A DNA stretch of 64,000 nt from a virus. Shown piece after piece: positions 1 to 64,000 of the stretch. Within the stretch, counting starts at the first letter, position 1, and each line of letters opens with the position of its first letter. Where the stretch lies: the IMG/VR virus record IMGVR_UViG_3300042463_000986, positions 1 through 64,000 of that record, one strand, 5' to 3'. The translations under genes were made by a program, and so were the position numbers. The notes beneath the pieces are model-generated. The model was not told the DNA's origin and ran no database searches. It saw nothing but the letters and a program-made list of their open reading frames with translations.

Positions 1-201
1 TTGCCAAGTGGCTTTTAACTTATTATCTGGATAAGCTATAAGAATTGTACTACGAGCAGGAACAAGATTTTTAAGTATTTCAATAGTGGTGCGACATTTA
101 CCAAATCTCATAGCAAGATCGAAATACCCTTTCTTATTCTTTTTTAGAAAACTAAGTCCTTTTGTTATAAATTTTTCTTGAATTTCATTTTGTTTGCTCA
201 T
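1..201 (-). CDS. Superfamily 2 helicase, N-terminal fragment (cut by window edge)
   Basis: The ATG is at 201 and the frame stays open to base 1, giving 67 codons of a longer protein that continues outside the window. The sequence contains FDLAMRFGKCRTT followed by a beta-strand ILIAYP. This resembles motif I (a Walker A variant, RFGKxR in place of GxGKT) and motif Ia of SF2 helicases and restriction-type translocases. Such enzymes couple ATP hydrolysis to DNA unwinding. The start codon overlaps the stop of the upstream gene (ATGA), so the two are translationally coupled. The family call rests on one motif and spacing only. Confidence 0.6.
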   Translation of the reverse strand, partial: MSKQNEIQEKFITKGLSFLKKNKKGYFDLAMRFGKCRTTIEILKNLVPARSTILIAYPDNKLKATWQ

Positions 202-443
202 ATGTAATTTATTATCTCACCATTTGAATTCATTAGTTTTCTAATAGAAAACTTTTCATCTAAAATTTGTGTAATTTTTTGATAAATATTGTTTATATCT
301 CCCCACATAGGTAGATATATAAAAAATTCATTGAATGATAAAAATGGACGATGTTTTACAGAATCAAATTTTTCCTTATACCATTCATATAAGATAGCAG
401 CATTATTTTGATTTCTGTAAGTTAAATAAAGTTCTCTGGTCAT
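198..443 (-). CDS. Hypothetical protein, 81 aa
   Basis: I do not recognise this small protein. It is rich in aromatic residues (LYLTYRN, LYEWYKEKF, FNEFFIYLPMW) and ends in a short basic stretch. It overlaps the helicase start by ATGA and its own ATG overlaps the upstream stop by ATGA, so it sits in a chain of coupled genes in the replication block. No signal peptide or membrane span is evident. Function unknown. Confidence 0.7.
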   Translation of the reverse strand: MTRELYLTYRNQNNAAILYEWYKEKFDSVKHRPFLSFNEFFIYLPMWGDINNIYQKITQILDEKFSIRKLMNSNGEIINYI

Positions 444-694
444 TTTTTTATTTTATTTGTTAAATTTTCACAAATCCAATCTTTGTTAGAAGTGAACCCT
501 AACCACTCTTCAATTTTGGTTATTTCTTCTTCTGTGTGGCCTTCTTTGTCCCATGTAAACTTATCTACGCACCAGTATTTAATCACTTCTGTACCAAATT
601 CATGGGTAAAACTATCATCATGGAATTCTGGTTCTCCTGTAAATGTTACAGGAATTTCTGGAAGTATTTCCACTTCTATTGATACACTGTCCAT
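440..694 (-). CDS. Hypothetical acidic protein, 84 aa
   Basis: Unrecognised small acidic protein (EVEILPEIP, HTEEEITKIEEW) with several tryptophans. It has no membrane span or signal. The ATG shares its first base with the stop of the preceding gene (TAATG), and its stop overlaps the next start (ATGA). That indicates one polycistronic message with coupled translation toward the helicase fragment. Confidence 0.7.
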   Translation of the reverse strand: MDSVSIEVEILPEIPVTFTGEPEFHDDSFTHEFGTEVIKYWCVDKFTWDKEGHTEEEITKIEEWLGFTSNKDWICENLTNKIKK

Positions 695-1029
695 TATTGA
701 TTTTTTAAATTTTTTAATTCTTTATTTAATCTTTCTAAAAAAGACTCTTCTCCATCATCATCAGATAAAAGCCAATCAATCCTTTGGATATAAACATAAG
801 CTCTTTTAATAATTTCCACTCCTTTTTTAAATTCTTCTATCACTTCATCTGGATATTTATAATGATGTAAGTCCTCTGGGTATTTTTCATACCAATCTAA
901 TGAGTGCCAAGATTCTAATTTTAATTCATCATTAGTCTTTCTTTTTCCATTTCTTTCTATTACATTTTCAATACTTTCTGCCACATCGGGCAAACGATTT
1001 TGTATGTAATCAAATCTACCTCCTGACAT
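694..1029 (-). CDS. Hypothetical protein, 111 aa
   Basis: Unrecognised, mostly helical and charged protein. It has many aromatic and acidic residues (WHSLDWYEKYPEDL, IDWLLSDDDGEE) and a C-terminal basic helix. It lies 8 bases downstream of the DnaB-type helicase gene in the same operon, so a role in replication or host takeover is possible but not shown. Its stop overlaps the next start (TAATG). Confidence 0.7.
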   Translation of the reverse strand: MSGGRFDYIQNRLPDVAESIENVIERNGKRKTNDELKLESWHSLDWYEKYPEDLHHYKYPDEVIEEFKKGVEIIKRAYVYIQRIDWLLSDDDGEESFLERLNKELKNLKNQ

Positions 1030-1037
1030 ATAATTAT

Positions 1038-2105
1038 TTATTGGTTTAAAAAATAAGATTTATTTACAACAGCTTGATAATCAGCATCTGTTATGTTTTT
1101 TCTTCTAGGAAGTTCTTTAAATACACCTATTTCACCCAAAAATGCAAGACCAATTCTTACATCATCTGACCCATAAGAATTCTTTATTAGTCTAAGACTT
1201 CTAAAATATTTAGCACCAAATTCATCTTTTAGCTTTTCAAGACTATATCCAGAAGGATCTGGCACTTTATATCTCATAGGGTCAAATAAAGCTAAAACAA
1301 CATCAGCATCATTTTGTGTGGAAGAGCTTTCTGCAAAATCTTCTAATTGGGGCTCTACATCTCCATTTTTCATTCTTATTGGGTTGGAAATATCTCTATT
1401 GAACTGACTAACAACAACAGGACTATATCCATAGAAATCTCTAGCATATCTCAGCTCATCTGACATTTTATCAATAGCCTGTTTCTTTGTAGGTTGATCT
1501 TTAGTGAGTTTAAGTAGGCCAATATGATCTATAATAGGAATAACTATCTGACTTTCATCATTAGGAATGTATTTCTTATTATATTGATCTATTTGAACTA
1601 TTTCTCCATTCTTTTCAGCAAAAGCTTTTAATTCTTTAGCTATACCTACAGGATTCTCTGGACCATCAATAATTGTAATTACATCATTCATTCTTTCCAC
1701 ATAATCCTCATATTGTAAAAATAGATCATGTTCATCGTGGTTCATTTTCTCTGTCCAGCCTAATAGTTTAGGAACAGTGATAATTATACCATGATCAAGA
1801 AATATTTTCCTAGACACCCATTTAGCCATTTTATACACTCTGCTACGCTCCATAGATCTATACCATATTTTTAGTTTTATTCCTGAAGCTTGGCCTTCTT
1901 TAGAAATAAACCAATCAAATGGATTTAAAACAAATGCATCATCAATAAAAGATGTTTTTCCTGAGCCCGTAAGCCCTCCCACTAATGTATATATGGATTT
2001 TCTAATACCAATATATTTATTAAGCCTGTTAAAACCCATAGGAATTCCACTGTTTTTATTTGACAGTCCTAGCTCCACTTGTTTGTTTAATTCCTGAAAA
2101 TTCAT
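1038..2105 (-). CDS. DnaB-type replicative DNA helicase (RecA-fold ATPase)
   Basis: This 355-residue protein has a Walker A motif GGLTGSGKT at residues 43-51. A Walker B-like strand ends at Asp193 (IVIPIIDHIG), a sensor-type strand VVVSQFNR covers 230-237, and a NDADVVLAL segment near 265 is typical of DnaB/gp4 C-terminal domains. The usual N-terminal DnaB domain is absent, so only the motor domain is encoded. It would form a hexameric ring that unwinds the phage replication fork together with the family A polymerase encoded at 3801-5795. The neighbouring upstream gene is a loader candidate. The fold is clear; replicative use is inferred from neighbours. Confidence 0.85.
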   Translation of the reverse strand: MNFQELNKQVELGLSNKNSGIPMGFNRLNKYIGIRKSIYTLVGGLTGSGKTSFIDDAFVLNPFDWFISKEGQASGIKLKIWYRSMERSRVYKMAKWVSRKIFLDHGIIITVPKLLGWTEKMNHDEHDLFLQYEDYVERMNDVITIIDGPENPVGIAKELKAFAEKNGEIVQIDQYNKKYIPNDESQIVIPIIDHIGLLKLTKDQPTKKQAIDKMSDELRYARDFYGYSPVVVSQFNRDISNPIRMKNGDVEPQLEDFAESSSTQNDADVVLALFDPMRYKVPDPSGYSLEKLKDEFGAKYFRSLRLIKNSYGSDDVRIGLAFLGEIGVFKELPRRKNITDADYQAVVNKSYFLNQ

Positions 2106-2114
2106 ATTAAATAT

Positions 2115-2738
2115 TTATATGTCTGTACTACCTACTATCTCTGGTTCTTCTTTAGGAGAAAATCCTTGTCTAATAAGATCTATATATCCTTCAAAGCTTC
2201 TTTGATTTAAATATGTAAGACTGTTTTGGAGAAAGCTAAGTTTATTTGTTTTTGTTTTAAAGGAATTTTCCTTCTTCTGGAATACATCTAATTCTAAAGC
2301 TTTTACAAGCTCTTCAATTGTATATTCTCCTTCTGCAAGGATTTTTTGTAATTTAAGTTTACATTCATCTTTTTTCACTTTAAATGATCTGCTACCTAAA
2401 AAGTTTGTTCCTTTAATAACAAAAGTGTCTGTAGAGGGATAGGTTTTCCACCAAAGATCAAAATCAGAAGAATTAGGTTTTTGTTTAATCAATTTAACAA
2501 CTTCATTTGCTGGTGTTTCTAAAAACTTGAGAAGACTTTTCCCGTCTGTGGTTAGACAATCCTGTTCTGATATTAATCCTTTTCTTATTATAGATTGATA
2601 AACTATTTTTAATTTAGGAGCTTCTTCACAAAAAGATTTGACATCCACTCCCTCTTCTACAAGCTTTAAAGTGTATATAATATCTAAATTGTATCCTTTA
2701 TTAGTTATTTCTTTAAAATGGTAGGGGGTTATGTTCAT
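2115..2738 (-). CDS. Replication accessory protein, possible helicase loader
   Basis: This 207-residue protein lies directly upstream of the DnaB-type helicase with only 9 bases between them. The N-terminal half is helical. The C-terminal half has a pattern (FDLWWKTYP, then regularly spaced lysine/cysteine positions, then SLTYLNQRSFEGY) that I associate from memory with phage replication-initiation or helicase-loading proteins. No ATPase motif is visible, so it would be a non-ATPase loader type. The assignment is mainly positional. Its ATG lies inside the 3' end of the small gene upstream. Confidence 0.45.
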   Translation of the reverse strand: MNITPYHFKEITNKGYNLDIIYTLKLVEEGVDVKSFCEEAPKLKIVYQSIIRKGLISEQDCLTTDGKSLLKFLETPANEVVKLIKQKPNSSDFDLWWKTYPSTDTFVIKGTNFLGSRSFKVKKDECKLKLQKILAEGEYTIEELVKALELDVFQKKENSFKTKTNKLSFLQNSLTYLNQRSFEGYIDLIRQGFSPKEEPEIVGSTDI

Positions 2739-2892
2739 TTTCTTCTACTTTTTCTGTTATTACAATTATTTTAGCAGGTTTTCTGCTGTGCATTTCTTTT
2801 TGAATTTCTTTGTCCAGGATCATATTCTCCTCTAACAAATATATATAATCTTTTAAAAATTCTCTTTCAAAATCCACTTTTAATTCCACCAT
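2713..2892 (-). CDS. Small charged hypothetical protein, 59 aa
   Basis: The ATG at 2892 opens a 59-codon frame ending TAA at 2713, overlapping the first 26 bases of the next gene. The peptide starts MVELKVDFEREFLKD, is helical and highly charged, and has a short beta-like stretch KIIVITEKV. Tight packing on both sides supports it being real. Function unknown. Confidence 0.55.
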   Translation of the reverse strand: MVELKVDFEREFLKDYIYLLEENMILDKEIQKEMHSRKPAKIIVITEKVEENEHNPLPF

Positions 2893-2903
2893 ATTTTAAA
2901 AAT

Positions 2904-3146
2904 TTAGCCCAACAATTCATCAATTGAAATACCATGTTCATCTAAAATTTCATGGAATTTTTCTTTTATTTTATCAGCCATATCATCTCCTGATATTTTA
3001 GAATTGTCTTCATATTTCACTATTTGTCTTAAATATTGACTAATATCCCAGAAACATAACATCATATCAAGAGATTTTATAGCTCTCTTATGCTGTATTT
3101 CATCTTCAGGATCATTTAGATCAAATTTTAATAAAGCTATAGCCAT
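2904..3146 (-). CDS. Hypothetical helical protein, 80 aa
   Basis: Unrecognised small acidic, helical protein. It has a hydrophobic central helix (SLDMMLCFWDISQYLRQIV) and an acidic C-terminus ending DELLG. It lies 11 bases upstream of the 59-codon gene in the same orientation. The composition resembles small cytosolic phage proteins of unknown function. No DNA-binding or catalytic motif is visible. Confidence 0.65.
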   Translation of the reverse strand: MAIALLKFDLNDPEDEIQHKRAIKSLDMMLCFWDISQYLRQIVKYEDNSKISGDDMADKIKEKFHEILDEHGISIDELLG

Positions 3147-3172
3147 AGTTTATAATTTTTCAAATGTCATAA

Positions 3173-3268
3173 TTATGATTTTATAAAAAGTTCTTTAATT
3201 TTTTGAATAATAGCCATAATAAAAAGTCCTATATAAGCTATAATTACTAATAAAAAAAACTTTATCAT
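3173..3268 (-). CDS. Single-span membrane micro-protein, 31 aa
   Basis: The ATG at 3268 shares its A with the TAA of the preceding micro-gene (TAATG). The peptide has an N-terminal hydrophobic span of about 18 residues (FFLLVIIAYIGLFIMAII) followed by a lysine-rich tail. The layout is that of a small inner-membrane protein. The coupled start argues for expression. Function unknown. Confidence 0.45.
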   Translation of the reverse strand: MIKFFLLVIIAYIGLFIMAIIQKIKELFIKS

Positions 3269-3369
3269 TACATGTCGTTCATGTACTTTAGGATTAATTT
3301 TTTTAGTATTCCTCTTACTATTTCCCATACTATTATTGTTATTATTATTGTTATTATTATTGTTTTCAT
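3268..3369 (-). CDS. Hydrophobic micro-protein, 33 aa
   Basis: This 33-codon frame begins with an isoleucine/threonine run encoded by ATA/ACA repeats (MKTIIITIIITIIVWEIV) and ends with a basic helix. It may span the membrane. The repetitive DNA could equally be slippage-prone filler. Its stop overlaps the next micro-gene start, the main reason to accept it. Confidence 0.35.
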   Translation of the reverse strand: MKTIIITIIITIIVWEIVRGILKKLILKYMNDM

Positions 3370-3372
3370 AAT

Positions 3373-3540
3373 TTATTTTAATTTAATTTTCCAAATAGCA
3401 ACGGTTTTGCAAAACATATATTCTTCTGTGATTTTTAAATATATTGGTAACTTTTCTATTTCAACGCATTCGGTATTATGTGGTTTATTTTTATATCCTG
3501 ACCATACCTCAATAAAGTGTGTGTGTTTTTTATCTTCCAT
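3373..3540 (-). CDS. Hypothetical protein, 55 aa
   Basis: The ATG is at 3540. The peptide MEDKKHTHFIEVWSG... continues with alternating hydrophobic stretches (CVEIEKLPIYLKI, FCKTVAIWKIKLK) that suggest a small beta-rich fold. It has two cysteines about 20 residues apart. It lies 2 bases from the end of the preceding gene, which fits the compact operon. Function unknown. Confidence 0.5.
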   Translation of the reverse strand: MEDKKHTHFIEVWSGYKNKPHNTECVEIEKLPIYLKITEEYMFCKTVAIWKIKLK

Positions 3541-3542
3541 AA

Positions 3543-3794
3543 TCATTTAATTTTTAAACCAAATTGGCTGTGAAACCATTCTAATGTTTTTTCTGCTTTA
3601 GATTTGTTACATCTAAACACTTTTTTTAAAAGAGGAATGGCATATCTTTTAAACTGATTGTATTGTTCTTCGTTTATACACCATTCCTCTCTCCATTTTG
3701 GGTTGATGAGAGCTTCATAAATGCTTCTGTCTATCATAGATAGTTGATAATCAAGCAAATGTTCACTTATATTTTCACGATTTATTTTAGCCAT
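3543..3794 (-). CDS. Hypothetical protein, 83 aa
   Basis: Unrecognised helical, basic protein sitting 6 bases downstream of the DNA polymerase gene. Visible features are two tryptophans in PKWREEWCI and a basic C-terminal half (RYAIPLLKKVFRCNKSKAE). It could bind nucleic acid or act as a polymerase accessory, but only the position suggests that. Confidence 0.65.
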   Translation of the reverse strand: MAKINRENISEHLLDYQLSMIDRSIYEALINPKWREEWCINEEQYNQFKRYAIPLLKKVFRCNKSKAEKTLEWFHSQFGLKIK

Positions 3795-3800
3795 AATGTA

Positions 3801-5795
3801 TTATTTTGCATCTCCCCAAGATATTCCAATTTGAGCATCAGCTTTAATTTGTAAATTAGATAAGTAATAATTACCTCCTTCCACCATGCATTTTTCTAAT
3901 TGTATTTTTACAATTTCTGCAATGTCTGTTGGACATTCTAAAACACATTCATCATGCACTGTATTAACTATCTTCACTACATTTAAATAATTATTTTCTT
4001 TTATCCAATTAAATAACATCACTGTAGCTCTTTTTAGCTGATGAGCTCCTCTAGACTGAACAGGATTGTTTAAACACAAACGCTGGTATTCAGATTTTAG
4101 TTTAAAAAAGTCTGAAACATCTTTTTTCTTTGATTTATAAAATTTAAAAGCATTAAGATCTTTTATAATGTGTGTTTTGTCTTCTTTTTGTTTTTTATAA
4201 TCAATTTTGCCTTGTTTATACAATTGCCACTCCTCTTTTTTAATAGACTCCACTTTGTCTTTTAATTCCAAAAAATTTTCATATTTAGGAAGCTTTAATT
4301 TCCATCCATCCGCTGATTCAATATATCCAGTGGCTATAGATTGTTGAAAAACTTGTTCACCCCATGTATACAGTCCTTCATGTAATTTTTTAAATCCATC
4401 TTCAATTTCTTGAGCTCTTTTTAATGGAATACTTTCATTCATGTGAATTGTATAAGCATTTCCTCCATAGGACATTGCAAATCTTGGGCTCTTAGAAGCT
4501 TGTCTTTTATCTTTGTGTTGTTTAATAATTTCTTCATCTGTAAGATCAGCTATTTCTGGAAATAACACTCTTGCTAACAAACAATGAAGATCAGCTCCTT
4601 CTACAACAGATTTAGTCATAGCTTCATCTTGAGAAAGATCAGCAGCTATTACAGTTTCCTGACCACTCCAGTCACATACCACCATAACATTTCCCTCATT
4701 AGCTTTAAAAGATTTTCTTGTAGCTTTATCAGAAGGAAAGTTTAAAAAGTTAATATGCCCTTTTCTGGTTGAAAGTCTAGCTGTATCCACCATAGGATTA
4801 AAATTAGTATAAATACGTTCATTTTCTATTTGTTTAAAAATAGTGTCGCCAAATGTTGTCACTCTATGGTTTGCTTCTTGATATTTAAGCCACATATCAA
4901 CAAACTCATGTTTACTCTTTGATATTATACTTTCATTAATAGAATCTTTACCTTCTTTATCTTTAGTATTTATTCCTAATTTTTTAAACACTTTTACCAT
5001 TTGTAAAGGAGATGTAAGAAGAACACTTATTTTTTTATCTTGACTAAATAGATCTAATTGAGATTGTCTATATTCAGGAATATTATCATAAATATATTCT
5101 TCAATTAATGTTTTCCATTTAAAAGCATTTGTTTGATCTTCTAACATTTTGTTTTTCCATGATTCAGAACTAATTGGTAGCCCGCATTGTTCCATATAAG
5201 CTAGTGCTTTAATATATTCACAATGTAAGTTGTATGTTTCTGTATATCCTCCTGATATTATTTTTTTTTCTAATGCATCATGTAATTCTATAAGTCTGTC
5301 TACATCATTAAAAGAGTAAAGAATTGTACTGGGTTGGCTAAGTTTTACAATATGTATGTTTTTTTGATCTGTTTTATCATATGTAATGTTTAATTCTCTT
5401 TCCATAACAGATTTAAAATCTGCTTTTAAGTTAAAAATATCTCCATTATATAAGATTTTTGTGGCTAACATAGTGTCTTTAACCTTTTCGGGGTAAAAAT
5501 TATGTTTGTAACAAAAACCAAGATCAAATAATGCATTATGAAAAATTAATGTTTTGTCTTTTATATATGGAACAACATCTTTAAATTCATAATTATCATC
5601 ATACATATGTATAAGATAATTATTTGTTCCTGTTCCAATTTGAACACAAAACACATCAGAATTCCTTGGAAACAATCCAGATGTTTCTGTATCTATAGAC
5701 ACTACATCAGGAAATATCATTTCAGAAATATCACAATATTGGTAATCTCCAATTTTTTCAAAATATTGTCTGTTTTTTGTTACAATATAATTCAT
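3801..5795 (-). CDS. Family A DNA polymerase with 3'-5' exonuclease domain
   Basis: This 664-residue replicative polymerase has an N-terminal DEDDy exonuclease. Exo I is DTETSG (D35, E37), Exo II is HNALFDLGF (D91), and Exo III is Y160-S-F-N-D164. The palm follows: motif A VVCDWSGQE (Asp about 375), motif B KRQASKSPRFAMSYGG (about 430-445), and motif C VNTVHDECV (His-Asp-Glu about 614-616). No 5'-3' exonuclease domain is present, as in other phage PolA enzymes. All catalytic residues are intact, so proofreading replication is expected. The ATG overlaps the upstream gene by four bases. Some crAss-like phages carry PolA and others PolB; this one belongs to the PolA type. Confidence 0.95.
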   Translation of the reverse strand: MNYIVTKNRQYFEKIGDYQYCDISEMIFPDVVSIDTETSGLFPRNSDVFCVQIGTGTNNYLIHMYDDNYEFKDVVPYIKDKTLIFHNALFDLGFCYKHNFYPEKVKDTMLATKILYNGDIFNLKADFKSVMERELNITYDKTDQKNIHIVKLSQPSTILYSFNDVDRLIELHDALEKKIISGGYTETYNLHCEYIKALAYMEQCGLPISSESWKNKMLEDQTNAFKWKTLIEEYIYDNIPEYRQSQLDLFSQDKKISVLLTSPLQMVKVFKKLGINTKDKEGKDSINESIISKSKHEFVDMWLKYQEANHRVTTFGDTIFKQIENERIYTNFNPMVDTARLSTRKGHINFLNFPSDKATRKSFKANEGNVMVVCDWSGQETVIAADLSQDEAMTKSVVEGADLHCLLARVLFPEIADLTDEEIIKQHKDKRQASKSPRFAMSYGGNAYTIHMNESIPLKRAQEIEDGFKKLHEGLYTWGEQVFQQSIATGYIESADGWKLKLPKYENFLELKDKVESIKKEEWQLYKQGKIDYKKQKEDKTHIIKDLNAFKFYKSKKKDVSDFFKLKSEYQRLCLNNPVQSRGAHQLKRATVMLFNWIKENNYLNVVKIVNTVHDECVLECPTDIAEIVKIQLEKCMVEGGNYYLSNLQIKADAQIGISWGDAK

Positions 5796-6067
5796 TTTCT
5801 ATTGATTTTTTCATAATCCTTTCTTTTCTTTTTATTAACAAGGATGACTTCTACATCAAAGAAATTCTCTCTTTCAATAAGCTCTACAGCTCTATTAATC
5901 TCATCTTCTGTATGAAAGATTGTTTCAGAGATTAATGTAGGATCTCCTTTAACCACTATAGGGCATTTGTTCATTGATACCACTCCTACATGATATTCAT
6001 TTTTTTTTGAAAATGTTCTTCCTATAGATTCTTGATTTAGTCTTGCTTTAATTCTAAATAATTTCAT
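5792..6067 (-). CDS. Hypothetical protein, 91 aa
   Basis: Unrecognised protein with a predicted mixed alpha/beta pattern and a strongly basic C-terminus (VNKKKRKDYEKINRK). It overlaps the polymerase start by ATGA and the upstream gene by ATGA. Positional coupling suggests co-expression with DNA polymerase. The basic tail could contact nucleic acid. Confidence 0.65.
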   Translation of the reverse strand: MKLFRIKARLNQESIGRTFSKKNEYHVGVVSMNKCPIVVKGDPTLISETIFHTEDEINRAVELIERENFFDVEVILVNKKKRKDYEKINRK

Positions 6068-6252
6068 AATTTTTCTATAAATTGAGTGCCTTTGTTAATT
6101 AATTCAATCAAAACAGATATTTCTTTTGATTTTAATACACCTTTAGTGTCTTGATTGTCCCAGTATTCTTTGTAAACATTTCTAGGTATTGCATACCAAA
6201 GTTTTGTATATTCATTAAAATGAAATACATAATCATGTATTGAGTTATTCAT
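6064..6252 (-). CDS. Hypothetical protein, 62 aa
   Basis: I place the start at the internal ATG at 6252 (MNNSIHDYVFHFNEY), because the region upstream in this frame overlaps a separate, well-placed micro-gene. The protein is rich in aromatic residues and has no recognised domain. Its stop overlaps the next ATG (ATGA). Function unknown. Confidence 0.6.
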   Translation of the reverse strand: MNNSIHDYVFHFNEYTKLWYAIPRNVYKEYWDNQDTKGVLKSKEISVLIELINKGTQFIEKL

Positions 6253-6334
6253 AATCGTCTTTTTTATATTGAGCACTTTTATAACAAACAAACAATAATA
6301 CAAAATAAATACAAATTAATATAACACTTTTCAT
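6245..6334 (-). CDS. Membrane micro-protein, 29 aa, coupled to thyX
   Basis: The ATG at 6334 overlaps the thyX stop by ATGA, and the frame ends inside the start of the next gene. The peptide has an N-terminal hydrophobic stretch (VILICIYFVLLFVC) and a charged tail ending KKDDYE. The two-sided coupling is the evidence for expression. It is probably an inner-membrane peptide of unknown role. Confidence 0.45.
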   Translation of the reverse strand: MKSVILICIYFVLLFVCYKSAQYKKDDYE

Positions 6335-7023
6335 ATACCAAATGCTTTTAATGTGTGTTTAAATGGGTTGCCTTCTATATTTTCTACAGCTTCCACCATC
6401 ATATCTGCTATTTCATGAATTTCTTTCTGAGCTGCATCGTCTGCTCTAAGTGTGACAAAGTTTTGAAAACAACTCATATTCATCATTACAGATAATGTAA
6501 GTTGACTATTCATGGTTTTAAAAAACCTTGCTGATTCTTTTGCTCTTTTGCGTCCTAATATTGGGGTTAATTGAGCTAAAGCTTTATGATATAATTTGTT
6601 TCCTAATTCAGTGTATAATTCTAAAGCGTGAAACCAATCCATATATTCCTCTTGAGGATATTCTAAATCATCTTTTACATCAGGTGTCACTCTTATTTCC
6701 CACCAATCTTCAGGAAGATAAAACTTATCTTCTTTCAACTCTTTATATCTTGCGCTTTCTCCGTTAATATTTGCTAAACGATGCTTAATCATATGTATAT
6801 GTGAAGCCTGTTCGCAGGTAATATTAAACTCCACTATTCCTCTTTCAAAAGGAGTTTTGTGTGGTTTTCCTGTACCATTATTCCATAGTTTATTCACTAT
6901 AAGGTCTTCTATTTGAAGATCTGTTTTACTATCTACATCTATGTTAGTAGAAGTCCACGCTGCTCTTGCAATTCCACGGTCTCCATTATGCCACGAAATT
7001 AATTCTACTTTATTATTACTCAT
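6331..7023 (-). CDS. thyX: Flavin-dependent thymidylate synthase
   Basis: This 230-residue protein makes dTMP from dUMP using FAD, NADPH and methylene-tetrahydrofolate, supplying thymidine for phage DNA. The ThyX signature RHRxxSxNExSxRY appears here as KHRLANINGESARY (residues 80-93), with the first arginine changed to lysine and the catalytic-loop serine and Arg-Tyr kept. The length matches the family. It lies in the replication operon next to the family A polymerase, and thyX is common in crAss-like phages. Confidence is high despite the Arg to Lys change. Confidence 0.9.
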   Translation of the reverse strand: MSNNKVELISWHNGDRGIARAAWTSTNIDVDSKTDLQIEDLIVNKLWNNGTGKPHKTPFERGIVEFNITCEQASHIHMIKHRLANINGESARYKELKEDKFYLPEDWWEIRVTPDVKDDLEYPQEEYMDWFHALELYTELGNKLYHKALAQLTPILGRKRAKESARFFKTMNSQLTLSVMMNMSCFQNFVTLRADDAAQKEIHEIADMMVEAVENIEGNPFKHTLKAFGI

Positions 7024-7040
7024 ATTAAAAATTTTAATAA

Positions 7041-7068
7041 AATGTACAGGCTTTTACACCTGTACATT
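7041..7068 (-). terminator. Hairpin terminator after the 115-aa coiled-coil gene
   Basis: A 10-bp perfect stem, AATGTACAGG / CCTGTACATT, is followed on the minus strand by a T-rich run. It lies just past the stop at 7079 and upstream of thyX. It probably ends or attenuates transcription between the two genes. Confidence 0.7.
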
Positions 7069-7078
7069 TTTAATGTAA

Positions 7079-7426
7079 TTAATAACTATTCAAAAGATCT
7101 GTAAAATATACAATTGCTTCTTCTGTTGCTTGTAAATCAGCTTTAGCATTGTTTAATTTATTCTGAGCATTTAAAATGTTCTGAATGTAGTTCTCGTTAG
7201 AAGTGATTAACTCTGTTGGAAACTTTGCAGCAATTAATGCTTCTTCTGCATCTTCTACTGCTGACTCAAGATCCACTCTTTTAGAGTTAAGACTTGCTAA
7301 CTGACCCTCAACTGCTGAAAGTCCTTTACGAGCTATTTTATTAGCTAACACTTCTGCATTATCTCCTTTAAGACGTGCAATTACTTGATTGATGAACAAC
7401 TGACCTTTTTTGATTTCGTTTGACAT
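7079..7426 (-). CDS. Coiled-coil hypothetical protein, 115 aa
   Basis: The protein is almost entirely alpha-helical with heptad-like leucine spacing (LASLNSKRVDLESAVEDAEEAL). It resembles the 116-residue protein at 8707-9057 in size and composition, but no long identity is visible. It is flanked by its own terminator. Such small coiled-coil proteins are common in phages; the role is unknown. Confidence 0.7.
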   Translation of the reverse strand: MSNEIKKGQLFINQVIARLKGDNAEVLANKIARKGLSAVEGQLASLNSKRVDLESAVEDAEEALIAAKFPTELITSNENYIQNILNAQNKLNNAKADLQATEEAIVYFTDLLNSY

Positions 7427-7436
7427 GGTTTTTGAT

Positions 7437-8657
7437 TTAAATTGTTATTAATTGTGGTTTTGGTTTACTTAGTACCACCGGACTTTGTTGTGTAAATACA
7501 TCCATATTCATACCTTGTTGTTTTTTAGGTAAAAATACAGATATTGCTTCAATTTCTTTATGTTTTTCTTTAGGAAGTTCTATTTCAGGACAAGGAGATG
7601 GAGGTATTGTATAAATAAAATCTTTGTCTGAAGTATACATAAATCCATCTTCGTCAATTTTAACATTGATTAATTTATCAATATTACGTGCTCCTAAATG
7701 ATATGCACTTATTTCTTCATGTGTAGCTTTTCTCCAATTACTTCTATCAGAAGAATTTACATCTTCTTTATAATATAAAGAATTGTTAAAACTACTAGGC
7801 AAAACCTCAAACATATCTCCTATATTCTTATTGTTTCCATTTTTAGCCAAAGAAACTACAATATCTCCTATGTATATTCCAGGGAATATTTCTACTTTTT
7901 CTTTTTTCTTCTCTGTTTCACGTGGAACATTTGCTATATCTGCCCATTTTCCATTATAATAAACAGTCCTATTAAGCTGACAGTTTCCGTATATTTTATT
8001 TTCTGATAAATCAGGATCTACCCAACTTTGTTGATTTATACTAGCAGTTATTTCATCACTACTTATTATTTTAAAGACGGAATTTTCTGTAATAGTACAA
8101 TAAAAACTTGAATTAGCTACATGAGCTGGATGAAAACTTGTTCCTACAGGGTATCTTTTCTTAGCTTCTGTTATTAATGGATTTTCTTCAGGAACCGACT
8201 GTTCAATAAATATAGGCATTCCATACTTATATAATTCTTCAAATTTTTTATAATCATCATCATTATAACTTTCAGAATTATTGTAATGGAACTTTTTCGT
8301 ACTCCCATGTATAAATAAATAATTCGGATCTCTTCCCATAGGTTGAGCCATTTCATAACCAACTGAGACTAACCATTTTTCTGTATGTATCACATGTTTA
8401 ATAGAAGGCATTTTATAGTAGGTGCATGCAGGAATATCAATAAAAAGTTCATATTCATACCCATATAATACTTCATATGGTTCTATTTTATTATTTGCTC
8501 CTGTTCTATTTACATAAGCAAGAGGCTCCGTGTAGCTATCTATATAAAAAACAATACATATTTCTCCTTCTTCTATGGAATTATCTTTAAAATCTTCTTT
8601 TTTATGTCCAGAATGTTTCAGCACTCTAACTTTATCCCCTACTTTTACATTTTTCAT
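7437..8657 (-). CDS. Hypothetical protein with SH3-like start and a repeated YYNGKWA module, 406 aa
   Basis: The N-terminus VGDKVRVLKHSGHKKEDF looks like a small KOW/SH3-type beta-barrel. Residues about 165-270 hold a module running KRYPVGTSFHPAH to VYYNGKWADIANVPRE. The same module pattern occurs in the 226-aa frame at 8837-9517 (ERFPSGCSYED ... YDNGKWAVRTDVP). The C-terminal third has IPPSPCPEIELPKEK and a glutamine/proline-rich end. No enzyme motif is visible. It may be a multi-domain binding protein. Confidence 0.65.
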   Translation of the reverse strand: MKNVKVGDKVRVLKHSGHKKEDFKDNSIEEGEICIVFYIDSYTEPLAYVNRTGANNKIEPYEVLYGYEYELFIDIPACTYYKMPSIKHVIHTEKWLVSVGYEMAQPMGRDPNYLFIHGSTKKFHYNNSESYNDDDYKKFEELYKYGMPIFIEQSVPEENPLITEAKKRYPVGTSFHPAHVANSSFYCTITENSVFKIISSDEITASINQQSWVDPDLSENKIYGNCQLNRTVYYNGKWADIANVPRETEKKKEKVEIFPGIYIGDIVVSLAKNGNNKNIGDMFEVLPSSFNNSLYYKEDVNSSDRSNWRKATHEEISAYHLGARNIDKLINVKIDEDGFMYTSDKDFIYTIPPSPCPEIELPKEKHKEIEAISVFLPKKQQGMNMDVFTQQSPVVLSKPKPQLITI

Positions 8658-8670
8658 ACATAATAAATTA

Positions 8671-8701
8671 AAAAGAGGGAATAGTTACATTCCCTCTTTT
8701 T
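8671..8701 (-). terminator. Hairpin terminator after the 116-aa gene
   Basis: The stem GAGGGAAT / ATTCCCTC has a 6-base loop and is flanked by A and T runs on either side. It stands directly downstream of the stop at 8707 on the minus strand. The structure is a standard intrinsic terminator. Confidence 0.8.
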
Positions 8702-8706
8702 GTAAT

Positions 8707-9057
8707 TTAAAATCTCTGTAATAAAATTCTTTCAGCAAAATCTAATGCTGATTCCAATCCTTGCACTTGTTGATAAGCATCTAACTCATATTGTACATTG
8801 TAAGGAACAGCTGATTGAGCAGCAATTAATTCACGTCTAGCTGATGCTAAGTCTTTTTTGGTGGTAGCTATTGTTACTTCCAAATCTGACTTTGCAATTT
8901 GAACTTTTAAGTCCAGCTCCTCCGCTTCTAACTGTTGTTGGGATTTTGAAATTAAGTCTTTGTACTTTAATTCCATTTTCTCGTTTGGTACTGCATTCAA
9001 CATTTGTTGTGTTTGTGGACCCATTGCTGCTGGGATTACTTTTTGATTTTTCGCCAT
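8707..9057 (-). CDS. Coiled-coil hypothetical protein, 116 aa
   Basis: The start region MAKNQKVIPAAMGPQTQQ is followed by a long charged helix (QQQLEAEELDLKVQIAKSDLEV...). The first 73 codons overlap, in another frame, the 3' end of the 226-codon frame at 8837-9517. Its own terminator follows 6 bases after the stop. Helical, probably oligomeric; function unknown. Confidence 0.65.
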   Translation of the reverse strand: MAKNQKVIPAAMGPQTQQMLNAVPNEKMELKYKDLISKSQQQLEAEELDLKVQIAKSDLEVTIATTKKDLASARRELIAAQSAVPYNVQYELDAYQQVQGLESALDFAERILLQRF

Positions 9058-9517
9058 TTTGATCTGTATTTATTGTTTTATGTTTAATAATTTTTGCGTA
9101 TTCTTCTTTTACAGGAACATCAGTACGTACAGCCCACTTACCATTATCATAAACCAATCCCTTACCTTCTTTTAAAGCTATCCTTGATTCAGACCACCAA
9201 TATGGATAATTATATTTAATGTTTTTATGATGACTTCCCATTGTATCTTCATAAGAACATCCACTTGGAAATCTTTCCATAGCTTCTTGAAGGAGTGCAT
9301 CTTTTTCTGTGGCAAAATAGAGGTCGTATTTACCTTCATTTCCTATACGATAATCATCTTTATTACCATTTTCCCATAATACTCTTACCCAATCATATTT
9401 TAATTTATCTACTATAACACCTGTTTTTCCTTCTCCTCCATCTTGTTCATCATAACACCAATCTTTTCCTCTTACCACTTTAGCCCCAATTATGGGGTAT
9501 TTAACTGATATACTCAT
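8837..9517 (-). CDS. Hypothetical YDNGKWA-module protein with an overprinted C-terminus, 226 aa
   Basis: Residues 1-150 form a plausible domain: a GAKVVRGKDWCYD start, then ERFPSGCSYED ... YDNGKWAVRTDVPVKEE, matching the module in the 406-aa protein at 7437-8657. The last 73 residues are read from the same DNA as the 116-aa coiled-coil gene in a different frame and are Ser/Asn/Lys-rich. Either the two genes truly overlap by 221 bases, or the original stop was lost and the tail is incidental. A frameshift joining the frames is also possible. The ATG overlaps the stop of the upstream gene. Confidence 0.55.
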   Translation of the reverse strand: MSISVKYPIIGAKVVRGKDWCYDEQDGGEGKTGVIVDKLKYDWVRVLWENGNKDDYRIGNEGKYDLYFATEKDALLQEAMERFPSGCSYEDTMGSHHKNIKYNYPYWWSESRIALKEGKGLVYDNGKWAVRTDVPVKEEYAKIIKHKTINTDQNGEKSKSNPSSNGSTNTTNVECSTKRENGIKVQRLNFKIPTTVRSGGAGLKSSNCKVRFGSNNSYHQKRLSIS

Positions 9518-9849
9518 GCTGTTTCATTTACGCAGTCAAAAATGTGTTTTATTCTCATATTCCAATATTTTTTACTATGTAATGAGTACCAATATCTTCC
9601 TTTTGGAAAATTTTTCCATAATATAGGAGCTTTATGGTACAATTCTGGTAAACATTCTATTAAAAAATAAGTAGTAGAGTGATTCCATTCTCTATATAAT
9701 TTTCTAATTTTAGTATTTGATTTATAATTGTCAATTATTATACGATGTATATAAAAACACATTCCATTATCAAGATTTGGATCTTCCACTGTAAAATCTA
9801 ACAGTTTTTTGTAAAATTCGTGTCTATCTTTTTTTGTTAACTTTGCCAT
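9514..9849 (-). CDS. Hypothetical protein, paralogue of the 10056-10331 product, 111 aa
   Basis: The protein shares the pattern RHxxYKxLL ... DP ... G-C-Y ... LPELYxKAPxxW ... YW ... RIxxIxxCxxET with the 91-aa protein encoded at 10056-10331. The two are separated by one unrelated 66-aa gene, which points to a local duplication followed by divergence. It is rich in Tyr, Trp and His and has no known domain. It overlaps the downstream 226-aa frame by ATGA. Confidence 0.65.
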   Translation of the reverse strand: MAKLTKKDRHEFYKKLLDFTVEDPNLDNGMCFYIHRIIIDNYKSNTKIRKLYREWNHSTTYFLIECLPELYHKAPILWKNFPKGRYWYSLHSKKYWNMRIKHIFDCVNETA

Positions 9850-9852
9850 ATT

Positions 9853-10053
9853 TCAAATATTTAATGCTTGTTCAAATCCACAATGAAATATAGTTGATAA
9901 TAAAGAAGACAAATCTACAGAATCTTTTATTTCAAATTCCATTTTATAAAAACTATGTTCTCCTTCTTTTTCAAGGATTTTAAACAAAGAGGCATCAAGA
10001 TGTTCTATAATATAAAAAGCTCTGTCTTTTGGTAAATAAATTCTATATTTCAT
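9853..10053 (-). CDS. Hypothetical protein, 66 aa
   Basis: Small unrecognised protein with a beta-alpha-beta look (YRIYLPKDRAFYIIEHL ... HSFYKMEFEIKD). It sits between the two paralogous genes and is separated by 2-3 bases from each, so all three are probably translated from one message. No motif visible. Confidence 0.6.
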   Translation of the reverse strand: MKYRIYLPKDRAFYIIEHLDASLFKILEKEGEHSFYKMEFEIKDSVDLSSLLSTIFHCGFEQALNI

Positions 10054-10055
10054 AA

Positions 10056-10331
10056 TTATTTTGTTTCTTCAATACATTGTTCAATAATAGCTATTCTTTT
10101 TTCCCATCCTTCATATGTTGTAGGAAACCAGTATGAAAAAAAGTTTTTTTTCCATTTTTTAGGAGCTTTTTCATATAATTCTGGTAATAATTCCTCCATA
10201 CGATAGCATAACGTTATTCCAAGAGTAGTGCAGTTTGCTAAATAATAACATATTCCTTGTCTTACCTCTGGGTCTGCACAAACTATTTTTAATAATTGTT
10301 TATATAATTTATGTCTTTCTCTTTTATTCAT
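10056..10331 (-). CDS. Hypothetical protein, paralogue of the 9514-9849 product, 91 aa
   Basis: It shares LPELYEKAPKKWKK, the N-terminal KRERHKLYKQLL and the C-terminal RIAIIEQCIEET with its neighbour at 9514-9849, but lacks about 20 central residues. It has four cysteines (two within CADPEVRQGICYY). The duplication suggests a gene family under selection for variation. Function unknown. Confidence 0.65.
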   Translation of the reverse strand: MNKRERHKLYKQLLKIVCADPEVRQGICYYLANCTTLGITLCYRMEELLPELYEKAPKKWKKNFFSYWFPTTYEGWEKRIAIIEQCIEETK

Positions 10332-10338
10332 AATATAT

Positions 10339-10743
10339 TTAATTTAATTCATATGTAAGTGCTAATTCTCTTGATTTTAATGATTTAAATACCATTAAAG
10401 TGAGTGTACCAGAAACATTATTCCTAATAAAACACACTTTACAGGTTTCTCCTGATTCATAATCATAAGCATTAAACATATCACTTGTATAATCTTGTTC
10501 TTCTTTTTTGGAAATATTTTTTCCTACAGAAATAATACTCTTAGCTTTAGCATGGATAATAATAATGTTGCTTTCTATTGTGATTTTAATATTAGCATCT
10601 TCCTCCACCACTCTGGTTTCCCATTTGTCTAATAGGTTGTTATAAACAGAGATTTCTGTTTTTGAACATATGTAAGAAGATGATTGTGCGTTTGATATAC
10701 TACTAAAAAGTAATATGAGCAATAAAATAAATAATTTTTTCAT
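10339..10743 (-). CDS. Exported hypothetical protein, 134 aa
   Basis: The first 19 residues (MKKLFILLLILLFSSISNA, then QSS) form a classic signal peptide with a predicted cleavage after SNA. The mature part is beta-rich with three cysteines, two of them in CKVC near residue 105. Phage proteins exported to the periplasm often act in lysis or exclusion of other phages. It lies upstream, in the direction of transcription, of the paralogue pair. The signal peptide is clear; the function is unknown. Confidence 0.7.
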   Translation of the reverse strand: MKKLFILLLILLFSSISNAQSSSYICSKTEISVYNNLLDKWETRVVEEDANIKITIESNIIIIHAKAKSIISVGKNISKKEEQDYTSDMFNAYDYESGETCKVCFIRNNVSGTLTLMVFKSLKSRELALTYELN

Positions 10744-10758
10744 GTGTGTGTAATTTAA

Positions 10759-10783
10759 GCCCTCCCATTATATATGAGAGGGC
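10759..10783 (-). terminator. Hairpin after the 51-aa gene
   Basis: GCCCTC / GAGGGC arms with an AT-rich loop lie just past the stop at 10791 on the minus strand. The following T-run is weak (TTAAATT), so it may be partial. It separates the 51-aa gene from the exported protein. Confidence 0.6.
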
Positions 10784-10790
10784 TGATTAA

Positions 10791-10946
10791 TTAATTAAAC
10801 AAGCATTCTTTTTTGCTTGCTTTTGCTGCCAGCATAACTTTGTCTATGAATTTAATAGCAGATCTTTTTGCTTTATCTGCTGTAAAAACTCTTATTCTGC
10901 TTCTATTTAATCTTCTAGAAGTAAAAACTAATGTTGCTTTTGGCAT
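10791..10946 (-). CDS. Small basic hypothetical protein, 51 aa
   Basis: The ATG at 10946 opens a 51-codon frame. The product is strongly basic (TSRRLNRSRIRVFTADKAKRSAIKF ... in outline, 14 Lys/Arg) with a C-terminal helix AAKASKKECLF. It is bracketed by terminators on both sides, consistent with its own transcription unit. A small nucleic-acid-binding role is possible. Confidence 0.55.
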   Translation of the reverse strand: MPKATLVFTSRRLNRSRIRVFTADKAKRSAIKFIDKVMLAAKASKKECLFN

Positions 10947-10982
10947 ATTATGGGTTTTTGATGAAAAGATTGATAAAAAAGG

Positions 10983-11008
10983 GCCCTTAACACCTTTGCA
11001 TTAAGGGC
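10983..11008 (-). terminator. Intrinsic terminator after the 77-aa gene
   Basis: GCCCTTAA / TTAAGGGC arms are followed on the minus strand by CC and a run of seven Ts. It lies 8 bases past the stop of the gene at 11017. The form is typical of an intrinsic terminator. Confidence 0.85.
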
Positions 11009-11016
11009 TTGCTTTC

Positions 11017-11250
11017 TCACACATCACAATCAATATGATTGGTGCTTCTTCCATGTAACAAAGAAGCATTAACAACTTTACACCACTCCTCAAAAGAATA
11101 AGTTTGAGAAGGGTACACAGTGGATTGAACTTTTGGATCATTAACTAATTTAATTACAATCTTTTTCTTTGTATCAAGATTTTTAATTGAATTAGTTAGA
11201 GCTACAAAAAATTCTACAATAACTTCTAAAAATAAATTAATTTCCGTCAT
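11017..11250 (-). CDS. Hypothetical protein, 77 aa
   Basis: Unrecognised. The N-terminus is a hydrophobic amphipathic helix (INLFLEVIVEFFVALTNSI), followed by a basic segment (KKKIVIKLV) and an aromatic region. The hydrophobic start is short for a signal peptide and contains glutamates, so it is more likely cytosolic or membrane-associated. It has its own terminator. Confidence 0.6.
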   Translation of the reverse strand: MTEINLFLEVIVEFFVALTNSIKNLDTKKKIVIKLVNDPKVQSTVYPSQTYSFEEWCKVVNASLLHGRSTNHIDCDV

Positions 11251-11275
11251 TTTATTTAATTTTTAATTAAAAAAT

Positions 11276-11722
11276 CTATTCCCAGTTCCAAAATTGGTCT
11301 TCATCTTCTAAAAATGAAGAAGCATCTTCTTCAGCATCTTCTTCAAAACATACAGAAATGGTCACTTTTCCTTCATATAATGTAGGAATATCACCTTCTT
11401 CCGTCTCGATTTCTATATATCCATCCCAATCAGACAATACACTATTAAGATCTACAATAGTCATATCTCTTAATTCATCTGTAAATTCTCCCTCATCCCA
11501 CCAAGCTAATTGGTCTGGAGTGGCTAATACAATTGGCTGATCATCAGGATTTTGCATTTCTGCAATAATATAAGGTTCAACAGGAGCTCCATGTAAAGCA
11601 ATGTACTTTTCCATATCATTAGGAATTTTGTGCAATGCATATACAGAGTCTGCCCCCATAAACATCATACCTAATTCTAATTCTTTAGGCATATAAGATT
11701 TCATTACAATTTTTGCTAACAT
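11276..11722 (-). CDS. Acidic hypothetical protein, 148 aa
   Basis: The protein is strongly acidic, especially at the C-terminus (FEEDAEEDASSFLEDEDQFWNWE). The central part has WWDEGEFTDELRDMTIVDLNSVLSDWDG. Acidic surfaces of this kind are seen in DNA-mimic inhibitors, but composition alone does not establish that. No catalytic motif is visible. Confidence 0.65.
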   Translation of the reverse strand: MLAKIVMKSYMPKELELGMMFMGADSVYALHKIPNDMEKYIALHGAPVEPYIIAEMQNPDDQPIVLATPDQLAWWDEGEFTDELRDMTIVDLNSVLSDWDGYIEIETEEGDIPTLYEGKVTISVCFEEDAEEDASSFLEDEDQFWNWE

Positions 11723-11751
11723 AAAATAATTTTTGATGGTGATGTAAAAAT

Positions 11752-11777
11752 CTCCCCCATATATGTATATGAGGGAG
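11752..11777 (-). terminator. Hairpin after the 45-aa gene
   Basis: CTCCCCCATAT / ATATGAGGGAG arms form a long stem, followed on the minus strand by ATTTTTAC. It lies just past the stop at 11785 and upstream of the acidic protein gene. It is probably an intrinsic terminator. Confidence 0.75.
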
Positions 11778-11784
11778 CCTAAAA

Positions 11785-11922
11785 TTAATAACCTAATTCT
11801 GCCAATTGAGATTCTTGTGCCTGGATATGTATAATTCCTTTAGAAACCCAGAATTGATACATAAATGATGCAATTTCCTTAAAAACATTAAATTCTTGTG
11901 CTGTGAGTGTGATTTTTTTCAT
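11785..11922 (-). CDS. Hypothetical protein, 45 aa
   Basis: I choose the internal ATG at 11922 (MKKITLTAQEFNVF), because an upstream start would overlap the lipoprotein gene in another frame. The peptide is a single amphipathic helix followed by a helix ending QAQESQLAELGY. Function unknown. Confidence 0.5.
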   Translation of the reverse strand: MKKITLTAQEFNVFKEIASFMYQFWVSKGIIHIQAQESQLAELGY

Positions 11923-11932
11923 TTGATTTGAT

Positions 11933-12076
11933 TTAAAATGTACTGTAAGCTTTTTTGTGTACAACATATCTACAACCTGTTTTTGGTGCAGAACATGATG
12001 TGAGCATAAGTATTATCCAAGCTAATAAAGCTAGATATAATGCTAAAATAATTAATGATTCTTTGTTTGATTTCAT
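11933..12076 (-). CDS. Small predicted lipoprotein, 47 aa
   Basis: The ATG at 12076 opens a 47-codon frame. A positive N-terminus is followed by a hydrophobic core (LIILALYLALLAWIILML) and a lipobox ending T-S-C at Cys28. The mature peptide would be about 20 residues with a second cysteine. Lipid attachment would place it in the envelope, where phages use small lipoproteins for superinfection exclusion or lysis. The start overlaps the stop of the upstream gene by ATGA-type spacing. Confidence 0.6.
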   Translation of the reverse strand: MKSNKESLIILALYLALLAWIILMLTSCSAPKTGCRYVVHKKAYSTF

Positions 12077-12330
12077 AATTTAACAGTTTTAATATCTCTT
12101 CTTTGAGTAAATTTTTCATCACTTGCTGTTCTTAATATCTCTCTTTCTGAAATTCCTGTCACTTTAGCTATGCTTGTAACAGATTTAAAACGAGATTTAT
12201 CATACCAGCATTTTTTTAAAATGTTTATTCTCATTGTAGGAATATCCAGATTTTCCCCCTCAACAGGATTTATATCTGGATATTTCTGACAAAGATGTTT
12301 AAAATTTAATTGTCTTCTTTTTTCTGTCAC
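12073..12330 (-). CDS. Small DNA-binding-like protein with helix-turn-helix, 85 aa
   Basis: Residues about 50-70 (VTSIAKVTGISEREILRTA) have helix-turn-helix spacing with a Gly at the turn. Both ends are basic. It could be a local transcription regulator of the envelope-directed genes around it. It overlaps its neighbours by ATGA on each side. The HTH is suggested by pattern only. Confidence 0.5.
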   Translation of the reverse strand: MTEKRRQLNFKHLCQKYPDINPVEGENLDIPTMRINILKKCWYDKSRFKSVTSIAKVTGISEREILRTASDEKFTQRRDIKTVKL

Positions 12331-12692
12331 AATCTAATAATTTTAACATTATTTAATTTAGTGGCTTTTTGTTTCCACCCTATTAATACGTCAATTCTCT
12401 TTTTATATCTTTTGTTCATAACATCATGAACACGATATACACCATTAAACCTCCCAGCATTGGTGATTCTCACTTTAGAACCCCATTTAAACTTTTTCTT
12501 TAAATCCCTACTAACAGCTAGTATTTTATGTTTCTCTGGAGTTTTTAAATCAATTTTAAATCCACTGGCTGTAACATCTGGGTTAGCATCTGTTTCTTTA
12601 ATAGATGGTCTGTACGTCGTTAATGTAATATTCTCTATAAAATTATTATTTGAGAATACAGACATAGTCATAAACAATAATAGTGTTTTCAT
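12327..12692 (-). CDS. 3D-domain (MltA/RlpA-like) peptidoglycan protein, 121 aa
   Basis: A short hydrophobic N-terminus (MKTLLLFMTMSVF) may be a signal peptide. The rest matches the 3D double-psi beta-barrel domain: TTYRP, TDANPDVTASGFK (residues 35-46), KILAVSRDL, WGSKVRI, then GVYRVHDVMNKRYKKRIDV (84-102), where the Asp/Asn/Asp positions are the family signature. Related domains cleave or bind peptidoglycan. No other lytic enzyme is visible in the window, so it is the best candidate cell-wall enzyme here. Catalysis is inferred. Confidence 0.7.
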   Translation of the reverse strand: MKTLLLFMTMSVFSNNNFIENITLTTYRPSIKETDANPDVTASGFKIDLKTPEKHKILAVSRDLKKKFKWGSKVRITNAGRFNGVYRVHDVMNKRYKKRIDVLIGWKQKATKLNNVKIIRL

Positions 12693-13195
12693 AAATCATT
12701 TAATTGTCTTTTTAATAATAATTGTTTTCGTTTAAGCTCAATAAGGTCTTGTGGTATGTCTTCTTTTAAAATATTTGATCTGGCAGTTAAAAGTTTAGTA
12801 ACATAATATCCTGATAATTTTTCAGATTGTTTTTTAGAATATTTTTTTGAATAACCTCTATTTTTATCAAGATTTTCAATAGTCCATTTTTTTCTATATT
12901 CTCGGATTTCTTTTTTATGTTCTTTATAATATAGTTTATCTCTTTTAATTTTTGTCTCTCTAAAAACAGGATCAATTTTTCTTTTTAATTTTACATATTC
13001 TCTTCTGCTTTTTTTATATTTTTCTATATTATTTTTTCTATATTTCTCACTAATTTCCATACCTCTTTTAGAACATCTATAGTTTTTTTTAACTCTAATT
13101 TCTCCAGAAACTACCTTATATTTTTGTTCAGAAACACACCATCTTGTACCACCACAATGTGGACATATCTTATCTGGAATATCTATTGTAGGCAT
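12689..13195 (-). CDS. Zinc-ribbon, lysine-rich hypothetical protein, 168 aa
   Basis: The N-terminus has CPHCGGTRWC (Cys11, 14, 20) and a further Cys41, suggesting a partly degenerate zinc ribbon. The middle is a very basic helical stretch with repeated KK/KY/RR patterns. The C-terminus (IPQDLIELKRKQLLLKRQL) resembles the tail of proteins widespread in phages and often found beside HNH nucleases. No HNH motif is visible. It probably binds nucleic acid. Confidence 0.6.
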   Translation of the reverse strand: MPTIDIPDKICPHCGGTRWCVSEQKYKVVSGEIRVKKNYRCSKRGMEISEKYRKNNIEKYKKSRREYVKLKRKIDPVFRETKIKRDKLYYKEHKKEIREYRKKWTIENLDKNRGYSKKYSKKQSEKLSGYYVTKLLTARSNILKEDIPQDLIELKRKQLLLKRQLNDL

Positions 13196-13202
13196 GAATT
13201 AA

Positions 13203-13418
13203 TTATTTAAGAAATTCAATTTCAATAGGTGTTCCTGTGAGCTTTTTGTAAATTAGCTGTGTTTTAGCTGCAGAAATAGCAGCTGAATAAGCTTGAACAG
13301 ATCCTTGAGCAGCTTTAAAATCTTTTGTTTTGTCAAAATTGTCTTTTAATTTATCACCAATATCTTGGCAAGCTTCTCTAACATCAGTGATTGTTACGGT
13401 TTTTTTACTTTTTGACAT
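13203..13418 (-). CDS. Hypothetical helical protein, 71 aa
   Basis: Small helical protein with SVQAYSAAISAAKTQLIYKKLTG in its C-terminal half and a charged N-terminus. The leader before the ATG is A/T-rich without a Shine-Dalgarno, as elsewhere here. This kind of small protein with a conserved K-x-T-G end is familiar from Bacteroidota phages, but its role is unknown. Confidence 0.65.
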   Translation of the reverse strand: MSKSKKTVTITDVREACQDIGDKLKDNFDKTKDFKAAQGSVQAYSAAISAAKTQLIYKKLTGTPIEIEFLK

Positions 13419-13479
13419 GATTTTTGTTTTTTTTTAAATTAATAAATATATATTATGCTTAAAGCTACCTAATAATAAA

Positions 13480-13507
13480 AAAGGGAGCAGCATAGAAATG
13501 CACCCCC
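13480..13507 (-). terminator. Probable terminator downstream of the tRNA-like gene
   Basis: Imperfect arms (GGGAGCAGCAT / ATGCACCCCC) are followed on the minus strand by TTTTTTATT. It lies about 25 bases past the 3' end of the tRNA-like element at 13532-13618, where an RNA operon would end. Confidence 0.6.
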
Positions 13508-13531
13508 GTATTAAAACTAAAACTAACAAAG

Positions 13532-13618
13532 TTAGAGAGACAGGATTCGAACCTGTAAAATTCACCGTAGCTTGTTTAAGGCAACAGTATAGCGTCTAAC
13601 CAATTTCACCACTCTCTA
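13532..13618 (-). tRNA. Leucine-type tRNA-like element with a non-canonical anticodon arm
   Basis: The 7-bp acceptor (UAGAGAG / CUCUCUA), the leucine-like D arm (GUG...UUAGACGC) and a perfect T arm (ACAGG-UUCGAAU-CCUGU) are clear, with discriminator A. The length (87 nt) suits a class II leucine tRNA. The anticodon arm does not fold normally. The best stem is UUG/CAA around CCUUAAA, or UGUU/AACA around GCCUUA, and neither gives U33 plus a 5-bp stem. I therefore assign no anticodon. It may be a decayed tRNA or a tRNA mimic. Confidence 0.55.
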
Positions 13619-13626
13619 ATAAAATA

Positions 13627-13689
13627 TTTGTTGCTATCTTTTGGACGTAGATTATTTAATCACCCAACGTTTTAATGGTGTACAACAAA
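13627..13689 (-). ncRNA. Short cloverleaf-like RNA candidate
   Basis: TTTGTTG and CAACAAA close a 63-base segment with 7 bp. Inside, in order, are CACC/GGGUG, GAUU/AAUC and CUA/UAG small hairpins, which gives a four-way-junction outline. It is too short for a normal tRNA and lacks the T-loop consensus. It sits 8 bases from the preceding tRNA-like element, in the same orientation. It could be a degraded tRNA or a spacer hairpin. Confidence 0.3.
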
Positions 13690-13697
13690 TAATGTTT

Positions 13698-14090
13698 TTA
13701 AATTAAATTATTATTTAATATATGATCAAATGCTGCTGAATATGCTTCTTGTGGTGATTTATGTCCATTAAATGATTGATGTTTATTGTCATTATTCTGA
13801 ATATTGGCTGAATAAAATCTACCATCATGATTAATATACATTGTAACACCAACCCAAATACCGTAATTAATTCTTAAAAATTCCACAACTTGCCATTGTT
13901 GATATTTGGTAATTACAAGATTGCCACCAATCCCAATATCACTATCCAAATCTTCTAATCGCCAATCAGTCATATCAGTATATGAATCTTCAGTCATTTT
14001 AACCCAATATCTATCTGATTTAACAACCAATCCTTTTTCTTTAAGTAATTTAGCTTGTTCAAATGTTACGTAATTTGGTTTTATTTCCAT
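13698..14090 (-). CDS. Hypothetical protein, 130 aa
   Basis: The N-terminus (YVTFEQAKLLKEKG) and the tail (QSFNGHKSPQEAYSAAFDHIL) match a pattern seen in many phage and mobile-element proteins of unknown function. The N-terminal FxQAKxLKEKGF pattern and a downstream WQVxEFLR segment are usually found together. No active site is visible. It is flanked by tRNA-like elements on both sides, a common place for small accessory genes. Confidence 0.65.
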   Translation of the reverse strand: MEIKPNYVTFEQAKLLKEKGLVVKSDRYWVKMTEDSYTDMTDWRLEDLDSDIGIGGNLVITKYQQWQVVEFLRINYGIWVGVTMYINHDGRFYSANIQNNDNKHQSFNGHKSPQEAYSAAFDHILNNNLI

Positions 14091-14109
14091 ACGATTTATT
14101 TTTAATAAG

Positions 14110-14212
14110 CAGTCAGGACAGGATTCGAACCTGTATTATTTGTACACAATATTAAATACTTAGCTATGACTTCCCTAAATATTTAGCGTCTCACCAATTC
14201 CGCCACCTGACC
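14110..14212 (-). tRNA. tRNA-Leu-like gene with an enlarged anticodon arm (UAG candidate)
   Basis: Acceptor GGUCAGG / CCUGACU, D arm GCG...GAGACGC, a variable-arm hairpin and T arm ACAGG-UUCGAAU-CCUGU are all intact. Between the D arm and the variable arm lie 33 bases instead of about 18. If positions 27-31 are AAAUA and 39-43 are UAUUU, the loop begins UUUAGGG, giving anticodon UAG (leucine), with about 14 extra bases after it. Those extra bases extend the stem to 11 bp (UAAAUAUUUAG / CUAAGUAUUUA). Processing or function as an ordinary tRNA is uncertain. Confidence 0.6.
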
Positions 14213-14285
14213 ATATGATGTCTTTCCATCAGTCAACCACCTTATCTATTATTGGTGTAAACACCTCAAGTAAGCAGGATTTTGC
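14213..14285 (-). repeat. Spacer with a second copy of the tRNA-like 3' end
   Basis: On the minus strand this spacer contains CCTGC-TTA-CTTGAG, repeating CCTGC-CTTGAG from the 3' end of the next element upstream. It is followed by a GGTGT/ACACC hairpin. The repeat can pair with the same 5' acceptor strand as the first copy. It may be a duplicated tRNA end or an alternative helix. Confidence 0.4.
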
Positions 14286-14484
14286 ACTCAAGGCAGGGAT
14301 TTCACCTGCATGAATTATAACTGATGTTAGTTGGCACTTTTTAACAAGGACATGACTCATTATTTTCATCAGTTTTATTGGAATGTGTTAAGTGTCTGAT
14401 GTTTACCCAACTTGTATATCTTAACCTTTTCCCATTCCATTCTCACCGTCTTAGTTTAGCGTCTATACTTTTCGCCACTTGAGT
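14286..14484 (-). ncRNA. tRNA-like RNA with a 149-base insert
   Basis: The 5' strand ACUCAAG pairs with CUUGAGU, and a leucine-like D arm (GUGGCG...UAUAGACGC) follows. A T-arm hairpin GCAGG-UGAAAUC-CCUGC lies next to the 3' strand, but its loop departs from UUCRANY. About 149 bases fill the place of the anticodon and variable arms (normally 31-36). The insert contains AACUGAUG / CAUCAGUU (8 bp). I find no convincing group I intron core. It could be an interrupted tRNA or a tRNA-mimic RNA. Confidence 0.4.
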
Positions 14485-14597
14485 GTGTAAAAACAACTAA
14501 TGCCTTCTAAGAGATGCAATGATACACAAGTTATCTTTGGCTTAACCTTAGTTGTCCAACTTGATTTTAATGTCGACTTTGCAGTTAATCTAAACCA

Positions 14598-14667
14598 CTC
14601 ACATCTTAGACTGTGAGGTAACACATGTGCGAGGGTAGGCCTTTTGCGAAGGATTACGCACGTCCCT
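14598..14667. ncRNA. Structured RNA with a probable pseudoknot
   Basis: There is a hairpin CTCACA / TGTGAG (14598-14617). Next is a 7-bp helix ATGTGCG (14625-14631) / CGCACGT (14657-14663) enclosing CCTT / AAGG (14640-14652). AGGG (14632-14635), inside the helix loop, can pair with CCCT (14664-14667), just outside it, giving an H-type pseudoknot. The stretch 14485-14713 has no plausible gene. It may belong to the same RNA as the tRNA-like element next to it. The strand is not certain; minus fits the neighbours. Confidence 0.45.
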
Positions 14668-14713
14668 TGTTATGTCACTGTCTAGTATTAACCATTAGTT
14701 GTTTTAAAGCTTT

Positions 14714-14986
14714 TTACCAGTCTCCACCAGCTCCACCACCGCCTGTATCACCACCATCAAACCCACCAAATGAAGATGAATCACTACTATCAGATGATGA
14801 ACTGGTGTTAAATAATGAAAGAGTTGAAATTCCTATATCTATAATATCATTAACTATGTTCTCTTCTGTAGCACGCTCTTCTTTTTTTTCATAAGATAAT
14901 TTTTTATAATAAGGAAGATTATAATACTCTGTATCTGATATTACATTTTTTAGTGATTTGTCACTATAACTTTTTAATACATACAT
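14714..14986 (-). CDS. Hypothetical protein with Ser/Asp then Gly-rich tail, 90 aa
   Basis: The first 60 residues are charged and helical. The last 30 are low complexity: a Ser/Asp run followed by FGGFDGGDTGGGGAGGDW. A terminal Gly-rich segment ending in Trp is seen in several bacterial envelope proteins, but no membrane span or signal peptide is present here. Function unknown. Confidence 0.6.
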   Translation of the reverse strand: MYVLKSYSDKSLKNVISDTEYYNLPYYKKLSYEKKEERATEENIVNDIIDIGISTLSLFNTSSSSDSSDSSSFGGFDGGDTGGGGAGGDW

Positions 14987-15026
14987 AAAATATAATTTTA
15001 AAATTTAAAGATAGGAATTAAATTCT

Positions 15027-15449
15027 TTATTTTTTGATAATTAATGTGAATAATTCATGTATTTTATTAAATGTAAATGATTGACACCCCACTTCTACAG
15101 TTTCATTATTATAATCTATAAGAGCTGTATATTCCCTATTTAGTTTAATTGTGGGTTTTGAGTGGTTTTTATAAAATTCTTTAGCTTTTTCAATGGCTAA
15201 TTCCCATTCTTTTTCTAATATAATACAATAGTCACTACTACTAGTAAATGTAAAAGAAGGCCCAAAATATTCACTATTCCATTCTGAAGAAATACCAATA
15301 CAATTATATTTTTGAAAATATGTTTCATTAAATGGATTGAAATGTTCTGCTATTGTAAAACCAATAGCTTTTAATTCTTCTGCAAAAGCATTATATAAAT
15401 GCCATGATTCTGTTGTGCTTCTTACAGCAAAAAATGTTTCTTTACTCAT
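15027..15449 (-). CDS. Hypothetical protein, 140 aa
   Basis: I take the ATG at 15449 (MSKETFFAVRSTTESW), since the longer frame begins at TTG within a hairpin. The protein is aromatic-rich with mixed strand and helix pattern (YFGPSFTFTSSSDYCIILEKEWELAIEKAKEFY). No known domain is visible. The leader is A/T-rich. Confidence 0.65.
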   Translation of the reverse strand: MSKETFFAVRSTTESWHLYNAFAEELKAIGFTIAEHFNPFNETYFQKYNCIGISSEWNSEYFGPSFTFTSSSDYCIILEKEWELAIEKAKEFYKNHSKPTIKLNREYTALIDYNNETVEVGCQSFTFNKIHELFTLIIKK

Positions 15450-15556
15450 TTTGTTTAATTTTTGATTGTTAATGAATGTGTTATATTTTGCCAAATCTAT
15501 GATTTTTTAAGACATTTGGCAGATTATATTTTGCTTTAAGCTAATTAATAATAAAA

Positions 15557-15586
15557 AAAGAAACGTATATTTCTACACGTTTCTTT
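15557..15586 (-). terminator. Intrinsic terminator after the 142-aa gene
   Basis: AAAGAAACGT / ACGTTTCTTT is a 10-bp perfect stem with a 10-base loop, followed on the minus strand by a T-run. It lies 10 bases past the stop at 15596. Confidence 0.85.
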
Positions 15587-15595
15587 CAATTTTCT

Positions 15596-16024
15596 TTAAT
15601 TCAATACAGAGAGATAGTCTTCTTTTGTTATCTCTTCAAGGTCTTCCCACATAATAGATGAAACACTATAAGGATGTATTTCATTAATACGATTCCTCAT
15701 CTTATTGACTATATCTTTATAACTTGTGCCTTTTTTAACGGCAACAGCATATAAAGAGTCAATACCTGCATATCCATAATAGACATTATCGTCTAATTTT
15801 TCCTGATAATACTCTGATATATCTTTTATAGGAAGAGGATATTCAACCCAATCCCATTCAGATATTGCACTGTTAAATCCAGCAGGTATTTTAATAGTAT
15901 TACTATATAAGCTAATGACTATTATATCATCACCCTTTAATAGTAATTCTTCCACTAATGTTAAAGGAAAATCTCCTTCATGAGGTGTGGTTTTTCCAGA
16001 TGCTCTGTTAATAATTAAATACAT
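15596..16024 (-). CDS. Hypothetical protein, 142 aa
   Basis: I choose ATG 16024 (MYLIINRASGKTTPHEGDF), eight codons inside the longest frame, because it has the usual A/T-rich leader. The pattern KGDDIIVISLYSNTIKIP then WDWVEYPLP suggests a compact alpha/beta protein. There is no recognised active site. It has its own terminator downstream. Confidence 0.65.
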   Translation of the reverse strand: MYLIINRASGKTTPHEGDFPLTLVEELLLKGDDIIVISLYSNTIKIPAGFNSAISEWDWVEYPLPIKDISEYYQEKLDDNVYYGYAGIDSLYAVAVKKGTSYKDIVNKMRNRINEIHPYSVSSIMWEDLEEITKEDYLSVLN

Positions 16025-16095
16025 ATAATTGATTTTAAATAATGACAAAATAAATGGGAACCAGAGCTCGTAAGCCCCAGTTCACCATAATAAGT

Positions 16096-16302
16096 TTATT
16101 TTAGTTTTTCATCAAGATCTGATAAAATAACTATTCCTGGTACCCAGCCAAAAACAACTGTTACCATAAGTACTCCTCCAGATGTACAAGCTTCTTTAAA
16201 GCTTATATCTAAATTTGTAAATAAATAATTTAATAAGCCTAAAAATAACCAGGTTAATAAAATACTTGCTATAAAAGCTAGCATCATAATTGTGTTTTTC
16301 AT
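16096..16302 (-). CDS. Two-span membrane protein, 68 aa
   Basis: Two hydrophobic segments are visible: residues 3-28 (TIMMLAFIASILLTWLFLGLLNYLF) and about 42-60 (GVLMVTVVFGWVPGIVIL). The tail is short and charged (SDLDEKLK). Size and layout match a small holin or membrane accessory protein. With the 3D-domain protein and lipoprotein nearby it could take part in lysis, but no direct evidence exists. Confidence 0.6.
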   Translation of the reverse strand: MKNTIMMLAFIASILLTWLFLGLLNYLFTNLDISFKEACTSGGVLMVTVVFGWVPGIVILSDLDEKLK

Positions 16303-16332
16303 ATAATTGATTTAATTGATGATGTATGAAAA

Positions 16333-16371
16333 ATCCATCATTAACCCCTAAAAAAGAGAATAATGATGGAT
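16333..16371 (-). terminator. Hairpin terminator after the 78-aa gene
   Basis: ATCCATCATTA / TAATGATGGAT is an 11-bp perfect stem, followed on the minus strand by a TTTTTC run. It lies 10 bases past the stop at 16382. Confidence 0.8.
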
Positions 16372-16381
16372 ATAAACGACA

Positions 16382-16618
16382 TTAACAGCATATACTGTTA
16401 ATGAATTCCTGAGCTTCTTCCCAAGGATCATTCTCATCCTCAGAGTAATAAGGGAAAAACTCTAACTTTTCTTTTACACCAGCTCCATCATTCTCATCAA
16501 AAGAATGAAGAATAGCAATTTCCACTCCCCATCCTGGAGATGTAGAAATACCCTCTGTGTGTAAAATTGCATCTGAATGATAAGAAATCATTTCTTTAGC
16601 GAATTCTAAGTTGCTCAT
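16382..16618 (-). CDS. Hypothetical acidic protein, 78 aa
   Basis: Unrecognised. It is acidic with paired cysteines at the very end (SICC) and SPGWGVEIAILHSFDENDGAG in its middle. It has its own terminator and a strongly structured leader upstream (16642-16705), so its expression may be regulated at the RNA level. Confidence 0.6.
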   Translation of the reverse strand: MSNLEFAKEMISYHSDAILHTEGISTSPGWGVEIAILHSFDENDGAGVKEKLEFFPYYSEDENDPWEEAQEFINSICC

Positions 16619-16641
16619 ATAATTGATTTTAATTGGTGACC

Positions 16642-16705
16642 TCTATAGATATAGCTGTTATCTTACAACCTGATGTCAGCTAGTTTAAAGGTGTATATCT
16701 ATAGA
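16642..16705 (-). promoter_or_regulatory. Structured 5' leader of the 78-aa gene
   Basis: A perfect 12-bp inverted repeat (TCTATAGATATA at 16642-16653, TATATCTATAGA at 16694-16705) encloses a smaller GCTG/CAGC hairpin. A further AAGG/CCTT hairpin lies just outside. The element ends 24 bases before the ATG at 16618. A riboswitch-like element or RNA-stability structure is possible. I could not match it to a known class. Confidence 0.45.
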
Positions 16706-16739
16706 ACGCACAAGGCCTAACACCACCTTGCTAAAAACA

Positions 16740-17110
16740 AAACATTAATATCCTATACAAAGGAATATAATATATATATAAGAGAGAATAATAAATATAT
16801 ATGTATATTAATGCTATAAATAATCAATACAACCATTAAAATAGGCTTTCAAAAAGAACAAATAAAACCAAAAGAGGGTAACACACCATTCCTCACACTC
16901 CAAAAAAACATATAAATCTTTCATAACTCATTGATTATCAATAGAACATTATAATAAATTTATATATATTAGCCGTAAAACTTTTTCATACATATATATA
17001 TGTAACAAAAATATTTTCTTCTATATATATATAGGAAATAAATTTCTTTATATATATAGACAAAAAAGTTTTTATCTAAGCCCACCCTTTAATTCTTTTC
17101 CCCCACCCTA
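16740..17110. other. AT-rich non-coding stretch with TATATA palindromes
   Basis: About 370 bases hold no plausible gene. Several self-complementary runs occur, including CATATATATATG (16992-17003) and CTATATATATATAG (17021-17034), plus further TATATA tracts up to 17110. The composition is suited to easy melting, so origin or promoter function is possible. I found no good copy of the host promoter pattern on the minus strand here. Confidence 0.4.
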
Positions 17111-17122
17111 TATATAAAAGAA

Positions 17123-17140
17123 GAGAGCCCGAAGGCTCTC
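17123..17140 (-). terminator. UUCG-loop terminator after the 126-aa gene
   Basis: GAGAGCC / GGCTCTC stem, with a TTCG tetraloop on the minus strand, followed by TTCTTTT. It lies 5 bases past the stop at 17146 and is a strong intrinsic terminator. Confidence 0.9.
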
Positions 17141-17145
17141 ATTCT

Positions 17146-17526
17146 TTAGCTTGCCTTAATAAGGTCTTCCAAGCTCAAACCAGACGGTTTGAAATCCTGC
17201 ACCTTAATGGTCTTCACTTCAATCCAGCCAGAAGCAGGTAATGCAGCATAGAAGCCACCATTTTCTGCTTTGATTACTTGGAACCCCATCACTTGTGGGA
17301 TGGTAAGCTTTCCAGCTCTAAAAAGCTCATTAACACTTTTGGACATTACAACGTTAGCAACCTTTCCGTCTTTCTTGAACATTAAAGTGGCACGCTTGTC
17401 AAGGTTCTTGGTAACAGGTAAAAGTTCACAATCGTGAAATAGTTCTTTTACAGTGCCTAAGGTGTTAAGATTTCCATTAGAGGTAAGTTCATCTCTCCAA
17501 ACAATTTCTTCAAATTTTACTGACAT
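17146..17526 (-). CDS. Hypothetical protein, 126 aa
   Basis: I choose ATG 17526 (MSVKFEEIVWRDELTSNG) over the longer frame, because the upstream codons lie in a structured leader. The protein is alpha/beta with KRATLMFKKDGKVANVVMSKSVNELF and a conserved-looking GWIEVKTIKVQDFKPS end. GC content looks higher than in neighbouring genes. With its strong terminator and structured leader it looks like a highly expressed first minus-strand gene. Function unknown. Confidence 0.65.
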   Translation of the reverse strand: MSVKFEEIVWRDELTSNGNLNTLGTVKELFHDCELLPVTKNLDKRATLMFKKDGKVANVVMSKSVNELFRAGKLTIPQVMGFQVIKAENGGFYAALPASGWIEVKTIKVQDFKPSGLSLEDLIKAS

Positions 17527-17553
17527 GATTTTTGATTTAAGATTAATAATGAT

Positions 17554-17615
17554 GGGGAGGTATGTCGGTTTCCCCAATTATAGGTGGGGTGGCTGATGGG
17601 GAGTGGTCTCCTCAG
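17554..17615 (-). promoter_or_regulatory. Hairpins in the leader of the first minus-strand gene
   Basis: GGGGA / TCCCC (17554-17575) and CTGA..GGAG / CTCC..TCAG (17593-17615) form two hairpins between the divergence point and the ATG at 17526. They are GC-rich against the AT-rich surroundings, which suggests a selected RNA structure. A run of nine Cs lies further upstream near 17660. Confidence 0.45.
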
Positions 17616-17740
17616 GGGGGCATATTATAAGTTTTTTGATTTTGAAAAAAATTTTAGCCCCCCCCCTCCACGAAAAAAATTTTTTATCACCCTGTTTAAA
17701 GCAAAATTGTGTTTTTTACACACCCCTGTGTAATATAATA

Positions 17741-17773
17741 TTTGGAATATATATAAATTCTTGTCTATCTTTG
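17741..17773 (+). promoter_or_regulatory. Host-type promoter for the plus-strand operon
   Basis: TTTG at 17741-17744 and TATCTTTG at 17766-17773, separated by 21 bases, match the Bacteroidota primary promoter (TTTG-N19-21-TANNTTTG). It would start RNA near 17780, about 65 bases before the first plus-strand gene. Confidence 0.65.
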
Positions 17774-17845
17774 GGGTGGATTGGGTGGGGAAGGATGTAT
17801 AAACATTCCTAGATAAAGGTTCCTTCATAAACAAAACAAATAAAT

Positions 17846-18091
17846 ATGGAATACATTGGTCTTTTTGTGTTAGTAATAATAATAGGATCTATTATTAGTG
17901 GAATACATAATATGAGAAGGTTAGAACTAGCTATAGAATTTAATCTTTTCACTTCTCCTTGTTTTAATTTAGGTGTTTCTTTTAATGAGTATTACGTTCC
18001 TGAATATATAGAACAAGAATTGTTAATAGGGCTATTTTTTATAAATATTTCTCTTATATTTTATAAGGATGGAGAAGAAAGTGGGGTATAA
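17846..18091 (+). CDS. Membrane-associated hypothetical protein, 81 aa
   Basis: The N-terminus MEYIGLFVLVIIIGSIISGI is a membrane span, and a second hydrophobic stretch (LLIGLFFINISLIFY) lies near the end. It is the first gene of the plus-strand block, behind a host-type promoter. A small membrane protein made early could alter the host envelope. Function unknown. Confidence 0.6.
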   Translation: MEYIGLFVLVIIIGSIISGIHNMRRLELAIEFNLFTSPCFNLGVSFNEYYVPEYIEQELLIGLFFINISLIFYKDGEESGV

Positions 18092-18127
18092 TATAGCAAT
18101 ACGTATAACAAATAATAATAATTATTA

Positions 18128-18158
18128 TTTGATGTTGGATGAACATGTTCTATCTTTG
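18128..18158 (+). promoter_or_regulatory. Host-type promoter, nearly leaderless
   Basis: TTTG (18128-18131), a 19-base spacer, then TATCTTTG (18151-18158). Transcription would begin about 6-7 bases later, leaving only a few bases before the ATG at 18171. This is the best promoter match in the window. Confidence 0.75.
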
Positions 18159-18170
18159 CATTAATTAAAT

Positions 18171-18524
18171 ATGGAAAACAATAAGTTTATATTACAGAAG
18201 TTGAGAAAGTCTTTTAAGGACGAGTACGAAAAGGCAGAGATGTATTATAATTTTATATCAAGTCTTAATAAGTTAGGATTGACAGAAAGGGAAATACAGC
18301 TTGTAGCTTTTACAGCTATTAAGGGGAATATTTCTTATGCTAATATACGAGAGGAATTTTGTACAAAGTATAATACAACAGCTCCTACAATAAACAATAT
18401 TATTTCTAAATTGAAGAAGGTGGGGGTGTTAGTTAAAGAGGGAACAAAGGTGAAGGTGAATCCAGCTATTGTTCTTAAGTTTGATAATGATATTACATTA
18501 GAAATAAAACTAATAAATGGATAA
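18171..18524 (+). CDS. Winged-helix transcription regulator, 117 aa
   Basis: After a helical N-terminus, residues about 37-100 read LTEREIQLVAFTAIKG...SYANIREEFCTKYNTT, APTINNIISKLKKVGVLVKEGTKVKVNPAIVLKF. This is the recognition helix and basic wing of a MarR/phage-replisome type winged helix. It probably binds DNA to control phage operons or act in replication. It stands directly behind the best promoter in the window and overlaps the HU/IHF-like gene by 8 bases. Confidence 0.65.
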   Translation: MENNKFILQKLRKSFKDEYEKAEMYYNFISSLNKLGLTEREIQLVAFTAIKGNISYANIREEFCTKYNTTAPTINNIISKLKKVGVLVKEGTKVKVNPAIVLKFDNDITLEIKLING

Positions 18525-18876
18525 GCCAGTTTCAATGTCTGTCAAAGACTATTTAATTAGAATATTAGCAGTGAAGTCAATGACGTCTGAAAAAGTGATA
18601 GAGGCTGTTGTAGCACATCAATTTCAATCTGCTAATGAGGCTTTGCAAAAAAACAATACAGTGGAGATTTCTGGGTTTGGAAAATTTATATTTAATGTAA
18701 ATAAAGCAAATAAAAAGCTAGAGATGTTTGCAAATGTACAACGGATACAAAATGCAGTGTTGGCAGATGAGGCCGCTACAGAAGCAAAGAAACAAAAGGC
18801 AATGAGGATTTTAAATGATGTACAGAATTCTGTACAATTAATAAAAGACAAATTAAAAGAGGGTGATGAAGCTTAA
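18517..18876 (+). CDS. HU/IHF-like DNA-binding protein with a short arm, 119 aa
   Basis: The N-terminal two-helix dimerisation region (VKDYLIRILAVKSMTSEKVIEAVVAHQFQSA in outline) and the strand ISGFGKFIF (GFGKF at 53-57) match HU/IHF proteins. The usual DNA-bending beta-arm with GRNPxTG is missing. A helical C-terminal extension (residues 75-119) follows instead. HU/IHF-like genes are a known feature of crAss-like phages. It could bend DNA for packaging or regulation, though the lost arm suggests a changed mode. Confidence 0.75.
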   Translation: MDKPVSMSVKDYLIRILAVKSMTSEKVIEAVVAHQFQSANEALQKNNTVEISGFGKFIFNVNKANKKLEMFANVQRIQNAVLADEAATEAKKQKAMRILNDVQNSVQLIKDKLKEGDEA

Positions 18877-19171
18877 TTTTTCCCAGATATTTGAAGGATG
18901 GAGAAACGATCTTTTTCCTCCCGAAGAGCTTAAGAGCATAATTTTGAGTGTTAGTGAGGAGCGAATAAATATATGTGAGCAGTGCCCAGCACATTCTAAG
19001 CATCATAAAACAATAAGAAAGGATGTTCATTGTACAGCTTGTGGATGTCCTTTAGCTAAAAAAACAAAGTGTCTGTCCTGTGAATGTCCCTTGAAAAAGT
19101 GGATGGCCTTGATGGATGAAGACAAAGAATCTGAAATATTAAAATCTTTTGATGATGTCCCAGGAGAATAA
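18866..19171 (+). CDS. Cysteine-rich zinc-binding protein, 101 aa
   Basis: Starting at ATG 18866, it has CEQCPAHSKHH (Cys37, 40) followed by CTACGCP (56, 59, 61) and CLSCECP (69, 72, 74), ending in a KKW motif. Nine or so metal ligands suggest one or two zinc knuckles. The pattern is one I recall from Bacteroidota phages near packaging genes. It overlaps the IHF-like gene and the following small gene. Confidence 0.65.
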   Translation: MKLNFSQIFEGWRNDLFPPEELKSIILSVSEERINICEQCPAHSKHHKTIRKDVHCTACGCPLAKKTKCLSCECPLKKWMALMDEDKESEILKSFDDVPGE

Positions 19172-19388
19172 CCAATTTGTATTAAGAAAAGTGCCTTTAT
19201 TAGAATTAGTGAATACATTAATTTCTATTTATAATAGAGGAGTGGATTTTGTTGATGTAATAGGGGTGTTAGACGGGAAACAAGATCAGATAGGTATTGC
19301 TTATAATGATGATTATATTAATACAGAGGAAGAGAAACCAATAACCAATATAAAATTGTCCGATGAGGACTTAAATGAATTAACATGA
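19155..19388 (+). CDS. Hypothetical protein, 77 aa
   Basis: Possible starts TTG 19149, ATG 19152 and ATG 19155 lie in a row; I take the last. The protein is alpha/beta (LLELVNTLISIYNRGVDFVDVIGVL) with an acidic C-terminus. It overlaps the zinc-protein gene by 17 bases and the next gene by 4, so it is part of the same coupled string leading to the terminase. Function unknown. Confidence 0.6.
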   Translation: MSQENNQFVLRKVPLLELVNTLISIYNRGVDFVDVIGVLDGKQDQIGIAYNDDYINTEEEKPITNIKLSDEDLNELT

Positions 19389-19567
19389 ACCCAACAGTAG
19401 AAGCGTGGATTGTAATAGAAAAATTAGGAGCATTGTGTGCCACCCCAGGAATATCTGCGGATGTACAGAAAGTTGCAAACGAGCAAATTGAGAAATTATT
19501 AAAAGATGTTGTATCTCCAGGACTAGCAAAGCTAACAGCTTCAGCTTCTGGTATTATTACAAAATAA
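19385..19567 (+). CDS. Hypothetical protein, 60 aa
   Basis: Small helical protein (EAWIVIEKLGALCATPGISADVQKVANEQIEKLL). The ATG overlaps the stop of the gene before (ATGA). No motif is visible. It belongs to the run of small genes before the terminase. Confidence 0.6.
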   Translation: MNPTVEAWIVIEKLGALCATPGISADVQKVANEQIEKLLKDVVSPGLAKLTASASGIITK

Positions 19568-19573
19568 CGTAAT

Positions 19574-19861
19574 ATGAGTGTAAAGAAAAACCATTATTTC
19601 CAGGCTATTCATATTCTACAGGAATTACATAAAGAGTTTCCCATGTATAATATGGGAAGACATCTTTCAACAGCCTTAGAAGGATATGGTGATATGTGGG
19701 GAATAACAGATAAAGAGCTTGTCTATGCTCTAGAGAAATATAAGGAACAAATAGAGATGGATGTTCCTCATACAGAAGAGTCAGAGATAGATAGGATAAT
19801 TAAAGAAGGAATGGATCTTGGCCTCTTGTTTAGAGGAGAAGAGTATGAAGAAGAGACGTAA
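19574..19861 (+). CDS. Hypothetical protein, 95 aa
   Basis: Helical, charged protein with HYFQAIHILQELHKEFPMYNMGRHLS and an acidic C-terminus (RGEEYEEET). Similar small proteins (an HI-LxEL-KxxP-xxx-GxHxS pattern) occur before terminase genes in related phages, as far as I recall. It may be packaging-related, by position only. Confidence 0.6.
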   Translation: MSVKKNHYFQAIHILQELHKEFPMYNMGRHLSTALEGYGDMWGITDKELVYALEKYKEQIEMDVPHTEESEIDRIIKEGMDLGLLFRGEEYEEET

Positions 19862-19870
19862 ATAAAAAAT

Positions 19871-20203
19871 ATGGCTACACTTAAAAAAACTACATACATA
19901 AATGCTGAGTTAGATTGGTCTGAACAGCAGCTGCAGTCTTGGAAAGCTTATGTGGATGCAAATCCTTTGCATGAGCTTAAAGATAGGATTGAGTGGAAAC
20001 CAACATCAAAAGGAGGAATGCTTCCTATGGTGATAGCCTCTATTGAGGCCCAGGGAAAATTCATCCAAGAAACAATGAAGAATTATTTAGCTTTATTAGA
20101 AGTGGTGGAGAAGCTGAGAGAAAAAGAAGAGGCTAAAGTGGAAGTGAGGGGGAAAGGAGAACTCTCTGGAGCTGCTGCTGAATTCCTAGCAAATAGAAAA
20201 TAA
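19871..20203 (+). CDS. Candidate small terminase subunit, 110 aa
   Basis: Helical protein directly before the large terminase; its stop shares a base with the terLs ATG (TAATG). It has a central segment GGMLPMVIASIEAQGKFIQETMKNYLALLEVVEKLREK that could form an oligomeric coiled coil. Small terminases are variable, helical and adjacent to terL, so the position and shape fit, but there is no sequence signature. Moderate confidence. Confidence 0.5.
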   Translation: MATLKKTTYINAELDWSEQQLQSWKAYVDANPLHELKDRIEWKPTSKGGMLPMVIASIEAQGKFIQETMKNYLALLEVVEKLREKEEAKVEVRGKGELSGAAAEFLANRK

Positions 20204-22224
20204 TGGAATTACAAAATATAGATTATAAAGATTGGTTTATAAATCAAAAACGAATTCCAGACAGAGATTCTGTAGAATGTAAACAATTCTTTGATTTCCA
20301 TAAAGATGTTTGTTTAAATGGAGCTATGATGGATGGGGTGTATATCAACCCCTTTTTATATTGGCACTTAAACATCTGGCATACAGAAGTGGATGTAATT
20401 GATAGCTATGGAAGAATAGCTCAAAAATATGCCAATCCATTCTTAAGAGATAATGAGTGGTTGGTGTCTAATGAAATTGATAGAGCCCAAGGAGAAAAGA
20501 AAGGCCTGGTTATTTTAGGAATTAGACGTTTTGCCAAGAGTGTTTTAGAGGCAAGTTATATTGCATGGGGTGCTACATTTGATGAGAATTCTCAAAATAT
20601 TATTGCTGGATTGAACGCTCCAGATATAAAACTGATTACAGATAAGATTGATAAGGGGTTAAATTTTATTCCTGAATATTGGAGATGGCAGAGGATTGAG
20701 GATAATTGGAAAAATCAAGTGACCCTCGGTATCAAAACTAAGAGTGGAGAACGTATTCCTTTTTCTTCTATTCTTATTCGTAACTTAGATGAGGGTAATA
20801 ATGAAGAAGCAATTGCTGGTACAAAACCCCGTAAACTAATTATTGATGAGATAGGAAAAGGATCTTTTCTTAGAGGACTGCAGGCAGCTGTTCCTGGTTT
20901 TACAACACCATTTGGTTGGGGATGTTCTCCAATTCTTACAGGAACAGGGGGAGATATGAAGAAATTTCTTGATGCTAAATCTCTAATGTTTGATGTAGAT
21001 AATTTTAACTTCCTTACATATAATAATAGTAAGGATGATAAACGTATTCATGGGTTGTTTATTTCCCATAAATATAGAATGGAAGCAAAAGAGTCTTCTA
21101 CATTAGGAGCTTTTTTGGAACAGCCTGCATCAAGTGATCTCCATAATATACAGATGTTAGTGTCTAATGAGGAGAAAGCTACAGAGATTACCAACTCAAA
21201 CTTAGAAAAGCTTAAAAAGGCAGGAGACAGAATTGCCTATTTAAAAGAAAAGATGTACTATCCCCAGGAAGTGGATGATATATTCTTAAATGAAGATACA
21301 AATATATTTGATATAGAGGGGGCTAAAAGACAAAAGGCCAGACTTTTACAGCAAGAAAGAACAGGCACTCCTGTCATATTATTTAATGACGGAGAAAAAA
21401 TAGCCCATGAATTTACAGATAAAAGACCTATTTCAAATTTTCCATTAAAGAATAGTGATCTTAAAGACGCTCCTGTAGTGATATATGAGTTTCCTGTAGA
21501 AAATCCTCCTTATGGATTGTATGTTGCTGGGGTGGACCCATATAGACAAGGTAAATCAGCATACAGTTCTTCTTTAGGATCTGTATATGTTTATAAAAGA
21601 ATGCACGATCTTACAGGGGAAAAATATCAAGATATGTTTGTTGCTTCCTATTGTGCACGTCCTGATAAAAAGGAAATATGGGAAGAGCAGGCCAGGATGT
21701 TGATTAAATTCTATAATGCTCGTACGTTGTGTGAGAATGATGATATATCATTTATTGAGTATATGAAAGCTAAGGGAGATGCTCATTATTTAGAGAAGCA
21801 GCCCGAATGGTTAAAAGAGATTGTTCCTAATACAACAGTGAAGAGAGACTATGGAATACACCGTTCCAGTGAAAAGATAATTGACTATTTGCACAACTGT
21901 TTAAAAAAATACACAGAAAGTGTTATATACAAAGAAACCAATGAACAGGGAGATGTTATAAAGGAAGTGCTGGGAATAAGTAAGATATTTGATCCTGTCT
22001 TGTTAGAAGAAATGATACAATATAATGATTCAGGAAACTTTGACCGAATTATTGCTGCAGAACTAGCCATAGCACAAGCTATGAAAATGGATCCTATAAT
22101 GGGAAAAATAGGCGGATCAGGAGATGATAGAGTGCAAGCATTATATTCTAAAAAACCAAAGAATACATTATTTTCACAATCTAATGGATTGTTTAATACT
22201 AAAAAACGTAAATTGTTTACATAA
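20203..22224 (+). CDS. terL: Terminase large subunit
   Basis: This 673-residue packaging motor and nuclease carries a Walker A variant GIRRFAKS (106-113) and Walker B KLIIDEIG (Asp215, Glu216), the ATPase that pumps DNA into the capsid. The C-terminal RNase H-like nuclease begins at GVDPYRQG (Asp445), with an acidic ENDDISF further on, for cutting the concatemer. The Arg-Arg in the P-loop is common in phage TerL. The stop overlaps the portal start. This is the most diagnostic packaging gene here. Confidence 0.9.
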   Translation: MELQNIDYKDWFINQKRIPDRDSVECKQFFDFHKDVCLNGAMMDGVYINPFLYWHLNIWHTEVDVIDSYGRIAQKYANPFLRDNEWLVSNEIDRAQGEKKGLVILGIRRFAKSVLEASYIAWGATFDENSQNIIAGLNAPDIKLITDKIDKGLNFIPEYWRWQRIEDNWKNQVTLGIKTKSGERIPFSSILIRNLDEGNNEEAIAGTKPRKLIIDEIGKGSFLRGLQAAVPGFTTPFGWGCSPILTGTGGDMKKFLDAKSLMFDVDNFNFLTYNNSKDDKRIHGLFISHKYRMEAKESSTLGAFLEQPASSDLHNIQMLVSNEEKATEITNSNLEKLKKAGDRIAYLKEKMYYPQEVDDIFLNEDTNIFDIEGAKRQKARLLQQERTGTPVILFNDGEKIAHEFTDKRPISNFPLKNSDLKDAPVVIYEFPVENPPYGLYVAGVDPYRQGKSAYSSSLGSVYVYKRMHDLTGEKYQDMFVASYCARPDKKEIWEEQARMLIKFYNARTLCENDDISFIEYMKAKGDAHYLEKQPEWLKEIVPNTTVKRDYGIHRSSEKIIDYLHNCLKKYTESVIYKETNEQGDVIKEVLGISKIFDPVLLEEMIQYNDSGNFDRIIAAELAIAQAMKMDPIMGKIGGSGDDRVQALYSKKPKNTLFSQSNGLFNTKKRKLFT

Positions 22225-24809
22225 TGGCAATAATAAGATATACAAAAGATGCTACCATAAGGTATGCCTATTTAAACATATTTCCAGATCAGTTTAAAAC
22301 TGATAAAGAGAAGGAAGATGAAAGTTGGGTGAAAAACACAATGGACTATTTTGCTAACAAGGCCTATGCTGAATATGTAAAAAACAGAGATACATTTGTT
22401 AAAAACTACGATCTTATTAAGGGTATTTTAAGAATGGAAGATTTTTATCAGGAGCCTCAGGTGAAGAGTTTTACAGAAATGCTAACAACAGATCTTGAAC
22501 TTCCTGCATATGTAAAACATTATTCTATTCTCACTACACCAATTAATGAGCTTGTAGGAGAAATTTCTAAAAGACCAGATGCATTTAGAGTGAAAGCTTT
22601 TGATGAAGATAGTCAGTCTGAAGAGTTAGAATTTAAAACTAAGATATTACAAGATTTTGTAATTAGTCAGGCTAAACAAAAGATAATGGAACAAGCCTCC
22701 CTCCAAGGACAAGAACTTGGGGAAGAGGAGCTTCAACAAATGACAATGGATGATGTAAAGGATGAACTTGATAATTACACATCTATAGCTGAAAAATGGG
22801 CCAATCATATTCTTACATGCCAAAAAGCCGAGTTTGTTCTAAAAGAAAAAAGTGAAGATGCTTTTAGAGATATGCTTATATCTGCTAGAGAATTCTATCA
22901 TATATATGAGGATAATTCAAAACTTGGGTTTAATATAGAAGTGGCCAATCCTAAAAATACATGGTTTCTTACCACTCCAGATAGAAAATATATATCAGAT
23001 CCTACAGGAAGAGCGCAGGGAGCATATGCTGCTGGTATAGTGCAGGTGATGGAACTCTCCGAAATAATTGAAAGTATTCCAGATCTTACTAAGGAAGAGA
23101 TAGATCATTTACGTTCATCTCTCCAAGATTACGGATTAATTAATGTGCGTGAATCCAACCTTGGAAATCCTGATGCTGCTCCAGGTATAGATTCTGTTCA
23201 ATATGACACTTATGATCCTGCTGTTCTTCAGACACGTATGATTATAGAAAGTGAAATGAAAGAAAACAATGATGGATTAAAAGATTTCTTAGGCCTTACA
23301 TCAAATGTGTCTTCTTTTGGATACAAATATGTGGTGGTTAGGGCATATTGGATTTCTAAAAAGAAAATAGGTAAGTTGATTTATTTGGATGAGATGGGAA
23401 ATGAGCAATCTATGCTTGTAGACGAAAATTATAAATCAAACACAATTCCTACACAGCAGTCTTTAGAATGGGGATGGATTAATCAATGGTATCAAGGAAT
23501 AAAGATAGGACCAGACATCTACCATATAAAACCTTACAAATTATTAAATTATTGTCCTATAATAGGAACTATTCATGAGGTGAAAAATACAGAGGCTAAA
23601 TCTTTAGTAGACCTTATGAAACCTTTCCAAGTGCTGTACAATGTTTGTATGAACCAGCTTTATAAACTTCTTGAAAAGGAAGTGGGTAAAGTGTATTTAA
23701 CATCCATAAGACACGTTCCTATTCCAAAAGATGGGGATGCGCAGGATGCTTTAGATGTTTGGGAAATGGAAGCAAGAAACAGGGGTATAGTTTTTATAGA
23801 TGATAGTCCTGAGAATTTAAAATCTCCTAGCTCTTTTAACCAGTTTAGAGATATAGATCTTACACGTACACAGGAAATTCAATCTCGTTATCAGCTTGCT
23901 ATGCAACTTAAAACTGAGTGTTGGGAATTAATCGGTATGTCTAGACAAAGAATGGGTTCTATATCTGCAAGTGAATCTGCTACAGGAACTAATGCAGCAC
24001 TTACTCAATCTTATTCCCAGACAGAGCCATTATTTGTAGCCCATGAATATGTATTGGGCCAACTATATCAAGCAATCATTGACGCAGCTTTATATGTAGA
24101 AAGTAAAAAACCACAATCCACCCTATCATACATCACTTCTGAAGGAGAATCTGCTTTTGTTCAGGTGAATGGATCCGATCTTAAGTTTAGAGATATTAAA
24201 GTGTTTTTAACTAACAGACCAGAAGATCAGAAGTTGTTTAATGAGATTAGAAGTCTTTCTCAAGCTGCTCTTCAAAATGGTGCCAGTCTTCATGATGTTA
24301 TTGAGTTGTATTCTACAAACTCTGTTAGACAGATGAAGAAAGTGTTTAAGACGCTTAAAGAAAGACAGGAACAAATGCAAGACCAACAAATGCAACAGCA
24401 GCAGCAGCAAATGGAACAACAGCAAGAACAAGCTCAAGCTGCCCTTCAACAGGCCCAACAGCAGCATGAAGAAAAACTTGCTCACGATGATTACCAAAAA
24501 GAACTTGATAGACTATCTAAAGAGAAAATTGCTATCATTTCTGCTACAGGATATGGTAAAGTGGAGAGCGAAGATGTAAATCAAAATGCTGTACCAGATG
24601 TTTTAGAGATGAGTAGACTGGCTGCAGAACAAGTGAGAACCACTAAAGACTACGAAACTAAAATGGCAGATATAAATGCTAAGAACAGATTGGCTAACCA
24701 AAAACTTCAAGTGGAAAGAGAAAAACTTCAAGTGGCCAGGGAAAATCAAGCAAACGATCTTGCTATTGCAAAAGAAAATGCAAAAGGTAGAGCAAAAACT
24801 AAAAAATAA
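22224..24809 (+). CDS. Portal protein
   Basis: An 861-residue protein immediately after terL and before the scaffold/capsid genes, the usual place and size for a crAss-like portal. It would form the dodecameric ring through which DNA enters and leaves. The C-terminal 150 residues are a glutamine-rich coiled coil (Q-run near residues 716-750) followed by a charged helix with repeated KLQVEREKLQVA. The body has the mixed pattern typical of large portals. Assignment is by position and size plus general character. Confidence 0.8.
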   Translation: MAIIRYTKDATIRYAYLNIFPDQFKTDKEKEDESWVKNTMDYFANKAYAEYVKNRDTFVKNYDLIKGILRMEDFYQEPQVKSFTEMLTTDLELPAYVKHYSILTTPINELVGEISKRPDAFRVKAFDEDSQSEELEFKTKILQDFVISQAKQKIMEQASLQGQELGEEELQQMTMDDVKDELDNYTSIAEKWANHILTCQKAEFVLKEKSEDAFRDMLISAREFYHIYEDNSKLGFNIEVANPKNTWFLTTPDRKYISDPTGRAQGAYAAGIVQVMELSEIIESIPDLTKEEIDHLRSSLQDYGLINVRESNLGNPDAAPGIDSVQYDTYDPAVLQTRMIIESEMKENNDGLKDFLGLTSNVSSFGYKYVVVRAYWISKKKIGKLIYLDEMGNEQSMLVDENYKSNTIPTQQSLEWGWINQWYQGIKIGPDIYHIKPYKLLNYCPIIGTIHEVKNTEAKSLVDLMKPFQVLYNVCMNQLYKLLEKEVGKVYLTSIRHVPIPKDGDAQDALDVWEMEARNRGIVFIDDSPENLKSPSSFNQFRDIDLTRTQEIQSRYQLAMQLKTECWELIGMSRQRMGSISASESATGTNAALTQSYSQTEPLFVAHEYVLGQLYQAIIDAALYVESKKPQSTLSYITSEGESAFVQVNGSDLKFRDIKVFLTNRPEDQKLFNEIRSLSQAALQNGASLHDVIELYSTNSVRQMKKVFKTLKERQEQMQDQQMQQQQQQMEQQQEQAQAALQQAQQQHEEKLAHDDYQKELDRLSKEKIAIISATGYGKVESEDVNQNAVPDVLEMSRLAAEQVRTTKDYETKMADINAKNRLANQKLQVEREKLQVARENQANDLAIAKENAKGRAKTKK

Positions 24810-25339
24810 TGTTTGATAAATTAATAGACCTTCTTACACAATGGTGGCTGGAAATATCCCCAGCCATCATTATTAGGGACTATGAAGAAGCTGTCCTTTT
24901 AAGACTTGGTAAATATAGAAAAAATCTATATCCAGGATTTTATTTTAAAATACCTATAGTGGATGAAGTGATTGTACAGCATGTTGTTGTCACCACATTA
25001 AGCCTCTCTGCCCAGTCTTTATATACTAAGGACAAACAAAACATTGTTGTCAAGGGGGTGATTAAATATAAAATAGCAGATGTAAAGACATTTTTATTAG
25101 AAGTGTTTGATGCTCAAGATGCTATAGCAGATATGTCACAAAGTATTATAAAAAATGTTATTATGTCTATGACTCTTGATGAATGCACAGATGTTGAATT
25201 AGATAATATTCTCACTAAAAAAATGAGAGTGGAAGCAAAGAAGTGGGGAGTGGAAATACAACAAGTGACACTAACAGACCTTGCTCCTATCAGAAGTTTT
25301 AGAATATTAAATGATACAATAACAAATAAACTTGATTAG
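24809..25339 (+). CDS. SPFH/stomatin (band 7) domain protein, 176 aa
   Basis: The pattern DYEEAVLLRLGKYRKNLYPG, then FYFKIPIVDEV, is the band 7 signature seen in stomatin, prohibitin and HflK/HflC (hydrophobic N-terminus, R-x-G-K/R-Y, pG-x-x-x-x-i-P). A hydrophobic segment (LLTQWWLEISPAIII) at the N-terminus may attach it to the membrane. SPFH proteins form membrane rings that control protease access. It overlaps the portal stop, so it is co-translated with head genes. Its role in the virion or in the cell is unknown. Confidence 0.75.
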   Translation: MFDKLIDLLTQWWLEISPAIIIRDYEEAVLLRLGKYRKNLYPGFYFKIPIVDEVIVQHVVVTTLSLSAQSLYTKDKQNIVVKGVIKYKIADVKTFLLEVFDAQDAIADMSQSIIKNVIMSMTLDECTDVELDNILTKKMRVEAKKWGVEIQQVTLTDLAPIRSFRILNDTITNKLD

Positions 25340-25397
25340 AGTAAAAATGATTAATGCTATATTATCAGCAAAAATGGTCCATATACATCATATAGTC

Positions 25398-25428
25398 TTT
25401 GATATTAAGTTTATATAATATACTTTTA
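25398..25428 (+). promoter_or_regulatory. Promoter before the scaffold and capsid genes
   Basis: TTTG (25398-25401), a 19-base spacer, and TACTTTTA (25421-25428) match the host pattern except for a final A instead of G. It lies in the 117-base gap before 25457, giving separate high expression to scaffold and capsid. Confidence 0.5.
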
Positions 25429-25456
25429 CATCTGAAAACCAACTAAAAAACTACAT

Positions 25457-26707
25457 ATGGCTGAAAATCTAGATAGTCCATCTTTTAATTTTGGGATTGA
25501 GAACACTATGGAAATGGGATTGGGTAATGCAGAATTACTTAATGATCTTATGGGTGCAGAAACTTCCACTAGTAATCCTGATGATATTAAAGATATTAAA
25601 GAGGAAGATCCAAAACCTGCTTCCCCCAAAACTACTGTAGATAAACCTAAACAAGAATCTCCTAAAGAAGACACAGAAGAAAAGACTAAAAAGTCTTTAC
25701 AGGATTTTTTATTAGGTGGAGATGATGATGAAGAAGAAACAGATAGTGATGAGCCTCCTACTAAGGCTCCTGCAAAACCAGAAGAGGCTGACAACAATGA
25801 TGGAGAAGAGTCTGAAGAGGTTAGTCAATTTACAGCATTATCTAATGACTTATTCAAACTTGGTGTATTTACTAAGGAAGATGGAGAAGATGATGATGTA
25901 ACAATTTCTACCCCAGAAGAATTCTTAGAAAGGTTTAATGCAGAGAAAAAGAAAGGTGCTATTGAAGTGGTAAATAACTTCATTGGTCAATTTGGTGAAG
26001 ACTATCAACAAGCATTTGATGCCATATTTGTAAAAGGAGTGGATCCTAAAGAATATTTTGGTGTTTATAATAATATACAAAATTTTGCTGAACTAGATCT
26101 TTCAGAGGAAGCTAATCAAGTGGCAGTGATTAAACAAGCATTAGCTGATCAAGGATTTGATCCTGAAGATGTTACAACAGAAGTGGAGCGTTTAAAGAAC
26201 TATGGTGATCTTGAGACTGTAGCTGCAAAACACCACAAAGTACTAGTAAAAAAAGAATCAGCAAAGCTTCAACAAATGGAGCAAGAGAACGAAAAAAGAT
26301 TACAACAACAACAAGCGGTTAAACAACAATATTATAATAACGTTCAAACTATTTTGCAAGATAAAGTGAAAACAAAAGAGTTTGACGGTATTCCAATTAA
26401 CCCAAAACTGGCTGGTGAACTACAAGATTTCCTATTAGTAGATAAGTATAAAACAACTTCTGGCGAAACTTTAACAGATTTTGACAGAACAATTCTAGAA
26501 TTAAAAAGACCAGAAAACCACGAAATGAAAGTTAAAGTGGGTCTTTTATTAAAAATTTTAGAAAAAGATCCTATGTTATCTACAATACAAAAAACAGGCC
26601 TCACCAAAAAGTCTAATGAATTGTTTGGTGAAGTGGCTAGACAGGTGACAAAATCTGCTGTTAAAACAGGGAAATCAGCCAGTGCTACAACATCATGGTT
26701 TCAATAA
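25457..26707 (+). CDS. Acidic scaffold-like head protein
   Basis: A 416-residue protein whose residues about 35-120 are extremely Asp/Glu-rich with Pro/Lys (LLGGDDDEEETDSDEPP). The rest is a charged helical region. It lies directly before the major capsid gene, and acidic helical proteins there are typically scaffolds, removed or cleaved during head assembly. The ending AVKTGKSASATTSWFQ could be a capsid-binding tail. Functional assignment is positional. Confidence 0.65.
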   Translation: MAENLDSPSFNFGIENTMEMGLGNAELLNDLMGAETSTSNPDDIKDIKEEDPKPASPKTTVDKPKQESPKEDTEEKTKKSLQDFLLGGDDDEEETDSDEPPTKAPAKPEEADNNDGEESEEVSQFTALSNDLFKLGVFTKEDGEDDDVTISTPEEFLERFNAEKKKGAIEVVNNFIGQFGEDYQQAFDAIFVKGVDPKEYFGVYNNIQNFAELDLSEEANQVAVIKQALADQGFDPEDVTTEVERLKNYGDLETVAAKHHKVLVKKESAKLQQMEQENEKRLQQQQAVKQQYYNNVQTILQDKVKTKEFDGIPINPKLAGELQDFLLVDKYKTTSGETLTDFDRTILELKRPENHEMKVKVGLLLKILEKDPMLSTIQKTGLTKKSNELFGEVARQVTKSAVKTGKSASATTSWFQ

Positions 26708-26741
26708 ACAATTTATACATTTAAATTAAAAAATAACACAA

Positions 26742-28295
26742 ATGGCAATTCAAACTATTCCAGGTTTAACTGGATTTACTTATGCTCGTGTGGCCTCTAT
26801 GGACAAACGTGCTGTTGGTAAATTAACAGATTCTAACCACTTGGAAAGCTTTCACTCAACTGAGCCTGCTGATTATGATAAAAAAATCATCAGCTTATAC
26901 ACTCAGAGCTCATTGTACAGCAATGACTTTTTGGATATGATTAATAAGAGCACTCCTTATTACATCGACAATAACAGTGATGCTTGGAAGTGGCAAGTAC
27001 AAGTTCCTTACAAATTTCCTAAAATCATTGATGTTCCAGATAGCACAATCAATTTGAGCAAGCCTGGTATTGATGGCCAAGAGTTTTCTCTTGTATTAGA
27101 CACAAATGAGTTCTCTAAGAACGCTATTGTTTCTGTAGGATCTCGTCAGTATGGACCTCGTTTCTACGTAATTAAAGATCCTGTTCCTTGGAACATGGGC
27201 TACCTTTACACTTTCACTTTAGTAACTGACAACCCAACAGTTGATTTCGTAAGCTCTACCTTCTTACAGACTGGTATTGAATTGGAATTAGTTGATGCAG
27301 CTATTGGTGAATTTGATCAAGATCTTTTAGGTCTTCCTCGTTTAGGTGAGCAAATCACTATGTTTGAATCTTTAGGTTCTGCATATGGTTATGAGCACAA
27401 AATCACTGAGTGGGCTGATGACAAAATGATGAGAGATGCTTCTGGTAAGCCTCTAGACATTTTAGTATATGCTCCTCAACGTAGAAATCAACTTCCTTTA
27501 ACTCGTAATGATGTTAAATGGGAACCATTTATTGAATTCTGGATGCGTAAATCTATGCTTGAGTTGAAAGTTAAGCGTATGATTTGGAGCAAACCAGGTA
27601 CAGTGAAAACAAACGGTTCTAAGCAAGAGTTGAAGCGTACATCTGCAGGTGTTTACCACAGAATGCGTAACAACGGTAACTTAGTACAATACAACCGTGG
27701 TGAGTTCTCTGCTAACTTAATCCGTTCAGTTTTTGGAGATCTTTTCTACAGACGTGTGGATGTTAAAGACCGTAAGGTTAAAATGTACACTAACGAAGCT
27801 GGTTTTGATGTATTCCAACAAGCTTTAAAGAATGACGCTTTGAATAGTGGTCTTACTTTCATGGCTGATTCTGGAAATCGTTATATGCAAGGAGAAGGTC
27901 AACACATCACTTACAACTTTGCTTTCGATGCAATGGTTACTCGTGAGACTGGTCGTGTTGAACTAATTCACTTAAAAGAGTTAGATCTTCCTCAATCAAA
28001 CTTAGAATTTGGTCAGAACAAAAAGAGCACTCCAGTATTCATGGTGTTTGATGTGTCTCCAATGTCTGATGGTTCTATGATTAATAATATTCGTGAAGTG
28101 AGAATGAAGGGTGCACCTTCTATGACTTGGGGATATATTGATGGTACTCGTCACCACTTAGGTTTTGCTAAGTCTCAAGGTATGAGTTCTGCAAACAAAT
28201 TCCCTGGTTACGAAATCTGGATGAAAGATCGTTGTGATGTATTCATCGAAGATTTATCTCGTACCGTTTTAATTGAGGAAATACCACAATTCTAG
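26742..28295 (+). CDS. Major capsid protein
   Basis: 517 residues, following the scaffold-like gene with 34 bases of AT-rich leader. Size, position and composition match the HK97-fold capsid proteins of crAss-like phages. Codon use is distinct: arginine is mostly CGT here while neighbours use AGA, and C-ending codons are more frequent, a mark of very high expression. No obvious cleavage site is visible. Assignment is confident by context. Confidence 0.8.
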   Translation: MAIQTIPGLTGFTYARVASMDKRAVGKLTDSNHLESFHSTEPADYDKKIISLYTQSSLYSNDFLDMINKSTPYYIDNNSDAWKWQVQVPYKFPKIIDVPDSTINLSKPGIDGQEFSLVLDTNEFSKNAIVSVGSRQYGPRFYVIKDPVPWNMGYLYTFTLVTDNPTVDFVSSTFLQTGIELELVDAAIGEFDQDLLGLPRLGEQITMFESLGSAYGYEHKITEWADDKMMRDASGKPLDILVYAPQRRNQLPLTRNDVKWEPFIEFWMRKSMLELKVKRMIWSKPGTVKTNGSKQELKRTSAGVYHRMRNNGNLVQYNRGEFSANLIRSVFGDLFYRRVDVKDRKVKMYTNEAGFDVFQQALKNDALNSGLTFMADSGNRYMQGEGQHITYNFAFDAMVTRETGRVELIHLKELDLPQSNLEFGQNKKSTPVFMVFDVSPMSDGSMINNIREVRMKGAPSMTWGYIDGTRHHLGFAKSQGMSSANKFPGYEIWMKDRCDVFIEDLSRTVLIEEIPQF

Positions 28296-28306
28296 ATTCC
28301 TCCTCT

Positions 28307-28456
28307 AAGAATAGTATTCTTAGACCGCTTCCAAAAGAAGCTCATAAATTCAAGAAGAGAATGCCCCCCACTTCAGGGTGGGGGAGCTCTTCTTAAAATA
28401 CAGATGGATGTGTTGGGGTGTCTCCCAGCAGCATACTCTTCGATGAGAACCATCTG
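28307..28456 (+). ncRNA. Structured intergenic RNA after the capsid gene
   Basis: Three elements lie in the gap. There is a 6-bp hairpin AAGAAT/ATTCTT (28307-28321) and a 15-bp two-part stem, AAGAAGAG...CCCCCAC / GTGGGGG...CTCTTCTT (28352-28394). A third helix, CAGATGG (28401-28407) / CCATCTG (28450-28456), encloses TGGGG/TCCCA and CTC/GAG hairpins like a small three-way junction. No U-run follows the long stem, so it is not a standard terminator. It may set mRNA stability or downstream output. Confidence 0.5.
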
Positions 28457-28481
28457 CTAAAAAACCAAATAAAAACTACAT

Positions 28482-29450
28482 ATGGGTAAGATAGGCAAAA
28501 TTTCAACTATTAAGAAAGACTACAACAACTCTCAATTGCAAACAATGCAGGGAGGGCTTTCTCAAAAAGGTATGACAAGGATTCCTGGTACAGGTGTATT
28601 TAAGTATCCTTATAAGGAACTTGATGGACAATATAGAACAGGGCTTGATCCTAATGCTGCTTATATTCGTAGAATTTCTGATCCTTTAGAAAGAGAGATG
28701 GAAGTTGAACGTGTAACAGCTCTTAAGACAAAACTTGAAGCAGCTCTTGGAGATGTTAATCTAGGGTCTAGATCTAGTTTCTGGAACTATGGATTGTCTA
28801 CATCTACAGATGACACTTTACATGTTCAACCTGTAAAATTGTTAGATGGAGATAACTATTTTGATTTAGCACAACCTTTACAAGAATTAGCTTTCTCATG
28901 GTTAAGAGTACATCCTACAATTGCATCCTCTTATCAAGCATGGGAAAGAGGAGAATTTGCTGCAGAAACACAATTTTATGTAGCAGATGATGAGATTGAA
29001 AATGCTGTTATATTCAAAAAGAAACAACTTATCAACAAAGCAATTGTTAAGTTTGACTCTATGACACCAGATAAAAAGAAAAAGGTGGCTAGATTGTTAG
29101 GACTTCCAGTTACAGATGATACCAAAGAAGAAGTGGTATATAATCTTGTAGATAATGTTTTAAAACAAACAGAGTTCAAAACAGGTAAATACCAAGGATT
29201 AACACCAGTTGAAGTTTTTAATAGATTTGCAGATATGAAGGAAAATCTTCTTCACATTAAAGATCTTGTTAAACAGGCCCTTACCCATTCGATTTATAGA
29301 GCAAAGGCAAATGGAAAAATTTACGAAGGTGAATTTGAGGTGGCAAAAGATGAAGACGATTTAGTTAAATTCCTTGCTGATGACGATAATCAAGATGAAT
29401 TGATTACACTAGAACAAAAAGTAAAAACTAAAAAATTAGCTTCTGTATGA
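28482..29450 (+). CDS. Virion structural protein after capsid, 322 aa
   Basis: Helical protein with a Gly-rich start, a conserved-looking SFWNYGLSTSTDDTLHVQP and a long charged C-terminal half. It sits where crAss-like phages encode a conserved structural protein between the capsid and the connector genes. It could be an internal head or ring protein. No fold was recognised directly. Its stop overlaps the next ATG. Confidence 0.6.
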   Translation: MGKIGKISTIKKDYNNSQLQTMQGGLSQKGMTRIPGTGVFKYPYKELDGQYRTGLDPNAAYIRRISDPLEREMEVERVTALKTKLEAALGDVNLGSRSSFWNYGLSTSTDDTLHVQPVKLLDGDNYFDLAQPLQELAFSWLRVHPTIASSYQAWERGEFAAETQFYVADDEIENAVIFKKKQLINKAIVKFDSMTPDKKKKVARLLGLPVTDDTKEEVVYNLVDNVLKQTEFKTGKYQGLTPVEVFNRFADMKENLLHIKDLVKQALTHSIYRAKANGKIYEGEFEVAKDEDDLVKFLADDDNQDELITLEQKVKTKKLASV

Positions 29451-30178
29451 TACCCGTAGATAGTTTATTATATAAAATTGATCAGAAACTAAATAAACTA
29501 TCAACAAATGATCATCAGGAGATTCCTTTAGAAGATAAAATATTAGCTTTAAATGAAGCTCAAATAAAGCTGATTAAACAAAAGGTTGATGGATTTAGTA
29601 CTGTTTCTGGACTTGGATTAGATTCTTTTAAAAAGAGATATGAAGATTTACAGAGTCTTATAGTACCTTATAACAAGGGCAAACTTGATGTAAAAATCAA
29701 AAATATTGAACTAAATCAATGGTCAGCTGATATTCATAAATTAGATCCAAAATACATGTTCTATGTTGATAGTTATGTCATAGCTGACAAGGGAATATGT
29801 AAAGATAGAAAAATATGGATTAATAGAGATCTTGCTAAACACGGAGACCTTTCTTTAATTTTAAACAATGATCACTATAAACCATCTTTTGAATATCAGG
29901 AAACTTTTAATTTTTTATCCTCTGATGAGATTTCTATATTCACAGACGGAACATTTACACCAAAGGATATATACATTTCTTATATGAGATACCCAGTGTA
30001 TATTGATAAAGAAGGATATATAAAATTTGATGGCCAAGAATCAATAAATCAAGATTGCGAACTTGAGACTTATCTGGAGGATGAACTTCTAGATCTTACA
30101 GTACAAAATCTTGCTATGTACACAGAAAATGCTGCAGCAATGCAGAGTGCTCAATATAGAATACAAACAAACGAATAG
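29447..30178 (+). CDS. Connector/adaptor-like protein, 243 aa
   Basis: The N-terminus VDSLLYKIDQKLNKLSTNDH...EDKILALNEAQIKLIKQKVDG resembles the helical start of head-tail adaptor proteins in short-tailed phages, with the LNEAQ pattern before the core. It begins four bases inside the end of the upstream gene. It would sit under the portal and close the neck. Assignment is from pattern and place. Confidence 0.5.
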   Translation: MIPVDSLLYKIDQKLNKLSTNDHQEIPLEDKILALNEAQIKLIKQKVDGFSTVSGLGLDSFKKRYEDLQSLIVPYNKGKLDVKIKNIELNQWSADIHKLDPKYMFYVDSYVIADKGICKDRKIWINRDLAKHGDLSLILNNDHYKPSFEYQETFNFLSSDEISIFTDGTFTPKDIYISYMRYPVYIDKEGYIKFDGQESINQDCELETYLEDELLDLTVQNLAMYTENAAAMQSAQYRIQTNE

Positions 30179-30201
30179 TCAACAATTTAAATTAAAATAA
30201 A

Positions 30202-31353
30202 ATGGCGGATTTTTCATTAACTACGCTCTTTGTGGTTCCAGTAGGAAATACACTACCTAGCCCTGGTACATCCACACAAGATTTGACCGCAGGTCAATTT
30301 GGTATCTTTAGAAGCGATTACAGTGTTGCAAATGCTGGAAATATTGCTGATAAACCTTATTTTTATCTAGCTCAAGGTAGAGTGAATACTTACCTTCAGG
30401 GCAGTAAACGTTCAGACAAAATTGCTGGTTGCTTAGAAGGTTCTTGTAGAACCAATGTAACAGAATGGTACAAAGTATCAGGATGTCCTACTCCAGCAAC
30501 TCAGATCACTGATGTTACTGATTTTAATGTAAAATGTGGTGATGTTGTAACGCTTACATTGCGTGCACATTCTAGCTACATTGATACATTATATTTCAAT
30601 GGTTTCACTCGTTCAGTGACTGTACAAGCTCCTTGTTGTGATTGTGGTGCTGATCCTTGTGATACAGTGGATACATCAGCTTTAATTGATCAGTTTATTG
30701 TGAAATTAACTGCATCTGCTCCTGGTATCAACCCTGATAACATTAGCTTCAACACTTTCTACACATTTGAGAATGTAGGTGGAACTGTTTTACGCATCTC
30801 TGCTAAGCCTCTTACTAAGTATGGCCAGCCTTGTGATGTTGCTGCATTTCCTTTTGAATATGACAGAATGTACTTCCGTACTTTCGTTTATTCTGGTCCT
30901 GCTACCACTGCTGACTTTATTGTTGCAGACAATTGTAACATTGTAGCAAATGCTGTTGTTGTTCAACGTGCTTCTTACGCTACAGGAACTTCTGAAGAGA
31001 TTAAACAACTTGAAAAGAATTTCTATAGCTACCAAGCTGGATACTTGAAGCATTTATACAGAATGGTTGGTTACAACGAAAACTTTGAAAGCTGGGTTGT
31101 AGATGGTACAAACTATAATACCTACTACATTAAGTTTAATGAGTTTGATAAATCAGGATACACTTGGGGTGATTACATCCATGAAGATAACATGGTAATA
31201 ATTGCTGCTGGTCCTGGTGAAAGTGCTGGAATCGAAACAATTCTTGAAGCTGCTTTAGGACTTGTTGTAGATAACAACACTTGTATCACAACTACAAGTA
31301 CTACCACTGTAGCTCCTTCAACAACTACAACTACTACCACTTTAACTCCTTAG
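30202..31353 (+). CDS. Probable abundant virion surface protein with Thr-rich tail, 383 aa
   Basis: The N-terminus (LTAGQFGIFRSDYSVANAG...PYFYLAQGR) and cysteine-rich middle (CCDCGADPC) are followed by a beta-rich body. The last 20 residues are almost all Thr with Ser/Pro (TTTSTTTVAPSTTTTTTT...). Codon use is shifted toward CGT and C-ending codons like the capsid gene, which suggests abundance. It may be a tail or capsid decoration component. The Thr tail recurs in other virion proteins here. Confidence 0.55.
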   Translation: MADFSLTTLFVVPVGNTLPSPGTSTQDLTAGQFGIFRSDYSVANAGNIADKPYFYLAQGRVNTYLQGSKRSDKIAGCLEGSCRTNVTEWYKVSGCPTPATQITDVTDFNVKCGDVVTLTLRAHSSYIDTLYFNGFTRSVTVQAPCCDCGADPCDTVDTSALIDQFIVKLTASAPGINPDNISFNTFYTFENVGGTVLRISAKPLTKYGQPCDVAAFPFEYDRMYFRTFVYSGPATTADFIVADNCNIVANAVVVQRASYATGTSEEIKQLEKNFYSYQAGYLKHLYRMVGYNENFESWVVDGTNYNTYYIKFNEFDKSGYTWGDYIHEDNMVIIAAGPGESAGIETILEAALGLVVDNNTCITTTSTTTVAPSTTTTTTTLTP

Positions 31354-31373
31354 TAAGTAGAATCATATAACCT

Positions 31374-31424
31374 GTGCCAGAGGGTGAGAGGATGAATCTC
31401 AAATCCTCTGGCACTATTTATTTT
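31374..31424 (+). terminator. 10-bp hairpin with U-rich tail after the abundant virion protein
   Basis: GTGCCAGAGG (31374-31383) and CCTCTGGCAC (31405-31414) pair perfectly, with an inner loop, and TATTTATTTT follows. It can end or reduce transcription after the upstream gene. The arms contain an apparent GTG start of a longer downstream frame, which is therefore unlikely to be used. Confidence 0.75.
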
Positions 31425-31430
31425 AAGAAT

Positions 31431-31997
31431 ATGCCAGATTTAAAATTAGATATATTAGTTATTCCAACATACAATACACTAACTCTTGGTGTTGCGGATG
31501 CTTCAACATATCCCACCGATCCTCCTAATGTAACTGCACCCACTATTGAAATAACAGTGCCTGGGTTTGGTATAGTTTCTTTACCGTTTAATGTAAATGA
31601 TTTTAATGTATTTAATTCAGCTTCTTTAGGACTTAGCGTTGTAGGAGATCCTCTTTTACCTATTCCTGATGGTATTTACACTTTAACATATTCGGTGGCT
31701 CCTGCGTATGAAAACAATGTCACAAGAACAATTATTCGTGTAGAACAGTTACAGGAGAAATTTGATAGTGCTTTTATGAAGTTGGATATGATGGAATGTG
31801 ATCTTGCTATTAAAACACAATCAAAAGTGCAATTAAATAGTATATATTATTTTATACAGGGGGCTATAGCTGCTGCTAACAATTGTGCTGTAGATGTAGC
31901 AAATAAATTATATCGTCAGGCTGACAAAATGTTAAACAATTTTATTAAATCAAATTGTGGTTGTTCTGGTAATAATTACATAAATAATTTTTATTAA
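31431..31997 (+). CDS. Virion-associated hypothetical protein, 188 aa
   Basis: I choose ATG 31431 (MPDLKLDILVIPTYN), because earlier codons (GTG 31374, ATG 31392) lie inside the terminator hairpin. The N-terminal half is beta-rich (ITVPGFGIVSLPFNVND). The C-terminal half is helical with paired cysteines and ends SNCGCSGNNYINNFY. It may be a fibre or decoration adaptor in the structural block. Function unknown. Confidence 0.6.
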   Translation: MPDLKLDILVIPTYNTLTLGVADASTYPTDPPNVTAPTIEITVPGFGIVSLPFNVNDFNVFNSASLGLSVVGDPLLPIPDGIYTLTYSVAPAYENNVTRTIIRVEQLQEKFDSAFMKLDMMECDLAIKTQSKVQLNSIYYFIQGAIAAANNCAVDVANKLYRQADKMLNNFIKSNCGCSGNNYINNFY

Positions 31998-31998
31998 A

Positions 31999-32142
31999 AT
32001 GGCTAATTGTCGTAATTGTGGATTAAAAGTGGGGTGTGGCTGTCAATTAATAAATGGATTGTGTTCAGCCTGTAACAATAAACTTAAAACAGTCACTAAA
32101 AGAATAAAAAATGTTATCTCCAAGATTAACCAATTGTATTGA
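31999..32142 (+). CDS. Tiny zinc-ribbon protein, 47 aa
   Basis: The ATG at 31999 opens a 47-codon frame with CRNC (4, 7), CGC (13, 15) and CSAC (22, 25) and a lysine-rich tail. The six-cysteine layout supports metal binding. It overlaps the next gene by 32 bases in another frame. Tiny zinc proteins between virion genes are unusual but repeated in this genome. Confidence 0.5.
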   Translation: MANCRNCGLKVGCGCQLINGLCSACNNKLKTVTKRIKNVISKINQLY

Positions 32143-32377
32143 TTGTACAACTATACCAGTACTTTTAACTGATATTGATTGTAAACTAACAGATTTAGCA
32201 AAAGATCAATATAATAATATTGTTTTTTCTTTAAACAATAGTATCCCAGAAGTTGCTATAGGGGATCTTTTAAATTATAAAAGAATTTTAACATATAAGT
32301 TTTGCAATCCTGATTATGCAAGCAAATATACAGTGGCTATGATAGCTAGTAAAATAAAAATATTAATTCATAAATAA
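32111..32377 (+). CDS. Hypothetical virion-block protein, 88 aa
   Basis: The N-terminus MLSPRLTNCIDCTTIPVLLTDIDCKLTDL carries three cysteines and is followed by a helical body ending VAMIASKIKILIHK. It lies between the tiny zinc protein and the collar-domain fibre gene. It might be a fibre chaperone or adaptor, by position only. Confidence 0.55.
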   Translation: MLSPRLTNCIDCTTIPVLLTDIDCKLTDLAKDQYNNIVFSLNNSIPEVAIGDLLNYKRILTYKFCNPDYASKYTVAMIASKIKILIHK

Positions 32378-32385
32378 ATCAAATA

Positions 32386-33525
32386 ATGAGTTGCTCAAAT
32401 TGTTATAACGGTTGTGTAGAAACAATTTCCGACAGATGTGTTAGATACACAGGAGAAAATGTTCCTATTTTAGCTATAGAAACAGGAGATACACTTCTTT
32501 CTGTAGAACAAATTTTAATTGATAAAATAATATCTTTTTTAGATGGAACAGGTATAAATATTACAGTGGATCCAAGTGCTTATTGCATCTTAGTCACTAA
32601 GTATTTAGCCCCTTGTTTCCCAGAATGCGGTACTCCTACTATTGTAGATCTTTTTACAGCTTTAGTAAAAGCAGCATGTGACTTACAATCTCAGGTGGAT
32701 GTAATTAATACAGCACTTATTCCCCCTACATATGATGTAGATTGTTTATCTGGAGTGACTTCTAGTTCAACCACTGCTCAAGTGTTACAAGCTGTAATAA
32801 CAAAACTATGTGAATTCGGTGTTGATCTTGAAGCATTAGCTCTTGACGTAGATACAAATTATGTAAAACTTGCAGATCTTAATAGTCTTATAGCTGCTTA
32901 TCTAGCCAGCCAAACTGGAAGTACACAGCAATATGTAAAAATGGTTCCTTATACTATGATGCAGTATTTTGGGCCACTAAGCTATTTCGATTCTACAGGA
33001 GCTGGTTTTGAAGCACAAGGGTGGGATAAAGTGTATTTATGTAATGGATTAAATGGTACACCAGATATGAGAGGAAGAGTTCCTGTTGGAGCAATTGCCT
33101 TAGTTCCTGGAGGTGCTTTAGATCCTGCTGTAAGCCCTGCTTATCCAGATAATCCAAATTATGGTTTAGGAGACGCAACAGGTGATAACACTATTGCACT
33201 TTCTACATCACAGCTTCCTATCCATACTCATTCTACTACTGTTAATACAGTGGTAACAGATCCAGGCCACTTTACAGATATTAAAGTGGGTGTGTCTGAT
33301 TACACACAATGGGATGACAATAGTACAAACGAGGGAAGACCTATTACAAGAGTAGAAAATGTTCAAGGAACTGGTTCTATTTTATCTACAGCTACCACCA
33401 CTCAAAAAGCTTATACAGATATTGAAGTTGAAACAACTGTATCAGTAGGAAATACAGGAAGTGGAAATGGGCATAGAAATATTCAGCCTGTAAGAGCTTG
33501 TTATTATATTATGTACATTCCTTAA
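32386..33525 (+). CDS. Tail or head fibre with C-terminal collar domain, 379 aa
   Basis: The C-terminal 170 residues match the phage tail-collar fold: a GWDKVYLCNGLNGTPDMRGRVPVGA motif, QLPIHTH, and an ending GNGHRNIQPVRACYYIMYIP. The N-terminus carries a module (YTGENVPILAIETGDTLLSVEQIL) also seen in the small protein at 33545. Such proteins form trimeric fibres that bind the host surface. Whether it is on the capsid or the tail is not decided by the sequence. Confidence 0.75.
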   Translation: MSCSNCYNGCVETISDRCVRYTGENVPILAIETGDTLLSVEQILIDKIISFLDGTGINITVDPSAYCILVTKYLAPCFPECGTPTIVDLFTALVKAACDLQSQVDVINTALIPPTYDVDCLSGVTSSSTTAQVLQAVITKLCEFGVDLEALALDVDTNYVKLADLNSLIAAYLASQTGSTQQYVKMVPYTMMQYFGPLSYFDSTGAGFEAQGWDKVYLCNGLNGTPDMRGRVPVGAIALVPGGALDPAVSPAYPDNPNYGLGDATGDNTIALSTSQLPIHTHSTTVNTVVTDPGHFTDIKVGVSDYTQWDDNSTNEGRPITRVENVQGTGSILSTATTTQKAYTDIEVETTVSVGNTGSGNGHRNIQPVRACYYIMYIP

Positions 33526-33544
33526 TATTTTAAATTATTAATAT

Positions 33545-33871
33545 ATGTCTTGTTTACCAGGCACACCTTGTTTTGAAAATACAGTGAATGCTTTCTATCC
33601 AAAAAAATGTGATAATGGATGGTTTAAAGGCTATCCAATAGCTGCCACTGATGTTAAATATAATGGCCCTAATTTACCAAATTCAGGGGTGGATACAGGA
33701 GATAGTCTTGTTGTAGCTTTGGAAAAACTAGATAATACCTTAGATCCTTATACAATAGCACGACAAACTTTATATATGATTTTTCAAAATACAGATCTTA
33801 TAGAGAGTTTTTGTACATTAACAGGATTTTGTGTACCTACAACTACCACATCTACAACCCTTCCATTATAA
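33545..33871 (+). CDS. Small fibre-related protein with Thr-rich tail, 108 aa
   Basis: The segment VKYNGPNLPNSGVDTGDSLVVALEKLD repeats, in outline, the YTGENVPILAIETGDTLL module of the fibre at 32386. The last residues are VPTTTTSTTLPL, the Thr-rich end found in other virion proteins here. It could be a truncated fibre or a fibre-base piece. A double hairpin follows the stop. Confidence 0.55.
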   Translation: MSCLPGTPCFENTVNAFYPKKCDNGWFKGYPIAATDVKYNGPNLPNSGVDTGDSLVVALEKLDNTLDPYTIARQTLYMIFQNTDLIESFCTLTGFCVPTTTTSTTLPL

Positions 33872-33880
33872 ATTGTTAAA

Positions 33881-33934
33881 AGTCTCGTTTATTGGTTTTC
33901 GGGACTCCCCTCAAGATTTTTCTTGGGGGGTTTT
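33881..33934 (+). terminator. Double terminator at the end of the first structural operon
   Basis: Hairpin one is AGTCTCG / CGGGACT (33881-33906, one GT pair). Hairpin two is CCCC-T-CAAG / CTTG-GGGG (33907-33930), directly followed by TTTTATTTT. Together they are a strong stop before the phosphoesterase promoter. Confidence 0.9.
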
Positions 33935-33983
33935 ATTTTATAACCATTTTAGTTAAACTATATAACTAGATTAGTTAAATTAA

Positions 33984-34016
33984 TTTGGTAAATATAAAAA
34001 TAAATCCCTATCTTTA
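33984..34016 (+). promoter_or_regulatory. Promoter before the phosphoesterase and tail genes
   Basis: TTTG (33984-33987), a 21-base spacer, then TATCTTTA (34009-34016), again ending in A. Start of RNA would be about 20 bases before the ATG at 34042. It follows a strong terminator, so a new transcription unit is expected. Confidence 0.65.
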
Positions 34017-34041
34017 CACTAATTTTAACTAATTATTACTT

Positions 34042-35265
34042 ATGATAGAAAATCAAAATCTGTTATTTCAATTAGAAAAACTTTTAAGTTGGAAAAAATC
34101 CAAAGCTTTTTATGCGGATAAACTAGGAATTACAGAAGAAGAAGTGGCAGAATTGTTAAAAGAATTAAAAGAAAAAGAGTCTGTTCCTCAAGTTTTGACA
34201 GACGCTAATGAAAAATATGAGGCTTTTAGAAAGGTTAATATAGAAAAAGGGACAGCAGAAAGTACAATAGTTGTAGATTTTGAGCCTAAGAATGATATAG
34301 AACTTGCCAAATTACATAAAATTAATCTAGACAAATATGTAATAACCAACTATTGGTCTAAAAGACTTCCTAATGGAAAATTTACATCTTCTGTTTTTTC
34401 CAAAATAAAAGCACCAAAAGATTACACTCCAGAAGATTTTGCAAAGTTTTTAAATAATTATAAACCATCTTACGTTCCTTTAGATAAATCTAATCATGTA
34501 CATCTTTTTGATATTGATGTAGAAATTTCTATTGCAGATTTTCATTTGGCCAAACAAGTGATAGATGGTCCAAATTGTTTAAAAGAGAGAAAAAATCTTT
34601 TTTTAAGAATGGTAAAGAATTTGATAGGGAAAGTGAGAGCAGTTTCAACTATAGATAGAATAGTACTTCCTATTGGTAATGATTTTTTCCACACAGATAA
34701 TTATCAAAACCAAACTACAAACGGTACTCCCCAAGATGTGATAGCAGATTATGCTAGTGAATATGAGGCTGGATTTGATGTTCTTGTAGAAGCAATATCT
34801 TTTTTAAATGAAAATGCGAAGGAAGTGCATGTTGTTCTTGTTCAAGGGAACCATGATAGAACTAAAGATTTTTATCTTGCCCACGCACTAGAAGTATTTT
34901 TTAAAAAAGACTCTAATATACATTTTCAAAGAAACCACTCAACAACAAAAAGTATTGTTTTAGGAAACACATTTATAGGATACCATCATGGAAATTGTAA
35001 GATAGATGATCTTCCTTTGTTATTTGCTACAGGAAAAGATGCTTACAGTTTTGGAAATGCTAAATATAGAGAGGTTCATACAGGAGATAAACACTTCTAT
35101 ATGGCTAAAGAAATTAAAGGAGTGAGAATACAACAAATGCCTTCTTTATCTGGAGCAGATAGATGGCATGCTGACAATAATTATGTAAACAATATCAGAT
35201 CTGCTATTGCTACCATGTATGACACTGAAACAGGTAGAATAGGTGAATTTGAAGAAAGAATATAA
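34042..35265 (+). CDS. Calcineurin-like metallophosphoesterase with N-terminal HTH
   Basis: A 407-residue protein. The N-terminal 45 residues look like a helix-turn-helix (LGITEEEVAELLKEL). The phosphoesterase motifs are D166-x-H168 (ADFHLA), G-N-D214-F-F-H217, GNHD (269-272), HHG (315-317) and HTGD349-x-H351. These bind two metals and cleave phosphodiesters; relatives include Mre11/SbcD nucleases and cyclic-nucleotide phosphodiesterases. Its place at the head of the tail operon is unusual for a repair nuclease. The domain is sure, the substrate is not. Confidence 0.8.
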   Translation: MIENQNLLFQLEKLLSWKKSKAFYADKLGITEEEVAELLKELKEKESVPQVLTDANEKYEAFRKVNIEKGTAESTIVVDFEPKNDIELAKLHKINLDKYVITNYWSKRLPNGKFTSSVFSKIKAPKDYTPEDFAKFLNNYKPSYVPLDKSNHVHLFDIDVEISIADFHLAKQVIDGPNCLKERKNLFLRMVKNLIGKVRAVSTIDRIVLPIGNDFFHTDNYQNQTTNGTPQDVIADYASEYEAGFDVLVEAISFLNENAKEVHVVLVQGNHDRTKDFYLAHALEVFFKKDSNIHFQRNHSTTKSIVLGNTFIGYHHGNCKIDDLPLLFATGKDAYSFGNAKYREVHTGDKHFYMAKEIKGVRIQQMPSLSGADRWHADNNYVNNIRSAIATMYDTETGRIGEFEERI

Positions 35266-35267
35266 AA

Positions 35268-35993
35268 ATGGCTACATTAAGAAAATTAGTTTCTGACGTA
35301 AGAAGTATGCACAGATTGTTATCAACGGATAGTTTGATAACAGATCGTGCTATTGCTTCTGAGATAAAAAACAACACTATTCTTCTTGTTAAAAGAGAGA
35401 CTAATCTTAGAAAACTTTGGGCTACAGATACACTATTCACCACTATTCCTTGTTTAGAGTTAGTGGAGGTGCCCATTTCTGAATGTTGTGATTTCCAAGA
35501 TCCTTGCACCGTAGCTAGAACAAAATTTAAACTTCCTCGTATTTCTGAAGGAAATTATCAATATTTAATTCAAGGAGTTTGGTCTATAAATGCTTTGGGA
35601 GGAAAAGGAAAAAGATTTAAAGAGATAACTATAAATAGATATTTAAATCTATTAAAACTACGTATTGTTAAAAATGAACAATATTATTGGATAGCTAACG
35701 GTTATTTATATATAAACAATCCTCTTTTAGAGGCTATAAGAATTGCTGCTTTTTTTGAAGAAGATGTTCCAAATGAAATAATGTTTTCCGAATGTGCTTG
35801 TAGAAATAACATTAACACAGAAGATTTCTGTAAAAATCCATTAGATAAAGAATATGGTTGTCCTGGTTATTTGGAAAAACAAGTACTAGAACTTACGTCT
35901 CAAAAATTATTAGGTACATACTTTAGAATTAAAACAGATCTTACAGATGATAATGTAGATGGCCAAGCAGTTAATGCACCAAATGGAAAATAA
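35268..35993 (+). CDS. Tail/neck structural protein, 241 aa
   Basis: A helical start (RSMHRLLSTDSLITDRAIASEI) is followed by a beta-rich body with cysteine pairs (SECCDFQDPC, FSECACRNN). It lies two bases after the phosphoesterase stop. The pattern matches proteins that sit in the crAss-like neck region. It may be a ring component of the tail barrel. Function inferred by context. Confidence 0.55.
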   Translation: MATLRKLVSDVRSMHRLLSTDSLITDRAIASEIKNNTILLVKRETNLRKLWATDTLFTTIPCLELVEVPISECCDFQDPCTVARTKFKLPRISEGNYQYLIQGVWSINALGGKGKRFKEITINRYLNLLKLRIVKNEQYYWIANGYLYINNPLLEAIRIAAFFEEDVPNEIMFSECACRNNINTEDFCKNPLDKEYGCPGYLEKQVLELTSQKLLGTYFRIKTDLTDDNVDGQAVNAPNGK

Positions 35994-36472
35994 TGCCAAG
36001 AGTAAAAGTAGAATGGAGAAGTGCTAGTAAAGAAAATTATGTTGATTTTTGTAAAAAAAACTCTGACATAAAAATATCTTTTGATAAATGGAGGAATATT
36101 ATTTATTCTTTTAACGAGTCTTTTAAAATATATATTTTAGAAACAGGGGATAAAGGGAGACTTCCTTCAGGATTTGGTGAATTCTCAATTAACAAAAAGA
36201 AAAGAAAAAAGGTTAGTATTTATAATGGTAAAGAATATATAAATCTTCCTATTGATTGGCAAAAGACAAAAGAAAAAGGGAAGAAAATTTATAATTTTAA
36301 TTATCACACAGAAGGTTATTTTTTTGGATGGGTGTGGTTTAAAGAATCGACAAGACTAAAACATTCATATCTCTGGTATTTCAAACCCACAAGAGTCACC
36401 TCAAGATTGTTGTCTCATTACTTAAAAACTGACGAAAAATATCAACATATTTACAAATCATGGAAAATTTAA
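35993..36472 (+). CDS. Basic hypothetical structural protein, 159 aa
   Basis: Strongly basic, aromatic protein (FSINKKKRKKVSIY, TRVTSRLLSHYLK). Its ATG overlaps the upstream stop (TAATG). It is set between two neck-type genes, so a small ring or plug protein is plausible. No fold recognised. Confidence 0.5.
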   Translation: MPRVKVEWRSASKENYVDFCKKNSDIKISFDKWRNIIYSFNESFKIYILETGDKGRLPSGFGEFSINKKKRKKVSIYNGKEYINLPIDWQKTKEKGKKIYNFNYHTEGYFFGWVWFKESTRLKHSYLWYFKPTRVTSRLLSHYLKTDEKYQHIYKSWKI

Positions 36473-36477
36473 AATAA

Positions 36478-37407
36478 ATGTCTTATTATTATAAATATAA
36501 TTTTATATCTCCAGAATCTGTTTATTCCACTGTAAAAGAGGAATTAAAAAGTTATTTTGATACTGGGGCTGTAGATGATCTTTTATTTCCTACATATTTA
36601 GATAAATGTCTAAGAAAATTAGGAAGAACAACTTATGTAATAACTCCTCAACTATTACATATACATGATTTTGAGACAAGACTACCTGATAATTTTTATG
36701 CTGTTAGAGAAGCTTGGTTATGTACAGAAATTCCTGGCTACCCTTATCAATCAGCTAATTCATTCTATTCTCAAGCTGCTTCTCAAACCACTATTCAAGT
36801 GAGTCCTGTTACACACGGAGGAGCTGGTTGTACAAATGTTGATTGTAATAATCAAGATTGTACAGGAGAGTGCATGCCTGAATTAATTCAAGCTGTATAC
36901 AAAACAAATAATCAGGTGGCTGTTTCCTACCACAAACAATATTTATTAAAACCAGGAAATATCTCTGTTAAAGAACATTGTTCTCTGGATTGTAGAAATA
37001 TTGGGGCTTCTTCTGCAGATTCGTTTGATATTAGGGATAACAAATTTGTTACCAATTTTAGAAATGGTGTAGTTTATTTATTGTTTTATGCAACAGAATA
37101 TGATAATAATGGAAATCAAATGATTCCAGATAACTATCGTATATTAGAATACGTTGAGGCTTTTATTAAATACAAAGTGTTTGAAATGTTATCTAATCAG
37201 TTAACCGATGAAACATTCCAACAGATTCAATCTAAACTTGTTTATTACAAACAACTGTCTGATGAAGCATTTATAATGGCAGATATTGAAATAAAAAAGC
37301 AAGATGTTTATGCTAAACAGAGAAGAATAAAACAAGATTTAAATAGATTCAATATGTATGAGTTACCTAATAGGGTGACTAGATATGGTTGGAGAAGAAA
37401 TGGGTAA
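36478..37407 (+). CDS. Tail gatekeeper/ring-like protein, 309 aa
   Basis: The N-terminus (SPESVYSTVKEELKSYFDTGAVDDLLFP) resembles the helical bundle of tail gatekeeper proteins of short-tailed phages. The middle holds a cysteine-rich insert (CTNVDCNNQDCTGEC) and the end is a long helix. It lies just before the giant tail protein, as ring proteins do. Inference from order and N-terminus. Confidence 0.55.
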   Translation: MSYYYKYNFISPESVYSTVKEELKSYFDTGAVDDLLFPTYLDKCLRKLGRTTYVITPQLLHIHDFETRLPDNFYAVREAWLCTEIPGYPYQSANSFYSQAASQTTIQVSPVTHGGAGCTNVDCNNQDCTGECMPELIQAVYKTNNQVAVSYHKQYLLKPGNISVKEHCSLDCRNIGASSADSFDIRDNKFVTNFRNGVVYLLFYATEYDNNGNQMIPDNYRILEYVEAFIKYKVFEMLSNQLTDETFQQIQSKLVYYKQLSDEAFIMADIEIKKQDVYAKQRRIKQDLNRFNMYELPNRVTRYGWRRNG

Positions 37408-37432
37408 AAATCTAAACAGAAAAGTTTAATAA

Positions 37433-40400
37433 ATGGCTGAAAATAATCAATCCGCTGGTAATATAAGAGAAGAGTATAACTTAGCAAGAATTGGTCTTGA
37501 TATGGATAGCTCTGCTAATCAAATAGCAAAGGGTAAGCTTTCTTATGCTCTTAATGCTACTATAGAGAATTTTGATAGTGACAGTGTTAACTATCAAAAT
37601 GAACCAGGAAATGAACTATGCTTAAACTTTCCCCAAGACTATCATCTTATTGGGACACATTTTATTCCAGAAAAAAATAAACATATATTCTTTCTTACAA
37701 ATCCATCTTCAGGAGCTTCTGAGATTGGGTATATGAATAATAATGATTGTACCTACCATACATTAGTATCTGCCACTTGTCTAAATTTTAATATAGACAA
37801 CCCTATTCATAAAGTGGTACATAAAATAACTAATTGTACCACTGAAATTTATTGGACGGATGGTTTAAATCCAAGAAGATATTTAGATATTGAAAACATA
37901 CCATATATTTTATCCTACCCAATAGCTTTAGGTGGAAATATTAATTTATGTGGAATAACAGAAACAAAAGAACTAGATTGTAATAAATTAAATGTTCAAC
38001 CCAACTTTGAAATTCCACAACTAGAAGTGGTGGATATTAATACAGGTGGAGAGTTGCAAGCTGGAACATATCAATTTGCAATACAATATTGTGATGCTAA
38101 TGGGAATTCATATACATCATATTATTCTGTTACTAATCCAACACCTATTTTTGATGCAGCTAAAACTACATTAAATTTTAACTATACGGTGGGAAGATCT
38201 ATTGTAATTAATGTCTCTAATTTAGATATATCAGGACTGTTTAAATATTTTAATTTAGCAGTGATAAAAACCGTTAATGCTATTTCTTCCGTAGAATTAG
38301 TTGGAACATATTTTATAAATAATGTTAGTAGAGAGATTACCTACACTGGTCAAAATGTAACACAAATTAGACTTACAATTAATGACATTTTTGAAAAATT
38401 TCCTTATTATGAAATAGCAGAAGATCTTACAACAGTGCAGGATGTACTAGTGTGGGACGGTCTTACATCTATTGATAGAATTAACTATCAACAAATTGCT
38501 AATCAAATAGATCTTAAATGGCAATCTTATAGAATTCCTAACACTGAAACATACGCTGATGAGTTAAATGCCACTAATTATAGAGGATATTTAAGGGATG
38601 AAGTGTATGCATTTGAAATTGTTTTTTTATTAAAAAATGGAAAACAAACAGATGGGTTTCATATTCCTGGAAGAGCTATTACATTTAATGAAACTTCTGA
38701 ACCATTAGTGCCTACAACAAACCCTGATTTTGTTGGAGACCCTGAATTTGAATCTGGTGGTGTAGGATATAGTGCTTATTGGAAAATTTATAATACAGCA
38801 TCTGTTACAGGTTTTAATCCTGAATACTTAGCAGCTTTAAATAAAATTACATATAAAGGTCCATATCAATATGGAGAGTTTGCTTATTGGGAATCTACAG
38901 AAAAATATCCTTGTAATATAGATGTATGGGGTGAATTAGCAGATCAACCAATTAGGCACCATAAGTTTCCTGATGTATTAGTTAGTCCTATATTTGAAAG
39001 TCCTGTTTATTCATTAGGACCAGGTTTTTCACCAGTGATGCAAAATGATGCTATATTCCCAATAGGAGTGAGGATAGATATTCAACAAGTTTCTCAATTA
39101 ATATATACATCTAATTTAACAAAAGAACAAAAAGAAAGTATTGTTGCTTTTAAAATTGTTAGAGGAGATAGAAGTACAAACAAATCCATTATATCTAAAG
39201 GGATATTAAGGAATGTAGGGAAATACAATAGAGAGGGGACAGACTATTATTATCCAAACTACCCATATAACGATCTTAGAAAAGATCCTTTTATACTTTC
39301 AAAAAGTAATGCCTACAAAGATGAGTGTAAGGTGTATACAGGCACACCTAGTGTAAGTGGTACATATCAATATACAGATTGTTACACAAATACACCTATT
39401 ACAGCTAACATGACTGCTGGTACTCTTATTACAATTACATCTCTATCCACCCCAATAGCTTTAACAGGCACTGTAACATTTACAGAGTCTACCACTATAC
39501 CATTATCAGATTATTACATTACACCTGAATTAGAGGGATTTTCTTCTGATGATTCTAAATACAGACATGTGTTTAATTCTCCAGAAACTTTATTTGGACA
39601 ACCTTATTTAGGGAATGTCCTTAAATTAGAAAATATTATTCTTGGTGGCGGAAAGGCTCATTTTGTACAAGTTAGAGAACATGCTTTATATAAATTATTA
39701 ACAAAAGAGGCTCAAAAGGATGCATTAAACTCTAGTACAGAAATAGCTTCTATAACAGGAACATTAGATCCTTTAGTTTTATTCACTGCTTATCAGGCTT
39801 ATCTACAAATTTATATTAACGGTATTACAAGAAGAAATTACGCATATTCTTTTAACTCTATTGCTAGCTATGATTATAGTGCTGATATAATCAATAATGT
39901 AGGAGTGAAACAAAGACCTCTGGCGGTTGCTCAGTATATTTTTGAGGGAGTACAGGCTATAGGAGAAACTAATGGTATAAATATAAATAATTATAATAGA
40001 GAGTCTTCTGTATTTTTAAAAACTATAGAAACTAGAAATGGTAATGTTGTAACACCTCTTCCATTTCCAGATAAAAGTCCTTCTATTGCTCCTGTAGGGG
40101 TGAGTCTTTTTACAGATAATTCTAGATTTGTAGCTTCTGATGATGATAAATGTTCCACTCCTAGCGAGGAAAGGCATATTGATGTTATCTCTTATTACGG
40201 ATCAATGAAAAATATATTTGTTAACCAATGGGGACAAATATATTCATATGACACAATTGATACAGGTTTCCAAAGAAATATAGAAATAGATAATATTCTT
40301 AATGGGCAGCCTTCAATAGATACAGTTTTTGGTGGGGACACTTTTATAGGAAAGTTTGCTTTTAAAACTAAACTTCCTTTATTTATAGATGATAGAGTGA

Positions 40401-43400
40401 ATGCTCCAGATGATTCAGATATATTTTATGATGAGGTGGGAAATATAGCCTACCCTAAATATTGGTTTTCTTCTAGATCTATTCTTAGTGACTACACTCC
40501 AACAGGAGGCACTGTAATGAAGAATATTATATCTATTAAAGCTCACAATTTTGATTGCCCTAATAGTCAACTTCCTGCACCAACACCTGGGCCTCCTGTT
40601 GTTGTAAATCCTAATAGAACTTATTATGATGGAAAAATGTATTTATATGCTTATGGTATTCCATACTTTTATGTGGAATCTTCTATTAACGTAGACCTTA
40701 GACAAGCATTTAACAACCAAGAAGGAGATTTTTATCCACATGTAAGTACAGGTATTCCTGATAACTGGCTACAAGAGTCAGTTGTACCTATTGCTCAAGA
40801 TAATACATATTATTACAACGTAACATATTCAAAACAAAACAAGGAAAATCTTTTTTCGCATCTTCCTAATAACTGGGAACCTAAAGTGTGTTTTACAACT
40901 TTTCCTTTCAGGGCAATATATTCTGATCAACAGGAGAGTTTTACAAACTCAGGAGTGAATAACTGGTTGAACTATAGTGCAACTTCTTATTTTGATTTTC
41001 CACAAAATTTTGGTAAACTAACATCATTAGATGGTATTCAAAATAAAGCTGTATTAGCAAGATTTGAAAACAAGTCTTTGCTTTACAATACAATGCTTAC
41101 TGTACAAACAAGCAATCCACAAGCAGCTTATTTAGGTAATGATACATTATTTAAATCAGCTCCTCCAATTGATTTTGCTGAAACAGATCTTGGATATGTA
41201 GGAAGTCAAAATAAATTTTTATTAAAAATTCCTCAAGGACAAATTACTGTTGATGCTAAAAGAGGACAAATATTTTTAATTACTGGTAACCAGGCATCAG
41301 ATCTTTCTGCTTTTGGGCTTGGAATGAATAAGTTTTTTACGGATCATTTAGCTTTTGAAATACTCAGATACTATCCAACAGTAGACACAGACAATCACTT
41401 TAATGGAATTGGGTTACATGGAGTGTATGATAGTAAGTTTGATAGAGTGATTATATCAAAATTTGATTATATTCCTCAAAGTTCAAATATTAAATATGAC
41501 GAAGCAACAAAAGATTTTTATGTAGAAAGAGTTGTAAATGGTGTTACATTTAAAGATGTAGTGAGTCTGTCTGATACAAATTATTTCTGTAATAAATCTT
41601 GGACACTTTCTTTTAACATGAACACCAAAAGTTGGGTAAGCTTTCACAGTTATATTCCAAACTTTTACATAGCAGAAAATAATTTCTTTTATTCAGGAAT
41701 AAATGGAGGATGCGATCTTGAAGCTCTTGCTTTTGAAGAACTTCCTCCTACAACCACTACTACTACAACAGTTCCAATACCAATTGATTTTTCTTTTGTT
41801 TACACTTGTATATGTGTAGGAAATGGTTGTGGAAGAATCTCAGTGGGCCCTACAGGAGTTTATCCAGAAGGATATATTACTGGCGGTAGTGGAGAATATG
41901 ATATAAACTCTTTCCCTTATTCTAGTGAAAGTGGAGCAATAAATGGAGTGTTTAGTCTTAATGTCACTCATTTACAAAACGATGAGGTGGATAATGGAAC
42001 TTGGTATATTGCTGTTAGAGACCATAACAATCCTTCTAACATAACGGTAAAATCTATAGAAATTAATTGTAGTAACTATCCTGTAGTATTAGGACCTTCA
42101 GGTGGAACAGAGTTTGAAGCTTGTTCTTTATATCCTGAAGGCCCAACAACAACATATTATACCACTACATCTAGTTTAACAGTAGATCTCACTATTTTTT
42201 ATACTGATCCAGCATGTACAATTCCTTTTAACGGTGGTACATTATATTATAGCGATGGTACAAATTATTATTTAATTGGACCAGAAGGAATGTTGTATAA
42301 TTTCTTTACATGTCCTCCTCCTTCTACAATAAATTGGTCTTTATCTGAAGCAGATTTAGCAGGGGAATATTTTGTTGATGGTCGTTTATACATAGATTAC
42401 ACAGATGTTAGTGGTAACCTTCAAACTTTAGATGTTGATACACCATCAAGTGGTAGTTTAGCAGTGAAAGAGAATACTACATTCACTGCGTGGAATACTT
42501 CAAATTTTAGGGGTTTTAATGTTCCTGTTGATAGTTCAACTATTACAATAACAGTTGATGGTATATCTACAAATGTTAGCGGTGGAACAATTACTGATTT
42601 TTCAATAATAACAGCTACAGCAGCTCCTGTAACCACTGTATTAAGCGGTGTTTATACAGTTGCAGCAACTACTTCAGTGGTTGTAACAGATCTTAGTAAC
42701 TGTATTTGTGTTGGTTATGGTGGACAGGACACTTGTTGTGAAGCAATAGCTGGATATAATGAAGGTTGTATTCCAGATCCTGGATGTTATGGTTCATCAT
42801 TAACTGTTTATAGTAGTTGTGGAAGTAGTTTTGGAATAGGATGTACAGTTTATTATGATCCAGCATTAGAATTTCCTGTATTGCTATTTAATAATAAATG
42901 GATATATGACGGAACTACTTGCTGGCATGTTGGCCCAGACACTGTAATAGATGGTGAAGGAAGTTGCACTACAACTACTACCACTACATTACCAGCTGAA
43001 ATACTCACTAGTTTTAACAGTGGTACAGGATTAAATAATGACGCATGGACAGTGGATTATGATTCTAATAATAATTATGTTGTTGGTGGAGATTTCACTG
43101 CTTACAATGGTGTTACATATAATAGAATAATTAGATTTAATTCTTCAGGGGTTCCTGACCCAACATTCACTGGATTAACAAGTGGATTTAATGGAAGAGT
43201 GTATAAAGTTAAAATACAATCAGATAATAAAATTTTAGTTGGAGGAGCTTTTACAAGTTATAATGGTACTGTTGCCAATAGTATAATTAGATTAAATTCT
43301 GACGGTACAATAGATTCTTCTTTTGTATATGGTACAGGATTTACAGGACAAGTGAGAGATATTGATATTCAAACTGACGGTAAAATAGTAATAGTAGGAG

Positions 43401-44122
43401 CATTTACTAATTATAATGGTTCTTCTGCCAATCGTATTGTTAGAGTGGATACAAATGGAGGTATAGATACCACTTTAGTAACAGGCACTGGGATTAATAA
43501 CGAGGCTGGTTCAGTAGAAGTTTTAAATAATGGAGATATTATAATTACTGGGGCCAATATTAATAACTATAATGGAACAGTAATATCAAAAATATTTAAG
43601 ATAAGTTCCACAGGAAGTTTTATAGTGAATTATAATTTAGACCCTAGTACAAGTGCTTACCCAACAGTTACACATCAAACTATTGATAATTCAGTGATAA
43701 CGGTAGGAGAAAATAATACTGGCTCCCCAAATTATTGGATTGTTCCTGTTAAAATTAATACAGATAACACAATTAATAATACATTTAAAACTAATGCTGG
43801 ATCTGGATTTGGTTCTTATCTATCCACTTCTAATTTAGGATATGCATTAAGTGGGGAGTCTAATGGTAAAATAGTTATAGGAGGTAAGTTTACAAGTTAC
43901 AATGGCAACACTTCTGGAGGAATTGTAAAAATAAATTCAAACGGAACATATGATAACTCTTGGCCTATTTCCACTGGATTTTACACAGATTCTTCAACTT
44001 TTGTTAGGAGTATAAAAATAAATGAAGCACAGAATTTAGTGTACGTTGTAGGTTCTTTTACACAGTTTAACGGACAAACTAGACAAAGAGTGGCAGTCTT
44101 ACATTTAAATGTTGCCCCTTAA
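37433..44122 (+). CDS. Giant tail protein with C-terminal beta-propeller, 2,229 aa
   Basis: Residues about 1-1430 form the tail body, starting with a conserved-looking GLDMDSSANQIAKGKLSYALNA stretch, as in crAss-like tail/muzzle proteins. Thr-rich linkers (near 1439-1446, 1570 and 1845) separate cysteine-containing modules (CICVGNGCG; CCEAIAGYNEGC). Residues about 1860-2229 repeat NRIIRFNSSG, PDPTF, KILVGGAFTSYNGT: this is a delta-60 repeat beta-propeller. It probably carries the host-contact domain at the tail tip. Linkers would allow domain exchange. Confidence 0.75.
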   Translation: MAENNQSAGNIREEYNLARIGLDMDSSANQIAKGKLSYALNATIENFDSDSVNYQNEPGNELCLNFPQDYHLIGTHFIPEKNKHIFFLTNPSSGASEIGYMNNNDCTYHTLVSATCLNFNIDNPIHKVVHKITNCTTEIYWTDGLNPRRYLDIENIPYILSYPIALGGNINLCGITETKELDCNKLNVQPNFEIPQLEVVDINTGGELQAGTYQFAIQYCDANGNSYTSYYSVTNPTPIFDAAKTTLNFNYTVGRSIVINVSNLDISGLFKYFNLAVIKTVNAISSVELVGTYFINNVSREITYTGQNVTQIRLTINDIFEKFPYYEIAEDLTTVQDVLVWDGLTSIDRINYQQIANQIDLKWQSYRIPNTETYADELNATNYRGYLRDEVYAFEIVFLLKNGKQTDGFHIPGRAITFNETSEPLVPTTNPDFVGDPEFESGGVGYSAYWKIYNTASVTGFNPEYLAALNKITYKGPYQYGEFAYWESTEKYPCNIDVWGELADQPIRHHKFPDVLVSPIFESPVYSLGPGFSPVMQNDAIFPIGVRIDIQQVSQLIYTSNLTKEQKESIVAFKIVRGDRSTNKSIISKGILRNVGKYNREGTDYYYPNYPYNDLRKDPFILSKSNAYKDECKVYTGTPSVSGTYQYTDCYTNTPITANMTAGTLITITSLSTPIALTGTVTFTESTTIPLSDYYITPELEGFSSDDSKYRHVFNSPETLFGQPYLGNVLKLENIILGGGKAHFVQVREHALYKLLTKEAQKDALNSSTEIASITGTLDPLVLFTAYQAYLQIYINGITRRNYAYSFNSIASYDYSADIINNVGVKQRPLAVAQYIFEGVQAIGETNGININNYNRESSVFLKTIETRNGNVVTPLPFPDKSPSIAPVGVSLFTDNSRFVASDDDKCSTPSEERHIDVISYYGSMKNIFVNQWGQIYSYDTIDTGFQRNIEIDNILNGQPSIDTVFGGDTFIGKFAFKTKLPLFIDDRVNAPDDSDIFYDEVGNIAYPKYWFSSRSILSDYTPTGGTVMKNIISIKAHNFDCPNSQLPAPTPGPPVVVNPNRTYYDGKMYLYAYGIPYFYVESSINVDLRQAFNNQEGDFYPHVSTGIPDNWLQESVVPIAQDNTYYYNVTYSKQNKENLFSHLPNNWEPKVCFTTFPFRAIYSDQQESFTNSGVNNWLNYSATSYFDFPQNFGKLTSLDGIQNKAVLARFENKSLLYNTMLTVQTSNPQAAYLGNDTLFKSAPPIDFAETDLGYVGSQNKFLLKIPQGQITVDAKRGQIFLITGNQASDLSAFGLGMNKFFTDHLAFEILRYYPTVDTDNHFNGIGLHGVYDSKFDRVIISKFDYIPQSSNIKYDEATKDFYVERVVNGVTFKDVVSLSDTNYFCNKSWTLSFNMNTKSWVSFHSYIPNFYIAENNFFYSGINGGCDLEALAFEELPPTTTTTTTVPIPIDFSFVYTCICVGNGCGRISVGPTGVYPEGYITGGSGEYDINSFPYSSESGAINGVFSLNVTHLQNDEVDNGTWYIAVRDHNNPSNITVKSIEINCSNYPVVLGPSGGTEFEACSLYPEGPTTTYYTTTSSLTVDLTIFYTDPACTIPFNGGTLYYSDGTNYYLIGPEGMLYNFFTCPPPSTINWSLSEADLAGEYFVDGRLYIDYTDVSGNLQTLDVDTPSSGSLAVKENTTFTAWNTSNFRGFNVPVDSSTITITVDGISTNVSGGTITDFSIITATAAPVTTVLSGVYTVAATTSVVVTDLSNCICVGYGGQDTCCEAIAGYNEGCIPDPGCYGSSLTVYSSCGSSFGIGCTVYYDPALEFPVLLFNNKWIYDGTTCWHVGPDTVIDGEGSCTTTTTTTLPAEILTSFNSGTGLNNDAWTVDYDSNNNYVVGGDFTAYNGVTYNRIIRFNSSGVPDPTFTGLTSGFNGRVYKVKIQSDNKILVGGAFTSYNGTVANSIIRLNSDGTIDSSFVYGTGFTGQVRDIDIQTDGKIVIVGAFTNYNGSSANRIVRVDTNGGIDTTLVTGTGINNEAGSVEVLNNGDIIITGANINNYNGTVISKIFKISSTGSFIVNYNLDPSTSAYPTVTHQTIDNSVITVGENNTGSPNYWIVPVKINTDNTINNTFKTNAGSGFGSYLSTSNLGYALSGESNGKIVIGGKFTSYNGNTSGGIVKINSNGTYDNSWPISTGFYTDSSTFVRSIKINEAQNLVYVVGSFTQFNGQTRQRVAVLHLNVAP

Positions 44123-44148
44123 TTTAAATAAAAGTTTAATATATATAA

Positions 44149-45015
44149 ATGTCTAAAACAATACTCATAAAATTAACAAAGGCTGGTACTAGAACAGGTC
44201 CTTTTACAATCTCAGATAACTATGGGAATGTATTGGGAACTGATGTTTCTAAGGACAATCTTATTGCAGGGTTTCCAGCAAGTGTTGATGATGCTGTTAC
44301 TGTTATTGTAATACAATCCACAGGAAAATGTAAAGCAAGAATTAATATTCCTGTTAAACAGCTTTATTTGGATGAGGTGGCTAATATAAAATTTACAAAT
44401 ACAAACACAGCTTCTTTATGGAGACATTTAACTAATACATTAATTTATAATATTTACTACGGAGATATACAACCGTATGTAATTGAATATCCATTTTCTT
44501 ATCAATTTCAAGATGAGATATTACAGAATGTTAAGGATTATACAAAAGTGTATCAATATCTTCCTATTCCAGATGGGGTGTTTAATAACAATGCTAAAAT
44601 AGAAATAAACAATATTTATTTTAATAAAGCTGTTTTATACAATGGTCAACAGAGCACAGGACTTTTAGAACTAGTGCCTAAACCAAAAAACAACTTAAAA
44701 GAGTATTTAAAATATCCTTTATATAATGCAGAAAGTAAAACTATAACTTTTACTAAGTCTGATAACTTCTACCAATACAATACATTTTGGTCTTTAGTGA
44801 AGAATAAATCTATACCTTTGTTCTCAACAGGATGTGAGTCTTTATCAGTGGATAAAATAATTAACCAACCTAATATGGACTATTCTAAGAGAAGCTTTAA
44901 AAAGGAACCATTAAGAGCTAAAGAATTAAAAATAAGACATATATTAGATGATAGAGCTGATGCTCATTTAATCTCTCAATTTATTGTGGCACCTGCTCAA
45001 ATTAGTTATAAATAA
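44149..45015 (+). CDS. Structural protein after the giant tail gene, 288 aa
   Basis: A beta-rich start (KTILIKLTKAGTRTGPFTISDNYGN) is followed by aromatic-rich strands (IEYPFSYQFQDE, IYFNKAVLYNG) and a basic C-terminal helix. Its stop shares a base with the next start. It probably caps or assists the tail tube or the cargo proteins. Not recognised as a named fold. Confidence 0.5.
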   Translation: MSKTILIKLTKAGTRTGPFTISDNYGNVLGTDVSKDNLIAGFPASVDDAVTVIVIQSTGKCKARINIPVKQLYLDEVANIKFTNTNTASLWRHLTNTLIYNIYYGDIQPYVIEYPFSYQFQDEILQNVKDYTKVYQYLPIPDGVFNNNAKIEINNIYFNKAVLYNGQQSTGLLELVPKPKNNLKEYLKYPLYNAESKTITFTKSDNFYQYNTFWSLVKNKSIPLFSTGCESLSVDKIINQPNMDYSKRSFKKEPLRAKELKIRHILDDRADAHLISQFIVAPAQISYK

Positions 45016-48000
45016 TGGCAAAGAAACCTATACAAAAGAAAGTAAAAAAGGATAAAGAGTTAAACTATAACGATTATTCTATTAACCTATCTCCAAATTT
45101 TGTAGGAGATGGGTATAACACTATTGGACGTAATTATTCTCCTGCATGGGGGGGACAGTTTCAAATGGGTGGCAATCTTCCTGGTTCTGTAGGAATGATG
45201 TATGCACGTACAAATAGTCCTGCTCCTAGTAATGGTCCTTATGCTAAGAAAACAAAAGCTAGTGCGCAGAATGGTAAGGAAATGAAATTCTATCAAGAAG
45301 GTCTTGATTTCAGACCAAAAACTATAAGCAAGAAAGGCTCTAAAATAATAAAAGACCCAAGAGGACAATGGGCTCATCCAGGAAAAATAACAGAAATACC
45401 TTCCAATGAAATAACCATGCAAGGTGTAAACTATCCTGTTTTAGGTGTAAGCAATACAGGAGATACACAAATGATGTATCCAAACCAAGATTATGTATAT
45501 GAAGGAGATTCTGTAATAGAATATCCAATGATGCAAAAAGGAGGTCGCACTCCTATATTTACAGACAATCCTAATGATTCAAGACTTAGAGCTTATACTG
45601 ATAGTTTAAATCTATATAATAGAGGTAAAAAAGCTTTTGTTGAGTATAATAGTGATGAGTATGATGTAAAAGATTATAAACCTGATAAAAATTGGGGAAA
45701 GACAAAAGTCTCTAAAAAAGATATAATAGAAGCTATAAATAGTACTAAGGAGATGTCTGGGTATTCATATGGTTCTCCTAAGAACTTTAAAGAAAGAGTT
45801 AATCTTTTAAACAAATCATTGAATACTGGTATATATCCTACAAATATGATATATCCTCAAAGAGAAGACCCTAACTTAATCTATAAAAAACCATTACAAC
45901 CTATTATCTATAAAAAATCTGAACCAAAAAAAGACATTAAAAAGGAAGAAACTAAACAAGAGTCTTTACCAGTTGTTCAATCAACAATTTCTACTCCCCA
46001 AACTAATTATAATCAAGGAACTCCTGTATATGCCTCAACACCTTATGCTAATGGTCCTGGAGCTTTTGTTGGATATGAAACACCTCAAGGAGACACTGTA
46101 TTTATTAAACCAGAAGATTATGGAAGAATGGGTGTTCCTTATTATGGAAAAGAATTTATACAAAAGAATTCTAAAAAGAAAATGGAAGACGGTGGATCTA
46201 TTCAAGACAGAGGTCAACTAAAAAAATTAGACCAATTAACAAACTTTACAAATTATAATGATATGGCCAAGGCTAAAACAGGTAAGAAAATAAAAAAAGC
46301 CCAAATGGGAATGAATGCCTTAACAGGTATAGGAAGTTCTTTATTAGGAGCTAAAGGAGGAACTGATAATCAACAAGCAGGTCAAATAGGAAATATTCTA
46401 GGTGGACTTGGTAGTATATTTACAGGAGGGTCTGGAAATTTTGGTGGAATGAGTGGTAATCAATTGGGTAGTCAAGCATTAGATCTTTTTGGAGGATCTG
46501 GAACAGCTGGAAAAATTATGAATGTAGGACCTGCAGGAGCTTTAGGAAAAGGTGGCGCAGGATTTGCAAAAGGGCTTGGTGCAGCAGGGCTTGGCCTTGT
46601 TGATTCTGCAGGAGATATAATGAAAGGTTTTGGTGAAATGAAACAGCAGAAACAAAATATTAAAAAAGCTGATCAATATGCTCAAGTGACAGGTCTTACA
46701 GCACAAGCTGCTGAAATGCGTCCAGAAAAAGTGAGACGTAAATATGTTAGACCTGAAGATACTATTTTACAACCAGAACAAATGGCTCCTAGTTATGGTG
46801 GCGGAAGTAATTTCTTAGCGGCTGAGTTTGGTGCACAAATTGGTGGTAACCAAACAGAGATACAAAACATGTACAATCCTGGTACTCTTTATGATGATCT
46901 TGGATATGAGCCTTTAAATGATACAGATGTAAAACAATTTAGACATGGTGGACATATTCCTACAGCAGAGTTTGGAGATTATTTCCAAAGTTCTGGCCAA
47001 GCTTCTATAGGTAAAGGTGTAGGATCTGCAATAGGAACAGCGTTTTTTGGGCCCGTTGGTGGAATGGTGGGGGGACTTTTAGGAGGTGTTGCTGGAAATG
47101 CTTTAGGTGGAGCACAAGATGCAGAAAAACTTAGAGGATTTCAAAAACAAGCTGAAGATAATACACTAAGAGCTGCTTACCAACAAACAGGACAAAATAT
47201 TCAAAACCAATATTCTTCTTTCATGGAAGATGGAGGATATGTATCAAATGATTGGCAACCACAAGTCTTAGCTAAATTTGGTGAATATGATGTTAAAGAT
47301 CTTTTTGCTCCAGATAGAACAATGAATACATTACGCTCTGGAGGACATATTACACAAAATTATACATTCCCTCAAGATCAGTTTCAAATGGGAGGTGAGC
47401 TTCAAACCCATTGGGGTGGGTATGCAGAACCCATTTCTCAAAATCCATATCTCCCTGGAACAGGAGAAACTGTGATGTTCAGAGGACAATCACATGAGGA
47501 AACAAATGGAAAAGGACAATCTGGTATAGGGGTGACATATGGCGATAACCCTGTAGAAGTGGAAAGAGGTGAACCAGCTATTAAGATGGAAGATGGTGGT
47601 GAACAAAGCATGGTGGTATATGGAAATATGCAAATCCCTAAATATGGTGTAGAAGCTTTACAAGATCCAAAAGCTAAAGGGAAGAAGTTTAAGAATTACA
47701 TTAATGATATTTCCAAAACAGAAGCTAAACAAAATAAAATTATAGATAAGTCTACAGAAAGAGTGAACAATTTAGATGTTTACACTCCTTTTGACGGATT
47801 AGAAATGAATGCTTTACAAGCAAATTTAATTGGTGCAGATATGAAATTAAAAAATATAGCTCAGAAAAAACAAACAGCAGCTCAAGTGCAAAATGCAATT
47901 CTTGATACAGCAGAAGAATTAGGACTGGAGTCTGATGCTCTTGCTAAAGGACAAATTAAAAAAGCTAAGTTTGGAGCTAAACTACAGACAGCTCAAGATG

Positions 48001-49181
48001 GTACAGAAGAGTTTTTAATAAGAGCAAAACAACCAGGATATATTGATTATAATGCAATGCCTGTTTCTGGAAATGAGCTTTGGAATAAAGATAGTTATTC
48101 TTCTAAATGGATTCCTAAAGTAAAAGAAGCTTTTAACAACCCTACTAAAGCTAGAGATCTTATTTCTCGTTTAGAAAACTATGGTGGACAAGATGCAGAG
48201 GATGTAAAAAATGCTTTGAAAAAAGGCAAAACTTTTGAGGAAAAAAAGAATATTGCTATGAGATTGGCTACTGATAAGAAAGTGGGCCCATATCATAAAA
48301 TAATGAACGATCTTATTGATATAAAAAGAACTCCTGCAGAAACTATTATTGATAGACAAAGACCAACATTAGGAGGGTTTGAACCAAAAGGAGGACCAAT
48401 AGATTTTAGAAAAGCAGTTCCTGAAGAAAAGCAAAAAGGAAAATTTAACTGGAGAGGGTTGGCAGAGTCAGCAATATCTAATTTAAATCCTTTGTTTAGA
48501 CCAACAGACCAAGAACCATTAGATCCTTCTCAATTAATGGCAGAGCAATATGCTTTAGCAACAAATCAATTAGAACCTGTTCAGGCCCAGTCTTACAAAC
48601 CACTACTAGAACAACCATTTGATATTTCTCTACAGGATCAATTAAATGCTAATCAAGCAGATTTTAATGCAATTCAAAGGACAGTGAGAAATAATCCAGC
48701 TGCTCTATCAGCTTTAGCTGCTCAAAAATACGGAGCTAATTCTGGTGTATTAGGCAATCAATTTAGAATGAACCAAGCGGAAAGAGCAGGTGTTTATAAT
48801 AGGAACAGAGGAACACTAAATGATGCTCAGTTAAAAAATCTAACTCTTTACGATCAACAATACACTAGACAAGCTCAAGCAAAAACAAATACAAAACAAC
48901 AAGCTCAAGCAGCTCTTAGTTCTATTTCTGACAAAATGGCTAAAAACAGATTAGAAAACAAAACATTAGGCATATACGAAAATCTATATAATTATAGATT
49001 TGGACCTAAAGGGCAGGCTATTAATTACAATGATCCTGCACAGTTTAATTTAGAAGGAAACCCTTTTGCTAGACCCACTACTGTGGACACTAAAAAATCT
49101 TCAAAAGAGGACACTGGGAAATATGGGGCTAAAATAAAATCTAGAAATGGATCTATTGTAAAAGCTATTAAAAACCTATAA
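45015..49181 (+). CDS. Large cargo-type (ejected) protein 1, 1,388 aa
   Basis: The product has recurrent Gly-rich phrases (GGQFQMGG, KMEDGG, FGGDQ-like) and blocks such as GNPYLPGTGETVMFRGQSHEE and VERGEPAIKMEDGG that I recall from crAss-like cargo proteins packed in the head and ejected. A glycine-zipper stretch near residues 666-699 (GKGVGSAIGTAFFGPVGG...) could insert into membranes. The N-terminus is basic. Adjacent cargo protein 2 and the virion polymerase fit that model. Confidence 0.65.
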   Translation: MAKKPIQKKVKKDKELNYNDYSINLSPNFVGDGYNTIGRNYSPAWGGQFQMGGNLPGSVGMMYARTNSPAPSNGPYAKKTKASAQNGKEMKFYQEGLDFRPKTISKKGSKIIKDPRGQWAHPGKITEIPSNEITMQGVNYPVLGVSNTGDTQMMYPNQDYVYEGDSVIEYPMMQKGGRTPIFTDNPNDSRLRAYTDSLNLYNRGKKAFVEYNSDEYDVKDYKPDKNWGKTKVSKKDIIEAINSTKEMSGYSYGSPKNFKERVNLLNKSLNTGIYPTNMIYPQREDPNLIYKKPLQPIIYKKSEPKKDIKKEETKQESLPVVQSTISTPQTNYNQGTPVYASTPYANGPGAFVGYETPQGDTVFIKPEDYGRMGVPYYGKEFIQKNSKKKMEDGGSIQDRGQLKKLDQLTNFTNYNDMAKAKTGKKIKKAQMGMNALTGIGSSLLGAKGGTDNQQAGQIGNILGGLGSIFTGGSGNFGGMSGNQLGSQALDLFGGSGTAGKIMNVGPAGALGKGGAGFAKGLGAAGLGLVDSAGDIMKGFGEMKQQKQNIKKADQYAQVTGLTAQAAEMRPEKVRRKYVRPEDTILQPEQMAPSYGGGSNFLAAEFGAQIGGNQTEIQNMYNPGTLYDDLGYEPLNDTDVKQFRHGGHIPTAEFGDYFQSSGQASIGKGVGSAIGTAFFGPVGGMVGGLLGGVAGNALGGAQDAEKLRGFQKQAEDNTLRAAYQQTGQNIQNQYSSFMEDGGYVSNDWQPQVLAKFGEYDVKDLFAPDRTMNTLRSGGHITQNYTFPQDQFQMGGELQTHWGGYAEPISQNPYLPGTGETVMFRGQSHEETNGKGQSGIGVTYGDNPVEVERGEPAIKMEDGGEQSMVVYGNMQIPKYGVEALQDPKAKGKKFKNYINDISKTEAKQNKIIDKSTERVNNLDVYTPFDGLEMNALQANLIGADMKLKNIAQKKQTAAQVQNAILDTAEELGLESDALAKGQIKKAKFGAKLQTAQDGTEEFLIRAKQPGYIDYNAMPVSGNELWNKDSYSSKWIPKVKEAFNNPTKARDLISRLENYGGQDAEDVKNALKKGKTFEEKKNIAMRLATDKKVGPYHKIMNDLIDIKRTPAETIIDRQRPTLGGFEPKGGPIDFRKAVPEEKQKGKFNWRGLAESAISNLNPLFRPTDQEPLDPSQLMAEQYALATNQLEPVQAQSYKPLLEQPFDISLQDQLNANQADFNAIQRTVRNNPAALSALAAQKYGANSGVLGNQFRMNQAERAGVYNRNRGTLNDAQLKNLTLYDQQYTRQAQAKTNTKQQAQAALSSISDKMAKNRLENKTLGIYENLYNYRFGPKGQAINYNDPAQFNLEGNPFARPTTVDTKKSSKEDTGKYGAKIKSRNGSIVKAIKNL

Positions 49182-49221
49182 TTAATTCGATTATACCAGA
49201 TTAATAAAAACTGTTATATCT

Positions 49222-49253
49222 TTTGGTATATAAAATATTTTAAATTACTTTTG
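49222..49253 (+). promoter_or_regulatory. Promoter before cargo protein 2 and the virion polymerase
   Basis: TTTG (49222-49225), 20-base spacer, and TACTTTTG (49246-49253) match the host consensus. The ATG at 49268 follows about 14 bases later, near leaderless. A TATACCA/TGGTATA hairpin (49192-49230) overlaps and could be a weak terminator of the upstream gene. Confidence 0.6.
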
Positions 49254-49267
49254 TTAATTCTTATAAT

Positions 49268-52027
49268 ATGGCCTCATTTACCGATACACAGATACAACCA
49301 TTTAACCCCTATGTGCAACAACTTCCTGTTGATGCTATGGTTAAAGTGGGCATGGCTAAACAGCAACAATATGACCAAGGAGTACAAAAAATCCAGGGAT
49401 ATATTGATAATATTGCTGGTATGGACGTTTCTAGGGATGTAGATAAAGAACATTTAAAGTCTAAGTTAAATGAACTTGGTGGAAAATTAAGAACCGTAGC
49501 TTCGGGGGATTTTTCTAACCAACAATTGGTTAATTCTGTAGGGGGAATGGCTACACAAATTGTTAAAGATCCATTTGTTCAAGCAGCTGTATATTCAACA
49601 GCTAATGACAGAGAACAGAACAAACAAATGGAAGCTGATGAAAAAGCTGGTAAACTAACCCCACAAGCAAGATATTATTATGACCTTAAAAGGAATGCTT
49701 ATTTATCAAACCCCAATTTAAAAGATCAGTCTGGAAAACCAATAAAATTTTCAGGGCAATATACACCTTCTTGGGATATTGAAAAAAATCTTATAGAGGC
49801 TGTAAAGGCTGTAGGGGATAGTAAATATGAAGCACAGCAGGTATTTAAAACAGATCCTGCTGGTAAAATATTATACGATAAAGCAGGAGCTCCTATACTT
49901 TCTGAATATGCTGTAGAAGAAATAAAACAAGGGAAGTTCAGTGAAAAAATTGCTGCAGCTATTGACACTGTTTTGAGTAGACCAGAAGCTAAGCAAGAAA
50001 TGGCTATGCGTGGTGTTTATAATTATAGAGGATATAATAAATTAGATGATTTTGTTCGCCAATATGAGGAAGAAAAGAACAAAGGAGTTTCTATTTTAGA
50101 ATCTAAGAGATTAGATCTTCTATCTAAAGGAGCTTCTGAAACAGATCCTGAAAAGAAAAAATTAATACAAAGTCTTATAGACAAAACAGATAATGATATT
50201 TCCACTTTAAAACAATATGGCGATGAAAAAATACAGAGAGCCAGACAAGTGGGTGATCTTGATACATGGAAATCATTAGTGTACGAACAAGGATTAAAAA
50301 ATAAATTCACAGAAGCTTATACAACAGAAACAATAAGTAGAAAATATGTTGAAAGTGCTCCTTGGAAAGCTGAAAGACAACGTATTAAAGATGAAAGAGA
50401 TTGGTGGGCAGACCAACAAAATATTAAACAGGGATGGTCTAGAATAGATATTTCTAAACAACAACTTGCTTTAGATAAAGAAAAATGGAAAAACGATCCT
50501 AATAATCCAGATAAACCTTTAACCCCTGGTTCAGACTATTTAACAAAATCATTAAATGATGTAGAAGTTTTTTCTAATTGGATAGAAAAAGGACAAAAAA
50601 TAGAAGAAAGTGCTAAGAAAACAAAAGATCAATTTGTCTTTAATTATGTTAAAGCAATAAATTTTGCAAATGGTAAATCTGTTTCTGATGAAGATATAAG
50701 AAAAAATATTACTGAGTGGGAAAAAAATGCTCCTGGATATATAGATAGGACTTATGATAGGGCTAAAGATGATATTCAAAAAAATCCCAAAAATCCATAT
50801 TATACACCTCTTCTTACACAATTACCTGTAGCAGAAGCTAATCAAAGAGCTTTAAGTGATTATTCAAATGAAGTGAAAGACTTGAATAAACATCCCGATG
50901 TTTTAAGTGCAGGTTCTGGAGAAAATTTAGATTTTACTAAATTAGGGAAAGGCCTACCTTCTTTTAATATATCATTAAGTGAAGATGATGTTTTATTAGG
51001 AGGAACTAGGATGCCTTTTCAAGAGAAAAAACATTTTAATTTTCAAATAACACCTAAAGATATTCTTAATGCTAGTTTGGTTTATAATAATGATTTTTTA
51101 AAAAATCAGGAATATTCTGCATTTGCTAAACAGGCTAAAGAAGAATTAGAAAAAAAATTTGGTAGCCAAGCGTATAGAATACCTGGTTTAATTGGTTCTC
51201 CTGTTGTTAGACTTTATGCAAAAGATGCGGGGGTTAGTGAAGAAGGGATAGAAAGGATTTTTAATACTAGTAAATTAATTACATCTAGTGTAGGTCAAAA
51301 TGTTTTATCTGCTAAAGCAAAAGTGTTAAAACAAAAAATGTTAGGCAATGAGCCTCTAGTTGTTTCGTTATATCCTGAGGATGCTAAGGAGCCCCAAATT
51401 AAATCTGTCAATCAACGACTTAATGAAGTGATTGATAATTATAAAGGAACAATAGATGTTGACAAATTTACTAACTTTTTAGCAGGAAAAGATAGAGACA
51501 AGTATAATGTTTCTATTGGTGTTGATAGAGGAACTCCTGGAAGTTATGGAGAAACTTTTACATTAGACCTTTATGATGGAAACACTTTAGTACAACAATT
51601 ACCTATTGATAAAAGATCAGCAAATTATATAAAAGGAGCAGTTATTAATCTTCCTGCCCCTGTTTCAGATGTTAATAGAAAAATTGCATGGAGTGAAAAC
51701 AACAGAACAACAAATTCTATAACAGGAGATCCAAACAACCCTGTTGCATATACAGGTGCTTATTATCCACCATCATTCTTTCATCAAAGACAAGAAACAG
51801 ATATTTTAGGAGCAGATATAAAAGTTAATGATCTTGGTCAACATAATATTTACTTTTATATAAAAGATGGAGAAGGTAATGTAAGAGGTATTGCTGATAA
51901 AAATCCAGGAGATATATACCCTGTTGCATATCCATCTGCTGATGCAGCACAGTCTTTTATAAATAGCTTAACTCCAGGTAGACTTCAAACAATTAAAACA
52001 CTTAGTGGATTAAACTTTAAAAAATGA
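49268..52027 (+). CDS. Large cargo-type protein 2, 919 aa
   Basis: Mostly helical and charged, with an N-terminal conserved-looking TQIQPFNPYVQQLPVDAMVKVGM and QQYDQGVQKIQGYIDNIAGM, patterns I associate with crAss-like capsid cargo genes. Middle sections have coiled-coil character (RRIKDERDWWADQQNIKQGW). It lies between cargo protein 1 and the polymerase and overlaps the polymerase start by ATGA. Likely packaged with the polymerase and injected with the DNA. Confidence 0.65.
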   Translation: MASFTDTQIQPFNPYVQQLPVDAMVKVGMAKQQQYDQGVQKIQGYIDNIAGMDVSRDVDKEHLKSKLNELGGKLRTVASGDFSNQQLVNSVGGMATQIVKDPFVQAAVYSTANDREQNKQMEADEKAGKLTPQARYYYDLKRNAYLSNPNLKDQSGKPIKFSGQYTPSWDIEKNLIEAVKAVGDSKYEAQQVFKTDPAGKILYDKAGAPILSEYAVEEIKQGKFSEKIAAAIDTVLSRPEAKQEMAMRGVYNYRGYNKLDDFVRQYEEEKNKGVSILESKRLDLLSKGASETDPEKKKLIQSLIDKTDNDISTLKQYGDEKIQRARQVGDLDTWKSLVYEQGLKNKFTEAYTTETISRKYVESAPWKAERQRIKDERDWWADQQNIKQGWSRIDISKQQLALDKEKWKNDPNNPDKPLTPGSDYLTKSLNDVEVFSNWIEKGQKIEESAKKTKDQFVFNYVKAINFANGKSVSDEDIRKNITEWEKNAPGYIDRTYDRAKDDIQKNPKNPYYTPLLTQLPVAEANQRALSDYSNEVKDLNKHPDVLSAGSGENLDFTKLGKGLPSFNISLSEDDVLLGGTRMPFQEKKHFNFQITPKDILNASLVYNNDFLKNQEYSAFAKQAKEELEKKFGSQAYRIPGLIGSPVVRLYAKDAGVSEEGIERIFNTSKLITSSVGQNVLSAKAKVLKQKMLGNEPLVVSLYPEDAKEPQIKSVNQRLNEVIDNYKGTIDVDKFTNFLAGKDRDKYNVSIGVDRGTPGSYGETFTLDLYDGNTLVQQLPIDKRSANYIKGAVINLPAPVSDVNRKIAWSENNRTTNSITGDPNNPVAYTGAYYPPSFFHQRQETDILGADIKVNDLGQHNIYFYIKDGEGNVRGIADKNPGDIYPVAYPSADAAQSFINSLTPGRLQTIKTLSGLNFKK

Positions 52028-55000
52028 GTGATCAAAACTTCTTAGATTGGGCAAATAATATTAAAAATGAAGGTCTAGCTAGATTGGATGAGGGTATTCC
52101 TCAAGGAGTGGGACCTAGTGGGTCTGGTGGAGAGAATAGAAACAATCCTTTAGAAGATCTTCAGAGAGCTAGAATGGAAGCTTTCGGTATGGAAGATACA
52201 AGCAAATATGCTTATTCCACCCAAGAAACTTCCAAGAGATACCCTAAAACATTTAGGAATGTTGATAATGAAGAGTTATATGCCCAAGGACAAGCTTGGA
52301 CAAACAAAATGATTAATGGTGTAGGCAAAGGACTTGCTTTAACAGGAACCACATTTTTACAGTCTACAGCTGGATTGGTTAATGGTGTGGCTAATTGGGC
52401 CCAAACAGGAAAGTTTTCATCATTTTATGATAATGATTTTAATAGAAGTCTAGATGAATTTAATCAAGATCTTGAAGATAAATGGGCTAACTATTATACA
52501 AAAGAAGAAAAAGACGCAGATTGGTACTCTCCTAAGAAATGGTTTACAGCTAATTTCTTCTGGGATGGCATTATTAAAAATATGGGATTTTCAGCAGGAG
52601 CTGCTTTATCTGGAGGTGTGTATGCTTCTGTTTTAAAAGCTCTTCCTCTTACATCAAAACTATTTGCAGCAGGTAAATCTGCAGAAGCTTTAGTGGCTAC
52701 AGAAGAGGCTCTTCTTGCTGCTGATAAAGGAGCTAGCATGTTTGGTAAGATAAAAAGTATTTCTGATAAATACCTATCTACATATAATAGTCTTAATGCT
52801 GGTGGTAGAGCTGTTGTTGCAGGACTTGCTACAACAGGAGAGGCAGGATTTGAAGCTTATAATAATTCTAATGAATTTAGAAAAAAGAAAATAGAGGAAT
52901 ATAAAGCACAAAACTTTGGACTTGCTCCAACAGGTGAAGATCTTGAAAAAATTAATAATGAGGCAGAAAATGTAGGTACATCTTCTTTCCTTCTTAACAC
53001 TGCTCTATTAACAGCTACTAACTATATTCAGTTTCCTAAAATACTAGGAGCTTCGTATAAGGCTGAAAAAGGGATTGTTAATGGTCTTACAAAAGAAGTG
53101 GCAGATGTTACTAAAGATGCTGCTGGTAATTTAGTAAAGGCCCCTTCATTCTTTAAAAACAGAGTTTTATCTACATTAAATAATATAAGGCCTTACACAT
53201 TTTCTATATCTGAAGCTTTTGAAGAAGGCGCACAATTTGCTATTCAATCAGGCACACAAGATTATTATAATAAAAAATACAGAGGAGCTTCAGCTGATTT
53301 TATTGATAGTCTTAAAGAAGGAGTTAAACAAACCCTCACTACTAACGAGGGAATGGAAAATGTCCTTATTGGTGGTTTATCTGGGGCCTTAATGATGGCT
53401 AAAGGGAAAATACAAGAGAGTAGAGAAAAAGCAAAAGATACAGCAGAATTTATTAAAAAAGCCAATGAATGGAAATTCTCTGATTTTACAAAGGAAACAA
53501 TATCTGCTGTTAATAGAGGCACTGCTATTCAAGAGGATAGAGAAAAAGCTTTAAGACAAGGAGATGTTTTAGAGAGTAAAGATCTTGAACAAGATTATAT
53601 TATCAACTACCTAACACCTAGAATTAAATATGGCAGAATGGATCTTGTTCGTTCTGACATAGAAGATTATAGAAAATTAGCAATGACTGAAGAAGGATTT
53701 GCACAATTAAAGGCGGAGGGTAAAGCATTAGAGGGAGACACTAGAGAGCAATATTTACAGAGAATAGAAAATCTTGAACAAACTGCTGATAGCATAAAAT
53801 CTTTATACCAATCTATTAATTTAAGATATGGTAATCTTATCACCAAAGATGGTAAACCTGTATACTCTCCAGAGACAATAAATAAAATGATTTATGCTGC
53901 TACTAAAGTGGCAGATTATGATAAAAGAATACCACAACTATCTGGTTCTTTGGAGGCTATAAATATAGATGTTGATACAGTTATTAATGATGTTGTAGCT
54001 GGAAGTAGTGATTCTTTTAATGCTGCTATGGCAGAAATTGATGCTCTTGGTAAAAATTTATTACCAGAAAAAGTGGCAGATCTTAAAATAGCTTTAGAAG
54101 ATGTGGCTGAATTATCTGCACGTAGAGCTAAGTTTTTAGATGAATATAATGATATTAAAAACAATCCAGAGAAATATACAGAAGAGGAAGAAGAAGAATT
54201 TGCTCCTGATACAAAAATTAAAGAAAAGCAGATTGTTAAAATTAAGACAAAAGATGGGGAAGAAGATATTGAAGTGGGTACAGAGTATTATTTAGGTAGT
54301 GTTGTCTCTTATAGTAAAGATGGTAAAGAAGTTCATAACTTTCCTAAGTTAACAATTCTTGGTGAAAATGAGGATGGCACAATAAGAATAAAAGGGTCTA
54401 CAGGAATTATTAAAAATATATCTAAGGAAGAACTGGCTAGTTATAAGTTGGGGAAGGTGAGTGATACAGAAAAAAATAAAAAAGCTAAGTTTTACATGGA
54501 TAATATTAATACCGTATATGAACATTACGGTATTAAAGTGAATGGACAGCCTGCAAAAGGAAGACTTCAATATTCTCCTAAAGAAGGAATTTTATTATTT
54601 GTATACAAAGATGCAAAAGGAAAAATAAGAACAAAAGAAATTGTAGGACAAGACTTTAAAGCTAAAGAAGGCTACCAACATGGAATGATAAAAGCTTTTG
54701 GTACTCTTACAGCTGTTCAACAAAAATCAGAAGAAGAGTTTGCTGCTGAAAGAGACGCAAGAATAGAAGCAAGAAGAGCTAGTAGACTTGAAATACTTAC
54801 TAATTTATTTGACAATCTTTCTGCTAAGCTAGACAAAACTAATACACTTATTGCTCAGAAAAAAGAGCAAGTGGATAGGATTGTTGAGGAGATGAAAGTA
54901 TTAGAAGAAAAAATTAGTAGTGGTGCTATCACTAAGAAAAACAATTTTAAATCTTCTACAAATAAAGCAATTAAAGCTGCTAATAGACTTTCTAGAATGA

Positions 55001-58000
55001 AGGAAGACCTTCGTTTAGAAATAGAAGCATTAGAAGCTGAAAGAGATGAGATAGAGTTTAATCAGTCTTATGTAGCTGATATGGCTCAAAATATTGATGA
55101 GTTTCCTGAGGAAGGAAAAGATTTATTAGAAGATCTTAATGAGCAAGCTTTAAATTTAAACCTATTACAAGAAAGTGTAGGAAAACAAATTAATGCTTTG
55201 TCTAAATTAATGGATCAAGTGGACGGTGCATTAAAAACAGCTGTTGATTTTGCATTAGATCTTATTAAAAAGTTTGAAGCAAAATATCCAAATCTTCCAT
55301 ATACACCATTAGGACTTGTAGAGTTTTTAAATAAAGATCTTTCTGCTAAAGGTGTCTATCCAGATTATCAATCTTACTTACAGGCAAACCCAAATCTATT
55401 ATCAGATCTTTCTGAATTTGAAAGAGATATTGCTGATATAGATGAACTTGACGTCATTCCTAATGAAAGATCTTTAGAAGAACTTAGGAAAGAAATGGAG
55501 GGGTTACAAAATCAGCTTAAAGAGGTAGAAAAAGAAATTAAAGCAAAAGAATTAATTTTAAATACATTTGAGGAAGTAGCTAAAAAACATAAACAACAAA
55601 AAGAACAGGAAGCTAGACTGGCTAAAAATGAAGAGTTTAAACAAGCTATTTTAGGAACAATGGTAGCTGATCAACAAACTCTTCAGTATGATGAAACTTA
55701 TGAGCCTGATGCTAAAAAGGATGACATTTCTATTGTCACTAGTACAAAGGTGCCTTCAAAGTCAGACAAGCCTCATCATATAAGAGCTAATAAGTTTGGT
55801 AACAATTTCCCCACTCTTCCTAATAAAGCAAATATCCGTGGTGTATTAGTTACAATTAACAACCAAGCTAGTCTTATACCTGGATTAATAGATAGACTTT
55901 TTGGAGAAGGCACACCAGAGCAAAAAGCAGGAGTGATAGCTCTTGTTATGGTTAATACAGATGGAGAACTTGTTGATGTTAATGGAGAAGTTATTCCTGA
56001 AGGAGTAGATAAATTAGATAATGCAATATATCAGGTGATGCCTGATGAGGGATTAGAATGGAGTGCTGAATATAGTAAGAGTGGTAAGCCATCTTCTATG
56101 TTTAGAAGTACCACTCCAGATAATGTTAAAAAGGCATTAATAGAGCAGTATAAAACATGGAGAGATGGTATATTATCAACTGTTGACCTTGTACAATATA
56201 GAATAGACGCTTCATTTGGTATTTTACAAAATGAAAAATATACAGATGATAAAGGAGTTGAACAGACTAACTACCGAGCTAAAAACTCTGTAGAAGAGGC
56301 TGGACTTGTTCCAAAAGGATTAGAAAACAATAATGTAATTGTTCTTCGTACTACAGAAGGTGCGGAAGAAAATGGTAGCGTTACATTTACTAATGCTAAA
56401 GGTAGACCATTATTAAAGACAGCAAATGGTCTTGTTAAACTAAACAATAGAAAGTTTAATGAGAAAGAAGCTTCTTTAATATATAATATGATTTTAAGAC
56501 TTTCTAGAAATGTAGAAAAAGATGGTAATGCTAAATCAGCAGATTCTTTAGTTATATTAGATTGGCTCAAATCTGTTGTATATTGGGGAGTTCCTAAAGT
56601 GGTTGATGGTAACAGAAAGAATCCAGGATATAACAGTATATGGTTTGAAAAAGATGCAGATGGAATATTAAAATTATTCTTATCTGGAAAAGGAGGAAAC
56701 ATTCCTTTTGGTCCATTATCCATTCAAGAAAACCAAGATAATTTAATGTCTCTTATACAGGACATGTATAATAATGTTAATGCCACTATTATAAATAAAT
56801 CTTGGAATGAACCTTATTCTGAAATTATTGGTGTTAAAAAAGATGGATCTTTAGAAATAAAAACATGGCCTAACTACCAATCTTATCTACTATCTAATAA
56901 AGATGCGGATGGTAATAAAAGAAATGCAGAGAATATTCCTCTTACAACAATAGCTCGTCCTTTAAAAAATGAGGAAGATGTTAATAGAGAAGGGGTTTAT
57001 TTTACAATCACTGATAATGCGGATAAGTTTGTTATTCCAAAAACAGTGGTAACAACACCGAAGGTGCTAACCCCAACAGCCCCAGCAGCTCCTGTAGCTC
57101 CTACACCAGCAGCTAAAATAGTTGTTGATGGCTATACATTTGATGGAGAGGCAAAAAATAACATTACCCTTTTAGGTAAATATAATATTAATTTTTCATA
57201 TGATGCTATAAAAGGAGTGTTTCAAGGAGAACTGTCTGGAGATGGTATCGAAAAAGCAATAGCTGATCTTAACGCACCAGAAGAACAAATTAAAGATGCT
57301 TTTGCAGGATCAATTGTAAAAACTTTAGCTCCACAGATAGAAGAATATAAAAAGAAAGTGGCTGAACAAACAGCTCCTGTAGCAGCAGAAATTATAAGTG
57401 AGGAAGCTAAAACAGAAATTGCATCTGAAGGAATGACAGAGTCAGATCTTGACAAAATAAGAAGACAAATGATGGAATCTTCTGATGAAGATGGTCCTGT
57501 GTTTAGAGAGAAAATTGCTAAAGAAATAGAAAAATTTGAGGGAGAGAATTGGCAGAAGGTGGAAAAGTGGTTAAAAGAAAACTTTCCAAATGTTCCTGTA
57601 TATAGAGTGAAGAATGTAATACAAGCTACTAATGGTAGACAAGCTTGGGGTATGTTTCAAGACGGTGCTATATACATATATGAGAATGCGGAAGTGGGCA
57701 CTGTTTACCATGAGGTTTTTGAAGCTGTATGGAAAATGTTTTCTGATGCTGAAGAACAAGCTAATGTATTAGCTGAGTTTAAAGCTAGAAAAGGTTCTTT
57801 TATAGACAGACCTACAGGAAAAGAAGTTAAATATTCTGAGGCCACTAATCAAGAAGCTAAAGAACAACTAGCAGAAGAGTTTAGAGATTATGTAATGTAT
57901 AAAAAAATTCCAGGTAAACCAACTTCTGGAAGACCATTTATATTAAAATTATTTGCAGACCTCGTTAGTTTTATTAAGGAATTTTTTACAGGAAATAAGG

Positions 58001-61000
58001 CTGGAAGTAATACAGAAAAACTATTCTCTAAAATAGGAAATGGATATTACAAACAATATTCTCCATATCACTCAGCACTTTCTTTCGCTAAAGAAGGAGT
58101 GATTGATATAGAAGAAGCTATTGCAAATGCTGGGGCAGAGTTTAGTATAATTGGAATGAATGGTCAGGAAAGACATGATGTTATACAAAACATGACCTAC
58201 CTCACTTTAAAGAATATTTTCAGAGATAATAAAAGCTTTTTTACTATTCCAAATATTAACAAAACGGAATTATATATAAAATTAAAAGACCAAGTTCAAA
58301 AAGACATTCTTAAAACTGTAAGTTCTACAAAAGCTTTAATTGAGAAAGGTACATTTACAGAAAAACAAGGGGCTCCTCACATAGAAAAATCTCTTGCTTT
58401 ATGGAAGGCTGTAGAAGATAATTGGGATGAGTTTAAATTTAAACACGAGGAATATTTAAGAGGATATTCAATAGAATTTGATGAGAATGATAATGCAACA
58501 TTAACAGATGAGAACAATTCTGGAAAATCAGATTATCAAGATGCTAGAAAAATTGACAATTTTAAAAAGGCTAATGCAGCTATAAAAATGTTATTATCCA
58601 CTGTTGCTAGAGTGGATAGAGATGGTAATATGGACCGTTCTACAGTGAATGGTGCTAAGTTAATTCCTACTAGTGAGGTTTTTATGAAAGTAATGAACCA
58701 AGTTCATAGTGCCAAGACTATAGAAGAAATGTTACAAGGACTTAAAGAATTAGGTTTAAAAGATAATAATTATAAAACATTATATGAAAGACTTACTAAA
58801 TCTGCTATAACTGTTAAAGGAATTGATTATTCTAATTTAACAGAACCACATGAGGCCCAATTACTTGCTTCATTCTGGAAAACATTTAAGAAAATGAATG
58901 CTGATGTAAAAGCAGTGTTTATTCTTTCTAATGATGATGTTGTAATAGGAGATTCAAATCTTTCTTCTGCAGCAAGACAATTAAGATCAGATTTTATTTC
59001 TCAAATAGTTGATGCAATAAAAACTAAGAAAAGTTCTTATTTTGTATATGATGATAAGACTAGAAGATTTAAAGGAGAGCCTAAATCTGTTCCTAAAACT
59101 CTTTTAAGTGCATCAGCAAGAATAGCGTTTTTAGAAAAATTAGGAATATCTTTTACAGAGGAAGAATTAAAATCTCTTAACAGTGATAAATTAAAAGTAT
59201 TTAACACAGCTGTAGATGGTATTAGAACAAGTATTGAGCAAGCTAAAGAAATAGCCACTATATCTGGTAAGGTGTTAGATATTGAGGGCCAGCTATTAAA
59301 ACTAGCTACAATAAAAGCAATAATTACCACTCCAGAATTTGACAGTACATATTTCAATCTTAATGGAGAAAGAGTGCAGTCTTTTATAGGAACCAATCCT
59401 GGTAGTGATCTTTACGATGTACTTTCTCAGGTTAACAATTTAAATGATGTTCCCGCTCAATATCAGTATTTATTAACAGATTCTTTTGTTAAGAATTCTG
59501 TTATATTAAACAAAATGTTTAATTTAGAGACAGGGGAAAAAAGAGAAGATATTGAAAACTATTTATCTATAGGATATGTAGATGGTACAATTAATGAACA
59601 GAGTGGTAAGAAAAAAGAATCTTCTAAGTTAACCTATAGAGAAAGATTAATACAAGAAATTAATTTAAATCTTAATGGATATTATATGAATCTTGTCCCT
59701 GGAGATGCTTCTATGGAATGGATGGCATATATGGGTAATCATGTTTCTGTAAAAAGATTAAGAGCTACAGGAATGGAAGATGTTAATAAAATATTTAAAG
59801 GATATTTTATTTCAGAATTACTATTATCTAGAGATGTAAATAGAAACACAAAAGAGACAAAAACTAGAAAAAGTACAGATCTTAGATTCTTTAAACCTAT
59901 TCTTGGAGAGAAGTTGCATAATGATATTGTGAAAGAAACTGGAACTCCAGAAGAAGTTTATAAAAAATATGAGTCAAAAATTAATGCTGCTCTAAAGAGT
60001 TTTATTGAGGAAGATGTAAATAAATTTAGAAATAATTTACTTTCTTATGGTATTATAAATAAAACAGATTTAGGCTGGGAAGTGGAAAACATAGCACTTT
60101 CAGAGTCTGTGTTTGAAAATATTGATGATTTAAACAGAGAGTTGACAGCTTTGAATATCAACTTTATGATTAACAATATAGAACTTCATAAGTTATTATA
60201 TTCAGATCCTTATCAATACAGCGATGAATTAAAACGTATTAAAAACTTTCTCTCTCCTAGACAACGTTTATTAGGATCAGACAATATAAATTCACTATTA
60301 AATAATGTTTGGAATAAAGGCTTTAAAAAAGGAGATTTAGGGTATACAGATTTTAATAAAAATTACTTTAAGACCACAACACTAGCTGATATTGTAGGAG
60401 TGATTGATCTTCCTGGATATAAAGAATATGAAGAAACGGATGGTAGTGGTATAATTTCTTTTAAAGCGTATAGAAATTTTAGAATTCGTTCTGGAGAATG
60501 GAATGAAAACGAAGAGCTTCAATATAAGTTTGATATTAAATTTGAAGAAGCTGCTAAATCAGGAGCCTCTAAGGAAGAGTTACAAAAGCTTCTTAATAAG
60601 AATCCTGCTGCAAAGAGTGCTTATACACCAGTTAAACCTATTGTAGCTGGAAATAAAGATAATGGTAAAAATTACAATGATGTAATGCTAGACAAGTTTG
60701 CATTATATCCATTATCATATAGAGTGATGTATGAGATAAATGCTTCTTCCAACGCATTAAAGCTTTATGATAAAATGCAGGAAGAAAACATTGATTATGT
60801 AGTGTTTAAGAGTGCTAGAAAAGTGGGAGCTGAAAAAACTAATTCTGTATATAACGAGGATGGTAGTTTTAACACTAATGAGTTTGAAGGAGTGTTCAAT
60901 GTTCCTTTTGACATAATGAGTGTTCAATCTGAAGTGCCTTCTAAAGACACTCCTTTGGTAACTAGAGGATCCCAGGTGACAAAACTCATCACTATGGATT

Positions 61001-64000
61001 ATATGGAAGCAGGAGTTCCTGTAGACTTTGAAGAAACAAAAACATTTCCAGAAAGGTATAAAGCTTGGTATGCATTAGACGAAGAAGGTAGAATAAAAGA
61101 ATCTACTCTTTATAAAGAAATAAAAAACAATCAAAATCTTTTAGAAGCTATTGCTACAGAAGGATATAACTCTTTATTGAATAAATTGCATATAACAGAA
61201 ACTACTGATGGATATGTTATTGAACCAGATAATGTTGAAAAAGTTGCAGAGTTTTTAAGACAAGAGTTATTAAAAAGAGAGGTTAATGATAATATAAGTG
61301 AGGCTGTAAGAAATTATGCACAAGGTTCTGTAATATTAGAGGCCACACCTGCCTACCAACAAATAAGAAATATTTTATATTCCATAGCAGATAAGGAAGT
61401 AATTTCTCCTAAAATTTCTGGTGGATTAAAAGTACAAATTCCTGCTGCTTTATTAGAATCTACAAAAACAGAATTAAGAGAAATTAACGGAAAACTAGGA
61501 TATACATCTGACACTCTTGAGTTTTATAAGGATGAGGATGGTAAACGTGTGTGTGAAATAATGGTGGGTAGATGGTTTAAGAGTGATTTGTCTGACGAAG
61601 AGCTTTTAAAATATTTAAATGAAACTCCAGAAGGACAAAAAATTCTATCTGGACTTGCATACCGTATTCCTACACAAAAGCAAAACTCTATTGATGTTTT
61701 TAAAATTAAAAGATTTCTTCCTAAGGAATTTGGAGACTCTGTTGTAATTCCCTCAGCATTGGTTCAGAAAGTGGGATCTGACTTTGATATAGATAAACTT
61801 TCTATATACTTTAAAAACGTATTTAAAAATGCTAAAGGAAATATAGAGATTGTACCATTTTTTGGTATAGATCCTAATAACAAAAATAAATATGAAGATA
61901 TTTTCTTTGATATTTTACAAAGCAAAATAGATAAAGCAGAAGCTAAAAAAATATCTACAGCTGATTTACAGTCTTTATTCAGTGATATTTCTTTGGGAAT
62001 ATCTAGTGACAAAACAGCTAATAAATGGATTCCTATTTTTAAACAAATGTTTGAAAAAGAAACTGAAGACGGTAAATTATTAGTTGCTGATATTGAGGAA
62101 ATTTTTATAAAAAGATTAGAAAAACTTGGTAAAAAACTTTCTGAATTAACTAATTGGGATGTACAGCAGATTTTATTAGAAGAGTTTAAAGACAAAATGT
62201 ACAAAGAGTCTTTAGAAAATGAATATATAGAGTCTTGTGAAAAACTTGTTTCTCATCCTAAAAATTTCAAAAGACTTACTTCTCCAAACTCCGCAGATCA
62301 ACTTAAAGATTTATCTAAAAAAATCTCTGATAAATTAGGAGTGGGGGCTTTTAACTATGATTCTACAGGAAACATGCTAAACAGGGTGTTTATGTCAAGA
62401 CTTAGACAAGCATTTGTTAGTGGTAAATATGCTATTGGTATTGCTGCTGTAAGTCAAACTAATCACTCATTAAATCAGAGATCTCCTATTTACATAGATA
62501 AAAATAAATTAGCAATACAGGATGCTGCTGACAGAGAGTGGTTGGGTGATGCAGAAATTAACTTTGAACAGTATAACAGTATAGAAGTGGATGGAGAAAA
62601 AGTTCCTACACTTTCTATGATAGAAAATGCAGAAGGCCAAGATATATCAGATATAAATGGACAGTTTATTGATGGATATGTGGATATATCTAAAGGACCC
62701 TGGATTATGGAATTAGGAGCCACTCCTAATGTAGCTAGTACATGGTTGTTTTTAGCTAAGATAGGTGTACCAATCGACACTATTGCTTATTTCATGAACC
62801 AACCCATTGTGAGAGATTATTTAAAATCCATAGAAAGGTCTGGGTATTCTTGGTTATTTATTGGGGACATATTTGAAGATGTTATTTCTAAATATGATTC
62901 ATCTATTACAAAGCCCACTAAAATACCTAGCAAGAGTAAATTATGGGATATGATTGGAGAAGGAGAAAATTTATCTCCAGAGCAGAAAGCAGATCAAAGA
63001 TTTATCCTATCTGAGTTTGTTAAGTATGCTAAGATGGCTAATCAGCTATACTTAGTTACACAGGGTTCTAATTTTGATACAGCTTCTTTTAATGATCCAT
63101 TTTTAGTATTTAAGAAAATGGAACAACTTAAAAAAGCAAAAACATCTATTATATCTTCTGTAGATGATATATTAGAAAATTCTTTCATAGGAAATTTAAG
63201 TGATTTATTGCTTAAATTAAGAAATGCTCTTTCTACAATACTTGTTTCTGACCAAACTAATGTTAGAGGAGTTATGGAAAAAGTGTTACTTCCGTATATA
63301 AATGAATCGGATAGGGATTTTGTTAAAATTTCTCAAAAGGCAGTGAATGATCTTTTTGATTGGGCAGTGCAGAATGATAGAGATCTTAATACAATGGTAC
63401 AAAGAATTCTTTTAGAAAATAACAATGTGGCTAAACAAATGTCAGATTTTATTGTAGATGTTAAAAAATCTAGCAAACATCCTTTAAAAGATAATATTTT
63501 AATAAATAGTCTTGTTCCTGTATTTTCTCAAAAACTAGAAAACGGAACAAACAATTTAAAGATTGTTGGTAGAGATAATAAAGTGTATGATCAAAATCAA
63601 ATTATCTATGCTTTTGAAGAACTAAAACAATACTTTAAAGGTATAAAAAGTCCTTTATATGGAAACTTAGTTAGGCTCGCTGTTTTGCAATCTGGATTAA
63701 ATAGGTCTCCAATATCATTTACATCTCTTATTCCTTATGAAGATTTTAAAGAAATCTACAATAAGACCCTATCAAAGCTTGAGACAATTCCAAATCTTAA
63801 TGATTTTTATAAATTAGGAGTTTTTCAAAGAAATAATTGGAATGATGGAGATGTTGTTCCTAGTAGAAGACTAGTTAAAAAACAAGATCAATTTGGTAAT
63901 TGGAGATATAAAAATTTTGATTTTTTTAGAAATTTATCTGGGTTTAATAAACCTATGGAAACTGGAGATATTCCTCAATTGATTAAGTTTAATACAAAAT
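52024..64000 (+). CDS. Giant virion RNA polymerase polyprotein (incomplete at window end)
   Basis: The frame from ATG 52024 stays open to base 64000, giving 3,992 codons. The catalytic motif is GSDFDIDK with Asp3253, 3255, 3257, preceded by LAYRIPTQK (Arg3214 to Thr3217), the counterpart of the RAPT-LH region of beta-prime. Earlier, KSARKVG (Lys2929, Lys2933) and RGSQVTKL (Lys2987) match the first double-psi barrel. After the motif, FIDGYVDISKGPWIM is polymerase-like. N-terminal parts include hydrophobic helices, coiled coils (919-1020, 1149-1195), a Pro/Ala linker near 1680 and an HEVFE domain at 1896-1900. It is expected to be packaged and to transcribe early genes. Confidence 0.9.
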   Translation, partial: MSDQNFLDWANNIKNEGLARLDEGIPQGVGPSGSGGENRNNPLEDLQRARMEAFGMEDTSKYAYSTQETSKRYPKTFRNVDNEELYAQGQAWTNKMINGVGKGLALTGTTFLQSTAGLVNGVANWAQTGKFSSFYDNDFNRSLDEFNQDLEDKWANYYTKEEKDADWYSPKKWFTANFFWDGIIKNMGFSAGAALSGGVYASVLKALPLTSKLFAAGKSAEALVATEEALLAADKGASMFGKIKSISDKYLSTYNSLNAGGRAVVAGLATTGEAGFEAYNNSNEFRKKKIEEYKAQNFGLAPTGEDLEKINNEAENVGTSSFLLNTALLTATNYIQFPKILGASYKAEKGIVNGLTKEVADVTKDAAGNLVKAPSFFKNRVLSTLNNIRPYTFSISEAFEEGAQFAIQSGTQDYYNKKYRGASADFIDSLKEGVKQTLTTNEGMENVLIGGLSGALMMAKGKIQESREKAKDTAEFIKKANEWKFSDFTKETISAVNRGTAIQEDREKALRQGDVLESKDLEQDYIINYLTPRIKYGRMDLVRSDIEDYRKLAMTEEGFAQLKAEGKALEGDTREQYLQRIENLEQTADSIKSLYQSINLRYGNLITKDGKPVYSPETINKMIYAATKVADYDKRIPQLSGSLEAINIDVDTVINDVVAGSSDSFNAAMAEIDALGKNLLPEKVADLKIALEDVAELSARRAKFLDEYNDIKNNPEKYTEEEEEEFAPDTKIKEKQIVKIKTKDGEEDIEVGTEYYLGSVVSYSKDGKEVHNFPKLTILGENEDGTIRIKGSTGIIKNISKEELASYKLGKVSDTEKNKKAKFYMDNINTVYEHYGIKVNGQPAKGRLQYSPKEGILLFVYKDAKGKIRTKEIVGQDFKAKEGYQHGMIKAFGTLTAVQQKSEEEFAAERDARIEARRASRLEILTNLFDNLSAKLDKTNTLIAQKKEQVDRIVEEMKVLEEKISSGAITKKNNFKSSTNKAIKAANRLSRMKEDLRLEIEALEAERDEIEFNQSYVADMAQNIDEFPEEGKDLLEDLNEQALNLNLLQESVGKQINALSKLMDQVDGALKTAVDFALDLIKKFEAKYPNLPYTPLGLVEFLNKDLSAKGVYPDYQSYLQANPNLLSDLSEFERDIADIDELDVIPNERSLEELRKEMEGLQNQLKEVEKEIKAKELILNTFEEVAKKHKQQKEQEARLAKNEEFKQAILGTMVADQQTLQYDETYEPDAKKDDISIVTSTKVPSKSDKPHHIRANKFGNNFPTLPNKANIRGVLVTINNQASLIPGLIDRLFGEGTPEQKAGVIALVMVNTDGELVDVNGEVIPEGVDKLDNAIYQVMPDEGLEWSAEYSKSGKPSSMFRSTTPDNVKKALIEQYKTWRDGILSTVDLVQYRIDASFGILQNEKYTDDKGVEQTNYRAKNSVEEAGLVPKGLENNNVIVLRTTEGAEENGSVTFTNAKGRPLLKTANGLVKLNNRKFNEKEASLIYNMILRLSRNVEKDGNAKSADSLVILDWLKSVVYWGVPKVVDGNRKNPGYNSIWFEKDADGILKLFLSGKGGNIPFGPLSIQENQDNLMSLIQDMYNNVNATIINKSWNEPYSEIIGVKKDGSLEIKTWPNYQSYLLSNKDADGNKRNAENIPLTTIARPLKNEEDVNREGVYFTITDNADKFVIPKTVVTTPKVLTPTAPAAPVAPTPAAKIVVDGYTFDGEAKNNITLLGKYNINFSYDAIKGVFQGELSGDGIEKAIADLNAPEEQIKDAFAGSIVKTLAPQIEEYKKKVAEQTAPVAAEIISEEAKTEIASEGMTESDLDKIRRQMMESSDEDGPVFREKIAKEIEKFEGENWQKVEKWLKENFPNVPVYRVKNVIQATNGRQAWGMFQDGAIYIYENAEVGTVYHEVFEAVWKMFSDAEEQANVLAEFKARKGSFIDRPTGKEVKYSEATNQEAKEQLAEEFRDYVMYKKIPGKPTSGRPFILKLFADLVSFIKEFFTGNKAGSNTEKLFSKIGNGYYKQYSPYHSALSFAKEGVIDIEEAIANAGAEFSIIGMNGQERHDVIQNMTYLTLKNIFRDNKSFFTIPNINKTELYIKLKDQVQKDILKTVSSTKALIEKGTFTEKQGAPHIEKSLALWKAVEDNWDEFKFKHEEYLRGYSIEFDENDNATLTDENNSGKSDYQDARKIDNFKKANAAIKMLLSTVARVDRDGNMDRSTVNGAKLIPTSEVFMKVMNQVHSAKTIEEMLQGLKELGLKDNNYKTLYERLTKSAITVKGIDYSNLTEPHEAQLLASFWKTFKKMNADVKAVFILSNDDVVIGDSNLSSAARQLRSDFISQIVDAIKTKKSSYFVYDDKTRRFKGEPKSVPKTLLSASARIAFLEKLGISFTEEELKSLNSDKLKVFNTAVDGIRTSIEQAKEIATISGKVLDIEGQLLKLATIKAIITTPEFDSTYFNLNGERVQSFIGTNPGSDLYDVLSQVNNLNDVPAQYQYLLTDSFVKNSVILNKMFNLETGEKREDIENYLSIGYVDGTINEQSGKKKESSKLTYRERLIQEINLNLNGYYMNLVPGDASMEWMAYMGNHVSVKRLRATGMEDVNKIFKGYFISELLLSRDVNRNTKETKTRKSTDLRFFKPILGEKLHNDIVKETGTPEEVYKKYESKINAALKSFIEEDVNKFRNNLLSYGIINKTDLGWEVENIALSESVFENIDDLNRELTALNINFMINNIELHKLLYSDPYQYSDELKRIKNFLSPRQRLLGSDNINSLLNNVWNKGFKKGDLGYTDFNKNYFKTTTLADIVGVIDLPGYKEYEETDGSGIISFKAYRNFRIRSGEWNENEELQYKFDIKFEEAAKSGASKEELQKLLNKNPAAKSAYTPVKPIVAGNKDNGKNYNDVMLDKFALYPLSYRVMYEINASSNALKLYDKMQEENIDYVVFKSARKVGAEKTNSVYNEDGSFNTNEFEGVFNVPFDIMSVQSEVPSKDTPLVTRGSQVTKLITMDYMEAGVPVDFEETKTFPERYKAWYALDEEGRIKESTLYKEIKNNQNLLEAIATEGYNSLLNKLHITETTDGYVIEPDNVEKVAEFLRQELLKREVNDNISEAVRNYAQGSVILEATPAYQQIRNILYSIADKEVISPKISGGLKVQIPAALLESTKTELREINGKLGYTSDTLEFYKDEDGKRVCEIMVGRWFKSDLSDEELLKYLNETPEGQKILSGLAYRIPTQKQNSIDVFKIKRFLPKEFGDSVVIPSALVQKVGSDFDIDKLSIYFKNVFKNAKGNIEIVPFFGIDPNNKNKYEDIFFDILQSKIDKAEAKKISTADLQSLFSDISLGISSDKTANKWIPIFKQMFEKETEDGKLLVADIEEIFIKRLEKLGKKLSELTNWDVQQILLEEFKDKMYKESLENEYIESCEKLVSHPKNFKRLTSPNSADQLKDLSKKISDKLGVGAFNYDSTGNMLNRVFMSRLRQAFVSGKYAIGIAAVSQTNHSLNQRSPIYIDKNKLAIQDAADREWLGDAEINFEQYNSIEVDGEKVPTLSMIENAEGQDISDINGQFIDGYVDISKGPWIMELGATPNVASTWLFLAKIGVPIDTIAYFMNQPIVRDYLKSIERSGYSWLFIGDIFEDVISKYDSSITKPTKIPSKSKLWDMIGEGENLSPEQKADQRFILSEFVKYAKMANQLYLVTQGSNFDTASFNDPFLVFKKMEQLKKAKTSIISSVDDILENSFIGNLSDLLLKLRNALSTILVSDQTNVRGVMEKVLLPYINESDRDFVKISQKAVNDLFDWAVQNDRDLNTMVQRILLENNNVAKQMSDFIVDVKKSSKHPLKDNILINSLVPVFSQKLENGTNNLKIVGRDNKVYDQNQIIYAFEELKQYFKGIKSPLYGNLVRLAVLQSGLNRSPISFTSLIPYEDFKEIYNKTLSKLETIPNLNDFYKLGVFQRNNWNDGDVVPSRRLVKKQDQFGNWRYKNFDFFRNLSGFNKPMETGDIPQLIKFNTK

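Follow-up and report, generated by a model that had tools for sequence, protein, structure and literature searches.

Structured RNAs of Phage tRNA Islands

Large structured RNAs encoded beside phage tRNAs are known, but to our knowledge their function is not. GOLLD (RF02032), at 800 nt or more, is a structured phage RNA that lies beside tRNA arrays and consists of a constant and a variable region, and T4 encodes two small stable RNAs of ~120-140 nt, rnaC and rnaD (species 1 and 2), within its tRNA cluster. ROOL is a phage RNA found near tRNA islands whose function is unknown, and both GOLLD and ROOL assemble into RNA-only cages (PMC12286853).

The RNA described here was found in a stretch of 64,000 nt (the window) that is part of a 112,070-base IMG/VR virus record. 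The window encodes a terminase matching PHROG 6681 and a portal matching PHROG 6547. Related terminases occur in deposited phages that include Cellulophaga phages, crAss-like gut phages, and others, and the window is read as coming from a crAss-like phage on the basis of these matches. The initial annotation had proposed a structured RNA beside tRNA-like elements, in a setting like that of GOLLD and ROOL but matching neither, and this much is borne out, with compensatory changes in homologues. At both gathering and relaxed thresholds, Rfam 15 returns only tRNAs and weak chance matches from the region and nothing for the RNA, including with the ROOL model; the GOLLD model, which gives control matches on two contigs (L118 and L130), has no match in the window. 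The member RNAs of L096, L154, and L177 match neither GOLLD nor ROOL in Rfam at E values up to 1. The RNA resembles ROOL in habitat but is far smaller, and at ~216 nt it differs from GOLLD in size, sequence, and fold. Homology to the T4 RNAs was not found either: the best score of our covariance model (R1, see below) across T4 69.5-74.5 kb is 10.8 bits, at neither rnaC nor rnaD. Because its habitat is like that of GOLLD, ROOL, and the T4 stable RNAs whereas its sequence and fold are unlike theirs, the RNA is filed among the structured RNAs of phage tRNA islands, with an exchangeable arm as its new feature.

Other identities were considered and rejected. The RNA is not a 5' domain of GOLLD, as the two occupy separate positions on L118 and L130, and it is not a group I intron (Rfam Intron_gpI has no match in the region and a control match on L130). 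Several relatives have a tmRNA, but at other positions. Protein coding is contradicted by the presence of only short ORFs and by the replacement of a whole block inside a region that is 98% conserved. Neither the RNA nor the tRNA-Leu-like class discussed below is described in the literature covered, although an earlier description is possible, many subscription papers and bioRxiv lying outside that coverage.

Architecture of the Minus-Strand RNA

The RNA region is flanked by leftward genes at 13698-14090 and 14714-14986, and both Rfam tRNA matches near the RNA are on the minus strand; that the minus strand is also the coding strand of the structured RNA is well supported. The whole RNA spans 216 nt (14490-14705, minus strand, as are all of its features given here) and is supported by its R1 score (197 bits, with the window RNA being a seed of the model), its homologues, covariation, and an MFE z of -2.1. 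It is closed by P1, a helix of 13 bp formed by the 5' strand AAAACAACTAATG (14693-14705) and the 3' strand CATTAGTTGTTTT (14490-14502), in which 6 of the 9 inner pairs are double-changed in homologues; the unit also has a junction. P2 pairs GTTAAT-A-CTAGAC (14680-14692) with GTTTAG-ATTAAC (14584-14595), and both sides have changed in 5 of its 12 pairs. The exchangeable arm, P2a (14618-14678), has a base (GTGACA/TGTTAC) that is conserved as pairs (4 of 5 double-changed) and an interior that is replaced between relatives. The hairpin P2b (CTCACA-GTCTAAGA-TGTGAG, 14598-14617) has 3 of 6 pairs double-changed, and a second variable domain, P3 (14515-14583), has the putative base TGCAA/TTGCA.

The loop of P2b contains the invariant word TCTAAGA (14604-14610), which is complementary to another invariant word, TCTTAGA (14506-14512), in the linker upstream of the P1 3' strand. 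The two are complementary in 17/17 aligned members, including members recruited with a pattern that sets the loop word but not the linker word and members recruited with one that sets the linker word but not the loop word, and can form a conserved pseudoknot; as these columns are invariant, covariation is silent there. The predicted fold is well supported.

A Family with Covarying Helices

R1 was built from three sequences and combined with two distinct sequence patterns, which together recruited ~17 further contigs (E 1e-20 to 1e-12) and place the RNA in about 20 IMG/VR contigs overall. Members range from roughly 180 to 290 nt, compact enough to probe and solve. The architecture is kept, with compensatory changes, in the more divergent relative L079. 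An alignment of 17 trimmed sequences has 96.9% of its cells paired. Of 39 pairs, 18 are double-changed; shuffling gives 8.7 +- 1.8 and sliding the register gives 3-7. The rows were trimmed by hand and are mutually related, and three of them had served to draw the initial structure. Some positions in P2b, in the P2 3' strand, or in the linker were pre-set by the recruiting patterns (for pattern 1, in P2b and the P2 3' strand). The count is lowered by L118 and L079, whose rows are shifted against the others along part of P1. P1, P2, the base of P2a, and P2b thus covary around invariant complementary words, and the assignment of the minus-strand RNA to a predicted family of its own is well supported. 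A second model, R2, was limited to the trimmed core; lacking the variable domains, it scored members below R1, and R1 was used.

The family was sought more widely by several routes. Scans of IMG/VR for a conserved 18-mer and for the arm of the window returned near relatives and L152 only. In 50,697 phage records searched by BLASTN, neither the window region nor two members gave a match to the RNA, and a pattern-based scan covering 84,980 genomes of bacteria and archaea gave one chance match, which on inspection was not a member. Three long phage records to which tRNA-like matches led, Tenacibaculum phage pT24 among them, have no R1 match above noise.

Exchange of the P2a Arm

The arm differs between close relatives and is shared between distant ones. 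The relative L007 (contig 3300017917_001220) aligns near-perfectly with the window over 14490-14710 except for a wholly different block at ~14620-14675: the cores are 98% and P3 97% identical, whereas the arms are 55% identical, which is chance level (shuffle maximum 58%). L180 and L133 likewise have a core of 97%, a P3 of 98%, and an arm at chance, and in L106 and L096 both outer domains are at chance beside a core of 96%. The window and L152 show another combination, with a core of 86%, an arm of 88%, and a P3 at chance. Over 47 arm nucleotides L097 and L164 are identical, whereas the remainder of L164 differs, and the arm of L118 reappears in a different RNA of L190 (83% over 84 nt). Between distant phages, arms are kept at 82-100% (L079/L095, L097/L164, and window/L152). 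Gradual drift as the source of the arm differences is contradicted by chance-level arms beside 98% cores and by kept arms in distant relatives; the two observations together indicate block replacement. P3, too, is replaced as a block between relatives. That P2a is an exchangeable cassette is well supported by these sequence comparisons.

A phage-encoded non-coding RNA serving as a stable, trans-acting scaffold with interchangeable payloads is the reading we favor, with about an even chance. The RNA would be cut from long tRNA-array transcripts, as its tRNA neighbors are, and its rigid core would bind one conserved partner. The interchangeable arm would be the payload for a target that varies, the most plausible candidates being host factors and defence components, and an arm directed against such a target would in turn be exchanged between phages, probably by recombination at the arm base. 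With a constant core separable from an exchangeable arm, the question of function becomes testable by arm swaps.

Outer helices are free to vary in many structured RNAs, and the arms could instead be neutral, with the core doing the work (for instance, by binding to the ribosome or to a polymerase factor) and the arms being decoration swapped by illegitimate recombination. The ordinary stability of the arm folds agrees with neutrality: their mean z is -0.4, so on average they are no better folded than shuffles. Neutral arms would have no need to be kept whole at 82-100% in distant phages, nor would one be expected to recur in another RNA, and we regard neutrality as possible but somewhat unlikely.

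The Plus-Strand Pseudoknot at 14598-14667

The initial annotation had read the plus strand of this same region as an H-type pseudoknot (14625-14667) preceded by a 6-bp hairpin, the whole possibly belonging to one RNA of 400-500 nt that includes a tRNA-like insert. Its description of the letters is correct: all of the words named are present on the plus strand, namely CTCACA/TGTGAG (14598-14603/14612-14617), ATGTGCG/CGCACGT (14625-14631/14657-14663), AGGG (14632-14635) and CCCT (14664-14667), and CCTT/AAGG (14640-14643/14649-14652). The stretch was rightly called GC-rich (0.51 at 14598-14667 compared with 0.30 across 13-16 kb) and without a plausible gene, as it holds only short chance ORFs. 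The preceding hairpin is real and conserved, being P2b of the minus-strand RNA.

The pseudoknot itself fares differently. The plus-strand fold is no better than that of shuffles (z -0.83, with 39/200 shuffles as good), so the fold alone is no evidence even though the letters are correct, and the conserved RNA, the adjacent genes, and the tRNA-like elements are all on the minus strand. Read on the minus strand, the 7-bp stem acquires a C-A mismatch that leaves 5 contiguous pairs, and an H-type pseudoknot there would probably be sterically strained by linkers of 2 and 0 nt. The 4-bp complementarity of AGGG and CCCT easily arises by chance. The words fall in the interior of the variable arm P2a, are missing in L007 despite flanks that are 98% identical, and are shared with L152 only. 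Seven aligned differences separate the arms of the window and L152, none of them within AGGG/CCCT or GTGCG/CGCAC; the conservation of these words is a slight hint that the arm's own helices may matter in this arm type, and it comes without any compensatory change. Covariation thus speaks for the minus-strand RNA and not for the proposed pseudoknot, whose standing as a conserved element is already contradicted by the relatives compared.

The larger RNA does not hold either, as the 216-nt unit is self-contained, closing at 14490/14705 and stopping short of the tRNA-like element. The RNA and the tRNA-like elements are separate units, because elsewhere (L096, L144, L152, L154, and others) the RNA adjoins genes or ordinary tRNAs. 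Taken as a whole, a plus-strand pseudoknot within a 400-500-nt RNA is highly improbable.

Genomic Habitat and a BoxA-Like Motif

CrAss-like phages account for 6/20 member records, and members also occur in phages with a different, unrelated terminase type; among the loci retrieved by way of the crAss-like terminase, the RNA is present only in L079 and L013 (the L007 contig). Several members (L097, L095, L185, L152, and L130) lie within same-strand arrays of 9-25 tRNAs, the location of a structured RNA of phage tRNA islands, and in many cases only a few bases separate the RNA from the end of a tRNA. Each member contig has one clear R1 match; L116 has in addition a second copy (96-249, plus strand) that is weaker and shorter and from which the P2a arm is nearly missing. 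In L116, L119, L168, L180, and L190, a second repeated element, GTGTTGTT(C/T)(C/T)CTTGAG(A/C)AAGGAAT..., follows 3' of the RNA and is apparently structured; it is in L190 that an RNA close by has the arm module of the L118 member. Phage-encoded tmRNA genes occur on crAss-like and related contigs (L036, L048, L050, L051, L054, L164, L168, and L180).

GOLLD is also encoded by L118 and L130, on the same strand as the RNA and at a separate locus. Given this shared setting, and given that GOLLD and ROOL build RNA-only cages (PMC12286853), the RNA could by analogy be homo-oligomeric, with the invariant complementary words pairing between molecules. Its sequence and fold are unrelated to those of the cage-forming RNAs, it is much smaller, and no self-complementary kissing loop is seen, which makes an oligomer of this kind quite improbable.

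A boxA-like motif, AGTTCTTT(G/A)A, is found within ~20 nt upstream of P1 in 6/20 members (three of them closely related), against a background of 1 per 80 kb. We take it to resemble the boxA of rRNA antitermination in Bacteroidota. The motif, as AGTTCTTTGA(A/C)(A/T)AT, also lies ~450 nt upstream of both GOLLD matches (L118:7818 and L130:10103, minus strand) and before tRNAs in L185 (3791 and 4377, plus strand). Its position just upstream of the RNA, the single copy of the RNA per genome, and the need of long non-coding arrays for antitermination would suit a cis-acting antitermination or processing element of a long non-coding transcript, like the HK022 put RNA or a boxA leader. Such an element would not be expected to exchange its arm in blocks or to be placed within arrays as well as at their start. 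The motif is missing in most members, and its presence before GOLLD and tRNAs makes it a general mark of stable-RNA units; a cis-acting role for the RNA is accordingly judged unlikely. The distribution of the motif suggests that the stable-RNA units of these phages may undergo rRNA-style antitermination.

tRNA-Leu-Like Elements with Hypervariable Inserts

Three tRNA-like elements lie near the RNA on the minus strand; the neighbor elements share the acceptor, D-arm, and T-arm of tRNA-Leu (RF00005), whereas the RNA itself is not tRNA-like. Element A (14286-14484) is tRNA-Leu-like by its sequence, with an acceptor ACTCAAG/CTTGAGT, a T-arm GCAGG-TGAAATC-CCTGC, and a long insert, and has no match in Rfam or ARAGORN. 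Its shell is diverged, and in L007 the RNA is followed, at the contig end, by an element that has the same 5' half but another insert. Element B (14110-14212), also tRNA-Leu-like, has the acceptor stem, D-arm, and T-arm (Rfam tRNA, 39.8 bits) but no canonical anticodon arm with a 7-nt loop; an irregular insert replaces it, and ARAGORN makes no call. Element C (13531-13618) is called tRNA-Ser(act) by ARAGORN and has a Leu-like D-arm.

Element B represents a class with a constant shell, AGTCAGGTGGCGGAATTGGTAGACGC ... ACAGGTTCGAATCCTGTCCTGACT, and an insert instead of the anticodon arm. A scan of IMG/VR with its 3' 24-mer returned at least 119 stretches and gave at least 177 distinct elements in at least 119 loci (for example, L116, L119, L095, L185, L217, and L228); constancy of the 3' end is built into such a scan, whereas that of the conserved D-arm half is not. 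Among the matches listed, a locus has up to 8 distinct elements, ARAGORN rejects 141/183, a canonical anticodon arm opens the insert in 10/112, and the inserts are 47.4% identical compared with 46.9% for shuffles. This suggests that part of the degenerate phage tRNAs, whether annotated or missed, are a scaffolded hypervariable RNA class. The class may prove more surprising than the RNA itself, and also more widespread. Tentatively, and as a rather doubtful extension of the scaffold reading, the core RNA and the tRNA-Leu-like shell could together form an RNA display system, in which constant scaffolds in stable-RNA arrays carry exchangeable payloads, the payloads acting in trans on functions of the host or of rivals and being recombined between unrelated phages.

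The deposited Tenacibaculum phage pT24 (L328, record 190743-193768), in which no copy of the RNA was found, has genes annotated as tRNA-Undet; with its recorded Tenacibaculum host, pT24 may be of use as a laboratory model of the tRNA-like elements.
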